From an uncultured Bacteroidales bacterium (GTDB lineage: Bacteria; Bacteroidota; Bacteroidia; Bacteroidales; UBA932), in the NCBI GenBank assembly GCA_900317925.1, contig ONIQ01000006.1, forward strand, positions 1 to 61,037: a stretch of DNA of 61,037 nt, in the 5' to 3' direction. Shown here in pieces: positions 1-61,037 of the stretch; position 1 is the first letter of the stretch; each line of letters starts with the position of its first letter. A program made the position numbers and the translations under genes. A model generated the notes under the pieces. The model had not been told where the DNA came from and made no database searches. It saw only the letters and a list, made by a program, of their open reading frames with translations.

Positions 1-2
1 CA

Positions 3-89
3 ATCGAAAGGCATCTCTCCGCGCTAAGAAAAAAAGGACTTATCGGCCATCAAGATTCAAAGAAAACCGGAGGCTACTACGTCAAGTAG
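3..89 (+). CDS. C-terminal end of a winged-helix protein (partial)
   Basis: An open frame enters from the left edge and stops with TAG at 87-89, giving 28 residues that end IERHLSALRKKGLIGHQ...GGYYVK. The pattern (I/V)xRHLxxLxxxGLI followed by a SKKTGGY(Y)V wing is the usual last helix and wing of the winged-helix domain that closes AlbA_2/AAA_4-type putative transcriptional regulators and some Fic proteins. Only the tail is in the window, so the family assignment is an inference from this short motif. It converges on the flavodoxin gene at 268. Confidence 0.45.
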   Translation: MERHLSALRKKGLIGHQDSKKTGGYYVK

Positions 90-204
90 TAGGCCTTATG
101 CTTTGTTCGGCTTGTTTTGTTGTTTTCCGTACCGCATTTGTACCACGAATCGCGTAACTGATTGACCTTAAATACAGTCTATCTTTTGCATCGGAAAACG
201 GCAA

Positions 205-234
205 GCACGGGCAATCATTGTTGATTACCCGGGC
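205..234. terminator. Hairpin between convergent genes
   Basis: Arms GCACGGGCAATCA and TGATTACCCGGGC pair over 13 positions with two mismatches around a TTGT loop. It lies in the 178-base gap between two convergent genes, where a bidirectional terminator would be expected. There is no long T-run, so the terminator role is inferred. The rest of the gap (90-204) shows nothing clear. Confidence 0.35.
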
Positions 235-267
235 AGGAGTTCTTTTCGACAAGTCCGAATATACCAG

Positions 268-804
268 CTAAACGCTTTTCCCAAGTTCGTATGCCTCTTC
301 CAGCTTGGCGCTGCTTGAGATTTCCCGCGGATCATTGACACCGCCGCAGAAGAGAAGGCCTTTGAGGCTTGCCTTCTCAAAACAATCTATCCAGCCCTGC
401 AGGCCGCTCTCGGCACGCTTCGGCGTGGATTCTTCGTCCTCGGCCGCGGTGGTCAGCAGATATATGTCGCGGAAGCGGTAATCCTTGGGATACATGGCAT
501 TCATACGGTCTATGAGCGTCTTCATCTGGCCAGACATCTCATAGTAGTAGATGGGCGTCGCCCAGCAAACGACATCGGCATTCAGCACACTGTCCATAAT
601 GGTGGGGACATCGTCCTTGAATACACAGGCACCGGTTTTCTGGCAAGACAGGCAGCCGATGCAGAACTTAATTTCCTTGCCCCGGAGCGAAATGAACTCC
701 ACCTCGTTTCCGGCCTCTTTGGCGCCTCCGGCAAATCTTTCTGCCAACGCATTGCTGTTGGAGCCCGGACGGAGGCTGGTTGATATGACCACTACTTTTT
801 TCAT
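268..804 (-). CDS. Flavodoxin-fold NAD(P)H-dependent oxidoreductase with Cys cluster (iron-sulfur flavoprotein-like)
   Basis: A 178-residue cytoplasmic protein of the NADPH-dependent FMN reductase/flavodoxin superfamily. It starts MKKVVVISTSLRPGSNSNALA, the beta1-P-loop that binds the FMN phosphate. It carries a compact Cys cluster at C48, C51, C54 and C60 (CIGCLSC...C), as in iron-sulfur flavoproteins, and the ATPIYYYEMSGQMKTLIDR segment typical of the family. Its start overlaps the stop of the upstream lipoprotein gene by 4 bases, so the two are probably translationally coupled. It is the last gene of the 2370-268 operon. The physiological substrate cannot be told from the sequence. Confidence 0.85.
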   Translation of the reverse strand: MKKVVVISTSLRPGSNSNALAERFAGGAKEAGNEVEFISLRGKEIKFCIGCLSCQKTGACVFKDDVPTIMDSVLNADVVCWATPIYYYEMSGQMKTLIDRMNAMYPKDYRFRDIYLLTTAAEDEESTPKRAESGLQGWIDCFEKASLKGLLFCGGVNDPREISSSAKLEEAYELGKSV

Positions 805-1316
805 AATGAAAAAGTTACGGAAATATTACCTTCTCCCGCTTTAAGGAATGACTTTAGTTCATCCAAGGATTCGTATTGAATCTTGCCAAGACGGGTATAG
901 CTCCAGGTGTTGCTACCGTAGAACAATACAATCTGATTACCGCTATACAGGATGACATCACCGGGTTGCGTAGTGATCTGGGAGTTGTTTGCAGGTAGCG
1001 TCAGTCCCAGCGGCCCCACCTTCTCGAAGCCGCCGTAATCGTGGGCCTCATAGGTAATGGATGCTTCGCTTAGTGCTGCCACAAGGGCTTTAGTGGCTTC
1101 GTTGTCTTCAATCTTCACCGGAAGCGTCTTTCCGGACACGGTAATCTTGATGGTCTCTGGCATGGTGGTATTGGTTTCTCCGGAATTGTCGTTGCCATTA
1201 TTCTCTTTGCCTTCATTGTTCTCTTCCCGGGGTATATCGGGTACAACCGGGTCGGGAAGTTTCTCGCAGGCGAGAATAAACGTGGACAGGATTCCGATGG
1301 CTAATGTGCGAATCAT
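801..1316 (-). CDS. Cyclophilin-like domain lipoprotein
   Basis: A 171-residue protein. The N-terminal signal ends in the lipobox ILAC (C17), so it should be a membrane-anchored lipoprotein. A low-complexity Asn/Glu/Gly linker (about residues 30-50) leads to a domain from about residue 53 (TIKITVSGKTLPVKIEDNEA...) that contains the YGGFEKVGPLG and TTQPGDVILYSGNQIVLFYG segments typical of the bacterial cyclophilin-like fold family. These proteins are often encoded next to flavodoxins and alpha/beta hydrolases, as here. No catalytic role is established for the family. It starts one base after the stop of the hydrolase gene. Confidence 0.8.
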   Translation of the reverse strand: MIRTLAIGILSTFILACEKLPDPVVPDIPREENNEGKENNGNDNSGETNTTMPETIKITVSGKTLPVKIEDNEATKALVAALSEASITYEAHDYGGFEKVGPLGLTLPANNSQITTQPGDVILYSGNQIVLFYGSNTWSYTRLGKIQYESLDELKSFLKAGEGNISVTFSL

Positions 1317-1317
1317 A

Positions 1318-2370
1318 CTATTTCAGATTTGTTTTGAAGAAACGCTCAATTTTGTCGTAGGGAATTACGCCGGCAACATCGTCGTAGAGGTCAACATGGG
1401 AGGCTCCGGGGATGATCATCAGTTCCTTGTTGCTGCCGGTAAGGAGGCCATAGGCATACTCACTGAAGTAGCGGCTGTGGGCTTTCTCGCCGTGGATGAG
1501 CAGAACGGGATTCTCGATTTCTCCCGCCCAGGCCAGCAGAGGCTGGTTCAGGAAGCTCTGGCAGCCGATGACGTTCCAGCCGTCTGTAGAATTGCCGCTG
1601 CGCTTGTGATAGCCGCGCGGGGTCTTATAGTAGGCGTGATAGTCCTTGACGAACCAGGGGGCATCCTCGGGCAGGGGGTCGATGACGCCGCCGGCGCGCT
1701 GGTAAGTACCTGCCGCATAGTCCTTGGTCCGCTGCTCGGCCAGAGCCTTGCGCTTCTCCTGGCGCTGAGCGGGCGTGTCCTCGCTGGCGAAATAACCTTC
1801 CACGTTAACCTTGCTCATATCGTACATGGTACTGGCTACGGTTGCCTTGATTCTCGGGTCAAGCGCTGCAGCGTTGATCGCCATTCCACCAAAACCGCAG
1901 ATGCCGATGATGCCGATGCGCTCAGGGGCGACCAGGTCACAGGTGGAAAGGAAATCCACTGCGGCCAGGAAATCCTCCGTATTGATGTCCGGAGACGCCA
2001 TCCTGCGAGGCTCTCCGCCGGACTCGCCCGTATAGGACGGGTCGAAGGCGATGGTCAGGAACCCGCGCTCGGCCATATGCTGGGCATACAGGCCGCTGGA
2101 CTGCTCCTTTACGGCGCCGAAAGGACCGCACACGGCAAGGGCGGGAAGCCTGCCTGCTGCGTTCTTGGGGACATACATATCGGCCGCCAGCTCAATGCCA
2201 TAGCGGTTGTGGAAGGTGACCTTGCTGTGGTTGACAAGTTCGGATTTGGGAAATGTCTTGTCCCATTCCTGGGTAAGATTCAGGGTACTCATATTCTCGT
2301 TAGTGTTTGATTTGCAGGCAAGCAGCATCAGGGATGCGCTGGAGATTGCAAGGAAGGATTTGATATTCAT
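1318..2370 (-). CDS. Alpha/beta hydrolase lipoprotein with Cys nucleophile motif
   Basis: A 350-residue protein with a signal peptide and lipobox LMLLAC (C19), followed by an alpha/beta-hydrolase fold of the dienelactone-hydrolase/YcjY-like group. The oxyanion strand region is AVCGPFGAVKEQ. The nucleophile elbow reads GICGFGG with Cys (C158) in place of the usual Ser. The catalytic His lies in GASHVDLYD near the C-terminus. A Cys nucleophile is known in dienelactone hydrolases, and GICxxGG elbows are seen in this family, so this is probably not a dead enzyme. It is first gene of the operon with the cyclophilin-like lipoprotein and the flavodoxin, read away from the AraC-type regulator. The substrate is unknown. 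Confidence 0.82.
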   Translation of the reverse strand: MNIKSFLAISSASLMLLACKSNTNENMSTLNLTQEWDKTFPKSELVNHSKVTFHNRYGIELAADMYVPKNAAGRLPALAVCGPFGAVKEQSSGLYAQHMAERGFLTIAFDPSYTGESGGEPRRMASPDINTEDFLAAVDFLSTCDLVAPERIGIIGICGFGGMAINAAALDPRIKATVASTMYDMSKVNVEGYFASEDTPAQRQEKRKALAEQRTKDYAAGTYQRAGGVIDPLPEDAPWFVKDYHAYYKTPRGYHKRSGNSTDGWNVIGCQSFLNQPLLAWAGEIENPVLLIHGEKAHSRYFSEYAYGLLTGSNKELMIIPGASHVDLYDDVAGVIPYDKIERFFKTNLK

Positions 2371-2390
2371 GTCTTTGGTGCTTGATGGTG

Positions 2391-2398
2391 CAAAGGTA
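2391..2398 (-). promoter_or_regulatory. -7 promoter element for the 2370-268 operon
   Basis: The minus strand reads TACCTTTG, which matches the Bacteroides TAnnTTTG -7 box, about 20 bases before the hydrolase ATG. No clear -33 TTTG was found. Confidence 0.5.
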
Positions 2399-2464
2399 GG
2401 CAGACTTTCGGGTATTCTTTAACCGATTTTTGCTTGATTTCTACCAATATCGCAGAACTTTGCG

Positions 2465-2472
2465 TATTTTTG
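2465..2472 (+). promoter_or_regulatory. -7 promoter element for the AraC-type gene
   Basis: TATTTTTG matches TAnnTTTG and lies 26 bases before the ATG at 2499. This supports that ATG over an in-frame upstream start at 2430, which would lie ahead of the promoter. Confidence 0.5.
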
Positions 2473-2498
2473 CACGAAACCAAACCCTTTCGCGTGAT

Positions 2499-3392
2499 AT
2501 GAAGAATATCTTGCACGTCTCAAATCCCAATGTTTACGCCCGTTTCGTGGGGGCGCCTCAACTGCACCCGCTGGTGAGTGTGATCCATTACGACGAGGTC
2601 TCACCAGTCCGTACCAGCCTGAACCGATACGGTGTATACGGTCTCTTCATCCAGAAGAATTTCCCCAGGAACCTAACCTATGGAATGAAGATGTTCGATG
2701 CGGCCGATGCTTCCATCATTGCCGTGGAGCCTGGCCAAATCGGCGGGAAGGAAGATAGTGGCGAGGACCTACATATCAGCGGATGGGTACTGCTGTTCTC
2801 TCCGGAACTATTGCACGGAACGGACCTGGAGGCAAAGATAAAAGACTATCCATACTTCTCCTACTTCGCCACAGAGACCTTGATAATGGAGCCGTCCGAA
2901 TGGGGCCGTATCACCCAACTTCTTACGCAACTCAGGTACGAACTGCAGGAAAACGAGGATTCCCCAGCACTGAGGGCCGTCATTCTGGGATATATCCGTC
3001 TTGTCCTGGAGTACTGCCAGCGCATCTACCAGCGCCAGCTCTCGCAGGAAGACAAGACATCATCGGACATCCTCAAGCGTTACCATAACCTGCTGCGGGA
3101 GTATTATCTGGACGGCAAACAGATGGACCTTGGCGTCCCCACCGTCCAGTACTGCGCGGAGCAGCTTGCCTATTCGCCCCGCTACCTGGGCGACGTGATT
3201 CACAAATCCACCGGAGATACCGCCATCGGCTACATCCACGCCTTTGTGATCGAGCAGGGCAAGAACCTTCTGATGAACGGTCATAATGTCAATGAAACCG
3301 CGTACCTCCTGGGCTACGAGTTCCCGCACCACTTCACCCGTCTCTTCAAGAAGGTGACGGGGATTACGCCTATGATGTTTCTGGGAAAATAG
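2499..3392 (+). CDS. AraC-family transcriptional regulator
   Basis: A 297-residue regulator when started at MKNILHVSNPN, chosen because a TAnnTTTG box precedes it. The N-terminal ~180 residues are an effector-binding region of the type in Bacteroidota AraC proteins. The C-terminal ~110 residues hold the double helix-turn-helix: VQYCAEQLAYSPRYLGDVIHKSTGD (first HTH) and VNETAYLLGYEFPHHFTRLFKKVTGITP (second HTH, with the signature F..LFKK..G.TP). It is divergent from the hydrolase/flavodoxin operon, so it probably controls that operon and itself. The inducer is unknown. Confidence 0.9.
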   Translation: MKNILHVSNPNVYARFVGAPQLHPLVSVIHYDEVSPVRTSLNRYGVYGLFIQKNFPRNLTYGMKMFDAADASIIAVEPGQIGGKEDSGEDLHISGWVLLFSPELLHGTDLEAKIKDYPYFSYFATETLIMEPSEWGRITQLLTQLRYELQENEDSPALRAVILGYIRLVLEYCQRIYQRQLSQEDKTSSDILKRYHNLLREYYLDGKQMDLGVPTVQYCAEQLAYSPRYLGDVIHKSTGDTAIGYIHAFVIEQGKNLLMNGHNVNETAYLLGYEFPHHFTRLFKKVTGITPMMFLGK

Positions 3393-3446
3393 TCAAACCG
3401 TTGTATTCGATGGCCGAAAAAGGGCTGGATTCTACGATTAAGTGAG

Positions 3447-3953
3447 TCAAGAGAAAAATGAAAAAAATTGCTTTGTTCTGATGAAATGCCCTTCCTGCAC
3501 GGCGGCAAACGTGGCTATAGCAGCAACGATGGAAATAGGAGTCACTGTGCAGAACACTGCCGGCACCGTCAGGAACAGCAGTAATCCAGTCAGTTTGTTG
3601 GCCAAAGTGTGAGGAAAACAGAATCGTTTAAAGACGACCAGGGCTGATATCTGGTTCACAATCTTGATAATGACAATCACCCCAGCCCAAATCCAAAGCC
3701 ACGCTGGAATCTCCAGTACCGGCAACAGCCGGATGGCGCAGCAGGCTACGAATACGATGTCGGATACACTATCCAGAATGGCTCCAGTTTTGCTTTCTGC
3801 GTGGAGCCTTCTTGCCAGCCAGCCATCTAATATATCACTGAGCCCGCAGAGTACATATAGTGACCAGAATGGCCAGCCCTTCACATCGCAAAACAGCAGG
3901 CTGATGGAGCCTGCTATCCTGAGCTCCGATATGACATTCGGCAATCGCTTCAT
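3447..3953 (-). CDS. CDP-alcohol phosphatidyltransferase family membrane protein
   Basis: A 168-residue membrane enzyme of the family that moves a substituted phosphate from a CDP-linked donor to an alcohol. The signature D-x2-DG-x2-AR-x8-G-x3-D-x3-D is intact in DILDGWLARR...TGAILDSVSD. Several hydrophobic segments follow. The start MKRLPNVIS at 3953 is chosen because its ATG overlaps the stop of the upstream ORF in an ATGA arrangement; a longer in-frame start 30 bases upstream is possible. It is last in the 5480-3447 operon behind two flavoproteins. The exact alcohol substrate cannot be assigned. Confidence 0.8.
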   Translation of the reverse strand: MKRLPNVISELRIAGSISLLFCDVKGWPFWSLYVLCGLSDILDGWLARRLHAESKTGAILDSVSDIVFVACCAIRLLPVLEIPAWLWIWAGVIVIIKIVNQISALVVFKRFCFPHTLANKLTGLLLFLTVPAVFCTVTPISIVAAIATFAAVQEGHFIRTKQFFSFFS

Positions 3954-4327
3954 ACCGGATGTCTTACTATCCTGAAAGTGCAACGTTCGCCCCCTCGGAG
4001 TATCGTATTCTCAATCCGGACATCGAACCGACTGTCAGGCTCAAGCTGCGAAAGAATGAATAATATGCTTTGCCGGGAACATTCCTGATAACTCAGTTCA
4101 TAAACCTTCCCCGGCTCAATCACCCTGCCCTGATACGACTTGCTGTTGTACCCTTCCGAGTAGATCCTGTCGAAATCCCCATCATACTTGGCATATATTT
4201 GCTTATGTACCTGGAGAACATAATCCTTAACACATTCGATGGCAGCATTGATGTTGCCGATAATGTCCCGATAGTGCTTGGTGATGTCGTTCTGGATGTC
4301 GATAACGACAAGTACTTTGTTGCTCAC
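3950..4327 (-). CDS. Hybrid small ORF: isochorismatase N-terminus joined to an unrelated Cys-containing C-terminus
   Basis: A 125-residue frame read from a GTG at 4327, 8 bases after the upstream stop. A longer frame to 4378 would overlap the flavoprotein gene. The first ~30 residues (NKVLVVIDIQNDITKHYRDII) are the start of an isochorismatase-like cysteine hydrolase. The remainder (VIEPGKVYELSYQECSRQSILF...RGGERCTFRIVRH) resembles the closing part of the 2-amino-thiazoline-4-carboxylate hydrolase-like/DUF6144-type families and seems to lack the segment usually found before the ECSRQS motif. It therefore looks like a deletion fusion of two genes. It is coupled by ATGA to the next gene, so it may be translated, but no function is assigned. 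Confidence 0.5.
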   Translation of the reverse strand: MSNKVLVVIDIQNDITKHYRDIIGNINAAIECVKDYVLQVHKQIYAKYDGDFDRIYSEGYNSKSYQGRVIEPGKVYELSYQECSRQSILFILSQLEPDSRFDVRIENTILRGGERCTFRIVRHPV

Positions 4328-4335
4328 TGTTTCTA

Positions 4336-5001
4336 TTATAAATACGGTTTGTCGTCCAGCGGACGGGTGCAGCCCCATTGTTTGGCGAAATAGTCGAAAT
4401 TATTGCGTACAAGGCGCTTGATGAATAGCTTGAACAGAAGATGGACAATCCATGGATTCTTCTCGGGGCCGGTGAATTTGCGGGACTCAGGGGTCATGAA
4501 ACTTCCGTGAGCAGCAAACGACTGACCCATTTCGGTATATCCATCCAGTTTCTTATCCATTGCCTTTTTCATCTTCTCGTCGTCACGCAAACGGATCATG
4601 AAACTGCCGCCTTGAATCAGACAGCCTCCGTAGGTACAGCCCAGCTGTGAAGGTAACGATTGCAAGAATCGCTCGCAAAGGCGAAACTGATGCCCTTCGT
4701 CGAAGCCGCCATGCAGGATAAAAGACATTAGCGCTGGTTGCCGGCGTTCAGTTGGCAGTGACTCAAGAAACTCTAACATGATACTCGGCACACACTCCAC
4801 ATAGAGCGGCAGGGCGAAGATAATCTGCTCGTTGCCCATGAATGCGTCACGTGCAGCATCCCATTCTCTGCGGTCCGACAGGGAATATAGCTCAAAGCTG
4901 GCTCCAGCAGCCTGGAGCCCTTTGCCGAACGACTGGATGATCTTGGCCGTGTTGCTAAGCTTCTGTACACGCGGACTTCCATTGATGATAATTACATGCA
5001 T
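4336..5001 (-). CDS. Flavodoxin-family NAD(P)H-dependent oxidoreductase
   Basis: A 221-residue cytoplasmic flavoprotein of the flavodoxin/NADPH-dependent FMN reductase type. It opens MHVIIINGSPRVQKLSNTAK, the canonical beta1 strand and phosphate loop (NGSPR). The middle has FALPLYVECVPSIMLEFLE, equivalent to the P-Y/L-Y substrate-side loop. The C-terminal third (about residues 150-221) is a basic and aromatic extension including NPWIVHLLFKLFIKRLVRNNFDYFAKQWGC-like residues, which suggests membrane or partner contact. It overlaps the upstream flavoprotein gene by 10 bases. Partner and substrate are unknown. Confidence 0.78.
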   Translation of the reverse strand: MHVIIINGSPRVQKLSNTAKIIQSFGKGLQAAGASFELYSLSDRREWDAARDAFMGNEQIIFALPLYVECVPSIMLEFLESLPTERRQPALMSFILHGGFDEGHQFRLCERFLQSLPSQLGCTYGGCLIQGGSFMIRLRDDEKMKKAMDKKLDGYTEMGQSFAAHGSFMTPESRKFTGPEKNPWIVHLLFKLFIKRLVRNNFDYFAKQWGCTRPLDDKPYL

Positions 5002-5480
5002 GGCTCACCCTCCCCCATTTTAATCACACCCAACGGCTTCCCGGCAAGGTTTGACGCCACTCGCCGACTCCATTCTTCAAGAAACTCCTGGTCGGCCTCA
5101 CCTTTGTACAGCAGACCGAAGTTCAGCGGATGGTAACGCAGTTCGTGACGCTCTAAGCCAGCGCGGAACTCGATGTACATATTCAGCATCGGCACAATGC
5201 GGTCCATCACCAGCTTGCCGTGCCAGTCTACGAATCCAAAGCGCGTATCAGAGACCAGCCACAGGTTTTCCGCGCCAACCAACTTCTTGATGATGCCCTC
5301 ATAGTCATCTTTGATGGCGCACACGCCAGGCGTCTTCAACCAGCACATATTGCAACCCATGCAGTGCGCAATTCTCTTGTCGGAGGTGTTGAGAACCTCA
5401 ACTTCATCGCCTTTTATCAGGGTGCCAATCTGTTCAGAAACAGCACCTCCCTCTAATGTGTTCAATACAATTGTCTTCAT
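4992..5480 (-). CDS. Iron-sulfur flavoprotein-like NAD(P)H oxidoreductase
   Basis: A 162-residue flavodoxin-fold protein when started at MKTIVLNTLEGG. That ATG is preceded by AAGGACACTG and lies at a sensible distance from the -7 element at 5539. An in-frame ATG at 5525 would leave almost no leader. It carries the Cys cluster C40, C43, C46 and C54 (CMGCNMC...C) typical of iron-sulfur flavoproteins. It is first in the four-gene operon that ends with the CDP-alcohol phosphatidyltransferase. It is probably a redox protein; the substrate is unknown. Confidence 0.78.
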   Translation of the reverse strand: MKTIVLNTLEGGAVSEQIGTLIKGDEVEVLNTSDKRIAHCMGCNMCWLKTPGVCAIKDDYEGIIKKLVGAENLWLVSDTRFGFVDWHGKLVMDRIVPMLNMYIEFRAGLERHELRYHPLNFGLLYKGEADQEFLEEWSRRVASNLAGKPLGVIKMGEGEPCM

Positions 5481-5538
5481 CAGTGTCCTTTGTGTTTCTC
5501 CTTCTTCATAAAAACTTTTGTCCATATTATTTCGACTT

Positions 5539-5546
5539 CAAAGATA
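5539..5546 (-). promoter_or_regulatory. -7 promoter element for the 5480-3447 operon
   Basis: The minus strand reads TATCTTTG (TAnnTTTG), 58 bases before the chosen ATG at 5480. No good -33 box at the usual spacing. Confidence 0.5.
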
Positions 5547-5590
5547 CTGCTTAAAAAAACAAGAAAAAAGTAAAATTTTTTTCAGAAAAT

Positions 5591-5598
5591 TATTTTTG
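5591..5598 (+). promoter_or_regulatory. -7 promoter element for the RNA candidate
   Basis: TATTTTTG matches TAnnTTTG on the plus strand. Within 140 bases downstream there is no plausible protein gene but there is a foldable segment ending in a strong terminator. Confidence 0.4.
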
Positions 5599-5604
5599 CC
5601 ATAT

Positions 5605-5729
5605 TTGTAAACGACAAGCAGGTCCCCTGTTCAGGGCCCGATAGCTCCGGAGAGCGCTGTATGCTTGTTATTTCAAAGATTGAAAACGAGCTCCTCGGGT
5701 CGAAACAAGGGTGTTTTCAATCTTTTTTT
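5605..5729 (+). ncRNA. Candidate structured small RNA of unknown family
   Basis: About 125 bases lie between a plus-strand TAnnTTTG box and an intrinsic terminator. ACAAGCA (5613-5619) can pair with TGCTTGT (5662-5668). Inside that stem are two small hairpins, CCCTG/CAGGG and GCTC-CGGA-GAGC. A 13-bp terminator stem with a T-run follows. There is no convincing ORF inside. It sits between the flavoprotein operon promoter and the 3' side of the IS110 element. It could be an independent sRNA or an RNA belonging to the element. It lacks the SRP RNA GGAA-loop motif. Confidence 0.45.
5675..5729 (+). terminator. Strong intrinsic terminator
   Basis: AAAGATTGAAAAC (5675-5687) pairs perfectly with GTTTTCAATCTTT (5713-5725), and the 3' arm runs into seven T residues ending at 5729. 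The 25-base loop can form a further CGAG/CTCG stem. The T-run points to plus-strand termination. The hairpin could also act weakly on transcripts leaving the IS110 operon. Confidence 0.65.
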
Positions 5730-5771
5730 ATTCATCTTCAGAATGGTATTGGGTTGCAGTCAGATGGTCGA

Positions 5772-6053
5772 TTACTCTCCGTCTGTTTGGTGGGGGTTAT
5801 AAACAACATCCTCAAAAGGGTCTCTCTTCATCCAAAAGTCATGCAGGTCTCGGATAACCCTGGGATCGCCGAACTCCAGCGGATGCCTGGTCGGGGTCGC
5901 TTCAAGATAAGGAATAATGTCCAGGCACTGTTCCAGTTCGAGGAACAGGCTGCCGAAGAGCTCCATGAAAACGGGATTATAGTCACATAGCTCGTCACCT
6001 CTCCTGACATCGCGGGCAAGCTTTTCGATAAGTTTGAGCGTTTTTGCTTTCAT
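5772..6053 (-). CDS. Small protein coupled to the IS110 transposase
   Basis: A 93-residue acidic protein, mostly predicted helix in the first 50 residues (MKAKTLKLIEKLARDV...), with no signal peptide and no family I recognise. Its ATG overlaps the transposase stop in an ATGA arrangement. A strong Shine-Dalgarno run AGGAGGAGG sits just upstream inside the end of the transposase gene. That is unusual in Bacteroidota, where SD motifs are weak, and argues that the ORF is really translated together with the transposase. It could be a passenger or accessory factor of the element. No function is assigned. Confidence 0.6.
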   Translation of the reverse strand: MKAKTLKLIEKLARDVRRGDELCDYNPVFMELFGSLFLELEQCLDIIPYLEATPTRHPLEFGDPRVIRDLHDFWMKRDPFEDVVYNPHQTDGE

Positions 6054-7114
6054 GACATCGCCTCCTCCTGTTTTTTATCCTGACCATATTCCGGTTTCCA
6101 CTGCTTGCCGCTCTTCCAGAGGGAGTACATCAAGCAAAGAAGCTTCCTCTCCAACGCCACGAGGGCAATGTTCTTGGACTGTGGATGGGAGGCGCATATC
6201 CTGTTGTAGTCCTCCATCAGCTGCGGGTTGCTCCAAGAAGCGACCATGGCCGGGAAGTACAACCCGGCACGAAGGTGGGCGTTGCCCCGCTTGGTCATAT
6301 GCCCTTTTTTGTCTGTGTCGCCGGACTGCTCCTTCTTGACGTCCAGACCGGCATAACTGGCTACCTGCTTGGCGCTGGTCATCTGGTGAAAGCCAAACGT
6401 CTCTGCGGTGACCAGGATGGCGGTCTTCTTGCCGATGCACTTGATGGACTCCATATTATCCACCCCGGCTTTGATGACCGGGTCGCCATTGACCAGTTCG
6501 GCCATATCCTGTTCATTGGCTGCCTGAACCTTCTCAATGGACTTGAGCAGTGTCTTATGGGCTTTCAGGACGCTCTTGGTCACATATCCGGAGTACGTTA
6601 CGGACTCCATCCTGCCAAGGACCTGCGTACGCGTCTTCTCCAGCTGCTCGGAAAGACGGCTCATATCCCTGAGCTGAAGATACTTCTCATCCGGAATGGG
6701 CCACGGTTTGAGTCCGGGAGTATCGCAGCCCATCGTTGCCAGCATCTTGCTGTCAACGGGGTCCGTCTTGGTTCTCTGCCCGTTGAGCCGTGCGAAGTTC
6801 TTTGCCTTATTGGCATGTACGATGATGACCGTCATGCCCTTTCGGGCCAGGAAAAGAGCGAGGGACTCATGATAACATCCTGTCGTCTCCATGAGGAAAG
6901 AATACGGAACGGAACTGTCGACCTCATTCCCGCTCCATGCCAGTAAGTGTCTGAAGCCCGGTTCGGAGTTCTCAAACTCCTTCGGCTTCGTGTAGAAGTG
7001 CAGGTCCTGCTCGGTGCTCTGACAAAGACAGAACGTGAACTTCTTCTTGGAGACATCTATGCCGATGCATTGTCGGCGCAGCCTGTCTCCATCCTTGAGT
7101 TGTAAGTGCTTCAT
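6050..7114 (-). CDS. IS110-family transposase (DEDD RuvC-like, serine C-terminal domain)
   Basis: A 354-residue full-length transposase. The N-terminal RuvC-like domain shows D20 (CIGIDVSKKKF), E76 (METTGCYHE), and D118 and D121 (KTDPVDSKML), the DEDD set. A central coiled-coil-like helix is at about residues 150-200. The C-terminal domain has the helix-hairpin-helix region SIKCIGKKTAILVTAETFG and the conserved block MTSAKQVASYAGLDVKKEQSG...KRGNAHLRAGLYFPAMVA that holds the catalytic Ser of IS110 enzymes. These enzymes act as RNA-guided recombinases with a bridge RNA from the element's own noncoding end. The reading frame is intact. Confidence 0.93.
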   Translation of the reverse strand: MKHLQLKDGDRLRRQCIGIDVSKKKFTFCLCQSTEQDLHFYTKPKEFENSEPGFRHLLAWSGNEVDSSVPYSFLMETTGCYHESLALFLARKGMTVIIVHANKAKNFARLNGQRTKTDPVDSKMLATMGCDTPGLKPWPIPDEKYLQLRDMSRLSEQLEKTRTQVLGRMESVTYSGYVTKSVLKAHKTLLKSIEKVQAANEQDMAELVNGDPVIKAGVDNMESIKCIGKKTAILVTAETFGFHQMTSAKQVASYAGLDVKKEQSGDTDKKGHMTKRGNAHLRAGLYFPAMVASWSNPQLMEDYNRICASHPQSKNIALVALERKLLCLMYSLWKSGKQWKPEYGQDKKQEEAMS

Positions 7115-7322
7115 GCTGAAGATGAATTATGAAGTTGAACATACGGTCTTCCCCATAATCCACCGCTTTGACTCTTGGATGAACTCAAGATCGGCCAGTG
7201 CCGTCCTATTATACCTTGCCCAAGCTCCAGAGAATGGGAAAAGGAAGGGGACGACAGAAACTTTGTCGCGGTATAGCAAAGCTTACCAAGATAACGCTCC
7301 GCTCGTCCCCCAAGACCTCCTT
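7115..7322 (-). ncRNA. IS110 leader: candidate bridge RNA
   Basis: About 208 bases lie between a minus-strand TAnnTTTG box and the transposase ATG, with no ORF needed to explain them. The segment folds: GGGGACGA (7247-7254) pairs with TCGTCCCC (7303-7310), and inside it GGTATAGC-AAA-GCTTACC (7270-7287) makes a hairpin. A further CTTG/CAAG hairpin lies near 7170-7190. IS110 elements encode the bridge RNA in such 5' noncoding ends, with loops that recognise target and donor DNA. The position and foldability fit; the guide loops could not be assigned by eye. Confidence 0.5.
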
Positions 7323-7328
7323 TGTCCG

Positions 7329-7336
7329 CAAAAATA
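7329..7336 (-). promoter_or_regulatory. -7 promoter element for the IS110 leader
   Basis: The minus strand reads TATTTTTG (TAnnTTTG). Initiation a few bases downstream would give a leader of about 208 bases before the transposase ATG. Confidence 0.45.
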
Positions 7337-7369
7337 CGAAAATAGGATGGCCCCGGTCCTTCTCCCTCC

Positions 7370-7409
7370 GACAGGATGGTGGCGGATGGCCATCCGCCAC
7401 CATCCTGTC
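7370..7409. repeat. Perfect 40-bp palindrome
   Basis: Left arm 7370-7389 (GACAGGATGG...GGCGGATGG) is followed directly by its exact reverse complement at 7390-7409, with no spacer and no mismatch. It lies upstream of the IS110 promoter, at or just inside the bracketed left end of the element. No T-run follows on either strand. It may block transcription entering the element, or be the hairpin target that the element recognised. Confidence 0.85.
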
Positions 7410-7430
7410 AAGAGTCGAAAAAACTTCCTG

Positions 7431-7502
7431 GTGCAAAAGTAAGAGTTAGCGTATCTTTCGTTCCGAAATAAAAAACTGATATGGACAATGATATGGACAA
7501 TT
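7431..7502 (-). repeat. Promoter/operator block, copy A
   Basis: Matches copy B at 9561-9623 with a few substitutions. Read on the minus strand it has tandem TTGTCCAT boxes, then TATTTCGGAACG-AAGATAC, then a TAnnTTTG box (TACTTTTG, 7434-7441). On the plus strand the boxes are two TATGGACAA direct repeats with a 12-base period (7480-7488 and 7492-7500). It points at the IS110 element, so the gene it once served may have been displaced by the insertion. Confidence 0.65.
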
Positions 7503-7564
7503 GCGCATTATTCCGGCAATCAGTTTTTTGTTTCTCTTTTCACGAAAAGTGGTAACTTTACCAC

Positions 7565-7949
7565 ATGTTCATCAGACCGGCACATAAAGAGGACCTGAAG
7601 GCTATCTTGGACGTACTGGACGCGGCCAAGGGGATCATGCGCGCATCCGGCAATACCCGGCAGTGGGAGAACGGGTATCCGTCCGAAGAAGTGATTCTGC
7701 ACGACATTAGGAAAGGATACGGATATCTACCATGTGGTACACCGGGTAGCCAGTTATCCCCATGTGCACGGCGTGTTCCGCGCCATCATGGACTGGTGCT
7801 TCTCTCAGGATCCGAATATCCGGATCGATACGCATCGGGACAACCGCATCATGCAGCATTGTATTCTCCGATACGGATTCACCTACTGCGGGATTATCTA
7901 TCTGCAGTCCGGCGACGAACGGCTTGCCTATCAGCGGAAGAGAGAGTAG
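7565..7949 (+). pseudogene. GNAT acetyltransferase with internal deletion and frameshift
   Basis: Frame one gives MFIRPAHKEDLKAILDVLDAAKGI...VILHDIRKGYGY. From about 7727 a second frame continues YHVVHRVASYPHVHG...MDWCFSQDPNIRIDTHRDNRIMQHCI...YQRKRE. Together these are the two ends of one Bacteroidales GNAT N-acetyltransferase, but roughly 35-40 central residues, part of the core sheet, are missing at the joint and the frame changes. The first frame runs on to a stop near 7954 without family similarity. The gene is therefore non-functional as read. Its 3' end overlaps the end of the double-GNAT gene on the other strand. Confidence 0.7.
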
Positions 7950-9108
7950 CTTGAAGTTCCAGGCGAAGCACTCTTATGGGCCGATCCGCACCTTGATACT
8001 GGGTTTCGTCGATTACGGTTTCTCCGGTGGGGACGAAACCGCATTTCTCCAAGACGCGTCCGCTCGCAGGGTTGTCGATGAAGTGTCCGGAAATAAGGGA
8101 CTTGATATCAGTCATAGCCCGGATATGCTGGATCATCAGATCGAGCGCTTCTGTGCAAATACCTTTGTTCCAATAGGGTTTAGCGATCCAATAGCCGATA
8201 AGCGGCTCGCCGTCACGGGCCGGAAGGTTGCACTCACATGAGGGGCCATAGCCCATAGCGCCGATAGCCTCTCCTGTCTCCTTCAACTCGATTGCCCAGG
8301 AATTTGTGGCATCGTGAAAGACTGTCCGGATTACCTCAAGGCTTTCTTCTATGGACCGATGAGGCGGCCAGCCGGCCCGGGGGCCGACATCGGGATCCGC
8401 TGCCCACTTGTATAACGCGGGAGCGTCGCTATCCCTCCAGGGCCGGAGGATGATGCGGTCTGTTTCCATCACACCGTCATAAAAGAGTTGCCCCGGAAGG
8501 CGCTTCTTCTCCTTGACCGGGAAGGTAGCCTCATACCGCATAAACGCCTCAGGGTTTTCATCGGCAACGAAATAACCCTTTGGCGGACAATACGTTGCCT
8601 CTTCTATTCCATTTGCCTTGAGCCAGCCGGGAATCAGTTCCTGAGCCAGGAAGAAAGGAACCGGATCATCCTTGGGAAAGTCGTGATAATGGATACCAAA
8701 GCTGCTAGCAAGCGAGAAACCGGCGTGCTTGTAAAAATCGATATTTCCTTCCATACAGAGGAATCCCACACCCATTTCCCGGGCCTTCCCCAACGCATAA
8801 AGCAAGAGTTTGAGTCCGTAACCTTTGCGCTTATATTCGGGATGGATGCCGATGGGGCCAAACGTCCAGGAGGGCTTGCGCGTACCGTCAGGCAGCACCA
8901 GTTCCGCCTTGGAGAACATAACGTGGCCAATCAATCGGTCCTTCTCCTCCATGACAAAGTCAAGCTCCGGAATGAAGTCCGGGTTGTCCCTGTAGCAATG
9001 CAACACAAAGTGTTCTGTGCATCCGGGACGATAAACATTCCAGAAAGCCTCGCGAGTGAGGATCTCAACCGCACGGCATTCTTCCGGTCTTTCAAGTCTG
9101 ATTTTCAT
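7894..9108 (-). CDS. Fusion of two GNAT N-acetyltransferase domains
   Basis: A 404-residue protein when started at MKIRLERPEECRAVE; an in-frame earlier Met at 9159 lies inside the upstream gene. Residues ~1-220 are a YhbS-like GNAT with the acetyl-CoA loop GIHPEYKRKGYGLKLL, ending KKRLPGQLF, where single-domain relatives stop. Residues ~225-385 start METDRIILRPWRDSDAPALYKW and are a RimJ/RimL-type GNAT with YWNKGICTEAL and NPASGRVLEKCGF. The two are usually separate genes, so this looks like a natural stop-loss fusion. The last ~18 residues run antisense into the broken GNAT gene and look unrelated to the family. Substrates are unknown. Confidence 0.8.
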   Translation of the reverse strand: MKIRLERPEECRAVEILTREAFWNVYRPGCTEHFVLHCYRDNPDFIPELDFVMEEKDRLIGHVMFSKAELVLPDGTRKPSWTFGPIGIHPEYKRKGYGLKLLLYALGKAREMGVGFLCMEGNIDFYKHAGFSLASSFGIHYHDFPKDDPVPFFLAQELIPGWLKANGIEEATYCPPKGYFVADENPEAFMRYEATFPVKEKKRLPGQLFYDGVMETDRIILRPWRDSDAPALYKWAADPDVGPRAGWPPHRSIEESLEVIRTVFHDATNSWAIELKETGEAIGAMGYGPSCECNLPARDGEPLIGYWIAKPYWNKGICTEALDLMIQHIRAMTDIKSLISGHFIDNPASGRVLEKCGFVPTGETVIDETQYQGADRPIRVLRLELQATLSSADRQAVRRRTADR

Positions 9109-9116
9109 TATGTTGT

Positions 9117-9250
9117 TCAATAAGTAAGCATCTCCGGCAATTTCTTCAGGTCGTAGCATCGGCTCCAGCTATTAAGAACTCCGTGATACCGTTATCAGCG
9201 ATGAGTTCCTTCACGCCGGCCAGAGCGGGATTCTCCGGCATGGAATCCGT
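9117..9250 (-). pseudogene. Isochorismatase-like hydrolase remnants
   Basis: The end of the zinc-ribbon frame (NPALAGVKELIADNGITEFLIAGADATT) is the strand-helix segment found before the catalytic Cys in isochorismatase-like hydrolases. Just past its stop another frame reads DLKKLPEMLTY followed by TGA at 9117-9119, which is the end region of the same family. The part between, which should hold the catalytic Cys (ACVKSTC-like), is gone. So this is isochorismatase debris carrying at least one internal deletion. Confidence 0.55.
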
Positions 9251-9529
9251 AAGTGTCAACTCCTTGCGCCAACGTTTCAGATGCGGGAAATACATCTTCA
9301 TCTGGCCGATGTATTCTTCCTTCGTGATGGGCGTCGGCAGCCCTTTGTTCACCTCGTCCACGAACTGGGCGCAGTGTTCAATCATCTCATCCATTGTGCA
9401 CTCCTGCAAGAACTTCCCGTCCTTATAACAGTACATGCAGTAATCCTCATTCTTACTCCCGTCGGCATTGGTGCCGAGAACCTCCTCTGTGAGCGGCATT
9501 CCGCAGCTCTGGCAAAATTTCATTTCCAT
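9146..9529 (-). CDS. Zinc-ribbon domain protein with isochorismatase-derived tail
   Basis: A 127-residue frame when started at MEMKFCQSCGMPL; MKFCQ at 9523 is equally possible. The N-terminal ~85 residues are the putative zinc-ribbon family, with Cys pairs CQSC and CMYC that should hold one Zn, and the usual MIEHCAQFVDEVN and EEYIGQMKMYFPHLKRW segments. Single-domain relatives end about here. The last ~40 residues instead match the middle of an isochorismatase-like hydrolase, so the original stop has probably been lost by deletion. It is divergent from the regulator at 9701 and has the promoter/operator block copy B upstream. Role unknown. Confidence 0.7.
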   Translation of the reverse strand: MEMKFCQSCGMPLTEEVLGTNADGSKNEDYCMYCYKDGKFLQECTMDEMIEHCAQFVDEVNKGLPTPITKEEYIGQMKMYFPHLKRWRKELTLTDSMPENPALAGVKELIADNGITEFLIAGADATT

Positions 9530-9560
9530 ATGTTCACTGTTTGTCCATATATTTACTGCT

Positions 9561-9623
9561 GCAAATATAGTGTATCTTACGTTCCGAAATACAATACAAT
9601 ATGGACAATGATGTGGACAATTA
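9561..9623 (-). repeat. Promoter/operator block, copy B
   Basis: Second copy of the block at 7431-7502. It contains GTATCTTACGTTCCGAAATA and two direct repeats TATGGACAA (9601-9609) and TGTGGACAA (9613-9621), again 12 bases apart. It lies in the divergent gap between the zinc-ribbon gene and the regulator at 9701. A third related box, TATGGACAAA, lies on the minus strand at about 9540-9549. Confidence 0.65.
9563..9570 (-). promoter_or_regulatory. -7 promoter element for the zinc-ribbon gene
   Basis: The minus strand reads TATATTTG (TAnnTTTG), giving a leader of about 30 bases to the ATG at 9529. Confidence 0.5.
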
Positions 9624-9700
9624 GGGATTTTTTCCAAATATGATTGGTCATTCCCGCCCCTTTGCTTATTTTTGTGCAGAACTGATACGGAACATCGATT

Positions 9701-10624
9701 ATGGCAAGACCGGTTACTGTCACAAAAGAAAGAATCCTTTCCGCATCCCTTGATTTGGTGCGATCCGGAGGCCTCTCGGCCCTTACTGCACGAAGCATAT
9801 GTGCCCGCCTTGATTGCGGCGCCAACGCCATCTTTTCGTCATTCGGCTCCATTCAAGGAGTCCGGGACGCCGTCCGGGAGGAAGCCCGGAAACTGTACCG
9901 GAAGCGGGTAGGTGACGGTTTCGCGCTCAATCCTCCATTCAAAGGCTTTGGCATAGCCTTTATCTGGTTCGCCATGGACGAGCCGCATCTATTCTCCATG
10001 ATTATGGAATCGCCCTCGCAATCCGCTTCCTACAAGGATTACATTGATTCCTACGTGGGTTTCAAGCCGGAGAGCCTTTCTGCTATAGCGGACACCTTCG
10101 GCCTGCATGGCGAAGATGCAGAAACGCTCTATTATCAACTCATTTTGGTGGCTCTGGGCCTTGCATCAACCTGTACCGACGGAAGAAGTCCGCTCACCAT
10201 CCCGCAAGTCAGCGAAATCCTCGGCAAAAATGTCAGGGCATTTCTGATGGTTATCCGCGCCGGAAACGACGAGCGGGAAAGGTTCGTTCCGAACATCGGC
10301 GAAGGCCCAGGCGGTGATGTCGATTCCTATGTATTGATGCAAGCGCTTGTCGGGCAGAATCACCTGCTGCAGCGGCTCCGTACCAAGCCCCGCTATATCC
10401 AGGATGAAGAGTGGGCAGAATTGGAACGGATGCTCCGGAACTCATGCGAACTTACGCCCGAATCCCTCCGGGAAACCCATCCCGATCTGACAAAGGGTGA
10501 TATCCGCACCTATATCCTCTCGCACCTGCAATTCTCCGTATCTGAGCAAGCCATCCTGCTGGGGATCTCCCCTGCCTCTGTTACCAAAGCACGCCAGCGG
10601 CTTAAAATAAAACTGTTATCTTGA
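9701..10624 (+). CDS. TetR-like regulator with an additional C-terminal HTH
   Basis: A 307-residue protein. Residues 1-60 are a TetR-type DNA-binding domain (MARPVTVTKERILSASLDLV...ALTARSICARLDCGANAIFSSFGS). A helical ligand-type domain follows to about residue 190. The C-terminal ~55 residues (LTPESLRETHPDLTKGDIRTYILSHLQFSVSEQAILLGISPASVTKARQRLKIKL) look like the second HTH found at the end of many Bacteroidota regulators. Having both in one chain is unusual. It is divergent from the zinc-ribbon gene across the operator block, so that block is a plausible binding site. The ligand is unknown. Confidence 0.7.
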   Translation: MARPVTVTKERILSASLDLVRSGGLSALTARSICARLDCGANAIFSSFGSIQGVRDAVREEARKLYRKRVGDGFALNPPFKGFGIAFIWFAMDEPHLFSMIMESPSQSASYKDYIDSYVGFKPESLSAIADTFGLHGEDAETLYYQLILVALGLASTCTDGRSPLTIPQVSEILGKNVRAFLMVIRAGNDERERFVPNIGEGPGGDVDSYVLMQALVGQNHLLQRLRTKPRYIQDEEWAELERMLRNSCELTPESLRETHPDLTKGDIRTYILSHLQFSVSEQAILLGISPASVTKARQRLKIKLLS

Positions 10625-10710
10625 TTCGGTTTCGAGAGGATTCTCCACTGCTATTTCCTGACGGAGTGTCTAGCCTTAATGGCTTCTAAAGCAGTCATAG
10701 TAACGTTATA

Positions 10711-11151
10711 TCAGCCCTTCAATTTGGCGATAATGTCGTCCAGCATCCGGAACAGGCCCGGAAGGTTCTCAGGAGAGACACTATCACAAATTACGGCACT
10801 ACCAACAGCCTTGGGCACATTTGTAAGTGACTTCTGCAGGGCCCTCCCCTTCTGTGTTAAGGATACGATCATCTGGCGGGCGTCCGTCTTGCCTTTGGCC
10901 CGGGTGATGATACCCTCCTTCTCCATCCGCTGGAGCAAGGGCGTGACCGTATTGGTCTCCAGGCAGAGGCGCTTGGCGATGTCGTTCACCGGCTGTCCGT
11001 CCTTCTCCCACAGGACCAGAAGCACCAAATACTGGGGATAGGTCAGACCTTGTTCCGACAGGAGCGGGTGGTATGCCTGCGTGAGAAGGCGGGATGCAGT
11101 GTACAGCCTGAAACAGAGCTGATTATCAAGCAAAAAAGCTTCTTTTGCCAT
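10711..11151 (-). CDS. MarR/OhrR-family redox-sensing regulator
   Basis: A 146-residue winged-helix repressor. The opening FLLDNQLCFRLYTASRLLTQAY has the conserved reactive Cys (C13) followed by LY.ASR, as in OhrR, where its oxidation by organic peroxides releases DNA. Next comes GLTYPQYLVLLVLWEKDGQPVNDIAKRL and the recognition helix region ETNTVTPLLQRMEKEGII with the KGKTDARQMIVSLT wing. A palindromic site lies in its own promoter region, which fits autorepression. No ohr peroxidase gene is adjacent; the divergent gene is a Dcu transporter. Confidence 0.88.
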   Translation of the reverse strand: MAKEAFLLDNQLCFRLYTASRLLTQAYHPLLSEQGLTYPQYLVLLVLWEKDGQPVNDIAKRLCLETNTVTPLLQRMEKEGIITRAKGKTDARQMIVSLTQKGRALQKSLTNVPKAVGSAVICDSVSPENLPGLFRMLDDIIAKLKG

Positions 11152-11221
11152 TACGATTGTATTTTATAACTGCTTTACCAGCCGGTTCTGAAGACCAATC
11201 TTTTCAATATCGTTCACGATG

Positions 11222-11229
11222 CAAATATA
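11222..11229 (-). promoter_or_regulatory. -7 promoter element for the OhrR-type gene
   Basis: The minus strand reads TATATTTG (TAnnTTTG), 71 bases before the ATG at 11151. Confidence 0.5.
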
Positions 11230-11242
11230 AGCATTTATTTTT

Positions 11243-11258
11243 ATATCGCAAGCGATAT
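11243..11258. promoter_or_regulatory. Palindromic operator, probable OhrR-type site
   Basis: ATATCGC-AA-GCGATAT is a perfect inverted repeat with a 2-base spacer. It lies 13 bases upstream of the minus-strand -7 box, so a bound dimer would cover the -33 region of the regulator's own promoter. Confidence 0.6.
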
Positions 11259-11310
11259 TAATTATTTTTTTTCGTTTCGTCTTGCTCGCGTGTTATTTCA
11301 CAAAAAAACG

Positions 11311-11318
11311 TATCTTTG
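11311..11318 (+). promoter_or_regulatory. -7 promoter element for the Dcu transporter
   Basis: TATCTTTG matches TAnnTTTG and lies 36 bases before the ATG at 11355. Confidence 0.5.
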
Positions 11319-11354
11319 CGATTAACATGATTTTATACACTTATAACTAATATT

Positions 11355-12671
11355 ATGGAAGCCGCATTCCTCTTTCTTGAACTGGCCGTTGTCCTGGCGA
11401 TGATTTTTATCGGAGCGCGTGTGGGCTCCATCGGCCTGGGCATGTATGGGATGGTGGGTGTTTTCCTGCTGGTATTCGTCTTCGGGATGGAGCCGGGGAA
11501 CATTCCCATCGACGTAATGCTCATTATTGTTGCTGTCATTACGGCTTCCTCGGCCCTCCAGGCCGCCGGAGGGCTGGACTATATGGTAGAGGCTGCGGCC
11601 CGCTTCCTGCGCAAGCACCCCAGCCACATCACCTTTTATGCGCCCCTTACAACCTGGCTTTTCTGCATCCTGGCCGGCACGGCGCACACCTCTTATGCCC
11701 TCCTGCCCATCATTTCCGAGATTTCCCTGAAGGCCAAAATCCGTCCGGAGCGTCCGCTGAGCGTTGCCGCCATCGCCGCTTCGCTGGGCATCACCGGTTC
11801 TCCGGTATCGGCCGCAACTGCCGCCATCCTCTCCCAGAGCCTTCTGGGGGCACACGGTGTGGGCATGTCCCAAATCCTGATCGTGACCATCCCCTCTTCC
11901 CTGGTGGCCATCCTGGTAGCCGCTTTGGTACAGAATTTCATCGGGAAACCTCTGGAGCAGGACCCGGAGTACCAGCGTCGTCTCCAAGCCGGTCATCTGG
12001 AGGAGGAAGACGAGACCGAAAAGAAAAACGTCAACCCACGCGCCAAATGGGCTGTGCTGGTGTTCCTGCTGGGCGTTGTCCTGGTGGTGCTTTTTGGCAG
12101 TTTCCCTTCCCTTCGCCCGGCTTTCAACGGTTCACCCATCAGCATGAACTCCGCCATTGAGATCATCATGATGTCCATCGCAGCGCTCATCCTCCTGGTG
12201 GGCAAAGCCGATGTAAAGAAGGCAGTAAAGGGCAATGTGTTCAGCGCCGGCATGGTAGCCATGGTTTCCATCTTCGGTATCGCCTGGATGGGCAGTACCT
12301 TCTTCGAGGGCAACAAAGACCTTATCATCGGCGCTGTCGGCGGGCTTTTCACCCAGTGGCCGATGCTGTTTGCCATTCCGCTGTTCCTGATGAGCATCAT
12401 GCTTTTCTCGCAGGCCGCTACGGTGAAGACGCTTTACCCGGTGGGCCTTGCTTTGGGCATTCCTCCGATGATCCTGCTCGCGCTTTTCCCGGCTGTGAAC
12501 GGTTATTTCTTCCTGCCGAACTATCCGACACAGGTGGCCGCCATCGGCTTTGACCGGACCGGTACCACCAAAATCGGCAAATACGTCATCAACCACTCGT
12601 TCCAGCTGGCCGGCTTCATCACGACCGTGGTAAGCATCGGGCTGGGATACCTGATCATACAATTCCTATAA
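11355..12671 (+). CDS. Anaerobic C4-dicarboxylate transporter (DcuA/DcuB family)
   Basis: A 438-residue inner-membrane antiporter that exchanges fumarate, malate or aspartate for succinate during anaerobic fumarate respiration. About 10-12 hydrophobic segments are seen. Family blocks are present: VVLAMIFIGARVGSIGLGMYGMVGV at the start, AGTAHTSYALLPIISEI, ITGSPVSAATAAILS, and LPNYPTQVAAIGFDRTGTT near the end. A charged cytoplasmic loop is at about residues 205-230. It stands alone behind its own promoter and diverges from the OhrR-type gene. DcuA and DcuB cannot be told apart here. Confidence 0.92.
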   Translation: MEAAFLFLELAVVLAMIFIGARVGSIGLGMYGMVGVFLLVFVFGMEPGNIPIDVMLIIVAVITASSALQAAGGLDYMVEAAARFLRKHPSHITFYAPLTTWLFCILAGTAHTSYALLPIISEISLKAKIRPERPLSVAAIAASLGITGSPVSAATAAILSQSLLGAHGVGMSQILIVTIPSSLVAILVAALVQNFIGKPLEQDPEYQRRLQAGHLEEEDETEKKNVNPRAKWAVLVFLLGVVLVVLFGSFPSLRPAFNGSPISMNSAIEIIMMSIAALILLVGKADVKKAVKGNVFSAGMVAMVSIFGIAWMGSTFFEGNKDLIIGAVGGLFTQWPMLFAIPLFLMSIMLFSQAATVKTLYPVGLALGIPPMILLALFPAVNGYFFLPNYPTQVAAIGFDRTGTTKIGKYVINHSFQLAGFITTVVSIGLGYLIIQFL

Positions 12672-12758
12672 GCCCCTTACTCCAGGGCTGCGGCAAATAT
12701 TGCCGTGGCAGACAAACAGGACGCTTATCGGACGCTCATCCATCTTATTCAAGGCGAG

Positions 12759-13049
12759 CTATTTGATCTGCTTCAGGGCTCGGGCCAGCTGGTCCGGGCA
12801 ACTGGTGCCGCGACCTTTGCAGTCAATGCCTTCCAGACGGGCAATGACGTCGTCCTTTTTCATTCCGGGCACGAGGGCGCCCAGGCCCTGCGTATTGCCG
12901 TGGCAGCCGCCGGTGTAGCGGACGCTGCGAAGGGTATCTCCCTCTAATTCAATATCGATCTGCTTGGAACAGACCACACCGTCGGTCTGAAAGGAAACCT
13001 TTCGGATTCCTCCTTCCGTCGTATCAGAAAGTAAGGTTACATCGAACAT
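12759..13049 (-). CDS. TSCPD domain protein (TIGR03905 family)
   Basis: A 96-residue cytoplasmic protein with the family signature GTSCPDQLARAL near the C-terminus and further conserved Cys in VVCSKQI, GGCHGNTQG and GIDCKGRG. The TSCPD domain also occurs at the end of some vitamin B12-dependent ribonucleotide reductases, where it is Cys-rich and probably binds metal. The free-standing small proteins have no assigned function. It starts 12 bases after the fucosidase stop, so the two are probably co-transcribed. Confidence 0.85.
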   Translation of the reverse strand: MFDVTLLSDTTEGGIRKVSFQTDGVVCSKQIDIELEGDTLRSVRYTGGCHGNTQGLGALVPGMKKDDVIARLEGIDCKGRGTSCPDQLARALKQIK

Positions 13050-13061
13050 ACAACAAACTAT

Positions 13062-14423
13062 TTATTTCGGTTCCGACTGCAGGTAAGCCTTCAAAACGAC
13101 GATTGAATTGTCTTTGAATACACCATTCGGAATTCGGATTTCCGTGCATCCGGACTCACTTGACAGTTCCAGGCCTTGCCCCGTCTCAAGGACGAAGCAG
13201 TCCTTTAACGAAACGGAAGGAATTGTGACCGTGGATTTGGGCTTTGCAAGGAAGACGTAGAGGATCTTTTCGTCCCCCGCTGTCTTTTCCGTCAGATACA
13301 CATCCTCATCCGCCACTTTCAGCGAAGAGGGATTTGCGCCGTAAACCGCCTCACCATTGGCGCCCAGCCACGCACCCATTTCCCGGAGCCGCCTCACGGC
13401 AGGAACCGGCAGCGTGCCGTCTGCCTTGGGACCGACATTCAGCAGGTAATTGCCTCCCATCGACGTGTTGCTGACCAGGTAACGGAGCATCCGGGTAGCC
13501 GGCTTCCAGTTGAAGTCCTTGCTATGGTAAGCCCAGGAATTCTGCATGGTAGCCGGGGTCTGCCACGGCTTGCTCAGCATTTCTTTCGGATAGGAGTTGT
13601 CATGCATCTCAAGGAAATCGATATTCTCGCCAGGATTCGAATAACAGATACGACCATTGATGAGGCATTTGTCGCTATACGTCCGGACCAGGCGGATCAG
13701 TTCGTCGCGCCGTTCCGGCGTAATATGGGTGTTCCCGTCCCAGGTATCGAACCAAAGGAGGTCCGGGTCGTATTTCTGAATCAGTTCCTTTACCTGCGGA
13801 AGGGATTTCCGTTGCCAATATTGCTCGAAATCCTCGTCAGCCCGCCAGGGATACCAATAGGGCAAGGCGCCGTCAGGATCTTCCCAATCCTGCCAGTGTG
13901 AATAATAAAAGCCGTATTTCAGCCCATATTTCTTGCAGGCGGCCACCAGCGGGCCAATCAGGTCTTTCTGATAAGGAGTTGCGGCGATATCGAAGTCCGA
14001 CACGTCGGAATCCCATAAGGCGAAACCCTCGTGGTGCTTTGCCGTAATAACCAGGTACTTCATTCCCGCGTTGCAGGCCTCACTTACCCAGCTTTCAGGA
14101 TCATAGTTCACCGGGTTGAACTCCCGGATCAGGCCATTGTAGTACTCGTCGGGAACCTCCAGGCGGGGTTTGATCCACTCGGCATACCAGGAATTGCCTT
14201 CCGCGAAAGTGGTATCGGGCATGGTGTGACCGTTGTAGGTCCCTTCCAGGATGGAATACAGTCCCCAGTGGATGAACATTCCGAACTTTGCGTCCTTGAA
14301 CCACTCGACCTTCTGCGGATCCAGTTTCAAGGAAACCGCCGGAGCCTTCTTGATATTGGAACAACCCATTACCCCTGCGGCCATGAAGGCGCAAATTGCA
14401 AGCATCAACTTTTTCATCACCAT
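13062..14423 (-). CDS. Alpha-L-fucosidase, GH29 lipoprotein
   Basis: A 453-residue retaining exo-fucosidase that removes alpha-linked fucose. The signal ends in lipobox VMGC (C21), so it is membrane-anchored and probably periplasmic. The catalytic barrel shows FGMFIHWGLYSI, the KYLVITAKHHEGFALWDS block, and the nucleophile Asp (D226) in LLWFDTWDG. NYLLNVGPKADG closes the barrel. A beta-sandwich tail follows from about residue 355. A Met at residue 3 is an alternative start. The enzyme could act on fucosylated xyloglucan, rhamnogalacturonan II or mucin. Confidence 0.93.
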   Translation of the reverse strand: MVMKKLMLAICAFMAAGVMGCSNIKKAPAVSLKLDPQKVEWFKDAKFGMFIHWGLYSILEGTYNGHTMPDTTFAEGNSWYAEWIKPRLEVPDEYYNGLIREFNPVNYDPESWVSEACNAGMKYLVITAKHHEGFALWDSDVSDFDIAATPYQKDLIGPLVAACKKYGLKYGFYYSHWQDWEDPDGALPYWYPWRADEDFEQYWQRKSLPQVKELIQKYDPDLLWFDTWDGNTHITPERRDELIRLVRTYSDKCLINGRICYSNPGENIDFLEMHDNSYPKEMLSKPWQTPATMQNSWAYHSKDFNWKPATRMLRYLVSNTSMGGNYLLNVGPKADGTLPVPAVRRLREMGAWLGANGEAVYGANPSSLKVADEDVYLTEKTAGDEKILYVFLAKPKSTVTIPSVSLKDCFVLETGQGLELSSESGCTEIRIPNGVFKDNSIVVLKAYLQSEPK

Positions 14424-14448
14424 TCTGTTATTTTGCTAAGGTCCAGTA

Positions 14449-14988
14449 CTAAATAAGCGTTAAGGAATGCCCGGAAGCCGGAATATACTTTTGCAGGAGA
14501 TCCTGCGTATGGAGTTTGACGAAACAGGTAGGCGTGCCATCCGTGCAGGCAAACCAGGCTGCTTCCGCCACTCCCCTGTCCATCACCAGGTTGACATTCC
14601 CGGCCGAAGGCAGGATGCAGCTCAGCACGGTAGTGGCCCCTACTTCTACGCCGGTGAGCTCCCAGAGTTTGTCGGCCGGAGCGAAAGAGACGCGGGGAAT
14701 CCCCAGCGCGCCACAGAAATCCCGTGTAACGAAAGGTTTGTCATCGGTCGTAACATACAGATAGAACGCTGTCTGCTGCCGGTTGCACAGAAAAACGGTC
14801 TTGACAATGCGTACGCCAATCTTCGCGTCGATGTGCTGACAGTCTTCCATGGTCAGGCCCGGGTCCGTATCCACCCGTTCAAAGGGGATAGAAAAAGACC
14901 GGAAAGTATCGTAAACTGTCTGCTGCAGGACCGAAGCGAAAGTCTCCGGTGGCGTGCTGATGGGGTCACTCACTTTGAACATAGTCAC
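14449..14988 (-). CDS. YbaK/ProX-type aminoacyl-tRNA deacylase domain protein
   Basis: A 179-residue cytoplasmic protein related to the YbaK/prolyl-tRNA synthetase-associated domain, which hydrolyses mischarged tRNA. Family features are VKTVFLCNRQQTAFYLYVTTDDKPF (the K-TLF/V block), the LGIPRVSFAPADKLWELTGVEVGATTVLSCI segment that frames the pocket, and NVNLVMDRGV near the end. Which mischarged tRNA it edits (Ala-tRNAPro is usual for ProX) is not shown by sequence alone. Confidence 0.87.
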   Translation of the reverse strand: MTMFKVSDPISTPPETFASVLQQTVYDTFRSFSIPFERVDTDPGLTMEDCQHIDAKIGVRIVKTVFLCNRQQTAFYLYVTTDDKPFVTRDFCGALGIPRVSFAPADKLWELTGVEVGATTVLSCILPSAGNVNLVMDRGVAEAAWFACTDGTPTCFVKLHTQDLLQKYIPASGHSLTLI

Positions 14989-15030
14989 AAACTTACATAA
15001 AAAACTTGGGGATTAAAAGAATACCGTGCC

Positions 15031-15729
15031 TTAAACAGAATCAAGATACTTGCCGAAAGCGGGCCGATACTGTTCTCCGACGGGAAGCGTCACGCCATTG
15101 CGCAGCCGCACACGTGTCCTGGAAGCCTCTGCGACAAACCCCAGCGCGATAATATAGGAACGGTGGATACGCATGAAACGCCCCTTCGGCAACTGATCAA
15201 TCAGGTTTTTCAAGCTGTACAAAGCGATCACCGGAGCCTCTTCGTCAACCAGATGAATCTTGATATACTCGCTCCAGCTTTCAATATAGACAATCTTTCG
15301 GGTATCGACGCTGACGGTGCGATAATCGGCCTTGACATGCAGGATCGCATCGGCTTCCTTTCCGGCAAGAGCCGCTTTCATCTCCAGCTGTTCGCGCAGT
15401 TTCCCGCAGGACGTTTCGAATTCCTTGAAACTGAAAGGCTTCAGCAAATAATCCACCGCATTGACCCGGAATCCCTCCACGGCGAACTCCGAATACGCTG
15501 TCGTAAAGACCACGGCCGGAGGATGTGGCAGAGACTTGATGAAATCCATTCCGCTCAAGTCCGGCATATTGATATCCAAAAAGACAGCCTCGGCCTGCTC
15601 CAGATAGGGTTTCGCCTGATTGGCGCTGCTGCAGGCGGCCACCAGTTCCAGGAACGGCACCTTCGCGATATACATTTCCAGCTGGCGCAAGGCAAGCGGT
15701 TCGTCGTCTATGGCAATAACTCGGATCAT
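15031..15729 (-). CDS. LytTR-family response regulator
   Basis: A 232-residue DNA-binding response regulator. The receiver domain has the acidic pair in AIDDEPLA, the phospho-acceptor D52 in VFLDINMPDLSG, the T/A switch in VVFTTAYSEFAVEGF, and K in YLLKPFSF. From about residue 130 a LytTR DNA-binding domain follows (HVKADYRTVSVDTRKIVYIESWSEYIKI...FMRIHRSYII). It overlaps the histidine kinase gene by 4 bases. Targets cannot be read from the window; the adjacent carbohydrate-binding lipoprotein gene is a neighbour, not a proven target. Confidence 0.93.
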   Translation of the reverse strand: MIRVIAIDDEPLALRQLEMYIAKVPFLELVAACSSANQAKPYLEQAEAVFLDINMPDLSGMDFIKSLPHPPAVVFTTAYSEFAVEGFRVNAVDYLLKPFSFKEFETSCGKLREQLEMKAALAGKEADAILHVKADYRTVSVDTRKIVYIESWSEYIKIHLVDEEAPVIALYSLKNLIDQLPKGRFMRIHRSYIIALGFVAEASRTRVRLRNGVTLPVGEQYRPAFGKYLDSV

Positions 15730-16655
15730 GAAGCCATCATAATGGGTTGGGAAGGAAGGATCATCAGCACGTCATAGCAGCCCTCTTTTTCCCGGGTAGA
15801 AAGCAGGAAGGAACTACCATAGAGAAGGGAAAGCCGTTTCCGGACATTCTCCAGGCCGATGCCGTGCTGCCCGCTGTCTTCCGAAGGGTGCGAGGAATTG
15901 GCGCATTCGAACAAAACCCTCCCGTCCGACAGTTCGACCTTTATGCTGATAAACGAATCTGCTGCGTAACTGATGCCATGCTTGAAAGCATTTTCCACAA
16001 AAGAAGCCATCGCCAGCGGTGGGACAGCTGCGTCGGGACACGCTGCCGGGAAAACCGTCTCTATCCGGACGGCATCCTCCGGGTATCGAAGCCGCATCAG
16101 GGAGATAAAATGATCGATAAAGTCCAGTTCTTTTGCCAACGGGATGGTAGGAGCATTCCCCTCATAAAGCAAGACACGCATCATCTTGGAAAAAACTTCG
16201 ATGCTCTCCTTGGCTTTTTCCGGGTCCAGATCCACCAGGGCATGAATATTATTCAGCGTATTCATCAGGAAATGCGGATTGATTTGATACCGCAGGGACT
16301 CCAACTGCTGCCGGATATTCTCTGCCTCCAACTCCTTCATCCTGCGCTCCTTGCGACGGGATTCGATATAGAAAAAAACACCCAGGTCCACACCGACCAG
16401 CAGAATTCCCATGATCAGCCTCGACGTTTCCGGCTTCATCGGCCCGCGAGGCCGCGGTTTATCGAAAAATTCGGGTTCCCTGGGAAAAGGCGGGGCCCCG
16501 GCAGGCCGGCTTATGGGCGAAAAGCACCAGACCCCGAAGAGGACGAGCAGCGCAACGGTAAGTCCGACATACAGGGGAAGTTTCTTCCTGATAAGGGGCG
16601 CCAGGAGGAAATGATGGATCAAAACGAGAAGGATGAATGGGAACAACGTCTTCAT
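15726..16655 (-). CDS. LytS-type sensor histidine kinase
   Basis: A 309-residue membrane kinase. Hydrophobic segments lie at about residues 5-20, 28-46 and 80-97, with a Pro/Arg-rich stretch between the second and third. The His_kinase domain has the phospho-acceptor H128 in RYQINPHFLMNTLNNIHAL and an HATPase region with SFVENAFKHGIS (N box) and HGIGLENVRKRLSLLYG (G box). It partners with the LytTR regulator immediately downstream. No large periplasmic sensor is present, so the signal may be sensed in the membrane. Confidence 0.92.
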   Translation of the reverse strand: MKTLFPFILLVLIHHFLLAPLIRKKLPLYVGLTVALLVLFGVWCFSPISRPAGAPPFPREPEFFDKPRPRGPMKPETSRLIMGILLVGVDLGVFFYIESRRKERRMKELEAENIRQQLESLRYQINPHFLMNTLNNIHALVDLDPEKAKESIEVFSKMMRVLLYEGNAPTIPLAKELDFIDHFISLMRLRYPEDAVRIETVFPAACPDAAVPPLAMASFVENAFKHGISYAADSFISIKVELSDGRVLFECANSSHPSEDSGQHGIGLENVRKRLSLLYGSSFLLSTREKEGCYDVLMILPSQPIMMAS

Positions 16656-16670
16656 TCACGATACTTTTTG

Positions 16671-16678
16671 CAAAAATA
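16671..16678 (-). promoter_or_regulatory. -7 promoter element for the two-component pair
   Basis: The minus strand reads TATTTTTG (TAnnTTTG), close before the kinase ATG at 16655, which implies a short leader. Confidence 0.45.
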
Positions 16679-16808
16679 CCACCTTTTTTTCATTTACCCC
16701 AGCAATTCGCTGAAGAAATGACGGCGTTCGCTGAATCCCGACTCGGGGGTGCTTTATTTGGTGCAATAATTGGAAATCATGAAAACCGTAAACCAAATAT
16801 TTTGCGTC

Positions 16809-18833
16809 ATGAAACAGTTTGTATTGCTCCTCACAACGATAGCGCTTGCCCTTTCGGCTTGTGAAAAGGACGATCCCGTATCCGTCCTGAAAGACCCGGC
16901 ACTTGCCTGGAACGCCGAATCATTCGAAGCCACCATCGGCTCTGAGAATGTATTCCCTACGCTTACGAATACGTATCAGGTGCCCGTCACCTACTCCTCC
17001 TCGAAACCGGAGATAGCCACCATTGACAGCAACGGCACCCTTACGCTTGTCTCTTCCGGCTCAACACTGATAACCGCTTCATTTACAGCCAATGAGGCCT
17101 ACTTAGCATCCAGTGCTTCCTATCTTCTGACCGTCGTGAGTACCTCCAATAGCGATGCGTATGACGGTTCCCTTACATTCCCCTCAACGGGCGACCCTGA
17201 ATCCGATGACGACATCTCCACCACCACCTTCAAGGGGAAGATAACCATCCAATTCTCCCAGTCGGGCGATGCGGTCGTAACCGGCGACAGCTATGGCTAT
17301 GTTAGCGTCGATGGGAACCATGTCACCGTGAACAACACCGGCGGCGAAGTCCTCATCTACGAACTCACCGGGGCCACGGCCAACGGATCCTTTAAAGTAT
17401 ATGGTGTGAAGAAACAGGCTATCGTCTTGAATGGGGTGAGCCTCACCAACCCGAACGGAGCAGCCCTCAACAACCAGAACAAGAAACGCACGTTCATCGC
17501 GGTCTATGGCAACAATACGCTGTCCGACAGCGAATCGGCCGCCTACGCACAGGTTGGAGAGGAAGATTTGAAGGCCGTTCTTTTCAGCGAAGCCCAGCTG
17601 GTCTTCAGTGGAAGCGGCCTGCTTACCGTCAACGCTTTGAACAAACAGGAAAAATCGGCTATTGCGACCGATGATTATATCCGGCTGATGGACAGTCCAA
17701 CCATCAAGGTCAACACCGGGAACGGGGCCGGACACGGATTCAAGGGAAAAGACTATGTCCAGCTTTCCAACGGCTTCCTGATCGTAAACACAGCCGGTGA
17801 CAGGAAGAAAGGCATCTCCACGGACGATTATGTCCTTGTAGAAGGCGGCACGCACATGGTGACCATGACGGGTGGAGTGGCCTGGGACGAAGAGGACGCC
17901 GAATACAGCGGAACGGCCGGTATCAAGGCAGACAATTACTTTGCCATGACCGGTGGCGCCCTTACCATCAAGAACACCGGTAACGGCGGAAAAGGAATCA
18001 ATGCCGGCAGTTATGATTATGACTCCGAAAACCACACCCTTTCGGACAGCTATATCTCAGGCGGCACCCTAACCGTAACCACCACCGGGCGTGAAGTGAA
18101 CGATGTTTCGGCCAAAGGCATCAAAATCGGCTGGGTGACCAAGGAAGGCAGCGGAGACCGCGCAAAAGTAACGGGATACGCGGGCAAACTCACCATCAGC
18201 GGGGGAAGCGTAACCGTGAACAGCACCTATGGCGAAGGCCTTGAAGTCAAGGGAGACCTGACCTTTGCAGGCGGAGAGACCTTTGTCTCTTCCACCAGTG
18301 AAGATGCCATCAATTGCCAGGGAGAACTTACGGTAAATGAAGGCTTTGTCTATGCCTACTCTGCCGGCAACGACGCCATGGATTCCAACGGGAACACCAT
18401 CCTGAACGGCGGCTATGTCATGGCCATCTGCACCAAGGGAAGTCCGGAAGTAGCCATCGACGCCAATACGGAAGATGGCAAGAAACTGTATATCAACAGC
18501 GGCGCTACCGTCGTGGCTTATGGCGGCCTGGAAAACGGTTATTCCGCCTCCCAGAGCGTGTACAGCATGAACGGAACGGCCGGTGTCTGGAACGCCCTCT
18601 ATAACGGCAAATCATTCATCGCCGCATTCAAGGCCCCGTCCAATATCTCCAGCTTCATCGTATCGGCCCCGTCCCTGACCGGCGGATACAAAGGCGTGAG
18701 TGTCAGCGGCAACGGCAAATGTGGCGGCGTTTGGGCAAAGGACGGCATCTCCGGAGGTTCCGCCGTAACCCTCTCCAACTACAGTGGCGGGAACGGAGGG
18801 CCCGGTGGAGGCGGCAGGCCGGGGATGTTCTAG
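16809..18833 (+). CDS. Carbohydrate-binding lipoprotein, Cthe_2159-type beta-helix with Ig-like domain
   Basis: A 674-residue surface or periplasmic lipoprotein when started at MKQFVLLLTTIALALSACEK, where the lipobox LSAC is close to the start; in-frame ATGs at 16770 and 16779 would lengthen the signal. Residues ~25-115 form a Big_2/Ig-like domain (SSSKPEIATIDSNGTLTLVSSGSTLITA). Residues ~130-660 form a repetitive right-handed beta-helix of the carbohydrate-binding Cthe_2159 family (SAIATDDYIRLMDSPTIKV..., KGINAGSYDYDS...). A Gly-rich end GGNGGPGGGGRPGMF closes it. A characterised member binds polygalacturonate, which fits the pectin locus in this window. Confidence 0.82.
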   Translation: MKQFVLLLTTIALALSACEKDDPVSVLKDPALAWNAESFEATIGSENVFPTLTNTYQVPVTYSSSKPEIATIDSNGTLTLVSSGSTLITASFTANEAYLASSASYLLTVVSTSNSDAYDGSLTFPSTGDPESDDDISTTTFKGKITIQFSQSGDAVVTGDSYGYVSVDGNHVTVNNTGGEVLIYELTGATANGSFKVYGVKKQAIVLNGVSLTNPNGAALNNQNKKRTFIAVYGNNTLSDSESAAYAQVGEEDLKAVLFSEAQLVFSGSGLLTVNALNKQEKSAIATDDYIRLMDSPTIKVNTGNGAGHGFKGKDYVQLSNGFLIVNTAGDRKKGISTDDYVLVEGGTHMVTMTGGVAWDEEDAEYSGTAGIKADNYFAMTGGALTIKNTGNGGKGINAGSYDYDSENHTLSDSYISGGTLTVTTTGREVNDVSAKGIKIGWVTKEGSGDRAKVTGYAGKLTISGGSVTVNSTYGEGLEVKGDLTFAGGETFVSSTSEDAINCQGELTVNEGFVYAYSAGNDAMDSNGNTILNGGYVMAICTKGSPEVAIDANTEDGKKLYINSGATVVAYGGLENGYSASQSVYSMNGTAGVWNALYNGKSFIAAFKAPSNISSFIVSAPSLTGGYKGVSVSGNGKCGGVWAKDGISGGSAVTLSNYSGGNGGPGGGGRPGMF

Positions 18834-18840
18834 AATCCCA

Positions 18841-19860
18841 TTACTTGTCAATGCTTACCAAGGTATATTTGCGGGAGCCCAGTCCAAGGGCTTCCGCAAA
18901 TTCTATGGTATGCAAGCCGTGCTGCTTGTCGATGCGGCTGAGGAGATCGGTCGGATCGTTGGTGGCCGTCACCTGCTGATTATTGATGATATCCACACAG
19001 GCCTGGTCCAGGGCCACCGGATCGGTCGATGCCAGGATGCCGTAGTCTTCCAGTTTCACCGGGGCGGGATGATCGACGCAGTCGCAGTCAATCGACATAT
19101 TGTTCATCACCGAGATATAGATGATTCCTTTCTGTTTCTGGAAGTAGTTCGCCACCGCCTGAGCGGCAACAGCCATGCTCTCCAGGAATCCGTCCTGGTC
19201 ACCGACAAATTCCGGCGTCCAGAGCTTCTCCATGTCCAGCTTCTCCATCTTGCCGGCCGAATGGATATAGGCCTTGCCATTCTGGCTCGCACAACCGATG
19301 GACAGGTTTTTCAAGGCGCCGCCATAGCCTCCCATCGGGTGGCCCTTGAAATGGTTGAGGGCAATCATGAAGTCATAATGGGCCAAATGTCCGCCCACAA
19401 TATCATATTTGATGCGGGAACGGTCTTTCACCGGAATACGTATCTCGTCATACTCATCCATGATATCCACGGGAAAGAGTTCGGTGAAACCATGACGCCG
19501 GATGACCTCCCAGTGATTCGCGGAAGTGTTGCGGTCGTCCCGCAGATCATCGGGACCGCTGCTATAAGCGGTGTTGCATTCGACCAGGGTGCCGTCCACT
19601 TCAAAGAAGAGGTCCTTGACGAGTTCCGGCTTCAGGTAATTGGGATTGCTGCCCTCTCCGGTGCTCATCTTGATCGCCACACGCCCTTGGGCCGGAACGC
19701 CCAGGAGCTTGTAAATGTTCACCAGCGATTCTGGAGAAATCTCTCTGGTCAGATAGACCGTCGCCTCCCCGAGGCTTCCGGTTTTCGTTGCGGGATTGTT
19801 GTTGCAGCCAGACATCGTCATCAGGATTAAAATGGCGTAAAAAAACTTTTTCATAATCAT
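18841..19860 (-). CDS. DUF362 domain lipoprotein
   Basis: A 339-residue protein with a signal and lipobox TMSGC (near residue 19). The DUF362 region starts around VAIKMSTGEGSNPNYLKPELVK and includes NHFKGHPMGGYGGALKNLSIGCAS and the end segment LASTDPVALDQACVDII. Members of this family often carry 4Fe-4S Cys motifs; here Cys residues are few (SIDCDC, IGCAS) and no ferredoxin motif is seen. Its ATG overlaps the stop of the DUF4491 gene (ATGA). The function of the family is not established. Confidence 0.82.
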   Translation of the reverse strand: MIMKKFFYAILILMTMSGCNNNPATKTGSLGEATVYLTREISPESLVNIYKLLGVPAQGRVAIKMSTGEGSNPNYLKPELVKDLFFEVDGTLVECNTAYSSGPDDLRDDRNTSANHWEVIRRHGFTELFPVDIMDEYDEIRIPVKDRSRIKYDIVGGHLAHYDFMIALNHFKGHPMGGYGGALKNLSIGCASQNGKAYIHSAGKMEKLDMEKLWTPEFVGDQDGFLESMAVAAQAVANYFQKQKGIIYISVMNNMSIDCDCVDHPAPVKLEDYGILASTDPVALDQACVDIINNQQVTATNDPTDLLSRIDKQHGLHTIEFAEALGLGSRKYTLVSIDK

Positions 19861-20177
19861 GAATGATTTGCTTTCCTTTTGGCGGCATAGTATTCATGCC
19901 GTTTGGGATTCTCCGGGAACCAGCCCCTCAGCACCCGTTTCTCCTGGGCGATGATTTCATGGATGCCCCAGAAACAGGAAAAGGCGGCCGACCCCAGGAT
20001 GGTGGACAGCACCAGGTTGTGCACGAAAAGGGAAATACCGGCAAAAAAGGCACCGGCCAGGGCCATCACCCACCAGCTTTGTTTTCCGTAATAATACTCC
20101 AGTTTGATAACAATCGGGTGACAGATCCCGATAATAAGGAACACAGCGGCTCCTACTATGATTCCGTTTATATTCAT
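19857..20177 (-). CDS. DUF4491 family membrane protein
   Basis: A 106-residue small membrane protein with three hydrophobic segments (about residues 5-25, 35-52 and 54-72) and a basic C-terminal tail. It matches the DUF4491 pattern of Bacteroidota: MNINGIIVGAAVFLIIGICHPIVIKLEYYYGKQSWW... and GIHEIIAQEKRVLRGWFP. The function is unknown. It is first in a two-gene unit with the DUF362 lipoprotein. Confidence 0.82.
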   Translation of the reverse strand: MNINGIIVGAAVFLIIGICHPIVIKLEYYYGKQSWWVMALAGAFFAGISLFVHNLVLSTILGSAAFSCFWGIHEIIAQEKRVLRGWFPENPKRHEYYAAKRKANHS

Positions 20178-20196
20178 CTATCCTATTCTTCTTCCA

Positions 20197-20204
20197 CAAA
20201 GATA
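20197..20204 (-). promoter_or_regulatory. -7 promoter element for the DUF4491/DUF362 unit
   Basis: The minus strand reads TATCTTTG (TAnnTTTG), 19 bases before the ATG at 20177. Confidence 0.5.
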
Positions 20205-20224
20205 CAACTATTTGTATTTTTTAC

Positions 20225-20232
20225 TACCTTTG
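20225..20232 (+). promoter_or_regulatory. -7 promoter element for cysK-cysE
   Basis: TACCTTTG matches TAnnTTTG and lies 49 bases before the ATG at 20282, in the divergent gap with the DUF4491 gene. Confidence 0.5.
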
Positions 20233-20281
20233 ATACAGAAAAACAGTATGTTTTTATAGATGCGTTTATTATTTGATTCGT

Positions 20282-21211
20282 ATGGTTTATAAGAACTTAA
20301 CAGAATTGATCGGGCGTACGCCCCTGGTAGAAATCGGTCCCTTTGAGGGCCAGCGCGCCCGTATCCTGGCCAAGGTGGAGTATTTCAATCCCGGCGGCAG
20401 CGTCAAGGACCGCGTCGCCCTGGCCATGATCGAAGATGCCGAGAAACAGGGCATCCTTGTTCCCGGTGCCACCATCATCGAGCCCACCAGCGGCAACACC
20501 GGTGTAGGCCTGGCCTGGGTGGGAGCCGCCCGTGGCTACAAGACCATCCTGACCATGCCGGACACCATGAGCCTGGAACGGCGCAACCTGCTGAAAGCCC
20601 TGGGTGCACGGCTGGTCCTGACGCCCGGGAGCGAAGGCATGAAGGGCGCGATTGCCAAAGCCCAGGCCCTGAAAGAGGAGATTCCCGGATCGGTGATCCT
20701 GGGACAGTTTACCAATCCCGCCAACCCGGCCGCCCATGAGCGGACAACCGGCGTGGAAATCTGGGACGATACGCAGGGCGACGTAGACATCTTCGTTGCC
20801 GGCGTGGGAACAGGAGGAACCGTAAGCGGTGTGGGACGGGCCCTGAAAGCCCGGAAACCGGAAGTCCGGATTGTGGCCGTTGAACCGGCTTCCTCGGCCG
20901 TGCTTTCTACCGGTATCGCCGGGAAACACAAGATCCAGGGAATCGGAGCCGGCTTCGTTCCCGATACGTATGACGCATCGGTCATCGATGAAATTCTGCC
21001 GGTGAGCGATGAAGATGCCGTCCGCGGCGGACGCCTGCTGTCGGCCCGAGGCCTGCTGGTGGGCATTTCTTCCGGAGCCGCCTTCTCCGCCGCGCTCTCG
21101 CTGGCCAGGAAAGAGGAGAACGCCGGAAAAACCATCGTGGCCCTGCTTCCGGATACCGGCGAGCGGTATCTGTCCACCATTCTGTTCGCATTTGAAGACT
21201 ACCCTGTTTAG
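20282..21211 (+). CDS. cysK: Cysteine synthase A (O-acetylserine sulfhydrylase)
   Basis: A 309-residue PLP enzyme that makes L-cysteine from O-acetylserine and sulfide. The start [18 protein letters not shown] is typical. The PLP Lys is K42 in NPGGSVKDR. The substrate-binding TSGNTG loop is at about 69-74, and the PLP phosphate loop [13 protein letters not shown] is present. It sits 3 bases before cysE, so the two last steps of cysteine synthesis form one operon. Confidence 0.95.
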
Positions 21212-21214
21212 CCT

Positions 21215-21922
21215 ATGCATAAAAAAAGGATAGAACTGTTTATGGAGACCGTCCGGAGGCTCGTCTTTGACGGGTCTCCCCTTCTCCTTTCCGAAGCGGG
21301 CGTCTTGCTCGACGGGCTGATCGGCAAAGAAAAAACCGATGCCTTCCTGGAGCAGTTTCCGGAAATCAAACGGCTGATACTCACCGATGTAGAAGCCATC
21401 CTGAACAACGATCCCGCGGCGGCGGACCGCGAGGAAGTCATCGCCTGCTACCCGGGCGTGACCGCCATGCTCCATTATCGGACAGCCCATTGCCTGTACC
21501 GGATGGGCATCCCCGTCCTCCCCCGTTTCATCACGGAACTCGCCCATACGCAGACGGGAATCGACATCCACCCGGCCGCCCGGATCGGCGAATATTTCGC
21601 CATCGACCACGGCACCGGAATCGTCATTGGCGCCACGGCGGTTATCGGCCATCATGTCATGCTCTATCAAGGAGTTACGCTGGGAGCCCGGAATTTCCGG
21701 TACGATGAAAAGGGACATCCGATGGATGTTCCCCGGCATCCCATCCTGGAGGACAACGTTACGGTCTATTCCAATACGTCCATCCTGGGGAATGTCCGGA
21801 TTGGCCACGATACGGTCATCGGCGGCAACGTCTGGCTGACCCACGACGTCCCGCCCCATTCAAAGATCCAGCAGGGACGGGCCATCTATGTCCGTTCCTT
21901 CGAAGACGGAGAGGGTATTTAA
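21215..21922 (+). CDS. cysE: Serine O-acetyltransferase
   Basis: A 235-residue cytoplasmic hexapeptide-repeat enzyme that acetylates L-serine with acetyl-CoA. The N-terminal half is helical. The left-handed beta-helix begins at TGIDIHPAARIGEYFAIDHGTGIVIGATAVIG, which holds the catalytic DH pair (IDHGTG), and runs through VTVYSNTSILGNVRIGHDTVIGGNVWLTHDVPPHS. The longer helical N-terminus matches the EpsC/SrpH-type subgroup. It partners with the adjacent cysK product. Confidence 0.93.
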   Translation: MHKKRIELFMETVRRLVFDGSPLLLSEAGVLLDGLIGKEKTDAFLEQFPEIKRLILTDVEAILNNDPAAADREEVIACYPGVTAMLHYRTAHCLYRMGIPVLPRFITELAHTQTGIDIHPAARIGEYFAIDHGTGIVIGATAVIGHHVMLYQGVTLGARNFRYDEKGHPMDVPRHPILEDNVTVYSNTSILGNVRIGHDTVIGGNVWLTHDVPPHSKIQQGRAIYVRSFEDGEGI

Positions 21923-21939
21923 AGAGGAAAGGGCTTCCG

Positions 21940-22563
21940 CTAACGCTTGTCCTGGACAATTGCGTTGGGATAATCTTCGGGATGGAAGGTTACCTCCCGT
22001 TCGCTGACACCGAAAGCGACGTTCCGGAAGGTCATGGAGACGCCTTTCAGTTTGGCAGTCAGGCGGACCGGATAATAGGTACCCTTGGCAATGACCAGTT
22101 CCACGGTCCTGGGGGCATTCTTTTCCTTATTGGACTTGGATTTCTTGCAGAGGAAAAACCATTCCTTTTCCGTTTCGGAAGCCAGCGTGACATCATATCC
22201 CTTCGTTACGTCCCGGAACATCTTCACATCATCCGTGGCATCCTCGGCCTTCTCTATTTTTACGTTCTCAATCTCCAGGATATTGGAATCGGCCGTATAT
22301 GTCCAGGAGGTCGTTTCGTCCATCCAGGTAACTGTATTGGCACCCTTGACAGCCGCTTCCATCCGGGTTTTCTTGCCCAGGCTGCGGATGTTGGAAGTGA
22401 AGGTACCCAGCAGGGGAAGTTTGAGATCCATCGTCCAAATGAGACCTTCTCCTTCGTGCAACGCCATCTGTTCTTCCATCTTGGATACGATCTCTTCCGG
22501 TTTCTGGGCGAAAGCCGTCAACGACAGGGCCAAAGTGGCCAATACTAGCAAAAATTTTTTCAT
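21940..22563 (-). CDS. LolA-like periplasmic protein
   Basis: A 207-residue protein with a cleavable signal peptide (MKKFLLVLATLALSLTAFAQ). The mature part looks like the LolA-like outer-membrane lipoprotein carrier fold: an initial helix (EEIVSKMEEQMAL), a strand-rich region with MDLKLPLLGTFTSNIRSLGKKTRMEA and WMDETTSWTYTADSN, and a closing RLTAKLKGVSMTFRNVAFG. Paralogues of this type are common in Bacteroidota and need not be the main LolA. It is monocistronic here. Confidence 0.7.
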   Translation of the reverse strand: MKKFLLVLATLALSLTAFAQKPEEIVSKMEEQMALHEGEGLIWTMDLKLPLLGTFTSNIRSLGKKTRMEAAVKGANTVTWMDETTSWTYTADSNILEIENVKIEKAEDATDDVKMFRDVTKGYDVTLASETEKEWFFLCKKSKSNKEKNAPRTVELVIAKGTYYPVRLTAKLKGVSMTFRNVAFGVSEREVTFHPEDYPNAIVQDKR

Positions 22564-22624
22564 TTTGGTTGGAGATTACTCGATACGTGAACAAATATAA
22601 GAAAAATATTCGTATATTCGCTAT

Positions 22625-22705
22625 ATGTATAATCCTGCATCTACACACGCCGATGAGTTTATCGACCACCAGGAAATACTGGCCACGCGCATCTGCTTTC
22701 GATAG
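22625..22705 (+). pseudogene. 5' stub of hydG ([FeFe]-hydrogenase maturase)
   Basis: From the ATG at 22625 the frame reads MYNPASTHADEFIDHQEIL, which is the characteristic N-terminus of HydG, the radical-SAM tyrosine lyase. After about 22681 the similarity ends abruptly and a stop follows at 22703. The rest of hydG (over 450 residues normally) is absent. The following 22682-22774 bases are unexplained apart from a minus-strand open frame containing DSKHMNFYRKQMRVAS that I do not recognise. Confidence 0.5.
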
Positions 22706-22774
22706 AAGTTCATGTGCTTCGAATCGCTGATATGCTCGCCGGTTCCCGGATCCATGTCTTGGGTCCGGTGAAAA

Positions 22775-23722
22775 TCAATATGTATGCAGGCTGATTCCCC
22801 GGAAAAAGGGCAGATAGTTGATGCCCCACCAGCAAATATGCAGGCAAATATAGGCCAGGAGCAGAAGCAGGCAGATTCCCTTCTGCCACTCCGGACGGAA
22901 ACGGCGCAAATGGATACAAGCCAGATAGACCAGCCAGGTAATGGCCGCCCAGGTCTCCTTCGGATCCCATCCCCAATAGGTTCCCCAGGCATCCTGCGCC
23001 CAGAGGGAGCCGAACAGCATACCCACCGTAAAGAAAGCCGTTCCGGAACAGGTCAGGCGGTCGGTCACGTGCCAGAGTTTGTCCCGGTTGCCGCCCGGGA
23101 AGACCAGCAGGGAAAGTGCCAGCACGGCCGATCCGGTGAGGATGGTGAAAGCCACCATGTACACGACCACATGCGGGGCATACCACATGCTCTGCAAGGC
23201 CGGGACCAGTTCCCGTGACAGCAACCGGCCATGGAACAGGTAAATGCCGGTGCCCACCGCAAGCAAAACGGCGGCCAGCAGCCAGGGATTCCGGCCGAGC
23301 CCTTTGTCGAAAAGCAGGAGCAGGGCTGCCGCCAGCATCAGGTAAATCCCCAGATAGACCCCGGGGAGAAAAGGATTCTTGACCAGGAGCAGAACGCCCG
23401 GGTCATACTGATAGATGCGCCAGAGGCCCACCTTCATGGGATGGTTAACCGCCACGGTCCCACGGATTTCCTGGCCCGCAGCGGTGAATACGCTCAGATC
23501 GGAGCGATAGGATTTCGGTTTCCCGCTATCGTAGGTTTCCTGATTATAGTGATGAAGCAGATAGGTCTCTTCCAAATCGTGGACAATTCCCTTCGCGTCC
23601 ACCGCCTTGCGTTCCGGTATTCCTTCCCGGAGCTGAATGCGGAGGGACTGTGTCTGCAGGCTTCCCAACAGGGCACAGACCAGGACCACACACAGCCCCA
23701 GGTGATAGAATACCTTTTTCAT
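22775..23722 (-). CDS. Cytochrome c biogenesis protein (ResB-like segment plus CcsA)
   Basis: A 315-residue membrane protein. The N-terminal ~110 residues hold a hydrophobic anchor and a short ResB-like periplasmic region (VNHPMKVGLWRIYQYDPG). Residues ~120-315 form a CcsA/CcmC-type heme handling domain with several membrane segments and the Trp-rich motif WGTYWGWDPKETW; candidate heme His residues lie in WYAPHVVVYM and ICLHICWW. Full ResB is far longer, so this is a compact version. It lies 7 bases after the kdgA start-distal end, as the last member of the long minus-strand gene run. No nrfH or nrfA gene is nearby. Confidence 0.82.
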   Translation of the reverse strand: MKKVFYHLGLCVVLVCALLGSLQTQSLRIQLREGIPERKAVDAKGIVHDLEETYLLHHYNQETYDSGKPKSYRSDLSVFTAAGQEIRGTVAVNHPMKVGLWRIYQYDPGVLLLVKNPFLPGVYLGIYLMLAAALLLLFDKGLGRNPWLLAAVLLAVGTGIYLFHGRLLSRELVPALQSMWYAPHVVVYMVAFTILTGSAVLALSLLVFPGGNRDKLWHVTDRLTCSGTAFFTVGMLFGSLWAQDAWGTYWGWDPKETWAAITWLVYLACIHLRRFRPEWQKGICLLLLLAYICLHICWWGINYLPFFRGISLHTY

Positions 23723-23728
23723 GAAAGG

Positions 23729-24394
23729 CTACTTCTTGCCGAACCAGGCCAGGCTCTGGCGGCACAGTTCGGAAACGGCCGCCCAGTCGCCGGAGGCGAT
23801 CAGGTCTTTCGGGAAGAGTTTGGATCCCATGCCCACGGCGGTTACGCCGCTCTTGGCCCAGGCCGTCAGGTTCTCTTCGGTAGGCTCCACGGCGCCGGTG
23901 CACATCACCATGGCCCACGGCAGCGGAGCCAGGATGTTCTTGACGAAGGAAGGACCGCCCACGGTGCCGGCCGGGAAGACCTTCACCAGGTCGCAACCCA
24001 GTTCCATGGCATGGGCGATTTCGGTAACGGTGCCGCAACCCGGGCTATACGGGACGCCCCGGCGGTTGCACAGCGGAACCACTTCCTCCACCATGCAGGG
24101 AGAAACCACGAAATCGGCCCCCATCTGGATGTATTGGGCGGCCGTAGGGGCATCCAGGACGGTTCCGGCACCCAGGGCCAGTTCCGGGCACTCCTCGCGG
24201 ACAAAGCCGATGAGCTGCTCGAACACCTTGTAGGCGCCGTCGCCCCGGTTGGTAAACTCAAAGGCGCGGATACCGCCGTCGTAGCAGGCTTTCACCACCT
24301 TCTTCGTCAGTTCCACATCCTTGTTGTAGAATACCGGCACGATACCCGTCGCCCGGATTTTTCCAATCGTATCATTTTTCTTAAACTTTGCCAT
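23729..24394 (-). CDS. kdgA: 2-dehydro-3-deoxy-6-phosphogluconate aldolase
   Basis: A 221-residue class I aldolase that splits KDPG into pyruvate and glyceraldehyde-3-phosphate, the last step of both uronate branches. The Schiff-base Lys is in DLVKVFPAGTVGG, the catalytic Glu in FEFTNRGDGA, and ALGAGTVLDAPTAAQYIQMGADFVVSP matches the family. It follows the kdgK gene by 12 bases. Some homologues also cleave 4-hydroxy-2-oxoglutarate. Confidence 0.94.
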   Translation of the reverse strand: MAKFKKNDTIGKIRATGIVPVFYNKDVELTKKVVKACYDGGIRAFEFTNRGDGAYKVFEQLIGFVREECPELALGAGTVLDAPTAAQYIQMGADFVVSPCMVEEVVPLCNRRGVPYSPGCGTVTEIAHAMELGCDLVKVFPAGTVGGPSFVKNILAPLPWAMVMCTGAVEPTEENLTAWAKSGVTAVGMGSKLFPKDLIASGDWAAVSELCRQSLAWFGKK

Positions 24395-24405
24395 ATGCGA
24401 TGCTG

Positions 24406-25443
24406 TTATCTGGATACACGTCCGCTGCCGCCGCCGGCCATCAGGCCTTCCACCTCGGCCACGGTAACGCGGTTATAATCTCCCAGGATGGTATGTTTCA
24501 GGCAGGAAGCCGCGGCTGCGAACTCGATGGCCTTCTGGTCCGTATCATAGGCCAGCAAGCCGTACAGCAGGCCGCCCATGAAGGAATCGCCGCCACCGAC
24601 GCGGTCCACGATGTGGGTAATGTCGTACCGGCGGCTCTGCCACAGGGTCTTGCCGTCGAACAGCACGCCTCCCCAGGTGTTGTGGTTGGCGTTGATGGAG
24701 CCCCGCAGGGTGATGGCCACCTTCTTGCAACGCGGGAAGCGCGCCATCAGCTGGCGGCACACGCTTTCGAAACGGGTCTGGTCGATTTCGCCGCCCGTCT
24801 TCTCGGCATCGAAGCCTTCCGGTTTGATCCCGAATTCCATCTCGGCGTCTTCCTCGTTGCCCAGAATGAGGTCGCAACCTTCCACCAGGGCCGGCATCAC
24901 CTCGGCGGCCGTCTTGCCATACTTCCACAGTTTCTTGCGGTAATTCAGGTCGCAGGAGACCTTCACGCCCAGGCGGTTGGCCACCTTGATGGCCTCCAGG
25001 CAGGCGTCTGCCGCGCCCTGGCTCAGGGCCGGCGTGATACCCGTCCAGTGGAACCAGTCGGCACCGGCAAGGACTTCCTCCCAATTCACCATGCCCGGCT
25101 GAATCTCGGAAATGGCGGAATGGGCACGGTCATAGACCACCTTGCTGCCACGGGCCACGGCGCCGGTCTCCAGGTAGTAGATACCCACGCGGTCACCGCC
25201 ATAGACGATGCCGTCGGTCCCCACCCCGAAGCCGCGAAGTTCAGACACGCACATCTGGGCGATGTCGTTCTTCGGAAGACGGGTTACAAATTGCGTTGCG
25301 ATGCCGTAATTGGCCAGCGATACGGCCACGTTGGCCTCGCCGCCGCCAAAGGTGGCATCGAACTGATGCGCCTGGCTGAACCGCTGGTAGCCCGGCGTCG
25401 AAAGGCGAAGCATCACTTCGCCGAAAGTTACTACTTTTGCCAT
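24406..25443 (-). CDS. kdgK: 2-dehydro-3-deoxygluconokinase (PfkB-type sugar kinase)
   Basis: A 345-residue ribokinase-family kinase that phosphorylates 2-keto-3-deoxygluconate. N-terminal motif TFGEVMLRLSTPGYQRFSQA and GGGEANVAVSLANYG contact the sugar. The second PfkB signature with catalytic Asp is in VDRVGGGDSFMGGLLYGLL. DLNYRKKLW is also conserved in KdgK-type enzymes. Placement between the KDG-forming genes and kdgA settles the substrate. Confidence 0.93.
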   Translation of the reverse strand: MAKVVTFGEVMLRLSTPGYQRFSQAHQFDATFGGGEANVAVSLANYGIATQFVTRLPKNDIAQMCVSELRGFGVGTDGIVYGGDRVGIYYLETGAVARGSKVVYDRAHSAISEIQPGMVNWEEVLAGADWFHWTGITPALSQGAADACLEAIKVANRLGVKVSCDLNYRKKLWKYGKTAAEVMPALVEGCDLILGNEEDAEMEFGIKPEGFDAEKTGGEIDQTRFESVCRQLMARFPRCKKVAITLRGSINANHNTWGGVLFDGKTLWQSRRYDITHIVDRVGGGDSFMGGLLYGLLAYDTDQKAIEFAAAASCLKHTILGDYNRVTVAEVEGLMAGGGSGRVSR

Positions 25444-25457
25444 GTTATCTTGTTCAT

Positions 25458-26327
25458 TTATAATTCACTAACCATTTGGAACCACGCGGCCGACTGGGTG
25501 ATGTCACCCTTGGACCAGCAGGATCCGAAGCAATAGGACACCTCTTCGCCGCTCACAATGGTCCGGGTAAGCAGGGCATGGTCCAGTTCTTCACAGAAGA
25601 AGGAATCCTCCGCCCCGGGCATCACCACCGCAACGCCGATCATCCCCTCTTCGGGCTCGACGCTCTGGTCCGATGCATGTTCCCAGATGGCCACCCGGTC
25701 CACCTCCTGCAGGGAGGCTTCCACGGTAGGCTGGGCATTGTGCAGCTTGAAACCGGCCGCCACCGTCAGGCTGTCCGTTCCGGTAAAGGTCCAGGTGTCG
25801 CGCACCTGGCAGAAATAGCTGTCCGCCACCACGGTCACTTCCTTGTCCAGGGCAACGGAAATGCCTTCTGCAGCGTCCCAGGCAGGATAATGCAGTACGA
25901 AGGTCACGGAATCAGGCGTCTGGACGAGGACCTCGCAGCTGCGGTAGTTGGTCGTGGGATACCGGAGCGTTCCGTCGATAAGCGGGGCCGATGCGCCACC
26001 GCCCAGGCTCACCGCCACCTTGTAGCAGTCTTTCCCGCCATGGTCGCGGTGGTAGTAATTGGCATCGTCTCCCTTGACGGCGTTCTTGTACCATTCGTCG
26101 GCCACCAGCGCACCGGGCAGCTTCACCCAGATGTCAATGCCGGGCGAGGTGGGATTGCCCTCCAGGGCCTTCCCATAGAAGCGTCCGGCAACGAGGTTGT
26201 TCTCAAAAACGAAGTCATCGGCCCTTTCGGGAACCGCGCGGGCCATGACCTTCGGCGTAGCCTGCTTGGGGGCACATGCAAGGAAGAGCCCCAGGGCGGC
26301 CGCCAGGATAAAGATACGTTTCAGCAT
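25458..26327 (-). CDS. DUF4861 family lipoprotein
   Basis: A 289-residue protein with a signal and lipobox LFLAC (near residue 18). The rest is beta-rich and matches DUF4861: FVFENNLVAGRFYGKALEGN, DIWVKLPGALVADEWYKN, HRDHGGKDCYKVAVSLGGGASAPL, and a closing CFGSCWSKGDITQSAAWF. Proteins of this family recur in Bacteroidota loci for pectin and other uronic acid polymers, but no activity is assigned. It sits between kduI and kdgK, so a role with 4,5-unsaturated or free uronates in the periplasm is plausible. Confidence 0.82.
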   Translation of the reverse strand: MLKRIFILAAALGLFLACAPKQATPKVMARAVPERADDFVFENNLVAGRFYGKALEGNPTSPGIDIWVKLPGALVADEWYKNAVKGDDANYYHRDHGGKDCYKVAVSLGGGASAPLIDGTLRYPTTNYRSCEVLVQTPDSVTFVLHYPAWDAAEGISVALDKEVTVVADSYFCQVRDTWTFTGTDSLTVAAGFKLHNAQPTVEASLQEVDRVAIWEHASDQSVEPEEGMIGVAVVMPGAEDSFFCEELDHALLTRTIVSGEEVSYCFGSCWSKGDITQSAAWFQMVSEL

Positions 26328-26328
26328 A

Positions 26329-27171
26329 TTACTTCAAATCTTTCGTGGCACACCAGTCCATGTCGTTGTAATCGTCGTTCTCGCCGCACATGCCCCAGAT
26401 AAAGGTATAGTTGCGGGTCGCGCAGGCGCTGTGGATGCTCCACTGCGGGGAAATCACCGCCTGTTCGTTGTGCATCCAGATGTGGCGGGTTTCCTGCGGC
26501 TCACCCATGAAGTGACACACAGCCGCGTCGTCCGGGAGTTCGAAATAGAAATACACCTCCATGCGGCGGTCGTGCGTATGGGCGGGCATGGTGTTCCAGG
26601 TGCTGCCCGGAGCCAGTTCCGTCATGCCCATCTGCAGCTGGCAGCAAGGCACCACTTCCTTCACCAGCAAGCGGTTGATGGTCCGCTCGTTCGACTCTTC
26701 CAGGGAGCCCAGGTGCATCACCACCGCGTCTTTCTTGCTCACCTTTTTCACGCCGGTTTCCCGGTGTGCGGTGGCCGAGCAGAAATAGAAGTGCGAAGGC
26801 GCTTCCGCCGCATCGCTCTTGAAAACGATGTGTCGGTTTCCGCGACCCACGTAGAGGGCTTCTTTGTGATCCAGGTGATAGGATTCCTCCCCTACCACCA
26901 CGGTACCGGGACCGCCCACGTTGATGATACCCACCTCCCGGCGCTGGGTGAACCAGTCCGCCCGCAGGATATCGGGGGCGCTGAGCAGCAATTCTTCTTT
27001 CACGGGAACGGCCCCGCCCGCGATGATGCGGTCGAACATGGAATAGACCATGTTGATCTCGTCCGGAACCATCACGTTCTCCACGAGATACTCTTTCCGG
27101 AGACGTTCCGTATCATAGTGTTTGGCATCCACATTGCTCGATGCCTGTCGTACCTGACAATTCAGTTTCAT
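26329..27171 (-). CDS. kduI: 5-dehydro-4-deoxy-D-glucuronate isomerase
   Basis: A 280-residue cupin-type isomerase that converts 5-keto-4-deoxyuronate, from unsaturated uronates, to 2,5-diketo-3-deoxygluconate. The start MKLNCQVRQASSNVDAKHYDTERLR is chosen over an in-frame upstream GTG. The zinc site is in WNTMPAHTHDRRMEVYFYFELP, and the end MGEPQETRHIWMHNEQAVISPQWSIHSACATRNYTFIWGMCGEN is characteristic of KduI. It sits directly after kduD. Confidence 0.95.
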   Translation of the reverse strand: MKLNCQVRQASSNVDAKHYDTERLRKEYLVENVMVPDEINMVYSMFDRIIAGGAVPVKEELLLSAPDILRADWFTQRREVGIINVGGPGTVVVGEESYHLDHKEALYVGRGNRHIVFKSDAAEAPSHFYFCSATAHRETGVKKVSKKDAVVMHLGSLEESNERTINRLLVKEVVPCCQLQMGMTELAPGSTWNTMPAHTHDRRMEVYFYFELPDDAAVCHFMGEPQETRHIWMHNEQAVISPQWSIHSACATRNYTFIWGMCGENDDYNDMDWCATKDLK

Positions 27172-27185
27172 GATTCGTTTCACCA

Positions 27186-27992
27186 TTAAGGTTGTTTTCC
27201 AATATATGCCAGGATGCCGCCGTCCACATACAGGATGTGGCCGTTTACGGCATCGGAGGCCTTTGAAGCCAGGAAGACGGCCGGTCCGGCCAGCTCTTCG
27301 GGAGCCAGCCAGCGGCCCGCCGGGGTCTTGGCCACGATAAAGGCGTCAAACGGATGGCGGCTGCCATCGGGCTGGCGCTCGCGCAGGGGCGCGGTCTGCG
27401 AGGTGGCGATATAGCCCGGTCCCAGACCGTTGCACTGGATATTGTAGGCACCGTATTCCGAGCAGATGTTCCGGGTAAGCATCTTCAGGCCCCCTTTTGC
27501 GGCGGCATAGGCCGATACGGTCTCGCGGCCCAGCTCGGACATCATGGAGCATATGTTGATAATCTTGCCTTCGCGGCGTTCCATCATTTCGGGAACCACG
27601 GCGGCAGCGCAGATGTACGGAGCCACCAGGTCCACGTCGATCACCTGCTGGAACTCGGCGCGTTTCATCTCGTGCATCGGGATGCGCTTGATGATGCCGG
27701 CATTGTTCACCAGGATGTGGATGGGGCCTACCTCGGCATGGATCCGCTCCACCAGGTCGTGGACAGCCTTCTCGTCGGTCACGTCGCAGACATAGCCGCG
27801 CACGTTCTCGATTCCGGCCGCGTGATAGGCATCCAGCCCTTTCTGGCGCGAGGCTTCGTTGGAACAGTTGAATACGATCCAGTCCGCTCCGGCGGCCGCA
27901 TACGCGCACGCGATGCTGAAGCCGATGCCGTGGGCACCGCCCGTAATCCACGCGTTCTTACCCTTCAGGGAAAACAAGTCTCCGGTCATCAT
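27186..27992 (-). CDS. kduD: 2-dehydro-3-deoxy-D-gluconate 5-dehydrogenase
   Basis: A 268-residue short-chain dehydrogenase that reduces 2,5-diketo-3-deoxygluconate to KDG with NAD(P)H. It has the nucleotide loop TGGAHGIGFSIA, NAG (VNNAGII), and the catalytic YxxxK in SAYAAAKGGLKM. The C-terminal part with ASDAVNGHILYVDGG is typical of the family. Its ATG overlaps the transporter stop (ATGA), so the two are coupled. Operon position beside kduI supports KduD over a generic gluconate dehydrogenase. Confidence 0.93.
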   Translation of the reverse strand: MMTGDLFSLKGKNAWITGGAHGIGFSIACAYAAAGADWIVFNCSNEASRQKGLDAYHAAGIENVRGYVCDVTDEKAVHDLVERIHAEVGPIHILVNNAGIIKRIPMHEMKRAEFQQVIDVDLVAPYICAAAVVPEMMERREGKIINICSMMSELGRETVSAYAAAKGGLKMLTRNICSEYGAYNIQCNGLGPGYIATSQTAPLRERQPDGSRHPFDAFIVAKTPAGRWLAPEELAGPAVFLASKASDAVNGHILYVDGGILAYIGKQP

Positions 27993-29443
27993 ATCTCAAC
28001 GGCTTTGTATTTCGGAACCAGGGTCTTCATCAGCGTCCAGGCCAGCAGATAGGCCACACCACAGCAGCAGAAGACAATAAAATAACCGGCCGGCTTGCCC
28101 TCGAATCCCATGAAATGGAAGGCGCTTCCGGCATTTTCGGCATAGGTGAACAGGTTACCGGCCACCTTCTGGATGATCATCGAACCCAGACCGCCCGCCA
28201 TGGCGCCGATACCGGTAATGGTAGCAATGGTGCTCTTCGGGAACATATCGCCCACGGTAGAGAAGAGGTTCGCGCTCCAGGCCTGGTGTCCCGCAGCGGC
28301 CAGGCCGATCAGGATGGCCGGCCACCAGGGCGAGTTGAAATGGACGCCCAGCGGCTGGGCAAAGAGGGCCGCGATCGGGAAGAAGGCAAAGATCAGCATG
28401 GCCAGCATCCGGCCGGCATAGGGATTCATGCCTTTTTTATCCACAAAGACCTTGGGCAGGTAGCCACCGATAATGGACACGACCGTCACGATGGCATAGA
28501 GCGTAAAGATCAGGGCCTGGCCCAGACCGGAAGTGGCAGGAGCGTTGAACTGGTTGCTGAAGTAGGAAGGAGCCCAGAACAGGAAGAACCACCAGACGCC
28601 GTCCGTAAAGAACTTGCCCACCACGAAGGACCAGGTCTGCCGGTAACGGAAGCACTGGAGCATCGGGATGGTTTTCTGCGCGGCGATGGCGGCCTTTTCG
28701 GCAGCCTCGGCGGCATCGTCCTGGTGGACATATTCGAGTTCGGCCTCGTTTACGTGTTTGCTTTCTTCGGGCTTATCGTACATAAACTGCCAGAAGAACA
28801 TCCACAGGAAACCCAGACCACCGATGATGATAAAGGCCCATTCCCAGCCGAAGGCCTGGGCCAGCGGCGGGATGGTAAGGGGTGCGGCCAGGGCGCCGAC
28901 GGAGGCTCCCGCGTTGAAGATCGACGTCGCGAAGGCGCGGTCTTTCTTGGGGAAGTACTCCGCCGTCACCTTGATCGCAGCCGGGAAGTTTCCGGCCTCA
29001 CCGAGGGCCAGGATACCCCGGCACAGGAGGAAGAGATACACAGAAGTCGTAGAAATGGCCAGGGCCAGTTCAGAGCCCTTTTCGACGGCACGCAGGGCGG
29101 CTACGGAATCAATCCCCTCAATCAGATAAGCCGTGACCCAGCCGCAAGCGGCATGGAGGCAGGCGCCGCCGGACCATACGCCGATGGCAATCAGATAACC
29201 CTTCTTGGTCCCCATCCAGTCCACGAACTTGCCCGCGAACAGGCAGGCGATGGCATAGAAAATGGAGAAGAAGGAAGTAATGGTGCCATAATGGGCATCC
29301 GTCCAGTGGAATTCCGGTTTGATGAATTCCTCATACGTCAGCGAAAGCACCTGGCGGTCCAGGTAGTTCACCGTCGTCGCCACGAAAAGCAGCGAGCACA
29401 GCCACCAGCGCCAGTTGGTCATCAGTTTTTTCTGTGTACTCAT
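27989..29443 (-). CDS. MFS hexuronate transporter (ExuT-like)
   Basis: A 484-residue inner-membrane symporter of the anion:cation family of the major facilitator superfamily, with about 12 hydrophobic segments. It has RWWLCSLLFVATTVNYLDRQVLS at the start, the ILALGEAGNFPAAIKVTAEYFPKKDRAFATSIFNAG block that is characteristic of hexuronate transporters, and a charged loop around residues 225-255. The surrounding uxa and kdu genes point to galacturonate, glucuronate or unsaturated uronate as cargo. Confidence 0.9.
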   Translation of the reverse strand: MSTQKKLMTNWRWWLCSLLFVATTVNYLDRQVLSLTYEEFIKPEFHWTDAHYGTITSFFSIFYAIACLFAGKFVDWMGTKKGYLIAIGVWSGGACLHAACGWVTAYLIEGIDSVAALRAVEKGSELALAISTTSVYLFLLCRGILALGEAGNFPAAIKVTAEYFPKKDRAFATSIFNAGASVGALAAPLTIPPLAQAFGWEWAFIIIGGLGFLWMFFWQFMYDKPEESKHVNEAELEYVHQDDAAEAAEKAAIAAQKTIPMLQCFRYRQTWSFVVGKFFTDGVWWFFLFWAPSYFSNQFNAPATSGLGQALIFTLYAIVTVVSIIGGYLPKVFVDKKGMNPYAGRMLAMLIFAFFPIAALFAQPLGVHFNSPWWPAILIGLAAAGHQAWSANLFSTVGDMFPKSTIATITGIGAMAGGLGSMIIQKVAGNLFTYAENAGSAFHFMGFEGKPAGYFIVFCCCGVAYLLAWTLMKTLVPKYKAVEI

Positions 29444-29453
29444 GTTCGATTCT

Positions 29454-30893
29454 TTATAAAATGGATTCTACGGCAGCGCGCATACCCTTGGCCTGGATGA
29501 GCGCAAGATCTTTTTCCAGCAGGTCGGTCAGGCCGGGAACGGCATTGAGGTCTTCGCCCCAGATGAATTCGTCCGCCAGGACGCCCTGGGCCACTTTCCG
29601 GACATCTCCGGCAGCCCAGAGGTCTTTCAGCAGCTGCATGATCTTCGGGTCGTCGTTCGGAACAATGTCATCCGCTCCCCGTTTGCCACCTTTATAATAG
29701 GTACAGATGGCGGCCAGGCCCAGGACGATGCCCTGCGGCAGGCTGCCTTTGCGCGCCAGGTAGGTCTTCAGGCCGGGCAGGTCGCGCGTCTTGAACTTCG
29801 GGAAGGAGTTCAGCATGATGCTGGTGACGAAATGCTTCACGAACGGGTTGCGGAAGCGTTCCATGACATCGTTGCCGAATTGCTCCAGTTCCGCTTTCGG
29901 AAGGTTCAGCGTAGGAAGCAGTTCGTCGAACATCACCTTCTTGACGAAGGGGCCCACGACAGCGTCCTCACAGCATTCCTTTACCGTATTCAGGCCGCTC
30001 AGGTAGCCAACCGGCGACAGCACGGTGTGCGGGCCGTTCAGCAGGGTCACCTTGCGCTCATGGTACGGGGCCTCAGACGGGACGAAGAGCACGTTCAGGC
30101 CGGCTTTGTCGGCCGGGAACTCGGCGGCGACCTCCTTCGGGGCCTCGATGACCCACAGGTGGAAGATCTCGGCTTTGTCCAGCAGGTTGTCCTGATAACC
30201 CACGCGCTCGCACAGCTGGGCGGCGTTGTCGCGCGGATAACCCGGGACGATACGGTCCACCAGCGTGCTATATACGCCGCAGGCGGTCTCGAACCACTTC
30301 GAGAAACCCTCGCCCAGTTTCCACAGGTCAATGTACTGGCGGATGCATTCCTTCAGGTGCTTGCCGTTTTCGAATATCAGCTCGCACGGGAAGAGGATCA
30401 TGCCCTTGGCCGGATCGCCCTGGAAGAACTCGTACCGATGGTACAGGAGCTGGGTCAGTTTGCCGGGATAGGAGGACGCGGGGGCATCCTCGAACTTGCA
30501 GGCCGCATCGAAGGCGATGCCCGCCTCGGTGGTATTGGAGATGATGAAACGCATCTCCGGCTGCTCGGCCAGCTTCATATAAGCCTGGAAATCGGCATAG
30601 GGGTTGATTCCCCGGCTGATGACATCAATCAGGTCCACGCTGTCCACCGGCTCGCCGTTCAGGAGTCCCTGGAGGTTCAGATGATACAGGCAGTCCTGCT
30701 CGTTCAGCATGTCGACCATACCACGGTCGATGGGCTGGACCACCACGACGGAAGCGTTAAAGTCCGTCTTCTGGTTGGTTTTCCAGATAATCCACTCGAT
30801 GAAAGCCCGCAGGAAGTTGCCTTCGCCGAACTGGATGATCTTCTCGGTATAATGTTTCGCCTGCGGTGCAGTCGAACGATTCAATCTTTCCAT
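29454..30893 (-). CDS. uxaB: Tagaturonate reductase (altronate oxidoreductase)
   Basis: A 479-residue NADH-dependent enzyme of the mannitol dehydrogenase family that reduces tagaturonate to altronate, the second step of galacturonate breakdown. It shows the N-terminal IQFGEGNFLRAFIEWIIWKTN, the ISNTTEAGIAFD segment, FPCELIFENGKHLKECI, and KVTLLNGPHTVLSPVGYLSGL, in line with UxaB more than UxuB. It lies between uxaA and the transporter. Fructuronate reductase is the alternative but the neighbours uxaC and uxaA favour UxaB. Confidence 0.93.
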   Translation of the reverse strand: MERLNRSTAPQAKHYTEKIIQFGEGNFLRAFIEWIIWKTNQKTDFNASVVVVQPIDRGMVDMLNEQDCLYHLNLQGLLNGEPVDSVDLIDVISRGINPYADFQAYMKLAEQPEMRFIISNTTEAGIAFDAACKFEDAPASSYPGKLTQLLYHRYEFFQGDPAKGMILFPCELIFENGKHLKECIRQYIDLWKLGEGFSKWFETACGVYSTLVDRIVPGYPRDNAAQLCERVGYQDNLLDKAEIFHLWVIEAPKEVAAEFPADKAGLNVLFVPSEAPYHERKVTLLNGPHTVLSPVGYLSGLNTVKECCEDAVVGPFVKKVMFDELLPTLNLPKAELEQFGNDVMERFRNPFVKHFVTSIMLNSFPKFKTRDLPGLKTYLARKGSLPQGIVLGLAAICTYYKGGKRGADDIVPNDDPKIMQLLKDLWAAGDVRKVAQGVLADEFIWGEDLNAVPGLTDLLEKDLALIQAKGMRAAVESIL

Positions 30894-30929
30894 ATTGGAT
30901 GTAAATATACGTTAATTTTCGTAATAAAA

Positions 30930-32408
30930 CTATAAGGTTACCCCGGTTTTAAAGATAGCGATTTCCCGCCAGCCGTTGCGCTCACTGCACACGGGTTCGC
31001 CCGAAGCGGCCGCCAGCACGGTGTCGATAAAACGGTAGGCCACCTGCTGCATCGGATCTCCCTCGGCCAGGGTACCGGCATTAAAGTCGATCCACCCGTG
31101 TTTCATCTGGGCCAGGGCGGAATTCGTAGCGATTTTCATCGTCGGGACGAACGTGCCGAACGGGGTGCCGCGGCCGGTGGTAAACAGGACGATCTGGCAG
31201 CCGGCAGCCGCCAGGGCGGTCGAGGCCACCAGGTCGTTGCCCGGGGCGCTCAACAGGTTCAAGCCGCTCTGCGACAGGCGTTCGCCATAGCGCAGGACAC
31301 CGCGGACCGCACTTTTCCCGCTCTTCTGCGTGCAGCCGAGCGATTTTTCCTCCAGGGTGGAGATGCCGCCCGCCTTGTTGCCCGGCGAGGGATTCTCGTA
31401 CACGGGCATGCCGCTGCGGATGAAATACTCCTTGAAGTCGTTGATCAGGCGTACGGTCTGATCGAACAATTCTCGGGTCGCACAGCGGTTCATCAGCAGG
31501 GTCTCGGCGCCGAACATCTCGGGAACTTCCGTCAGCACGGTGGTACCGCCCTGGGCCACGATCCAATCGGAAAAGACGCCCAGCAGCGGGTTGGCGGTGA
31601 TGCCGGAAAGGCCGTCGGACCCTCCGCACTTCAGACCCACGCGTAATTTGCTCACGGGGACATCGATACGGATATCCTCCCGGGCATGGAAAAACAGTTC
31701 CCGGGCCAGCTGCAGACCGTATTCCACCTCATCCTCCACCTTCTGGCAGACGAACATCCGCACACGGGAGGCCTCAACGGGACCCACAATCTCGCGGAAG
31801 GCGTCCAACTGGTTGTTCTCGCATCCGAGGCTCACCACCAGAACGCCGCCGGCATTCGGGTGATGGACCATATCGGCCAGGACCGTCCGGGTGTTTTCGT
31901 GATCGTTTCCCAGCTGCGAGCAGCCGTAGTTGTGCGGGAAGGCTACGATGGCGTCCACGGAGCCCATCTGGCCGGCCATTTCCTCGCGGAGACGGCTGGC
32001 GATAGACTCACAGACCCCGTTCACGCATCCCACCGTGGGAATGATCCAGATCTGGTTGCGCACGCCCACCTGGCCGTCCTCCCGGACGAAGCCGCGGAAG
32101 GTGCGGCGCTCCCCTGCCGCCGGGATATCCGTCGGAACCGGATTCCAGGTATAGTCCAGCAGCCCTTCCAGGTTGGTTTTGATGCAGGAATGGTCCACCG
32201 GCGTACCGGCCGGGATATCCCGGGTCACGTGACCGATGGGAGAGCCGTATTTGATGACGTCCTCCCCTTCCTTCAAATCCTTCAACAGGACTTTGTGTCC
32301 GCGGGAAAGGTCGGTCCGTAAGACCACGTCCCCGACACGCTCGCCGGCCTTGAGGTCGGTGAGCGCGACGGCGACATTGTCCAAAGGATTAATCTGTATG
32401 TATTTCAT
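30930..32408 (-). CDS. uxaA: Altronate dehydratase
   Basis: A 492-residue Fe-dependent dehydratase that turns altronate into 2-keto-3-deoxygluconate. The N-terminal SAF domain (about 1-95) carries DVVLRTDLSRGHKVLLKDL and DIPAGTPVDHSC. The catalytic part has VGVRNQIWIIPTVGCVN, AFPHNYGCSQLGNDHENT, LGCENNQLDA, LKCGGSDGLSGITANP and FTTGRGTPFGTFVPTMKIATN. N- and C-terminal parts are in one chain. Its ATG overlaps the uxaC stop (TGATG). Confidence 0.95.
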   Translation of the reverse strand: MKYIQINPLDNVAVALTDLKAGERVGDVVLRTDLSRGHKVLLKDLKEGEDVIKYGSPIGHVTRDIPAGTPVDHSCIKTNLEGLLDYTWNPVPTDIPAAGERRTFRGFVREDGQVGVRNQIWIIPTVGCVNGVCESIASRLREEMAGQMGSVDAIVAFPHNYGCSQLGNDHENTRTVLADMVHHPNAGGVLVVSLGCENNQLDAFREIVGPVEASRVRMFVCQKVEDEVEYGLQLARELFFHAREDIRIDVPVSKLRVGLKCGGSDGLSGITANPLLGVFSDWIVAQGGTTVLTEVPEMFGAETLLMNRCATRELFDQTVRLINDFKEYFIRSGMPVYENPSPGNKAGGISTLEEKSLGCTQKSGKSAVRGVLRYGERLSQSGLNLLSAPGNDLVASTALAAAGCQIVLFTTGRGTPFGTFVPTMKIATNSALAQMKHGWIDFNAGTLAEGDPMQQVAYRFIDTVLAAASGEPVCSERNGWREIAIFKTGVTL

Positions 32409-33823
32409 CAGAAATCAAAATACCGTTTGGCGTTGTTGTAGGAAATGTCTTCCACCATCTGGCCGATGAATTCCATCTCGGAAGCGGGCAGTTTCCCCTT
32501 CTCCACGTCGGAGCCGATCACGTCGCACAGGATGCGGCGGAAATACTCGTGACGGGGATAACTGATGAAGCTGCGGCTATCCGTAAGCATGCCCACGAAA
32601 CGGCTCAGCAAACCCAGGTTCGACAGGGAATCCAGCTGCCGGCGCATGCCTACTTCCTGATCCAGGAACCACCAACCGGAACCGAACTGCATCTTCCCGG
32701 GGAAGGTGCCGTCGTTGTAGGTATAAGCCATGGTCGTCATGACGGCGTTATCCTTGGGATTCAGGCAATAGAGGATGGTCTTCGCAAGTTTTCCCTCCCG
32801 GGTGAGGCGGTCGAAGAAGCGATGACCGGACACGGCGATATTCAAGTCGTGGATGGCATCATAACCGGTATCGGCACCCACCTCGGCGAACATCTTGGTG
32901 TTGTTGTTGCGGATGGCGCCGATGTGGAACTGCTGCGCCCAGCCGGCCTCTGCGTCCATGACGGCCTGGTCGTGCAGGAAAGCGCTGCGGAACTTCTCCA
33001 GTTCGTCCGGAGCGGGAGCGATGCCGATGAGCGCCTTCTTGAAAATGAGATCAATCTCACTCTCCTTGTAATCGGCACTGTAGAAATTCTCCAGGCCGTG
33101 GTCGGAAAGCTTGCATCCATTCGCGGCAAAATAGTCGTGCCGTTTCTTCAGGGCTTCCTGGAGAGCCGGATAGGAGTCGATTTCCATATCGGCTGCCTCA
33201 CCCAGGCGCTTCAGATAGGCCTTGTACGACTCGGGGCGCTCGATGGCCATGGCGGAGTCCGGCCGCCAGGCTGGAATCACTTTCACGCCAAAGGGGTGCT
33301 CGGCGATCATCTTGTGCCAGCGCAGGTCGTCGGCCGGATCATCCGTGGTGCAGACCACTTCCACATTGAATCTGCGGATGATGGCCTGGCCGCGGAATTC
33401 GGGCGTAGCGAGTTTGGCATTGCACTCCTCGAAGATCTCGCGGGCCGTGGCCGGGCAGAGCAGTTTATCTATTCCGAACACGCGGCTGAGTTCCAAATGC
33501 GTCCAGTGGTACAACGGGTTCCGCATGGTATAGGGAACGGTTTCAGCCCATTTCTGGAAGGTTTCCCAGGCGCTGTGTTTTCCACCGGTGAGGTACTCTT
33601 CACTTACGCCATTGGCCCTCATCGCACGCCATTTATAGTGGTCACCATAATGCCCGTCCACCAGCCAGAGCTGGGTAATGTCGCGGAACTGGATGTTTTC
33701 GGCAATCTGCTGCGGCACCAGGTGGCAGTGATAATCGATGATGGGCATTTTCGCTGCATGGGAGTGATACAGCGCGTACGCCGTATCACTCTGCAGCATA
33801 AAATGATCGTTAATGAATGTCAT
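32408..33823 (-). CDS. uxaC: Glucuronate/galacturonate isomerase
   Basis: A 471-residue amidohydrolase-fold isomerase, a normal family length, that converts D-galacturonate to tagaturonate and D-glucuronate to fructuronate. It begins with NDHFMLQSDTAYALYHSHAAKMPIIDYHCHLVP (HCH metal site), and has LWLVDGHYGDHYKWRAMRANG, VVCTTDDPADDL and QFGSGWWFLDQEVGMRRQL. It opens the saturated-uronate branch and is coupled to uxaA. Confidence 0.96.
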   Translation of the reverse strand: MTFINDHFMLQSDTAYALYHSHAAKMPIIDYHCHLVPQQIAENIQFRDITQLWLVDGHYGDHYKWRAMRANGVSEEYLTGGKHSAWETFQKWAETVPYTMRNPLYHWTHLELSRVFGIDKLLCPATAREIFEECNAKLATPEFRGQAIIRRFNVEVVCTTDDPADDLRWHKMIAEHPFGVKVIPAWRPDSAMAIERPESYKAYLKRLGEAADMEIDSYPALQEALKKRHDYFAANGCKLSDHGLENFYSADYKESEIDLIFKKALIGIAPAPDELEKFRSAFLHDQAVMDAEAGWAQQFHIGAIRNNNTKMFAEVGADTGYDAIHDLNIAVSGHRFFDRLTREGKLAKTILYCLNPKDNAVMTTMAYTYNDGTFPGKMQFGSGWWFLDQEVGMRRQLDSLSNLGLLSRFVGMLTDSRSFISYPRHEYFRRILCDVIGSDVEKGKLPASEMEFIGQMVEDISYNNAKRYFDF

Positions 33824-33828
33824 TTTAC

Positions 33829-36800
33829 TTATTTTTTCTTTTTATAGTTGGGAGACGAAGGATTCCAGCGAGGATCTCCGATATCGGCTGCGCGCAGCGT
33901 CGCATCTTTCAGCATGAAGTTGAAGGTTGCGGAGTCGTTGCACGGGTCGGCATCCAGGACACCGCCATTCGCAGTGGCCGTCTCTTGATTGATGGCACCG
34001 CCCCAGAAGGCCGCTCCCACATTGAAGAAGTAGTTGGAAGACATCGTCGGCACCGTTGCGCCCGTCTTGGCAAGAACGGTCTTGTCTCCGGTGAGGTTCA
34101 GGAACAGGTTCTTCTGCACGATGTAGTTCTCGGGCGCATCGGCGCAGGAACGAATCCAGAGCAGGCCGTTTCCGGCGTCGATGGAGCATCCGGCGAAGGT
34201 ATTGTTCTCGATGGCGATGGAGGAAGCGATACCCGCATCGCAGCGGATGAAGTCGCGGCCACCGTCATAGAACGTATTCCGGCTCACGTTCAGCGCAGCA
34301 TATGTACCCTTGCGGATATCGAGCATGCCCTGGCCCGTACCGAAGCCGTGTACCTGGTTGCGCGAGAAGTCAAAGACATTCACCTGGGAGCCGTCCCCGT
34401 TTCCGTAGAAGACGCTCTTGTTATAGCCCTTGATCTCGCAGTTCCATATCATAACCTTCTGGATATCGATGGCCTCTCCGATCTCGAAAGCGTTGCCCAG
34501 CGCCTTATCGGCACCGTTGAAGACAAGGCCGTCAACCTCGAAGGAAGTCGTACCGGCACCGAGCTTGAAGGCACCGATGATTTCGGCCGACTTATCCTCG
34601 CAATAGAGCTGCAGCGGAGCTGTCGTGGTCAGGATGCCGCCTTCGACCACCGTACGCAGGTCATACACACCGGGGGTCAGCTGGATGGCCGGGATGCCGG
34701 CGGAAATGGCGCTATAGAGCGATTCCACGTCGGAAACGGTCGTATCCAGATAGAAGTCGCCCATGTCGTTCCAGCGAGACGAACCAATCCGGCGGGAAAT
34801 GCAGAGTGCGTTCACCAGTGTGTAGTCCAGCTTCGCCGCATCCTTCACCGGATCCTTCAACAGGATGGCTCCGCCATTGGCAAGGGCCACGTCCTGATTG
34901 ATGAGACCCGTCCAGAATTTCTCGGCAGTACAGTTATAGAAGTAGTTGTTCGATACCTCGTTGGGGACCGTGACGCCGGAAGCTTTGGAGAGCATGTTGT
35001 TAGCACCGTTCTCGTTCAGGAACAGGTTGTTCTTGAACACGTAGCTTGTAGGCGTAGAACGGACGTACAGCACACCGTTGCCATTGTTGAGCGTTACACC
35101 GTCGAAGGTATTGTTGACGATATTGATGGCTCCGGTCACCCGATCGGCGTCGGCACGGATGAAGTCGCGGCCGCCTACGATCGTACTATTCTGGATGGTA
35201 ACGATCTCGTAAGTACCTTTGCGGATATCAATCGTACCCTGACCGCCTCCGAGGTTCGTAGCCATGACGTTATCCAGGACCAGGGCGCCAAAGGAAGAAC
35301 CCTCGGCGTTGCCATAGAAGAGGCTCTTGGCCACTCCGTCGACGTTAAGGTTGGTCAGCTTCAGGCTCTTGACCACAGAAGCGGCATCTACCGTAATCAG
35401 GTTGTTTCCGCCGGAAGGTTTGATGGTCATGTTGTCCAGCGACACCACGCCCAGTTCCCCTTCGGCCAGTTTGATTTCCGGAACCACCAGGGTCGTTGCC
35501 TCCAAGGAACCAGAAAGGTTCATGCCGGCCGTCAGCGTAAGGGGTTCGGTGAGCGTATACTCGCCGGGATCGAGGTACAAGGACGTCTTGCCTGCATCGA
35601 TGGCGGCAAGGAGTTCATCGGTGTTCTTTACCGATGCCCAATTATCATAGTTGGGGGTAATCGTCGTCGGATTCCAACGATCTGCACCCACGCCCAGGCT
35701 TGCCACAATGGCATTGGTAAGCGTGTAGTCGCCATTGGCCGCATCCTTGAACGGATCAACGGACAGGTTCACGCCCTGGCCGTCCAGATAATTGTCGGCC
35801 GTGATACAACCGGTAAAGAAGCTCTCACCGAGGTTGTACCATACGTTCTTTTTGAGTTTCGGAACCATTGCCGTCGCACGTCCGCTGATGGAATTGGCGA
35901 TATTGGCCACAACATTATAGATTACCTCATAGACAACCGGAGTAGCCCGCACACTGAAGAGACCGCCGGCATTCTTGCTGTCGTTCAGGTTATACAGCGT
36001 GTTGCCATCCACGACTACCGTGTGAATGGAGCAAGGAGCGTCGATCCGGAGGAAGTCACGGCCGCCCGTTACAGTGGAGTTCTGCAGCATGAACTGGCTG
36101 TACTTACCGTTGCGCAGGTCGAATACGCCTTGTCCGGTTCCCATGTTCTTCACGAGGAGGTCATTGAAGGTGATGTTCTCCACTTCAAAGACATCGCTTG
36201 TATTGGAAGCATAGATAACGCTCTTGGCATAGCCGTCCACCACACAGCCTACGACACTGATATCGGTAGCCTTCACACCGGCAGCATTGTCCAGGTTGAT
36301 GAAGATATCCGCCTTGTTCTCCGCATCCGAACCGATGCAGGTCAGGCCAATCAGATCGAAGCGATTCACTTCGCCGCTCAGGACGAAACCGCCATAGACT
36401 ACGGCACCCGGGCCGTAGAGGTTGAGGGAACTGGTGACCGTCAGCGGTCCGCCCAGCTTATACTCGCCGGGGAGCAGGGTAATGGCATCCTTGCCCGCAC
36501 CGATGGCGGCCAGGAGTTCATCCACGTTTTTCACGATGGTCTCGTCATCTCCACCGCCACCGCTGGGCAGGACAGCAAAGGCAGCCACGCCGGCCGCGGA
36601 TTCGGTATTGTAAATATCGTCGGCACCCGGGTTGGCGAAGACCTCGACTTTGTAACTGCCGGCATCGAGCATGCCGGTGGTCGTACCGCCGATGACGTAT
36701 TCCGTTGCGTCCTTGACCGTGTAGGTCTTGCCCTTGAACACAACGGTATAGCTGCCGGCACCTTCTACGGCAGGCCAGCTGACGGTGATGTCCGTCGCGT

Positions 36801-38997
36801 CGCCCTTGGTGATGCTGGCGGGATCGGCCGTCGGATCAGGCGTCGGAAGCGCGGTATTCACCGGCGTCACATCGGTACTCCAGGCCAGTTTCTCCAGGCT
36901 CACGGGACCGGAAGGATAGACATACACGAGGGATTCTTCGGTAATGCTGGTGATGACGATCTTCTGCGCATTCGGCATGTCGGCCTGCGCAGAAGCGCCA
37001 CCCTTCAGGGCGATATCGGAACCGTCCGTCTTGCCCACGCCCACGATGAAGTGCCGTCCCTGCGATTCAGGATCGGCCGCTTTGATGATCACCGAACCGG
37101 GGCCGCTCACCTTGAAGGCGATGTAACCGTCGGCCGGGACGCCGGCACGGTTGGTAACGGCCGCATTCTGGAAGTTGAGCATGCCGTTGGCCACTACGAT
37201 GGCGTTCTCCTCGCTGCCATGCAGGTAGAGGTCGTCGCGCACCATTTCTTTCTTGATGGTGCCGGAGAAGTACTTCGCGTTGGCGAGGTTCCAGGTCTTG
37301 TTCTCGGTAAGGGTAACCAGGGTAAGGTCCTCAGGCTCTTCCACATAGGGAGTCCACCACTTGGAAGCGCCCACCTCCTTGCCGGAGATATCGGAACTGG
37401 CCAGGATATTGAACAGTCCGCCCGGAGCATTGTAGCAGGGCGTTTCGTTCAGGATCGTACCAGCCGCCTGCGCGAGCGTGAAATTATCGGTGAAGTAAGT
37501 GGACGGAACGTCGAAGAACCAGTTGTTGGCCGCCGCTACGCCCAGGTCGGAAGCCGGGAGGTATTTGGCGTTGGCACCCGCCAGGACAGCCTTCCCCGTC
37601 ATGTTCAGGAAGAGGTTGTTCTTGAACGAGAAGCTGCCGGGTTTAACCTGAAGGCCAAAGATACCGCCGTTGTTGGCATTGTCCACGAAATTCAGGTTGA
37701 ACAGGGTGTTGTTCTCGAAGGTCAGGGCTCCGACGGTCACGTTCGGATCCAGACGCACGAAGGTACGCATACCCTGCGCAATCGTATTGTTGATGAAGGA
37801 AACGGACTTGATGGTCGTGGCCTGGCGGATGTCAAAGACATCACCGCCCACGGTACCGTCCTGGTTGATATTCAGAAGGTCGCAGCTGTCGTACAGGATG
37901 TCGCCCAGCACCATGGGTTTGCCCCATTCATACAGGAGACCCTTGGAGTAGTTCGTAATGACGCAGTTCTTGTAGGTAACGTTGCCGATATCCTTTCCTT
38001 CCTTGGCACCGCCGTTCTTGTTCTGGAGGGCGAAACCGAAACCGGACGGAGAAGCAGCCGTAGGCGCACCGTCAAAGGTCACGTTCTCGAAGAACAGGTT
38101 CTGTCCGTTCCAGGCATCGGAGATGTGGAATTCACCCGTCAGGACGGGGCCGTTTCCGTCGGCATCCAGCTCACCGATGAGCGAGAAACCGGTGGAAATA
38201 TCCATCGCTTCGATATCATACGGCGAACCTTCCAGTTTCAGATAAATCTGGGCACCGGAAGTCTGGACCGCGCTCTGCAGGCCGGCCAGGCTGTTCACCG
38301 GAGTAAGGGTGGTCACATCCGGGGCGGTCCAGGCATTGACCTGGCCGCGGGAGGCACTCTTGAAGAAGAGGATGAACTCGTACTCGGTAGCCGCTTCCAG
38401 ACCGGAAACGACGGCCGCGGCGGCAGCGATGTCGTCCGCCGTCAGGTTGTACGTCTGTTCAGTCTCCTCGTTGCCGGGCAGACGATAGACGATCCGGTCA
38501 ACGTCGGTGTAGTCGGCCACTTCCTTGCTCCAGGTAAGGGATACGGAAGATGCCGTACGATCCGAGAGTTTCAGGAAGAGGTTGTCCTTTACGGCAAAGG
38601 TCTTGACGGACTTGCCATAGAGGGCCACCTTCGAATCCTGCTTGCCGTCGGCCTTGGCCTGTACGGAGAAATAGAAGGTCCGGTCCGCCTCGAGTTTCTT
38701 CTGGAGAGGAACGTCGGAAGGCGATACGGTTTCGGTCAGATAGACGTCGGTCATGTCGGCGTCGTTGCAGATGGTCAGGAGATAGTTCTGCGCATCTTTC
38801 GTTACATCCCAGGAGAAGGTTACCACGTCACCCAACGTGCTGCTGACCTTGGCGCCGAGGTTCATCGGCTCCAGGCAGCGGGTCAGGCCCAAATCGGTCA
38901 CCTCGTCGAATTCCTTGCTGGAGCATCCCGGCAGAAGCAGGAGACCCAGGGAAAGCATCGGGATGCAAATATATTGGAACAGTTTCATAATCTTCAT
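33829..38997 (-). CDS. Giant four-module beta-helix lipoprotein (DUF4957/DUF5123 type)
   Basis: A 1722-residue lipoprotein when started at MKIMKLFQYICIPMLS, 13 bases after the SusD stop. Lipobox LLPGC precedes the mature Cys. An Fn3-like region (~30-250) with TFSWDVTKDAQNYLLTICND leads to a first beta-helix module, then an Fn3-like linker (~560-830), then three closely similar modules of about 300 residues. Each module repeats a GxGQGxxDIRKGTY, GGRDFIRxDA, NNTFxxxxxxxGNG.LxVRS and KNLFLN series and a conserved end with a NP or RWN. Related proteins encoded after SusC/SusD pairs in pectin loci usually have one module, so four is exceptional. It probably binds or processes pectin at the cell surface; no lyase catalytic residues could be identified with confidence. 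Confidence 0.8.
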   Translation of the reverse strand: MKIMKLFQYICIPMLSLGLLLLPGCSSKEFDEVTDLGLTRCLEPMNLGAKVSSTLGDVVTFSWDVTKDAQNYLLTICNDADMTDVYLTETVSPSDVPLQKKLEADRTFYFSVQAKADGKQDSKVALYGKSVKTFAVKDNLFLKLSDRTASSVSLTWSKEVADYTDVDRIVYRLPGNEETEQTYNLTADDIAAAAAVVSGLEAATEYEFILFFKSASRGQVNAWTAPDVTTLTPVNSLAGLQSAVQTSGAQIYLKLEGSPYDIEAMDISTGFSLIGELDADGNGPVLTGEFHISDAWNGQNLFFENVTFDGAPTAASPSGFGFALQNKNGGAKEGKDIGNVTYKNCVITNYSKGLLYEWGKPMVLGDILYDSCDLLNINQDGTVGGDVFDIRQATTIKSVSFINNTIAQGMRTFVRLDPNVTVGALTFENNTLFNLNFVDNANNGGIFGLQVKPGSFSFKNNLFLNMTGKAVLAGANAKYLPASDLGVAAANNWFFDVPSTYFTDNFTLAQAAGTILNETPCYNAPGGLFNILASSDISGKEVGASKWWTPYVEEPEDLTLVTLTENKTWNLANAKYFSGTIKKEMVRDDLYLHGSEENAIVVANGMLNFQNAAVTNRAGVPADGYIAFKVSGPGSVIIKAADPESQGRHFIVGVGKTDGSDIALKGGASAQADMPNAQKIVITSITEESLVYVYPSGPVSLEKLAWSTDVTPVNTALPTPDPTADPASITKGDATDITVSWPAVEGAGSYTVVFKGKTYTVKDATEYVIGGTTTGMLDAGSYKVEVFANPGADDIYNTESAAGVAAFAVLPSGGGGDDETIVKNVDELLAAIGAGKDAITLLPGEYKLGGPLTVTSSLNLYGPGAVVYGGFVLSGEVNRFDLIGLTCIGSDAENKADIFINLDNAAGVKATDISVVGCVVDGYAKSVIYASNTSDVFEVENITFNDLLVKNMGTGQGVFDLRNGKYSQFMLQNSTVTGGRDFLRIDAPCSIHTVVVDGNTLYNLNDSKNAGGLFSVRATPVVYEVIYNVVANIANSISGRATAMVPKLKKNVWYNLGESFFTGCITADNYLDGQGVNLSVDPFKDAANGDYTLTNAIVASLGVGADRWNPTTITPNYDNWASVKNTDELLAAIDAGKTSLYLDPGEYTLTEPLTLTAGMNLSGSLEATTLVVPEIKLAEGELGVVSLDNMTIKPSGGNNLITVDAASVVKSLKLTNLNVDGVAKSLFYGNAEGSSFGALVLDNVMATNLGGGQGTIDIRKGTYEIVTIQNSTIVGGRDFIRADADRVTGAINIVNNTFDGVTLNNGNGVLYVRSTPTSYVFKNNLFLNENGANNMLSKASGVTVPNEVSNNYFYNCTAEKFWTGLINQDVALANGGAILLKDPVKDAAKLDYTLVNALCISRRIGSSRWNDMGDFYLDTTVSDVESLYSAISAGIPAIQLTPGVYDLRTVVEGGILTTTAPLQLYCEDKSAEIIGAFKLGAGTTSFEVDGLVFNGADKALGNAFEIGEAIDIQKVMIWNCEIKGYNKSVFYGNGDGSQVNVFDFSRNQVHGFGTGQGMLDIRKGTYAALNVSRNTFYDGGRDFIRCDAGIASSIAIENNTFAGCSIDAGNGLLWIRSCADAPENYIVQKNLFLNLTGDKTVLAKTGATVPTMSSNYFFNVGAAFWGGAINQETATANGGVLDADPCNDSATFNFMLKDATLRAADIGDPRWNPSSPNYKKKK

Positions 38998-39010
38998 AAC
39001 AGCACTGTTT

Positions 39011-40828
39011 CTAATAATTGTAGTCATTGACCAGGGTTCCCTGGCTCGTATCCACGATATACTGGAAAATCGGCCAGAACTGGCGTCTATTCAGAGATTC
39101 TTCATCGGGCTGGGAGAAGAGGTATTCGATATCCTCGTCTTTAAACTTGGTCGTGCTCACATATCCTTCTTCCATTTCCCAGTCGGTTCCGGGAGAGGTA
39201 ATTTCGCCGGGACCCAGGCCATAGAACTGGAGGGACTCGCCGTCCTCGGCCTCGCGATACCAGACATTTCCGGTCAGGCCGGCATAGTCGCCGGACAGGG
39301 AGGCCAGGTTTTTCATATCAGCCTTTTCTGCAGCCAGTGCGCTGTACAGGCGATTCCAACGGATGAGGTCGCCTTTGCGGAGGAACTCGCCGCAGAATTC
39401 CAGGGCGCGTTCGGTAACAATCGCCTCAAAAATGGCATCCTTGCCGGAGAGGGCATCCACATAGGCATCCGCCACCGCTTCATTCCCTTTGAAGGCACGT
39501 CTGCGCACCTCTTTCAGGCAATCCTTTGCAAAGGGCGTCTCGTCCAGTTCGTTTGCAATCTCAGCCGCCATCAGCAGCACGTCGGCGTAACGCATCACAA
39601 CCGGCTTGACGCCGTCGTCATTACCACCATTGTACGGGAAGAGGGTCATCCAGTTGAAACGATACTTGCCGAAGTACCAGCTCTTGATACCGCCGGGGGT
39701 CAGCACGTTCTTCACCAGCTTGTAGTTCACGCAGGTCACGTCGCGACGCGTATCAAGCGGATCATACAGGAACCAGGTGGTAGGGGTAGGACCGGCCACA
39801 CCGCCCTGGTTGACATTGTAACCGAAGATGGTCGAGTTCTCCGCCTTCACGGCAAAGGTAAAATTCCAACGGCCACGGGCTTTCTGCTCATTGGCGCCGA
39901 AAGGAATGTTGAACAGGAATTCCTTGCCGGCCGTCAGGTCCATGGCGTTGAAGTTGCGCCAGAGGGTCTCGTAATCCCCTACCAGCGAGCAGGTCTGGGA
40001 GCTGATGGCATCCTTCAGGTAAGCCAGGGCCTTCGGATACAGCACGTTTTTCTGGAGATCGGGGTCATTGGACAGGCGCACCGTACCCAGGTCGCCGGTA
40101 CCCACCTTACCCTCGTCGGGACGCATGGCAAAACCAGAGGCAGCCAGGGCGATACGGGCATAGAGGCCTTCTGCAAAGACCTTGTTCACCCGGTCGGTCG
40201 TGGCCGTCTGCGACGACGCACCGGGATAAGGGAGGTATTTGATCGCCTCGTCCAGATCGGAGAGGATCTGTTTGTAGATCACGTCGCGGTCTGCCTTTTT
40301 CACATAGAGGGACTCGGACGTCAGCGAAGAGAAGCGTGCAGGAACGTCGCCCCAGGCTTTCGTCAGGTCGTAGTACAGCATCGCGCGAAGCGTGAGGGCC
40401 TCGCCCAGCAGGTAAGCCATCTTGCTGTCCTGCTCCGTATTGCCATAGGTGCGCAGACCTTCGATGGCCAGGTTGGCGCGCTCGATACCGCTATACATAT
40501 CGGCAAAAGGATTCTTGCTGTCGTTCAGCTGGCTGTTGTTCGTCCGGATATCGTAGGCGACAATCTGAGTCTTGTCGTCGTTCTTGGCAGAGTTGTACCA
40601 CTCGATATCGGTATTGAAACCATACCAGGGCAGGAAACGGCCACGATAGCTGTTCTGCTCGCCGAAAGCGATGTGGATGGAGAAAATGGTCTGTTCGGCC
40701 AGCGTGTAGTTGGAATACACCACGGAATCGTCGAACGTAGAGGGGGATTTTTGGTCCAGCACCTTTTCACACGAAGGGATGGTCATCAGGGCAACGAGTG
40801 CCGCAGTAACTATGATAATCTTTTTCAT
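39011..40828 (-). CDS. SusD/RagB-family outer-membrane glycan-binding lipoprotein
   Basis: A 605-residue surface lipoprotein with signal and lipobox TIPSC (near residue 20). It has the SusD tetratricopeptide-like helices (NPFADMYSGIERANLAIEGL, LGEALTLRAMLYYDLTKAWGDVPARFSS) and the C-terminal part ALEFCGEFLRKGDLIRWNRL and RRQFWPIFQYIVDTSQGTLVNDYNY. It caps the SusC transporter encoded 12 bases upstream and should bind pectic oligosaccharides. Confidence 0.95.
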   Translation of the reverse strand: MKKIIIVTAALVALMTIPSCEKVLDQKSPSTFDDSVVYSNYTLAEQTIFSIHIAFGEQNSYRGRFLPWYGFNTDIEWYNSAKNDDKTQIVAYDIRTNNSQLNDSKNPFADMYSGIERANLAIEGLRTYGNTEQDSKMAYLLGEALTLRAMLYYDLTKAWGDVPARFSSLTSESLYVKKADRDVIYKQILSDLDEAIKYLPYPGASSQTATTDRVNKVFAEGLYARIALAASGFAMRPDEGKVGTGDLGTVRLSNDPDLQKNVLYPKALAYLKDAISSQTCSLVGDYETLWRNFNAMDLTAGKEFLFNIPFGANEQKARGRWNFTFAVKAENSTIFGYNVNQGGVAGPTPTTWFLYDPLDTRRDVTCVNYKLVKNVLTPGGIKSWYFGKYRFNWMTLFPYNGGNDDGVKPVVMRYADVLLMAAEIANELDETPFAKDCLKEVRRRAFKGNEAVADAYVDALSGKDAIFEAIVTERALEFCGEFLRKGDLIRWNRLYSALAAEKADMKNLASLSGDYAGLTGNVWYREAEDGESLQFYGLGPGEITSPGTDWEMEEGYVSTTKFKDEDIEYLFSQPDEESLNRRQFWPIFQYIVDTSQGTLVNDYNY

Positions 40829-40839
40829 GTCGGTACCTT

Positions 40840-43800
40840 TTAGAATGTGAGATTAATACCTGCCACGTAGCCGATGCTCTTGGGATAAGCCGAGCAATCC
40901 ACACCGGGCGTCAGCGGAGTCGAGCGGCGCGTATCCACCTCGGGATCGAAACCGCTGTAATTGGTCAGGCAGAAGAGGTTCGTACCGGTCACATAGACGC
41001 GGACCTTCCGCAGGCAGACCTTCTGGGTGAGTGCTTCCGGCAGGGTGTAGCCCAGGGTGAGGGTCTGCAGACGCAGGAAGGAGGCGTTTTCAACAGCCGC
41101 ATCGCTGAACACGGCATTCTGGATGCACGGCGACCACATGGTCTTGCCGGCATTCAACGCACGCAGCTGGTCCGGATCGTCCACCAGGGCGCCGGTGGTC
41201 CAGTCGATGTTGGTCCAGCGGTTGTTCACGTCCATGGCGGTCGTCAGGTTACGCAGGGTCGTAAACTTACGGGAAGAGTTGAACTCGATCTTGTTGGCGT
41301 TATAGACCTGCTGGCCCAGCATATAGCTGAAGTTGGCGCTCAGGTCGAAGCCCTTGTAGTAACCGCTGAGAGAGAAACCACCGGTAACGTCCGGGATCGC
41401 GTTTCCAATAACCCGCTTGTCCGATTCAGTAATCTTGCCGTCACCGTCCAAGTCTTTGAGTTTCATGGCACCGGGACGGAAGTAAGTGGATCCGATAATG
41501 GAGGAAGCGTCGGCGACGCCATCCTTCAAAACCCATTTTCCACCCATATAATCGAAATCATCTACCGTGTAGAGGCCATCGCTGAGATAGCCGTACATAT
41601 TGCCCATCGGCTCGTCCACCTGCACCAGGTAATCGGTACCGATTTCCGTAGAAGCCCAGCCGGAACTGGCCGTCAACGTCTGCTGACCGCCCAGCGAGAC
41701 AACCTTGTTCTTGTTATAGGAAATGTTGGCCGATATGTTCAGGGAGGCATCCTTCGTGGAAATCACCGGCATGTTCAACGACAGTTCGACACCGCGGTTG
41801 CGGGTGGAACCGATGTTGCGGTACTGGTTGTCGTATCCGGTACCCTTGATGTCATACTGGATCAGCAAGTCCTTCGTATCGTTCTGGTACACCTCGACGC
41901 TACCGCTGAGTTTCCCCTTGAACAGGCTGAAGTCCACGCCGATATTGTGCGTATAGGTGGTCTCCCAGGTCAGGTCGGGATTGTTCATGGTCTTACCGGC
42001 CATCCAGTAGGTATCCGATGTACTGATCGGGTTGGTGAACGTAGGGTCGGTGGTGGCATAAGCCGAATAGACCTTCGAGATATAGCCGGAAGGAATGTTG
42101 TTGTTACCGGCGGTACCAAAGCTGTAACGGAGTTTCAACTGCTCGATCCAGCTGCGGGTGCTCTCCATCCAGGGCTCGTTCGAGATGGTCCACGATACGG
42201 CGGCCGAAGGGAAGAAGCCCCAGCGGTTGCCGGCTCCGAATTTCGACGAACCGTCCGCACGGAGGGTGGCACCCACCGAGTAGCGGTGCTTGTAAACGTA
42301 GTTCACCCGTCCGAAGAAGGACAGCAGGGCGTCGTCGGGATTGTAATAGTTGCGTATGGACGCAGGAGAACCCGAGCTGAGGAAGTTCCAGGCCATCTCC
42401 GAATCGAAGAAGGCGGGAAGATCGGTCACGCTCATCGTGGCCGTGCTGCTCTTGGTATACGTAATTTCCTGACCCGCCAGCACATCCAGGGAATGATCCT
42501 CGGGAAGCAGCTTGGCAAAGTTGTAGGAAAGCGTATTGGTGTTGCGCAGGCGGCGGTGGTTCACATCGGTGTAAACAGAGGCCGGGCCCTTCGCACCCGC
42601 GTTATATACGGTATAGGTGCTCATGCCGTAGAAACGGTCATCGGTCTGGCGATATTCCTCCAGGCCGCCGTCCACTTTCAGGCGCAGGTTTTCAATAATC
42701 TCCCAGTTGAAGGCCGCGTTGGCGTTCCAGATGGTACGCGTACGGCGGGAATCGTTGTCGGTTACGGCCAGCAGCGGCGGAACGGCATCACCGAAGTTTT
42801 CTTCATCCTCCTCACTGGCCACATTGCTGGATACAGGGATCGGGGAATATAGTACGGCATGTTTCAGACGGCCATTGCTGGACGTGGAACCGGAGTTGTC
42901 GTTGATGGAGTTGGCGCCGGCACCGCGCACATTGGTGCGGGAATAGCGCACGTTCAGGTCCAGCGACGTGGTCTTCGAGGTCTTGAAATTACTCTTGAAG
43001 CTGAGGTTGTCGCGGGTGTAGTCCGAACCCATCATGATGGCTTTCTCGCCCAGGTGGGCATAACCGACGGTCCAGTTGTAATTCTCTCCGCTTCCGGAAA
43101 CCGAGAAATCCGTATTCCAGGTATTTCCCGTGCGGCCGAAGACGGCATCCACCCAGTCGTTGGTGGGCAGACCGAAGTACATATCCATATCGTCGAACGT
43201 GCCGAAGTAGGAATTGTACACGTCGGACAGGTTGCTGCGGAGGGAACCGAGTTCATACTGGAATTTGACGAAGTTCTCGGAATCCATCACGTTGATGGCG
43301 CTCTTATGGGCCATCTTCTTCTGTCCGAAATAGGTGTTCAATTTCACAGAAATCTTCTGTCCCTTCTCAGCGCTCTTGGTCGTAACGATCACGACACCGT
43401 TCGCACCGCGGCTACCGTAGATAGCGGTCGAGAAGGCATCCTTCAGGATGTCGATGGACTGGATTTCCGACGAGGGGATGTCGTTGATGGATTCCACCGG
43501 GAAACCGTCCACGATGTAGAGCGGGCTGTTGTCCTGGGTAATGGAACCGCCACCGCGGACACGGATCTTGATATCCGCATCCGGATCGCCTTCCGTCGTA
43601 ACGACCGAAACGCCTGCCATACGGCCGGAGAGGGCCTGCGTGACGGAATTCACCGGCTGTTCGGCCAGCTTTTCACCGCCAACGGAGGAAACGGAGCCGA
43701 GCAGGTCGCGCCGCTTGACCACGGCATAACCGACCACGACGACTTCATCGAGGAAGGTGGTGTCTTCTTTCAAAACGACATCAATGGTCGTGCGGCCGGC

Positions 43801-44061
43801 GATGGCAACCGTCTGGTCGCTCAGGCCGATGAAAGAAAAGACCAGATTCACGGCATCGGCAGGGACGTCCAGGGTGTAATGTCCGTCCAGGTCGGTCACC
43901 GTACCGAGGGTCGTGCCTTCAACGAGGACTCCCACACCGATCAGCGGCTCGCCCTTTTCGTCGGTCACCGTACCCGAAATGTTCGTTGTCTGGGCCGACA
44001 GGGACAGGCAGATTCCCAGGCTCGCCAATGCGAGAATGAGTTTCTTTACTGCTTTTTTCAT
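40840..44061 (-). CDS. SusC/RagA-family TonB-dependent outer-membrane transporter
   Basis: A 1073-residue outer-membrane protein. After the signal (about 1-23) comes a carboxypeptidase-regulatory-like domain (ISGTVTDEKGEPLIGVGVLVEGTTLGTVTDLDGHYTLDV). The plug domain follows, with DEVVVVGYAVVKRRDLLGSVSSV and the SusC signature region ILKDAFSTAIYGSRGANGVVIVTTK. The beta-barrel fills the rest and ends in GYVAGINLTF. It imports pectic oligosaccharides with the adjacent SusD lipoprotein, powered by TonB. Confidence 0.96.
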   Translation of the reverse strand: MKKAVKKLILALASLGICLSLSAQTTNISGTVTDEKGEPLIGVGVLVEGTTLGTVTDLDGHYTLDVPADAVNLVFSFIGLSDQTVAIAGRTTIDVVLKEDTTFLDEVVVVGYAVVKRRDLLGSVSSVGGEKLAEQPVNSVTQALSGRMAGVSVVTTEGDPDADIKIRVRGGGSITQDNSPLYIVDGFPVESINDIPSSEIQSIDILKDAFSTAIYGSRGANGVVIVTTKSAEKGQKISVKLNTYFGQKKMAHKSAINVMDSENFVKFQYELGSLRSNLSDVYNSYFGTFDDMDMYFGLPTNDWVDAVFGRTGNTWNTDFSVSGSGENYNWTVGYAHLGEKAIMMGSDYTRDNLSFKSNFKTSKTTSLDLNVRYSRTNVRGAGANSINDNSGSTSSNGRLKHAVLYSPIPVSSNVASEEDEENFGDAVPPLLAVTDNDSRRTRTIWNANAAFNWEIIENLRLKVDGGLEEYRQTDDRFYGMSTYTVYNAGAKGPASVYTDVNHRRLRNTNTLSYNFAKLLPEDHSLDVLAGQEITYTKSSTATMSVTDLPAFFDSEMAWNFLSSGSPASIRNYYNPDDALLSFFGRVNYVYKHRYSVGATLRADGSSKFGAGNRWGFFPSAAVSWTISNEPWMESTRSWIEQLKLRYSFGTAGNNNIPSGYISKVYSAYATTDPTFTNPISTSDTYWMAGKTMNNPDLTWETTYTHNIGVDFSLFKGKLSGSVEVYQNDTKDLLIQYDIKGTGYDNQYRNIGSTRNRGVELSLNMPVISTKDASLNISANISYNKNKVVSLGGQQTLTASSGWASTEIGTDYLVQVDEPMGNMYGYLSDGLYTVDDFDYMGGKWVLKDGVADASSIIGSTYFRPGAMKLKDLDGDGKITESDKRVIGNAIPDVTGGFSLSGYYKGFDLSANFSYMLGQQVYNANKIEFNSSRKFTTLRNLTTAMDVNNRWTNIDWTTGALVDDPDQLRALNAGKTMWSPCIQNAVFSDAAVENASFLRLQTLTLGYTLPEALTQKVCLRKVRVYVTGTNLFCLTNYSGFDPEVDTRRSTPLTPGVDCSAYPKSIGYVAGINLTF

Positions 44062-44097
44062 AAAAATTAAAATAATAGTGAATTAAATATATGTTAG

Positions 44098-45984
44098 TTA
44101 TAACTTTTCGTAGCTTGCTCCCTGGTTCTGGGCGGTCACGATATCCTTCACAAGGTAATGCAGGTACATTTCCAGGTTGGTATAACGGCCGTTTTTGTCC
44201 AGGGATATGACATTGCCGTCGGCGGCCGACGAAGGATTCAGTCCGAACTGGGTCTCGAAAGCGTCGGGCATGCCGTCACGGTCCGTATCAGTGGCCCGCT
44301 GGAGCTGTGCCTCCGTGGCCTTGTATGCAGGCCACGCGGCTCCGTACTTGGCTTTCACATCGGCGATATCGTTGATAATCGCACCCGTTCCGGCATCTAC
44401 ATCGGCACTGATGCGGGTATCCACCGCATCCCTGACCAGCGAGGCGCCCGCCCATTTCACGACGGCGTTCTTCGCGGCTACGGCCGTATGCGTACTGGTA
44501 AAAGCGTCTTTCCCGTCCTTTCCCTTGATGGCGAAAGCAGTCGCAACCACATGTCCCTCATGGGAAAGGCTATAGTCTTCATAGGCCTTCTTCCAGTACA
44601 CGCCTTCGGGATAGGAAGCGTCGCCGGAAGGATAATCGTTGTTGTAATTGCCGGCGAAATACAAGTAGGCCCATTCGTACGGATAATACTTCTTCACGTC
44701 TTTATCTCCCTCCTTTACCGTCTTGGTATAACCGCCATCGGCCTCGATGTAATACTTCTTTTTGTCGGCAAGTCCCTTGATATAATTGTTTACCAGGTTG
44801 AAATGCCCGCCTTCGCCGCCATAGCAGGCATTGCTGGCACCCCAGTCGTAATTCACGCAGTTGCGGTAATCCACATTGCCCCGATAAATGTCCAACGACT
44901 TGCCGTTCTCCTCATAGAGGTTCTGGTGGTCGAAACGCGGCGTGCGGTTCTGGTGGTGAGCCAGCAGGTTGTGGTGGAAGGAAGCGTCCTTGCCGCCCCA
45001 GATGCCGCCATAACCGTGCGTTGATTTGGAATGCTTGCTCTTGTTCATGCTCTCCGCAATCAGGCACCACTGCATGGTCATATTTACATTCCCATAGAAG
45101 GATGCGGTCTCGTCGATGCTCCAGCTCATAGAACAATGGTCCAGGATGATATCCTTCCGGTAGCGTCCCCAGATGCAGTCCTCGCTGTCACCAGCGTCCG
45201 GGCCTTCATCACCCAGACGGAAACGGAGGAAGCGGATAATCACATTGTCGGCATTGACGACAAAGGAGTAATTCTTGATGCAGATTCCGTCACCGGGAGC
45301 CGTCTGTCCGGCAATTGTAACATCCCCATAACCATCCTCAACCTTAAGTTGCTTGGTCAGTTCAATGGTACCGGCCACATCAAAGACGATGATACGGGCT
45401 CCCTTGGTATTTACTGCAGCCCTCAGCGATCCATCCCCGCTGTCATTCAGGTTGGTCACATGCAGGACCTTGCCGCCGCGGCCGCCGGTGGTGTACATTC
45501 CCCCACCCTCGGCTCCCGGGAAGGCCCGGGCGACGCCATCCTCTTCCACCGCCGGGATGGAGAACTGCTCATAATACTTGTCCGTCGGCTGTGGTCCCGG
45601 ACCGGGCTGCGGCTCATCGTCTTTTTCCGTGGTGGCGGACAAGGCGGAAGTCCAGGCGGAAGTCAGTTCTCCGGCAACACTGCGCACAGAGAAAGAATAG
45701 GTTGTTCCGGCGGTCAGCGACCGGACCACGGCATTGCGCGTATTGACGCGCTCGCTTTCCTTCTGGATGCCGCCTTCCATGAGCTTCCATTCATAGGCAG
45801 TCGCCCCGCTCACCGCATCCCACTGAAAGGTCAGCGAGGTCTTCGTGGCACTGTGGAGGACCAGTCCTGAAGGCGTGGCGGGAGCCGACGGAACGGGGTC
45901 CGCATTTTCCTTATCCCCACAGGAAACCAGTATCAACAAGGCCAGCAGACTATTGATCCAAATTGTTCTCATGATATCTTTCAT
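44098..45984 (-). CDS. Pectate lyase, PL1-type lipoprotein with Fn3 domain
   Basis: A 628-residue lipoprotein with lipobox LVSC near residue 22; the Met at residue 5 is a possible start. An Fn3 domain (~30-120) is joined by a Pro/Gly linker (EPQPGPGPQPT) to the parallel beta-helix lyase, which shows ARAFPGAEGGGMYTTGGRGGKVLHVTNLNDSGDGSLRAA, VTIAGQTAPGDGICI, DCIWGRYRKDIILDHCSMSWSIDE and LLAHHQNRTPRFDHQ. It cleaves polygalacturonate by beta-elimination, leaving unsaturated ends for GH105, KduI and KduD. The C-terminal region has DTDRDGMPDAFETQFGLNPS, a Ca-binding-like motif. Confidence 0.9.
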   Translation of the reverse strand: MKDIMRTIWINSLLALLILVSCGDKENADPVPSAPATPSGLVLHSATKTSLTFQWDAVSGATAYEWKLMEGGIQKESERVNTRNAVVRSLTAGTTYSFSVRSVAGELTSAWTSALSATTEKDDEPQPGPGPQPTDKYYEQFSIPAVEEDGVARAFPGAEGGGMYTTGGRGGKVLHVTNLNDSGDGSLRAAVNTKGARIIVFDVAGTIELTKQLKVEDGYGDVTIAGQTAPGDGICIKNYSFVVNADNVIIRFLRFRLGDEGPDAGDSEDCIWGRYRKDIILDHCSMSWSIDETASFYGNVNMTMQWCLIAESMNKSKHSKSTHGYGGIWGGKDASFHHNLLAHHQNRTPRFDHQNLYEENGKSLDIYRGNVDYRNCVNYDWGASNACYGGEGGHFNLVNNYIKGLADKKKYYIEADGGYTKTVKEGDKDVKKYYPYEWAYLYFAGNYNNDYPSGDASYPEGVYWKKAYEDYSLSHEGHVVATAFAIKGKDGKDAFTSTHTAVAAKNAVVKWAGASLVRDAVDTRISADVDAGTGAIINDIADVKAKYGAAWPAYKATEAQLQRATDTDRDGMPDAFETQFGLNPSSAADGNVISLDKNGRYTNLEMYLHYLVKDIVTAQNQGASYEKL

Positions 45985-47155
45985 ATTCGCGCATCGCCCA
46001 GATCAGCGGGCCCATGCCCTTCGGATCGTTCTCGACGACGGCTTCGTTAATATAATAATCATAGGTGCCGCTGCGCATCATCTTGCCGCCCAATCCGGCC
46101 ACGGCACAGCAATCATGCAGGACCACGAGGCCCGCTTCATCAACCGTAACGAAGGTATCCAGCATCTGATGGTAGATCTGGCAGGCCTTCTCCTCGTCCA
46201 TCACGCCTTCCAAGACTCCCAGGCGCACTCCCTTGAGCATCGAATAGGCGAACATGGCATTGCACGTAGCCTCCAGGTAATTCCCTTCCTGTCCGGGACA
46301 ATCAAGCACCTGATACCACAGGCCCGTTTCCGGATCGGCATACGGCAACAGGGACGCGATGACGCTGGACAGGATGCCGGGAAGGACCTGATCCGGATAG
46401 CGGAAATCATGCTCCATAATATCGATCACTTCCACCAGGGCCATGCAGTACCAGCCCAAGGCGCGTCCCCAGGCATGGGCGGACAGCCCCGTCTGCGGGT
46501 CACACCAGAACATCCGGTGCGAGGCGTCCCACGCATGGCGGAGCAGACCCGTAGCCGGATCGTAGCAGTTATGAAAAGTCAGGTCGAACTGGCGGACAAT
46601 GTCGTCGTAATGAGATGTCCGAAGGTCTTCCGGTGCGTAATCCCGGGTATATTCGGCATAGAAGGGCATGGCCATATACAAGCCGTCCAGCCACATCTGG
46701 TCCGGGTAAATCTGTTTGTGCCAGAAACCGCCTTCCGCATTGCGGGGCTGGTCCAGCAGCTGCCGGTGCAACTGTTCAATCGCCTTGAAATATTTATCTT
46801 TCGGGGAGATACGCACCAGTTGGAGCAGGGCCCATCCGGGACAGATATGGTCCAGGGAATAATTGGACTCCTTATACCCGCCGCCAATGGCACCGGTAGA
46901 GTCGATAAGGGCATCGTACCAGTCTTCCACATACGCAAGCGTGTGTTGGAGGCCCTTCTCATCAGAGCAATCCAAAAAGGCCTTCAGCTCCAGGCCCGTG
47001 GTATAATTCCATTTCAGTCTTCCCTGCTGGCCGTCCAGATCGGCGGCCGTAGGACAGCGCTGCAGTTCAGACTCCACCGTCCGCACCAGAAGGCTTTCTT
47101 CCCGGTCGGTACAAGCCGCCAGCAGGCAGCAGGCTATGATCGCGAATCGTTTCAT
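45950..47155 (-). CDS. Unsaturated rhamnogalacturonyl hydrolase, GH105 lipoprotein
   Basis: A 401-residue protein with lipobox LLAAC (near residue 15). The (alpha/alpha)6 barrel has WNYTTGLELKAFLDC, IYPDQMWLDGLYMAMPFYAEYTRDYA (Asp of the catalytic site), HAWGRALGWYCMALVEVID and WYQVLD. It removes the 4,5-unsaturated uronate from the non-reducing end of lyase products. Its ATG overlaps the esterase stop (ATGA), and its 3' end overlaps the lyase start. Confidence 0.93.
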   Translation of the reverse strand: MKRFAIIACCLLAACTDREESLLVRTVESELQRCPTAADLDGQQGRLKWNYTTGLELKAFLDCSDEKGLQHTLAYVEDWYDALIDSTGAIGGGYKESNYSLDHICPGWALLQLVRISPKDKYFKAIEQLHRQLLDQPRNAEGGFWHKQIYPDQMWLDGLYMAMPFYAEYTRDYAPEDLRTSHYDDIVRQFDLTFHNCYDPATGLLRHAWDASHRMFWCDPQTGLSAHAWGRALGWYCMALVEVIDIMEHDFRYPDQVLPGILSSVIASLLPYADPETGLWYQVLDCPGQEGNYLEATCNAMFAYSMLKGVRLGVLEGVMDEEKACQIYHQMLDTFVTVDEAGLVVLHDCCAVAGLGGKMMRSGTYDYYINEAVVENDPKGMGPLIWAMREYERYHENNLDQ

Positions 47156-48825
47156 CGGTTATCAAAAGGGTTCCAGACAATACCATCCTGCGCCTGGTAC
47201 ATCACCTTTTCAAAGGAATACTTCTCCAGGTCTTTCGCCCGCAGGGTATGGGCCCATTTCACACGTGCGCCGCGGGCGCCGGGGCCCTTGCTGCCGTATT
47301 CGGCATAGAAAGAGTTCTTCTTCGTATCGGGCTTGCCGGGCTTTTCCCAGTCGTGCCAGCCTTCCGGCAGGATGTGTCCGCCCAGGGTGCAGTCAAGAAA
47401 GACCGTCTTGGCATAAGCGCCCCAGGGCCGGCCCAGATAGCATTTATCCACGCCGGGAGCCGCTGTGAGCGTACAATTCTTGAACACATAGCCGTACGGC
47501 TGTCCCTCAAAGGTCGAGGCGGCCGTCACATAGCTGTTCTTCTTGGAATGCAGGGTGCAGTTCTCGAAGTAGCAGACGGAAGGGCCAAAGATGAAATCGG
47601 TCGTTCCCTCGATATAGCAATCCAGGTAGTAATTCCGTTTCACGCCCCCGTTCTTTCCGTATCGCCCGTAGGTGTACAGCGTATCCTGGTTGCCGATAAA
47701 GCGGCAGCGGTGGAAGAAGAGGAAATCGCCGTCGGTAAAGACGGCCACCGCCTGGTCGATGCCCTTCCCCTCGCCCGCCGAATTCTCGAAGGTCAAGTCC
47801 TCAAAGGTTATATAGCTCGCATGCACATAGACACTCGCGCTGCCCGAGGTTCCCACCTCGAAATCGCGTCCCGGCCACAGCTGTCGCGCATATTTATCAT
47901 AGGTGATAAGGGTCTTGTCGGCCCCCTGGCCACAGATCAGCACGCGGAATTTGCTGTGCGGGATAATGACTTCCTCTTTATATACGCCCGCGCGGATAAA
48001 CACGCGCGTGATGCGGTCGTGGCTATAATCCGGAATGGCATTGATGCCTTCCTGGACGGTCATATAGTCGCCGCAACCGTCGGCACCCACCACAATATCA
48101 TAATGAACCAGATGTGCGCCGATGGCAGGAATGCGAACGCGCAGGGAATCGCAGGCGATTTCCGCTAGTTTGCGGGCCCCGGACGCCACGGTATGGGTAT
48201 TGTCGGTTTTTCCCTGCGGAGCACAGGCATATTTGCCGGCTGGCAGGTGCATATAGTACGGACGCGAAGCCTCGTCCCCCAGGGACGCCAGCCAGTCTTG
48301 CGTCGCGGCTTCCATGTCGATGAGCACTGTTCCCGTTTCCCGGGCCACAGCCTTCATGGCGGCAGGATACTCACCGTGGCTGGTGCGGTCCAGCTGGCCG
48401 TCCTTGAACCAGCGACGGGCTACCGGCGTCATCAGCACCGGAATGCCGCCCTTCTCCCGGACCCCCTGCACAAAACGGCGAAGGTTCAGGGAGTAATCGC
48501 CCCAGGGCTCGGTAAAACGGGTGGAATCGCTTTTATGACCGTCATTGTGACCGAACTCGATCAAGACATAATCGCCCGGCTGCACGGCGGCATAAACCTT
48601 GGCCCAAATGCCCTTATCGATGCAGCTGCGCGTGCTCAATCCGTTTTTGGCATAATTGATGACCTGCACGTCGCCATCCACGAAATTGCGGAAAAGCATG
48701 CCCCAGCCACGCTCGGGATTGCCGTTGGAGAGGTCCTTGTCGGCCATGGTGGAATCTCCCATCAGATGAAGGGTGAAAGAGCTGGCGGTACACCAGACAA
48801 GCAACAGAAAGACGATCTTTTTCAT
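47152..48825 (-). CDS. Two-domain pectin esterase: CE12 acetylesterase plus CE8 pectinesterase
   Basis: A 557-residue secreted enzyme after a short signal peptide. Residues ~18-240 are a SGNH/CE12 rhamnogalacturonan acetylesterase: HLMGDSTMADK with nucleophile S25, VINYAKNGLSTRS, IEFGHNDGHK, and the D..H pair in DNTHTVASG. Residues ~255-545 are a CE8 pectin methylesterase beta-helix with GNQDTLYTYG, GTTDFIFGPS (two catalytic Asp) and YLGRPWGAYAKTVFLDC (Arg). The two activities would act on acetyl and methyl esters on the same substrate. Confidence 0.93.
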   Translation of the reverse strand: MKKIVFLLLVWCTASSFTLHLMGDSTMADKDLSNGNPERGWGMLFRNFVDGDVQVINYAKNGLSTRSCIDKGIWAKVYAAVQPGDYVLIEFGHNDGHKSDSTRFTEPWGDYSLNLRRFVQGVREKGGIPVLMTPVARRWFKDGQLDRTSHGEYPAAMKAVARETGTVLIDMEAATQDWLASLGDEASRPYYMHLPAGKYACAPQGKTDNTHTVASGARKLAEIACDSLRVRIPAIGAHLVHYDIVVGADGCGDYMTVQEGINAIPDYSHDRITRVFIRAGVYKEEVIIPHSKFRVLICGQGADKTLITYDKYARQLWPGRDFEVGTSGSASVYVHASYITFEDLTFENSAGEGKGIDQAVAVFTDGDFLFFHRCRFIGNQDTLYTYGRYGKNGGVKRNYYLDCYIEGTTDFIFGPSVCYFENCTLHSKKNSYVTAASTFEGQPYGYVFKNCTLTAAPGVDKCYLGRPWGAYAKTVFLDCTLGGHILPEGWHDWEKPGKPDTKKNSFYAEYGSKGPGARGARVKWAHTLRAKDLEKYSFEKVMYQAQDGIVWNPFDNR

Positions 48826-50243
48826 AAGGATTCCCCGTTAATCATGACCTGGTCGAAGGTAACGCCCTCCGCAAAATGGACTTCCGCGCCCTTGCCGGCC
48901 TCGAAGCGGCAGTTACGGAACGCGAGGTTGCGCACCGGCATTTCCGGCAGACCGTTGACGTAGATGGCCTGGCCGGCCCCGCTGCAATAGATATCGCTGA
49001 ACGTGCAGTCGCGGAATTCCGGAGTGGTCTCATCCACCGCCACGGTAATCACTTCCCCGCCTTCCTTCATGTCCGAAGCGGCCACGCCGGCGTAATAGAG
49101 ATTGAAGATAACCCCGTACGAAACGATGTCTTTCATGTAGATATGGTCGCAGCGAATGTTTTTCACCACGCCGCCGCGACCACGGGTGCTCTTGAAGCGG
49201 AGGCCCACGTCGGTGCCCAGGAAGCGACAGTGGCTCACGGTAATATCTTCCACGCCGCCGGACATCTCGCTGCCGACCACGAAACCGCCGTGACCGTGAT
49301 AGACGGTGCAGTCGGTAATGGTCAGATCCCGGCAGGGACGGCCGTGGCGGCGCCCGTCGGCATCCTTGCCGGATTTGATGCAAATGGCATCGTCGCCCAC
49401 GTCAAACGTAGAACCGGTCAGGAGCACATGCTCGCAGGCTTCGATATCGATCCCGTCGCCATTGGCGGAATAGTACGGGTTCCGGACGTTGATGTTCCGG
49501 ACAGTCACGTTGCGGCACCACAGCGGATGCAGGTTCCAGCAGGGCGAGTTCTGGAAGGTACAGTCCTCAATCAGGACCCGTTCGCATTCCCGCAGGGAGA
49601 CCAGCACCGGACGGAGGAACGTCTTGATTTCATTCTCGTCCAGCGACGGATCCGGATAATTCAGCGAGCCGGCCGTGGCCCGGGCCTTCTGATATCCCTC
49701 GTCGGGGAACCAGGTCTTGCCGTCCTCGCTCAGGACACCACCCCGCTGCAGGACGGTTTTCCAGAGGTCCTCGGACACCTTGCGGCGTTTTACTTCACGC
49801 CAGGCGTCCCCGTTGCCGTCGATGATGCCCCCGCCGGTAATGGCGATATCGTGGGCACCCGTGGCGTTGATCGGAGAAAGGCAGCGGCGCACGTCCAAGC
49901 CTTCAAAATTCGTATCGATGATGGGATACAGATCCTGATCGGTCGAAAAAACGATGACGGCATCCTTTTCCACCCGCAGTTCCGTGCAGCTGGGCAGGGT
50001 GACCGGGCCGGTAAACCAGATGCCGGCCGGGACCGTGAGGACACCGCCTCCACGCTCGGACAGATGCGCGAGCGCGTGTGAAAAAACTTCCGTATTGAGG
50101 AATACACCATCTCCGATACCGCCAAAGTCGGACAGGCAAACGGTATAAGACGGAATCTTCGGAAGCGGGATCCGCTCCTCCTGCTGACAGGCCGGGAATA
50201 AGAAAACGGCCACCAGGGTTATCAGAAACCAGTTTCGTGTCAT
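48822..50243 (-). CDS. Polygalacturonase, GH28 lipoprotein
   Basis: A 473-residue beta-helix hydrolase when started at MTRNWFLITLVAVFLFPACQQ, which gives a normal lipoprotein signal; an earlier in-frame ATG at 50330 lies upstream of the promoter. Catalytic elements are NGDGIDIEAC, DVGDDAICIKSGKD (the DD pair), GHGGFVVGSEMSGGVED, and RFKSTRGRGG. It hydrolyses galacturonan or its oligomers at the cell surface or in the periplasm. It is the first gene of the pectin locus, divergent from the LacI regulator. Confidence 0.94.
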   Translation of the reverse strand: MTRNWFLITLVAVFLFPACQQEERIPLPKIPSYTVCLSDFGGIGDGVFLNTEVFSHALAHLSERGGGVLTVPAGIWFTGPVTLPSCTELRVEKDAVIVFSTDQDLYPIIDTNFEGLDVRRCLSPINATGAHDIAITGGGIIDGNGDAWREVKRRKVSEDLWKTVLQRGGVLSEDGKTWFPDEGYQKARATAGSLNYPDPSLDENEIKTFLRPVLVSLRECERVLIEDCTFQNSPCWNLHPLWCRNVTVRNINVRNPYYSANGDGIDIEACEHVLLTGSTFDVGDDAICIKSGKDADGRRHGRPCRDLTITDCTVYHGHGGFVVGSEMSGGVEDITVSHCRFLGTDVGLRFKSTRGRGGVVKNIRCDHIYMKDIVSYGVIFNLYYAGVAASDMKEGGEVITVAVDETTPEFRDCTFSDIYCSGAGQAIYVNGLPEMPVRNLAFRNCRFEAGKGAEVHFAEGVTFDQVMINGESL

Positions 50244-50275
50244 TATTCTGTTGTTAGTTTGCAAACTTACTTCGG

Positions 50276-50283
50276 CAAAGATA
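50276..50283 (-). promoter_or_regulatory. -7 promoter element for the pectin locus
   Basis: The minus strand reads TATCTTTG (TAnnTTTG), 32 bases before the GH28 ATG at 50243. Confidence 0.55.
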
Positions 50284-50297
50284 CAATTATTTTTGAA

Positions 50298-50319
50298 TTT
50301 CCGTGCACGTTCACGGAAA
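50298..50319. promoter_or_regulatory. Palindromic operator, probable LacI-family site
   Basis: TTTCCGTG-CACGTT-CACGGAAA has perfect 8-base arms and a 6-base spacer. It lies between the divergent promoters, 14 bases upstream of the minus-strand -7 box, so binding would block the locus promoter. A related half-site TGCACGG occurs at about 50339-50345. Confidence 0.55.
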
Positions 50320-50360
50320 AATTTTATCAACTGTGTTATGCACGGTATTAAAAAAATCAG

Positions 50361-50368
50361 TATCTTTG
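50361..50368 (+). promoter_or_regulatory. -7 promoter element for the LacI-family gene
   Basis: TATCTTTG matches TAnnTTTG and lies 23 bases before the ATG at 50392. Confidence 0.55.
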
Positions 50369-50391
50369 CGTGGCATTACACATGAAAACGA

Positions 50392-51441
50392 ATGAAACAA
50401 AAGAAAATAACAATTATCGATATCGCTGAAAAAACCGGACTCTCCAAAGGGACGGTGGATCGCGTTATCCATAACCGCGGAGAAGTGTCTGCCAAAAGTC
50501 GTGAAAAAGTCCTCCAGGCCATCCGCGAATTCGGCTACGAACCCAACCTGCATGCATCCCTGCTGGCTTCCGGCCATCGCAAAACAGTGGTGCTGCTCAT
50601 TCCCTCCCCTTCCTCGGGTTCTTTCTGGACCCTTTTGACGGAAGGGATGAAAAAAGCGGCCGAAACGGTAGGCCCGCTCGGCATCGACTGCAAGGCGGTT
50701 ACCTACGACCAGTATGACCTGGCCTCGTTCCGCGTGGTTTGCGACCAGGTTCTGGCGATGCATCCCGACGGGGTCGTCCTGGCGCCCATGTTCCATTATG
50801 AGTCCTACAGCCTGGGCGAGCGCCTGCACGCCGAGCGGATTCCGTTCGTGCTGGTAGATTCCAAGATTGAAAACAAAAACTACCTGGCGTATTACGGCAT
50901 GCAGGAGTATGCCAGCGGCTACCTGTGCGCTGACCAGCTAACCCTAGGGATGGCCGTGCAGCGGGTGCTCATCGTCCGCATCTCCCCCGACCGCGACCGC
51001 CAGGCCGACCCCACGGCCGGACGGCGCACCGGCTTTCTGGATTACCTGGCCGAGCACTGCCCCGGCTGTGAAGTGATCCAGACCTTCATCCATCCCTCCG
51101 ATCCGGTTCAGATCCGCCAGGCCATGGAAGAGGTATTCGCCGCCCATCCCGGCATCCGGCACATCGTCATGTTCAATTCCCGGATTCACCGGATCGTCCC
51201 CTTCCTGGAGGCAAATCCCGATCCGCAGCGGCGTGTGGTAGGGTTTGACAACCTCGCGGAGAACATGGCCGCCCTGCGCAAGGGAACCATCTCCGTACTC
51301 ATCGGCCAGCGGCCGGGCGAACAGGTGGCCCAAGCCATCCAGGCCCTTGCGGACTATCTGCTGCTGGACAAGAGACCCGCGCTCAAGGATAACCACATGC
51401 ACATGGATATCCTGACGCGGTACAACATTGATTATTATTAG
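50392..51441 (+). CDS. LacI-family transcriptional regulator of the pectin locus
   Basis: A 349-residue regulator. The N-terminal HTH and hinge read KITIIDIAEKTGLSKGTVDRVIHNRGEVSAKSREKVLQAIREFGYEPN. The rest (about 60-349) is a periplasmic-binding-protein-like effector domain. Divergence from the GH28 gene across a palindromic site argues that it controls the locus in response to a pectin sugar or a uronate intermediate such as KDG; that ligand is an inference. Its 3' end overlaps the CorC-like gene by 4 bases on the opposite strand. Confidence 0.9.
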   Translation: MKQKKITIIDIAEKTGLSKGTVDRVIHNRGEVSAKSREKVLQAIREFGYEPNLHASLLASGHRKTVVLLIPSPSSGSFWTLLTEGMKKAAETVGPLGIDCKAVTYDQYDLASFRVVCDQVLAMHPDGVVLAPMFHYESYSLGERLHAERIPFVLVDSKIENKNYLAYYGMQEYASGYLCADQLTLGMAVQRVLIVRISPDRDRQADPTAGRRTGFLDYLAEHCPGCEVIQTFIHPSDPVQIRQAMEEVFAAHPGIRHIVMFNSRIHRIVPFLEANPDPQRRVVGFDNLAENMAALRKGTISVLIGQRPGEQVAQAIQALADYLLLDKRPALKDNHMHMDILTRYNIDYY

Positions 51442-52508
51442 GCTTTATCGGGGTTCTCCCGGTTTTTCTGCTTTTTCTGGGCCATCTGGTTGCGGCGCTT
51501 CCATTTTTCCAGCGCCAGTTCCTGCATGTCGCGCACCAGGTCGTTTTCATCCACGATTTCGTCGCCCAGGATGGTCTCAATGACATCTTCCAAGGTGATG
51601 ATTCCCTGGAAGGAGCCGTACTCATTCAGCACCACGGCAATCTGTTCGTCCTTGGACAGCATCTCGTCCCAGATCTGGTCCAGCGGCGTTTCCTCCCCGA
51701 AGGAAGCAATGTCACGGCGGATATCACCCAGGGTCTTGTCAAACTTATCCTCCGCCATCAGCTGAAGGGCTTCCATCCGGAGGATATACCCCGTAATGTA
51801 TTCATCGTCATTGGCATAGACCGGAATACGCGAATGATGCAGGTAGCGTTTGTCCTTGTAGAACGCCTTCAGAGTCATCTTTTCCGGCGCGATGGCGCAC
51901 ACCACGCGGGGTGTCATGGCATCCGACGCCGTCACCTCGTCCAGGCTGATGATGTTTTGGATCACCTCGTTCTCGCTCTCGTCCAGCTCGCCCGATTCCT
52001 CGGCCACATCGGCCATGGCGCTCACCTCCTCGCGGGAGATGGCCGTCTCGTGCTCGGCCGGCGTAATCCATTTCTGGATGCCCTCCACGGCCGCCACGAT
52101 GGGATACAGGCAGAACACCAGGCCCCGGATGGTCTCCGCGGCAAATCCCATCAGCGATTTCCAGTAATTGGTGCCGATGGTCTTGGGGATAATCTCCGAG
52201 AAGACCAGGATGAGGACGGTCATCACCGCCGAAACGACGCCGAACCACTGACTGCCGAACAGCAGGGTCGCCTGTCGGCCCACACCGGCAGCACCGATGG
52301 TGTTGGCAATGGTGTTCAGGCTCAGGATCGCCGCAATGGGGCGGGACGCGTTCTGTTTATACTCTTTGAAAAGCGTGGCGGGCTTGTAGCCTTCCTCTTC
52401 CCGCATTGTGATGTAGGAAATGGGCGTACTCATCAGCACCGCTTCCAACACCGAACACAGGAAGGAAACGGCCATCGCCCCCAATAAAAATGCAAGCAAA
52501 CTACCCAT
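51438..52508 (-). CDS. CNNM/CBS-domain membrane protein (CorC/HlyC family)
   Basis: A 356-residue inner-membrane protein. The N-terminal CNNM transmembrane domain (about 1-145) has SLNTIANTIGAAGVGRQA and FSEIIPKTIGTNYWK. It is followed by a linker with REEVSAMADVAEESGELDESENEVIQNI and a pair of CBS domains (VTASDAMTPRVVCAIAPEK, VVLNEYGSFQGIITLEDVIETILGDEI). The family is linked to Mg or other cation efflux. The C-terminal transporter-associated domain of longer members is missing. It overlaps the GH78 stop by 8 bases. Confidence 0.9.
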   Translation of the reverse strand: MGSLLAFLLGAMAVSFLCSVLEAVLMSTPISYITMREEEGYKPATLFKEYKQNASRPIAAILSLNTIANTIGAAGVGRQATLLFGSQWFGVVSAVMTVLILVFSEIIPKTIGTNYWKSLMGFAAETIRGLVFCLYPIVAAVEGIQKWITPAEHETAISREEVSAMADVAEESGELDESENEVIQNIISLDEVTASDAMTPRVVCAIAPEKMTLKAFYKDKRYLHHSRIPVYANDDEYITGYILRMEALQLMAEDKFDKTLGDIRRDIASFGEETPLDQIWDEMLSKDEQIAVVLNEYGSFQGIITLEDVIETILGDEIVDENDLVRDMQELALEKWKRRNQMAQKKQKNRENPDKA

Positions 52509-55101
52509 TTTGTCTCACCTCGTACGTACCTTCCGCATAATCTTTCGCCTCCGTTTCACCCGGCAGGGTCACGCTCGCCGTCGCACCCTCGGGGATGGTG
52601 AAGGACCACACCCAGTCGTCACCGTCATACTTCCATTCACTGCGAATGGTACCGAAGGCCGAATCGTATTCTGCTTTCACGAAACCCAGACGCTTGTCGG
52701 GAACGGGTTTCATGATGATGTGCGCAAAGCCCGGATCGGCCGGATCGGCGGCAATGCCGGCCACCGTCTTCCAAATCCACGCGCATACGCATCCATAAGC
52801 ATAATGATTGAAACTGTTCATGCCTTTCGGGCCCATTCCGGATTCAATCATGTAGCTGTTCCACCGCTCCCAGATGGTCGTAGCGCCGTTGTCCACCGAA
52901 TACAGCCAGCTGGGGTTCTTCCGCTGGAAGAGCAGGGCATAGGCGATGTCCACCATGCCGTTTTCCGTCAGGGTATCCATGAGGATGGAGGTGCCCAGGA
53001 AGCCGGTCTGGAGGCAGTTGTCATGCGCCGCAAAATTCGCGCGCAGCCGGGCCACGACAGCTTCTTTGGCCGCCCCGTCGAAAAGCTGGTTCTTCAAGGC
53101 GAAGAGCGCCGGCGTCTGCATGGTATTGAGGATGGCGAGTTTAAAGGATCCGTCCGGATTTAGGAATTGCTCCCGTACATAGGCCTTGGCCCGGGCGGTC
53201 ATTTCCTCGAAACGGGCGGCATCGCGGCCGGTAGCCGCCGCCATATCCCGCATCATCCCGGCATCGATCACCCAGTACGAGGCGCACAGGTAATTCCAGT
53301 ACGTGATGGCTTCGGGTTTGCGGAGCCGTTTTCCGCCCGGGACGGGGATGAAGGCATCGCCCCCGCAGCTCTCCAGCGGCTCGTAGCTGAGCCAGTCGGC
53401 CCACTGATAGTCTCCGTTTTCCCCGCTCAGGGTACGGTGATCGTATTTTGTTTCGTCGATATGCGTGATGAAGCGGTCCATGGCGTCCCAGTTTTCGTCG
53501 ATGATTGTCGTATCGCCGAACTGTTTCCAGACCGTCCAGGGCACGATGATGCCGGCATCGGCCCAGCCGACGCGCATCATGGAAGAGGGTTCCGCGCCGT
53601 ACTGTCCGAACGGAGCCACGCCCGGGAAGCCTCCCACTTCGCTCTGGGTGTCGCGCATGTCACGCATCCATTTGTGGAAAAAGAGGTCTGTATTGGCAAA
53701 GAACGAACCCGTCTCGGCGAAGACCTGCGTATCGGCCGTCCAACCCAGGCGTTCATTGCGCTGCGGGCAATCGGTCGGAACACTCAGATAGTTGGAACGC
53801 TCCCCCCATATAGCATTGGAAATGAGCCGGTTGATGCTTTCGTCCCCCGTTTCGATACGGCCCGTCTCCAGCTCCTCGGCGATCGAGGTCACCGGGACGG
53901 AACGCAGGCGCACGATGGTTACGGGAGCCGTTGTGGTGATGGATACGTACCGGTATCCGAAGAAACTGCAAGAAGGCCGATAGGAGACCGGTTCCGCGGA
54001 GGCGGCGAAGGTATAATCGATCCGCATGCAGTTTTCAGGCGTGCGGAGGTTCGTCCGGTGGCAGCTGCCTTCCGGACCGTCCATTCCGCGGCTTTTGGCG
54101 CCGTTTCCATCGTTCAGGATCTCGGACGGCAGACAGGTCAGGACCGTTCCCTCAGCGGCCTGGAAAAGGAATTCGGGAACCGCGGCACAGTTCTGTCCGA
54201 AATCCACCACCAGGGTTTCCCCGGCATCCAGGGTCATGGGAGCGTCGGGAGCATATTCGCGGGCAATCACCACCTTTCCAAAGGCCTCTTCGCCGGCACC
54301 TTCCACCTCTTTCCAGACGTAGGCCTTCACGGGCGCGAGGGCCAGGTCTTTCCGCAGGTAAACTTCCGCACCGTCGGTCGGCAGGATCTCTCCGGAGAAT
54401 TCCGTATTCACTTCCGGCTTAAGGGAAAGGGCGGCGAAGGCGGGCTGCAAGGGCTCACGGGCATCGTACCGCTCCCCGTCAAAAATGGAAGCGTGCTTCA
54501 CCGGACCGCCTACACCGGCCTTCCAGGCAAGCGTATCCGTCCCGAACCACTGGCCGGTTCCGTCATCGTACAGGATTTCCAGCACGGCCCGGAACGCAGG
54601 CTTTTTGCCCAGCATTCCTTCGTGGCCGCCGGGGGTCACAATCTTGTCCGCCCACCAGCCCGGGGTGACCTGAGCCGCCAGGATATTGACGTCGCCGCAC
54701 CCCTTGCGGAACACGTCGGTGATATCATAGGTAAAGGCGCGACGGGTCTTCATCGGATGGGTGAAGCCCGGCTTCAGCACTTCCTCCCCCACCGGCTGTC
54801 CGTTCACGTACAGGGAATAGATCCCCAGCCCCGTGGTCATCCACCGGGCCGAAACCACCTTGTCGCCATTCTGCAGTTTGCCGACAAATAAGCTGGCGCC
54901 ATCCGCAGCAAGGCTCTTGCCGGTGATTTTTTCCGTCACGACCGGAGCGTCCGGGGCCGAAATCCACACGGAGCTGTTCCAGGCCTCCGGGTCCAGCGAA
55001 GTGGTCAGGTAACCCGCCGGTTCATTGGAACGGTTGGCGCTGCAGGATGTTGTCCAGGCCGCGACAACAATGGCTACAAGAAGGAATAGTTGTTTTTTCA
55101 T
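52501..55101 (-). CDS. Alpha-L-rhamnosidase, GH78 lipoprotein
   Basis: An 866-residue inverting enzyme with signal and lipobox TTSC (near residue 20). It has the N-terminal beta-sandwich domains with WMTTGLGIYSLYVNGQPVG and LKPGFTHPMKTRRAFTYDIT, and the (alpha/alpha)6 barrel with VPTDCPQRNERLGWTADTQVFAETGSF, the acidic catalytic region, and NSFNHYAYGCVCAWIWKTVAGI. It removes terminal rhamnose from rhamnogalacturonan side chains. It is separate from the main pectin operon but matches its diet, and starts 17 bases after the dehydrogenase stop. Confidence 0.95.
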   Translation of the reverse strand: MKKQLFLLVAIVVAAWTTSCSANRSNEPAGYLTTSLDPEAWNSSVWISAPDAPVVTEKITGKSLAADGASLFVGKLQNGDKVVSARWMTTGLGIYSLYVNGQPVGEEVLKPGFTHPMKTRRAFTYDITDVFRKGCGDVNILAAQVTPGWWADKIVTPGGHEGMLGKKPAFRAVLEILYDDGTGQWFGTDTLAWKAGVGGPVKHASIFDGERYDAREPLQPAFAALSLKPEVNTEFSGEILPTDGAEVYLRKDLALAPVKAYVWKEVEGAGEEAFGKVVIAREYAPDAPMTLDAGETLVVDFGQNCAAVPEFLFQAAEGTVLTCLPSEILNDGNGAKSRGMDGPEGSCHRTNLRTPENCMRIDYTFAASAEPVSYRPSCSFFGYRYVSITTTAPVTIVRLRSVPVTSIAEELETGRIETGDESINRLISNAIWGERSNYLSVPTDCPQRNERLGWTADTQVFAETGSFFANTDLFFHKWMRDMRDTQSEVGGFPGVAPFGQYGAEPSSMMRVGWADAGIIVPWTVWKQFGDTTIIDENWDAMDRFITHIDETKYDHRTLSGENGDYQWADWLSYEPLESCGGDAFIPVPGGKRLRKPEAITYWNYLCASYWVIDAGMMRDMAAATGRDAARFEEMTARAKAYVREQFLNPDGSFKLAILNTMQTPALFALKNQLFDGAAKEAVVARLRANFAAHDNCLQTGFLGTSILMDTLTENGMVDIAYALLFQRKNPSWLYSVDNGATTIWERWNSYMIESGMGPKGMNSFNHYAYGCVCAWIWKTVAGIAADPADPGFAHIIMKPVPDKRLGFVKAEYDSAFGTIRSEWKYDGDDWVWSFTIPEGATASVTLPGETEAKDYAEGTYEVRQNG

Positions 55102-55118
55102 ATTGCGATTGATTCTAT

Positions 55119-57830
55119 TTACTTAGCTGTGGTACAGGCGTTTACCAGATATACAATGGAACGGTAGGGTATGCCCCCGTTTTCCGTCAGGCCAATTTCG
55201 CAGGTCCGGCTGTTGGAATAGCCCTCCCGGACAAGGTGGTCCTGCAGGAAAGGCTTCAGCTTGCGAAGGGCATAGGCGTTCAAGCCGGGCTGGAGGAAGC
55301 CCTTGTCCCCGGCAAACGCGCAACACCCCACCTCGTCCGGAACGAAAACCTGGGTAGAGCAGCGCCGGGCCAGGGAAAGGATCTTGTCCTGCAGCCCCAT
55401 CAGCCGCATCGAGCAGGTCACATGGACGGTAATGGGCGTATCGGTGGGATGGAAATCCAGCCGGTCTTCCAGGAAGGTCAGGATAAACTCCGCGGGTTCG
55501 TACAGATGCATCGAGCGGATTCCCTTGCGCATCCGGTGCAGGCAGGGGCTCTGGTCGCACAGGACCGGATATTTTCCTTGCTCCGAAGCAGTCCACAAGG
55601 CTTTTTCCAATTCTTTCAGCTTCCGGTCCGCCACCTCGGGCATCCCCTTGCTTTCCCAAATGGTGCCGCAGCACAGCCCGTCCATGCCGGCCGGGTACAG
55701 GATCTCATAACCCGCCTTGTGCAGGAGGGCGGCCATTTCATCGGTCAACGGGCGGATGTTTTCTCCACGCCCGGGCCCGAAAGTCTGGTTGATGCAGCTC
55801 GGGAAATACACCACTTTCCGCGGGGATTCCGGCTGATGTCCGACGGGTTTCGCCCGATGCGGGGCCGGTACCGGCGGAATAAGCGTCTTCACGCCGGGAA
55901 CCGCGAGACCCGCCTGCGCCAGGACCAGGCCGGCGCGCAACACATTCTTGGTGCCGCGGAAATGCTCGGCCACCCAGGCGCCCAGCCAGGCGCCGGCGGC
56001 GGATAGGCCCTCTCGCCGGAGTTCGTGCGTCAGGTCGGCCACGTTGATGCCCATCGGGCAGGAGGTGGCGCACAAACCGTCACCCGCACAGAGCACGGAA
56101 CCCGGCTTGTGATACGCCCGTTCCAACGCCTCCCAAGGCTCTCCGGCAGCCTTCCGGCGGGCAATTTCCCGCTGAACGGCAATCCGCGTACGGGAAGAAA
56201 GGGCATACCCGCACGACACGCAGTTCACCTCACAAAAACCACACTCGATACACTTGTCCAGGGTCTCGCAATCGGCCCGTCCGGCCACGGCGGCCAATGA
56301 CGGCAGCACCTTGATGCCGCGCAGATGACACTGCGGATCCTCGTTGAAAATGACCCCGGGATTCAGGATTCCCTTCGGATCGAAAAGATCCTTGATCCGG
56401 CGCATCACCGCATAGGCGGCGCTCCCCCACTCGCGTTCCACGAAAGGAGCCATGTTGCGGCCGGTCCCGTGTTCGGCTTTCAGCGAACCGTCGTATTTCC
56501 CCACCACCAGGTCAGCCACGTCATGCAGGACCGCATCGTAGCGACGCACATCATCGTCCGATGTAAACCCCTGGTTGATAATAAAATGGAAGTTACCCGC
56601 GAGGGCATGTCCGTATATACAGCTGTCTTTGTACCCGTGTCGGTCCAGCAAGGCCGACAGGTCTGCGACCGCTTCGGGAAGGTCTTCCAGATGGAAGGCG
56701 ACGTCCTCGATCAGGCAGGTCGTCCCCTTCTGGCGCAAACCGCCCACCTTCGGGAAGATGCCGGCGCGAAGGGCCCAGTAGGCCGCGCACTCGGCCTTGT
56801 CTTCCGTAAACCGGACCTCGGCGCCGAAGGGCTCCAGTGCCTGCGAAATGGCTGCAATCTGGTCTTCCAGCTGCGCCCGTGTCCGGGCCTGGGTCTCGGT
56901 CAGCACCGCCGTCAACTGGGGCAAGTCCGGACTCAGATGCGGGTCGTCCACCGCGGTAAGCGAACGGATATCCAGCATTTCTGCGGCCGAAACCAGGTCC
57001 CGGGGCATGGCCACGACCGCCCGGGCCGCCGTGGGCAAATCCGGGAAATAAATCATGGCCGTCGCCTTGTAGGGGGCAATCGGCAGGGTCTTCATCGTCA
57101 CTTCCGAGAGGAAGGCCAGGGTCCCTTCCGACCCCACCAGGAGGTGGGCGATGATATCGAAAGGATCCGTATAGGTTATCAAGGGCAGAAGATTCAGCCC
57201 CGTCACGTTCTTGATAGAATACTTATAGGCAATCCGTTCACGCAGGGCCGCATCGGCCAGCACTTCGTCGCGAAGGGTTTCTATCGCCCGCAGAAAATCC
57301 GGATGCGAGACGCGGAAGGCTGCCCGGCTTTCCTCGCTGCCGGTATCCAGGACGGTTCCGTCGGATAGAACCATGCGTGCGCTCAGCAGCAGACGGTCAC
57401 TGTTGAAACGGGTTCCGCAGCTCATGCCCGAGGCATTGTTGGCCACGATGCCGCCCACCATGCAACTGCCGATGGAGGCGGGATCCGGGCCGAACCGACG
57501 CTCGTACCGGGCCAGTATCCGGTTGACGCGCGCCCCCACCAGACCCGGCTGGAGGGTAATGCTTTCATCCTCGGGATGGAAGGTCCACTTTTCCCAGTTC
57601 TTTCCGGCCACCAGCAGCACGCTGTCGGAGAGGGCCTGGCCCGACAGACTGGTGCCCGCCGCCCGGAAAGTAACGGCACGCCCCTCGGCGAAACACCGCC
57701 GGAGCACCTCCGCAACCTCCTCCTCCGACTCGCTCCGGACCACCTCCTGCGGGACCATGTGATAGAAACTGGCATCGGTTCCCCACGCCAGGCGCATCAG
57801 TTCATCCGTATAAACCTTTCCCTTTTTCAT
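55119..57830 (-). CDS. FAD-linked oxidase/Fe-S dehydrogenase (D-lactate or glycolate dehydrogenase-like)
   Basis: A 903-residue protein when started at MKKGKVYTDELMRLAWGTD; an upstream ATG at 58010 lies past the promoter and inside the divergent gene. The FAD-binding domain (~35-260) has TFRAAGTSLSGQALSDSVLL and GGIVANNASGMSCGTRFN. The FAD-oxidase C domain follows with EDVAFHLEDLPEA and HALAGNFHFIINQGF. Two 4Fe-4S motifs (CIECGFCEVNCVSC, CAGDGLCATSCPMGI) and CCG-domain Cys (CCGTIWE, HVTCSMR, CCAFAGDKG) follow. The likely substrate is D-lactate or another 2-hydroxyacid. It shares an operon with GH78. Confidence 0.88.
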   Translation of the reverse strand: MKKGKVYTDELMRLAWGTDASFYHMVPQEVVRSESEEEVAEVLRRCFAEGRAVTFRAAGTSLSGQALSDSVLLVAGKNWEKWTFHPEDESITLQPGLVGARVNRILARYERRFGPDPASIGSCMVGGIVANNASGMSCGTRFNSDRLLLSARMVLSDGTVLDTGSEESRAAFRVSHPDFLRAIETLRDEVLADAALRERIAYKYSIKNVTGLNLLPLITYTDPFDIIAHLLVGSEGTLAFLSEVTMKTLPIAPYKATAMIYFPDLPTAARAVVAMPRDLVSAAEMLDIRSLTAVDDPHLSPDLPQLTAVLTETQARTRAQLEDQIAAISQALEPFGAEVRFTEDKAECAAYWALRAGIFPKVGGLRQKGTTCLIEDVAFHLEDLPEAVADLSALLDRHGYKDSCIYGHALAGNFHFIINQGFTSDDDVRRYDAVLHDVADLVVGKYDGSLKAEHGTGRNMAPFVEREWGSAAYAVMRRIKDLFDPKGILNPGVIFNEDPQCHLRGIKVLPSLAAVAGRADCETLDKCIECGFCEVNCVSCGYALSSRTRIAVQREIARRKAAGEPWEALERAYHKPGSVLCAGDGLCATSCPMGINVADLTHELRREGLSAAGAWLGAWVAEHFRGTKNVLRAGLVLAQAGLAVPGVKTLIPPVPAPHRAKPVGHQPESPRKVVYFPSCINQTFGPGRGENIRPLTDEMAALLHKAGYEILYPAGMDGLCCGTIWESKGMPEVADRKLKELEKALWTASEQGKYPVLCDQSPCLHRMRKGIRSMHLYEPAEFILTFLEDRLDFHPTDTPITVHVTCSMRLMGLQDKILSLARRCSTQVFVPDEVGCCAFAGDKGFLQPGLNAYALRKLKPFLQDHLVREGYSNSRTCEIGLTENGGIPYRSIVYLVNACTTAK

Positions 57831-57837
57831 ATTCTTA

Positions 57838-57845
57838 CAAATATA
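57838..57845 (-). promoter_or_regulatory. -7 promoter element for the dehydrogenase/GH78/CorC genes
   Basis: The minus strand reads TATATTTG (TAnnTTTG) only 7 bases before the ATG at 57830, so the transcript would be leaderless or nearly so. Confidence 0.45.
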
Positions 57846-57854
57846 AGAATTTTT

Positions 57855-57886
57855 TTTGCAGGTTTTCACCGATTTGCGTAATTTTG
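57855..57886 (+). promoter_or_regulatory. -33/-7 promoter for the DUF1846 gene
   Basis: TTTG at 57855-57858, a 20-base spacer, then TAATTTTG (57879-57886, TAnnTTTG). This is the best full match in the window to the Bacteroides -33/-7 promoter. The ATG at 57919 follows after about 32 bases. Confidence 0.65.
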
Positions 57887-57918
57887 TAACCCGTATTGAA
57901 TTCAACAAATAGACATTT

Positions 57919-59394
57919 ATGAAATACGGGTACGACAACGAAAAATATGTCAAGATCCAGTCGGATCGAATCAAGGAACGCATCGCAACCTTCGGCAACA
58001 AACTGTACATGGAATTCGGCGGGAAACTGTTCGACGATTACCATGCCAGCCGCGTCCTGCCGGGTTTTGAACCGGACAGCAAATTCAAGATGCTGTATCA
58101 GTTGAAAGACGATCTGGAGATTGTCATTGTGATCAGTGCCATCGATATCGAGAAAAACAAAGTCCGCAACGACCTGGGCATCACCTACGATGTGGATGTC
58201 CTCCGCCTGCGCGATGAATTCATGACCCGCGGCTTCAACGTGAACAGCGTTGTCATCACCCATTACAACGGCCAGTCCAGCGCAGACGCCTACCGCAAGC
58301 GCCTGGAGCGGATGAACATCAAGGTGTACTACCACTACACCATCGAGGGATATCCCACCAATGTCGCCCTCATCGATTCAGAAGAAGGATTCGGAAAGAA
58401 CGATTATGTGGTTACCACCAAACCGCTGGTAGTGGTTACCGCCCCGGGTCCCGGCAGCGGCAAGATGGCCGTCTGTCTGAGCCAGCTGTATCAGGAAAAC
58501 AAACGCGGCGTCAAGGCCGGCTATGCCAAATTCGAGACCTTCCCGGTCTGGAGCCTGCCGCTCAACCACCCCGTCAACATCGCCTACGAGGCCGCCACGG
58601 CCGACCTGGACGATGTCAACATGATCGACCCCTTCCACCTGGAAGCCTACGGCACCACGGCCGTCAACTACAACCGCGACATCGAGATTTTCCCGGTGAT
58701 GAACGCCCTGTTCGAGGATATTTACGGCCAGAGCCCGTACAAGAGTCCCACCGACATGGGCGTGAACATGATCGGCTCCTGCATCAGTGACGACGAGGTC
58801 TGCCGCGAGGCCGCCCTGCAGGAAATCATCCGCCGCTACTATACGGCCCTCTGCAAGTTCGCCGATGGAAAAACCACGGAGCAGGAGGTCAACAAGATCG
58901 CGCTCGTGATGAAGAAAGCGGGGATCACCACCGCCGACCGGAAGACCACGGTGGCCGCCAAGGAACGGCTCCAGCAAAGCGAAGAGGCCTGCGCGGCCAT
59001 CGAACTGGAAGACGGCACCATCCTCACCGCCGGCTCCAGTCCCCTGCTGGGCCCCAGCGCCGCCTTGCTGCTGAATGCCTTGAAATACCTGGCGGGCATT
59101 GCGCACAACGTCAAGCTCATCCCCGAAACCATGATCGCCCCCATCTCCCGCACCAAGGTGAACTACCTCCACGGCAAAAACCCCCGCCTGCATACGGACG
59201 AGGTCCTGGTGGCCATTTCCATGATGAGCCTGATAGACGAAAACTGCAAACTGGCCCTGGACCAGCTGCCGAAACTGGCCGGCGCCCAGGTCCATTCCAC
59301 CGTCATGCTGGGAGAGGTGGACCGCAAGACCTTCCACAAACTGGGAATCGGCCTTACCTGCGATCCGGTCCACAAACCGCAGATTCAGGAATAA
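57919..59394 (+). CDS. DUF1846 family protein
   Basis: A 491-residue cytoplasmic protein of the DUF1846 family, with the expected length and segments GYDNEKYVKIQSDRIKERI at the start, APGPGSGKMAVCLSQLYQENKRGVKAGYAKFETFPVWSLPLNHPVN (a P-loop-like region), and ISRTKVNYLHGKNPRLHTDEVLVAISMM near the end. Structures are known for the family, but no activity is firmly established. It is monocistronic and convergent with the kinase gene. Confidence 0.9.
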   Translation: MKYGYDNEKYVKIQSDRIKERIATFGNKLYMEFGGKLFDDYHASRVLPGFEPDSKFKMLYQLKDDLEIVIVISAIDIEKNKVRNDLGITYDVDVLRLRDEFMTRGFNVNSVVITHYNGQSSADAYRKRLERMNIKVYYHYTIEGYPTNVALIDSEEGFGKNDYVVTTKPLVVVTAPGPGSGKMAVCLSQLYQENKRGVKAGYAKFETFPVWSLPLNHPVNIAYEAATADLDDVNMIDPFHLEAYGTTAVNYNRDIEIFPVMNALFEDIYGQSPYKSPTDMGVNMIGSCISDDEVCREAALQEIIRRYYTALCKFADGKTTEQEVNKIALVMKKAGITTADRKTTVAAKERLQQSEEACAAIELEDGTILTAGSSPLLGPSAALLLNALKYLAGIAHNVKLIPETMIAPISRTKVNYLHGKNPRLHTDEVLVAISMMSLIDENCKLALDQLPKLAGAQVHSTVMLGEVDRKTFHKLGIGLTCDPVHKPQIQE

Positions 59395-59420
59395 GGGCCG
59401 CTGGGAACCGCAGGGAAACC

Positions 59421-61037
59421 CTACAGGAATTCGCGCATAAGCGAGGTGGACGGAATCTCCTTGTCCGAAACCGGCGAAAAATAATGGATGAAAGTCAGCA
59501 GGCGGTGCGCCTCGCTGTATTCCGGCGTATTCTTCGGAATCCCGGCCAGGATGGGTTCGGCGTGGTTGCGCATCACCGCAAATTCCAGCAGGTAGGCCGA
59601 ATTGAACATCATGTCGGCCGTTTCCTGGAACGGGTAAATCCATTTCTCCTCGGCCGCGCACACATTGGGCCACTGCGCGATGGACTCGCGGGCCGTAAAC
59701 GCACCTTTCTTGTAATCCCGCACAATCCGCCGCAGCAGGCGGTTATCGGAAGTAGGAATCCAGTTATGATTATCTAACGACGTACTGGTGAGCGTGTTGA
59801 TAAAGATCCGGAATTTCTCTTCGCCGGGGATATTCAGCGTCAGGGCCGGGTTCAGGGCGTGGATGCCCTCAATGAGCAGGATGCTCCCCGGACGCAGCCC
59901 GATGACCTTCCCCTTGTACTCCCGCAGGCCCGTCACAAAATTATACTCCGGTACCGACACCTCCTCGCCGGAAAGGATCTTCATGATGTCCGATTCCATG
60001 AGGGCATGGTCCACCGTGTCAAAATTATCGAAGTCGAAACTGCCGTCCGGGAAACGCGGCGTATCGGCCCGGTTCACGAAATAATCGTCGGTCGATATGG
60101 ACAGCGGCCGGAGTCCGCAGGCCTTCAACTGGACACTCAAGCGGTTGCAGAAAGTGGTTTTTCCCGAGCTGCTGGGTCCGGTAATCAGGACCACGCGCGT
60201 AGGCGTTTCGCTATGGTAACGGCGGTTGATTTCCTCGGCGATCTGGACGATTTTCTTTTCCTGCAGGGCTTCCGCCACCTGGATCAGTTCGCTCGCCCGG
60301 CCATTCGCACAGGCCTCGTTCACATCGCCCACCGTTGCCAGCCGCATGATGATGTTCCACCGCAGGGCCTCCTTGAACATCTCGAAGGTCTTGGGCTGAT
60401 CCACGAAGGGAGCCAGCACCGCGGGGTTATGCAGGTCCGGTACGCGCAGCAGCAAACCGCTGTGATACAGCTGGATATCCCACACCGTCAGGTAACCGGC
60501 CGAGGGGACCAGTTTCCCATAATAGTAGTCGGCCGTATCCCCCAGGGTATAATAGTCCGTATAGGGCTCTCCCAGGCTTTTCAGCAATTTCACCTTATCG
60601 TCATAACCGCTCTTCTGGAAGGCCTTGATGGCCTTTTCCGTAAGATCCTTCTTTAAGTCAGCCTTGTTCTTTACATTTTCAGACTGCTTTATAGGCTCTA
60701 AAGGCAATGTGGGAAGTATAACCTCATCAAGCTCTTCGTAATTCCAGCTTTCGGGATTTCCGTCCTGGTAAACCACTCTGTCTACGGACCTGTCCACAAA
60801 GTCACCGATCATCTTAATGATAGATGATCTCATATCCTCACCGTTCAGAACACGGTCTCTTTCGTGATACATGATCTCACGCTGCTCGTTCATAACCTCG
60901 TCGTACTGAAGAAGTCTGCTTCTGACACCGTAGTTGTTAGTCTCGATCTTCTGCTGTGCTCTCTCGATCGCATTGGTAAGCATCTTGTGTTCGATCTGGG
61001 TATCCTCGTCCACACCGAGAGCATTAAATATTCCCAT
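59421..61037 (-). CDS. Uridine-kinase-like nucleoside kinase fused in frame to a SecA fragment (partial, chimeric)
   Basis: The frame is open to the right edge, so the gene is partial. Residues ~145-538 are a Bacteroidota uridine-kinase/phosphoribulokinase-like protein: YYTLGDTADYYYGKLVPSAGYL, Walker A GPSSSGKT at 287-294, SISTDDYFVNR, VPEYNFVTG and LLIEGIHALNPALT. Normal members have an N-terminal TGS/SAD-like portion of about 160 residues instead. Here residues 1-135 are a piece of SecA (DEDTQIEHKMLTNAIERAQQ, RSRLLQYDEVMNEQREIMYHERD), whose codon use and lower GC differ from the rest. This is most likely an assembly join rather than a real fusion. Confidence 0.75.
   Translation of the reverse strand: MGIFNALGVDEDTQIEHKMLTNAIERAQQKIETNNYGVRSRLLQYDEVMNEQREIMYHERDRVLNGEDMRSSIIKMIGDFVDRSVDRVVYQDGNPESWNYEELDEVILPTLPLEPIKQSENVKNKADLKKDLTEKAIKAFQKSGYDDKVKLLKSLGEPYTDYYTLGDTADYYYGKLVPSAGYLTVWDIQLYHSGLLLRVPDLHNPAVLAPFVDQPKTFEMFKEALRWNIIMRLATVGDVNEACANGRASELIQVAEALQEKKIVQIAEEINRRYHSETPTRVVLITGPSSSGKTTFCNRLSVQLKACGLRPLSISTDDYFVNRADTPRFPDGSFDFDNFDTVDHALMESDIMKILSGEEVSVPEYNFVTGLREYKGKVIGLRPGSILLIEGIHALNPALTLNIPGEEKFRIFINTLTSTSLDNHNWIPTSDNRLLRRIVRDYKKGAFTARESIAQWPNVCAAEEKWIYPFQETADMMFNSAYLLEFAVMRNHAEPILAGIPKNTPEYSEAHRLLTFIHYFSPVSDKEIPSTSLMREFL
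60600..60645. other. Composition and homology breakpoint (SecA to kinase)
   Basis: SecA similarity ends and kinase similarity begins around LTEKAIKAFQKSGY. Both parent families have a similar EKAI or EEAI stretch here, so a short shared sequence could have caused the join. To the right GC falls visibly and AGA, ATA and TCT codons become common. Confidence 0.65.

What the first reader, a model, noticed from the sequence alone, without database searches (positions are those of the whole stretch)
7115..7336. Structured IS110 leader, candidate bridge RNA
Seen: a TAnnTTTG box at 7329-7336, about 208 noncoding bases before the transposase, and stems at 7247-7254/7303-7310 with an internal hairpin at 7270-7287. 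Known: IS110 transposases are guided by a bridge RNA from the noncoding end. Inferred: this leader is that RNA, in a Bacteroidales element where few examples are described.
Basis: partly seen in the sequence, partly recalled or inferred. Interest (0 to 1): 0.72.

Follow-up and report, generated by a model that had tools for sequence, protein, structure and literature searches.

The report
Jumping gene's guide RNA targets promoters
The noncoding stretch in front of this Bacteroidales jumping gene very probably makes a 'bridge RNA' that pairs with the element's own ends and with its insertion site, and in this subfamily the insertion site looks like the -7 box of ordinary host promoters.

Summary
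Confirmed, with one correction. Window 5542-7443 (-) is a 1,902-bp IS110-group element. Its 329-nt left end encodes a bridge RNA: 5' stem-loop, target-binding loop (TBL, 7247-7310) and donor-binding loop (DBL, 7148-7242). A covariance model built only from 13 distant relatives ranks 7245-7313 first in the window (E 6e-4). TBL stems covary in relatives (0/500 shuffles). All four guides match their own target or donor better than those of other elements (0/20,000 permutations each). The core is CT.

In 19 of 19 rows with both ends mapped, the circle junction puts a right-end TTG exactly 20 nt before a TA-starting left-end box (12 of 19 are strict TAnnTTTG), i.e. a Bacteroidota-type promoter formed on excision.

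Less expected is the target: this copy interrupts the -7 box TAACTTTG, intact in five other genomes, and the subfamily's target guides spell about TATCTTTG. This rests on four copies. This copy's own guide match is imperfect (equalled by 51 of 6,146 CT sites elsewhere in the window). No RNA or activity was measured.

The parts
5542..7443 (-). whole IS110-group element, 1,902 bp, counted with one CT core
   Evidence: homology with copies L007, L008 and G1146 fragments stops just outside; uninterrupted site in L104
7444..7455 (-). left half of the target, GATACGCTAA plus core CT (7444-7445)
   Evidence: same letters in five uninterrupted genomes, followed by TTTG
5533..5541 (-). right half of the target, TTGAAGTCG; with CT it completes the -7 box TAACTTTG of the gene starting at 5525
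7434..7441 (-). left-end -7 box TACTTTTG; -7 half of the predicted circle-junction promoter
   Evidence: TTG of the right end lies 20 nt before it in the joined ends; 19 of 19 rows
7370..7409 (-). 18-bp palindromic hairpin, role unknown
   Evidence: arms differ but stay paired in L007 and L008; one imperfect copy in G1146
   Evidence: fold of window, L007 and G1146 copies; L008 folds less clearly there
7247..7310 (-). target-binding loop: stem arms 7303-7310 / 7247-7254, tip hairpin 7270-7287 with bulged A
   Evidence: covariance model from relatives; covariation in relatives
7289..7297 (-). left target guide (LTG) GCGTTATCT
   Evidence: own target ranks first of 20 targets, 6.5 of 8; best 8-nt match to the target in 306 nt of left end, none as good in 230 nt of right end
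7261..7267 (-). right target guide (RTG) GACAAAG, pairs with CTTTG (5 of 7)
   Evidence: same offset after the tip as in relatives
7148..7242 (-). donor-binding loop, tip hairpin 7189-7205 with bulged A
   Evidence: single-sequence fold and the same plan in relatives; not tested with a model
7208..7219 (-). left donor guide (LDG) GCAAGGTATAAT, weak match to right end GCAGTAT-CT (5.5 of 9)
   Evidence: position matches relatives, where LDG scores 7.5-9 of 9
7172..7178 (-). right donor guide (RDG) CCAAGAG, of which AAGAG pairs with left end CTCTT (5 of 5)
   Evidence: co-changes with the left end across 18 rows
6050..7114 (-). IS110 recombinase, 354 aa, aligned catalytic residues D20, E76, D118, D121, S264
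   Evidence: PF01548, PF02371; NF033542 'IS110 family RNA-guided transposase'; alignment to IS621 and ISCro4; positions
5772..6053 (-). accessory ORF, 93 aa, start overlaps the recombinase stop (ATGA)
5614..5725 (-). two hairpins of the right end (5675-5725 and 5614-5669)
   Evidence: folds, coordinates
5542..5563 (-). right end CTTGTTTTTTTAAGCAGTAT-CT: TTG 5560-5562 (-33 half of the junction promoter) and left donor GCAGTAT plus core CT (5542-5543)

Best explanation
The left end of this IS110-group element encodes a bridge RNA. On excision the two ends join at a CT core; the joint brings a TTG of the right end to exactly 20 nt before a TAnnTTTG box of the left end, which should form a Bacteroidota-type promoter that transcribes the bridge RNA and then the recombinase (inferred from sequence). 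The recombinase uses the target-binding loop to pair with both strands of a target around CT and the donor-binding loop to pair with the joined ends, and exchanges strands at CT without target duplication (mechanism taken from IS621; the pairing is shown here by guide-site correlation). In this subfamily the target guides spell about TATCTTTG, so the element enters -7 boxes of host promoters (sites observed; that the guides cause the choice is inferred).
For: Recombinase family and catalytic residues. Ends and core from copies and an uninterrupted site. Model from 13 relatives ranks 7245-7313 first in the window, E 6.4e-4. Covariation 0/500. Guides against cognate versus other sites: LTG 6.26 vs 4.04 of 8 (21 rows), RTG 6.28 vs 4.35 of 7 (18 rows); LDG 7.94 vs 7.08 of 9 (17 rows), RDG 4.97 vs 4.35 of 5 (18 rows); 0/20,000 permutations in each. 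Junction spacing of 20 nt in 19 of 19 rows.
Against: This copy's own matches are partial: LTG 6.5/8, RTG 5/7, LDG 5.5/9; its summed target score is equalled or passed by 51 of 6,146 CT positions elsewhere in the window. In 5 of 20 rows the LTG does not rank its own target first, among them the sister copy in G1146 (L102, rank 7). Only 12 of 19 left-end boxes are strict TAnnTTTG. The model missed 11 of 21 further loci at E up to 1. TBL rows and tips were picked with the help of single folds, so the paired percentage leans towards the structure. No RNA data.
Confidence: 0.93

Rival explanations
1. The bridge RNA lies in the right end, as in IS1111-type elements, and the left end is only a leader.
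For: The right end is long (230 nt noncoding plus a small ORF) and has two strong hairpins; model R1 has a second hit at 5561-5633 (-), E 0.011.
Against: Target and donor guides lie in the left end in the relatives. For this copy the best 8-nt match to the target is the LTG in the left end (6.5) and the best in the right end is 5.5. No significant inverted repeat between the terminal 60 nt of both ends: longest 7 nt, a T run, reached in 25 of 300 shuffles.
Confidence: 0.03
2. The left end is a structured leader that controls recombinase translation or transcription only; the guide resemblance is incidental.
For: It lies directly upstream of the ORF; a weak hairpin is predicted over the start codon (-3.9 kcal/mol).
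Against: Four separate guide-site correlations, which a leader does not predict.
Confidence: 0.02
3. It is a bridge RNA, but the promoter box is not a programmed target: insertion at TAnCTTTG in this subfamily is a coincidence of few sites.
For: Four copies only. The full uninterrupted site is known for one (this copy); for G1146 only the left flank aligns to an uninterrupted locus (67% identity, query cut at the core) and its right-end fragment has an unrelated flank. In L007 the next ORF of 60 aa or more starts about 190 nt after the right end, so a promoter is not shown there. TATCTTTG is common in the window (7 vs 1.23 expected).
Against: Right flanks begin CT-TTG in 4 of 4 copies; left flanks end TA(A/T)CT in 3 of 3 readable. 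All four LTGs contain TATCT and the three complete RTGs contain ACAAAG.
Confidence: 0.25

Closest known systems
IS621 bridge RNA system, IS110 group (PMC11208160 sections 5, 6, 12 and passages; PMC11208158 passages)
   Same: DEDD plus serine recombinase, left-end RNA with 5' stem-loop, target loop then donor loop, CT core, promoter formed at the circle junction.
   Different: Longer left end (329 nt; the IS621 RNA is about 177 nt), an extra palindromic hairpin, accessory ORF, Bacteroidota-type rather than sigma-70 junction promoter, target a promoter box (IS110 elements are reported at REP sites and others).
ISEc21 seekRNA, IS110 family (PMC11187229 passages)
   Same: NCR upstream of the recombinase gives a guide RNA with parts matching both target strands.
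   Different: ISEc21's target is a conserved stretch in IS3-family transposase genes; its letters were not compared here.
ISCro4 transposase (PDB 9t56)
   Same: Closest solved structure by sequence (phmmer E 2.4e-32).
   Different: Its RNA and target were not compared here.

Membership tests
IS110 family, IS110 group | RuvC-like DEDD domain (PF01548) and Transposase_20 domain with catalytic serine | tested here: met
   numbering against IS621 assumes a two-residue offset in the PDB chain
IS110 family, IS110 group | guide RNA encoded upstream of the recombinase (left end) | tested here: met
   structure and guides located in the left end; expression not tested
IS110 family, IS110 group | target and donor guides on both strands around a core | tested here: met
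   met across relatives; partial for this copy
IS110 family, IS110 group | insertion at a core without target duplication | tested here: met
   this copy against L104
IS110 family, IS110 group | promoter formed at the joined ends of the circle | tested here: inconclusive
   sequence spacing fits in 19 of 19 rows, activity and circle not tested
IS110 family, IS110 group | RNA bound by the recombinase | not testable with these tools
   needs biochemistry
IS1111 group | subterminal inverted repeats of 7-17 bp | tested here: not met
   terminal 60 nt of each end: longest exact inverted repeat is 7 nt, a T run, 25 of 300 shuffles reach it
IS1111 group | guide RNA downstream of the recombinase (right end) | tested here: not met
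   only the left target match was compared in the right end (best 5.5 against 6.5 in the left end); no right-end model was built

The most novel reading that the evidence does not exclude
A natural bridge RNA whose target guides are set to the -7 box (about TATCTTTG) of its host's housekeeping promoters, so that the element can enter very many promoters. Its right end is built so that right-end GCAGTAT-CT plus the target's TTG re-form a -7 box for the downstream gene, while its own bridge RNA promoter exists only in the excised circle.
Probability: 0.5. Interest if true: 0.68.

Novelty: new member of a known kind. Interest (0 to 1): 0.5.

Why it matters
It gives a worked set of Bacteroidota IS110 bridge RNAs with four guides and mapped ends. 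In the held library no paper joins 'bridge RNA' with 'Bacteroidota' or 'IS110' with 'TAnnTTTG'. Such recombinases are candidates for insertion tools in gut Bacteroidales. If the -7 targeting holds, it is a mobile element that uses RNA guidance to enter promoters, with direct consequences for expression of the host genes. The fixed 20-nt junction spacing is a simple, testable rule for how these elements switch on after excision.

Tried and rejected
Rfam scan of the window: nothing at gathering thresholds. RNAalifold on the first MAFFT alignment A1 gave 0 pairs; two of its rows (L040, L042) looked shifted at the tip, so they were dropped and A2 made. A first RTG count (8 nt, offsets 2-8) gave 30 of 20,000 permutations; length was then set to 7 and offsets to 0-9, giving 0/20,000, and length 5 also 0/20,000. 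A loose RDG scan (7 nt anywhere in 50 nt) separated poorly (5.78 vs 5.34, 0/20,000) and was replaced by 5 nt in 30 nt. Viral contigs held no relative of the recombinase or of the accessory ORF. The idea that the right end copies a common native promoter was weakened: TTTTTNNAGCAGTATCTTTG occurs in 1 of 61 genomes, namely this element itself (altered pattern 0 of 61), though 27-47-nt look-alikes stand before ORFs in L106, L107, L108 and L115. A search for the right flank of the G1146 copy in 151 genomes gave two short matches; that flank does not match the locus to which the left flank aligns, so the two G1146 fragments may be different insertions. A sigma-70 and terminator scan of 5500-7500 was not above shuffles.

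Rows used and left out. Of the loci listed, searches used 19 plus L102, and L060 was added. Left out: the window's own repeats (L001, L004, L005), L007 (left flank missing; its RTG match to CTTTGTC was seen by eye), same-genome duplicates (L063, L066, L068, L070, L064, L067, L069, L071), partial copies (L011, L061, L065), and copies in which I recognised no CT-NN-TA end (L010, L012, L041, L047, L048, L049). Ends, tips and anchors were picked by eye. A2 holds 13 of the 20 rows. The 19 junction rows include two pairs of near-identical elements (L009/L008, L045/L052), so 17 distinct ones. Empty sites were read in five of the 15 stretches fetched.

The confidence of the 'coincidence' rival was raised from 0.20 to 0.25 for this.

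Full report
What is there. The minus-strand ORF 6050-7114 is an IS110 recombinase: PF01548 and PF02371 pass their cut-offs, and NCBIfam names it 'IS110 family RNA-guided transposase' at 192.5 bits against a cut-off of 140. It aligns to ISCro4 and IS621. Residues corresponding to IS621 D11, E60, D102, D105 and S241 (named in PMC11208158, passages) are D20, E76, D118, D121 and S264 (this assumes a two-residue offset in the PDB chain).

Ends. Other copies are L007 and L008 from named genomes and two contig-end fragments in genome G1146. Homology stops at 5539 and about 7448, which includes a few letters shared with the target. In five other genomes (L104, L105, L111, L112, L113) the site is uninterrupted and reads CGCTAACTTTG; in L104 both sides align. 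This copy reads CGCTAACT-[element]-TTGAAGTCG. The element is therefore 5542-7443 with core CT and no duplication. A paralogous promoter inside the window (9568-9622) has TATATTTG at the same place.

Relatives. Searches of 150, 393 and 395 genomes gave distant relatives, the best at about 30-40% identity, two of them in five copies per genome, which helped to fix the ends.

Structure. Singly folded left ends share one plan: a long stem, a tip hairpin with a bulged A, a linker, and a second loop whose tip often has the same bulge. On 13 relatives the TBL has 96% of cells paired, 9 of 10 pairs with changes on both sides, and 0 of 500 shuffles as high; slid controls give 27-53%. Rows were chosen with the help of folds, so that percentage leans towards the structure. 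The stronger test is a model of those 13 rows, without this subfamily: it ranks 7245-7313 (-) first in the window (24.2 bits, E 6.4e-4, filters off), then 5561-5633 (E 0.011, in the AT-rich right end). Of 21 further loci it hits 10 at E up to 1, including L008 (1.3e-4), L007 (9.4e-4) and the truncated L102 (0.013), and misses 11. The DBL was not tested with a model.

Guides. LTG lies just 5' of the tip; RTG starts 2-3 nt after it. Over 21 rows LTG scores 6.26 of 8 on its own left target against 4.04 on others. Over 18 rows RTG scores 6.28 of 7 against 4.35. Both gave 0 of 20,000 permutations, with the cognate best or tied best in 16 of 21 and 15 of 18. The shared core CT is part of both scores. 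LDG scores 7.94 of 9 against 7.08 (17 rows) and RDG 4.97 of 5 against 4.35 (18 rows), 0 of 20,000 each. Left ends CTCGT, CTCCT, CTCAT, CTTTT and CTCTT go with guides such as ACGAG, AGGAG, ATGAG, AAAAG and AAGAG.

This copy. Its LTG ranks its own target first of 20 (6.5 of 8) and L008's is 8 of 8, but the G1146 copy's (L102) ranks seventh. Its RTG pairs CTTTG (5 of 7); by eye, L007's RTG is the complement of its right flank CTTTGTC. Its LDG is weak (5.5 of 9) and its RDG complete (5 of 5). Within its own ends the LTG is the best 8-nt match to the target (6.5; best in the right end 5.5). Taken alone, its target score is equalled or passed by 51 of 6,146 CT positions elsewhere in the window, so this single match would not convince without the relatives.

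Promoter. In 19 of 19 rows with both ends mapped (17 distinct elements), joining the ends puts TTG exactly 20 nt before the TA of the left-end box; no other spacing has TTG in more than 4. The box is strict TAnnTTTG in 12 of 19; the others read TATTTTAT, TATGTTTA, TATGTTAA or TATCTTTA. The phylum's primary promoter is TAnnTTTG at -7 and TTTG near -33 (PMC7366714, passages). IS621 is known to rebuild a promoter at the junction (PMC11208160, sections 5, 6 and 12, passages). In the integrated window copy I see no TTG 20 nt before the left-end box (sequence), so the junction promoter should be off until excision (inference).

Target. In the four copies of the subfamily the right flank begins CT-TTG in 4 of 4 and the left flank ends TA(A/T)CT in 3 of 3 readable. 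This copy interrupts TAACTTTG in front of the gene starting at 5525. The left flank of the G1146 copy aligns (67% over 342 positions, query cut at the core) to an uninterrupted locus in this genome's contig C38, where TATCTTTG is followed six bases later by ATG. The G1146 right-end fragment is followed by TTG and, within 30 nt, the ATG of another ORF; it does not match that locus, so the two fragments may be two insertions. In L007 the next ORF lies about 190 nt away, so a promoter is not shown there. TATCTTTG occurs 7 times in the window against 1.23 expected, 0 of 100 shuffles reaching 7; one of the 7 is the element's own right junction. The guides (TATCT and ACAAAG) spell this box. Because the right end finishes GCAGTAT-CT, target TTG re-forms TATCTTTG for the downstream gene; whether it is used is unknown.

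Literature. Seen: PMC11208160 (outline, sections 5, 6, 12, passages); passages of PMC11208158, PMC11187229, PMC7366714 and PMC12632263; listings. No paper of the held library has 'IS110' with 'TAnnTTTG' or 'bridge RNA' with 'Bacteroidota'; subscription papers, preprints and supplements are not covered.

Verdict. The promoter-box target is what a specialist would not expect, and it rests on four copies.

Noticed in passing
window 7370-7409: An 18-bp palindromic hairpin just inside the left end; arms differ but stay paired in L007 and L008. Role unknown.
   Followed up: partly
window 5772-6053: A 93-aa accessory ORF starts inside the recombinase stop (ATGA). No Pfam or NCBIfam match; found in 1 of 199 family genomes, its own; open in L007, with a 19-bp deletion in L008.
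   Followed up: partly
window 5675-5732; right ends of L010, L039, L040, L042, L043: Right-end hairpin preceded by an A run; in these five relatives the stem sequence differs but pairs, followed by ACAAGATA-like letters. On the opposite strand it would be a stem followed by T's, perhaps a stop for antisense transcription; the terminator scan did not list it.
   Followed up: partly
window 7449-7510 and 9568-9622: A repeated TATGGACAAT-type motif upstream of two -7 boxes, perhaps a shared operator; the element separates it from the gene starting at 5525.
   Followed up: no
L059, upstream region: The left end appears twice in tandem.
   Followed up: no
L045 and L052: Two copies in one genome share the target right half CTTGAACTA, but the RTG of L052 has drifted (5 of 7 against 7 of 7), perhaps reprogramming under way.
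   Followed up: no
phage records: 21 phage records hold IS110-like recombinases at E up to 1e-10, 10 of them named Inovirus.
   Followed up: no
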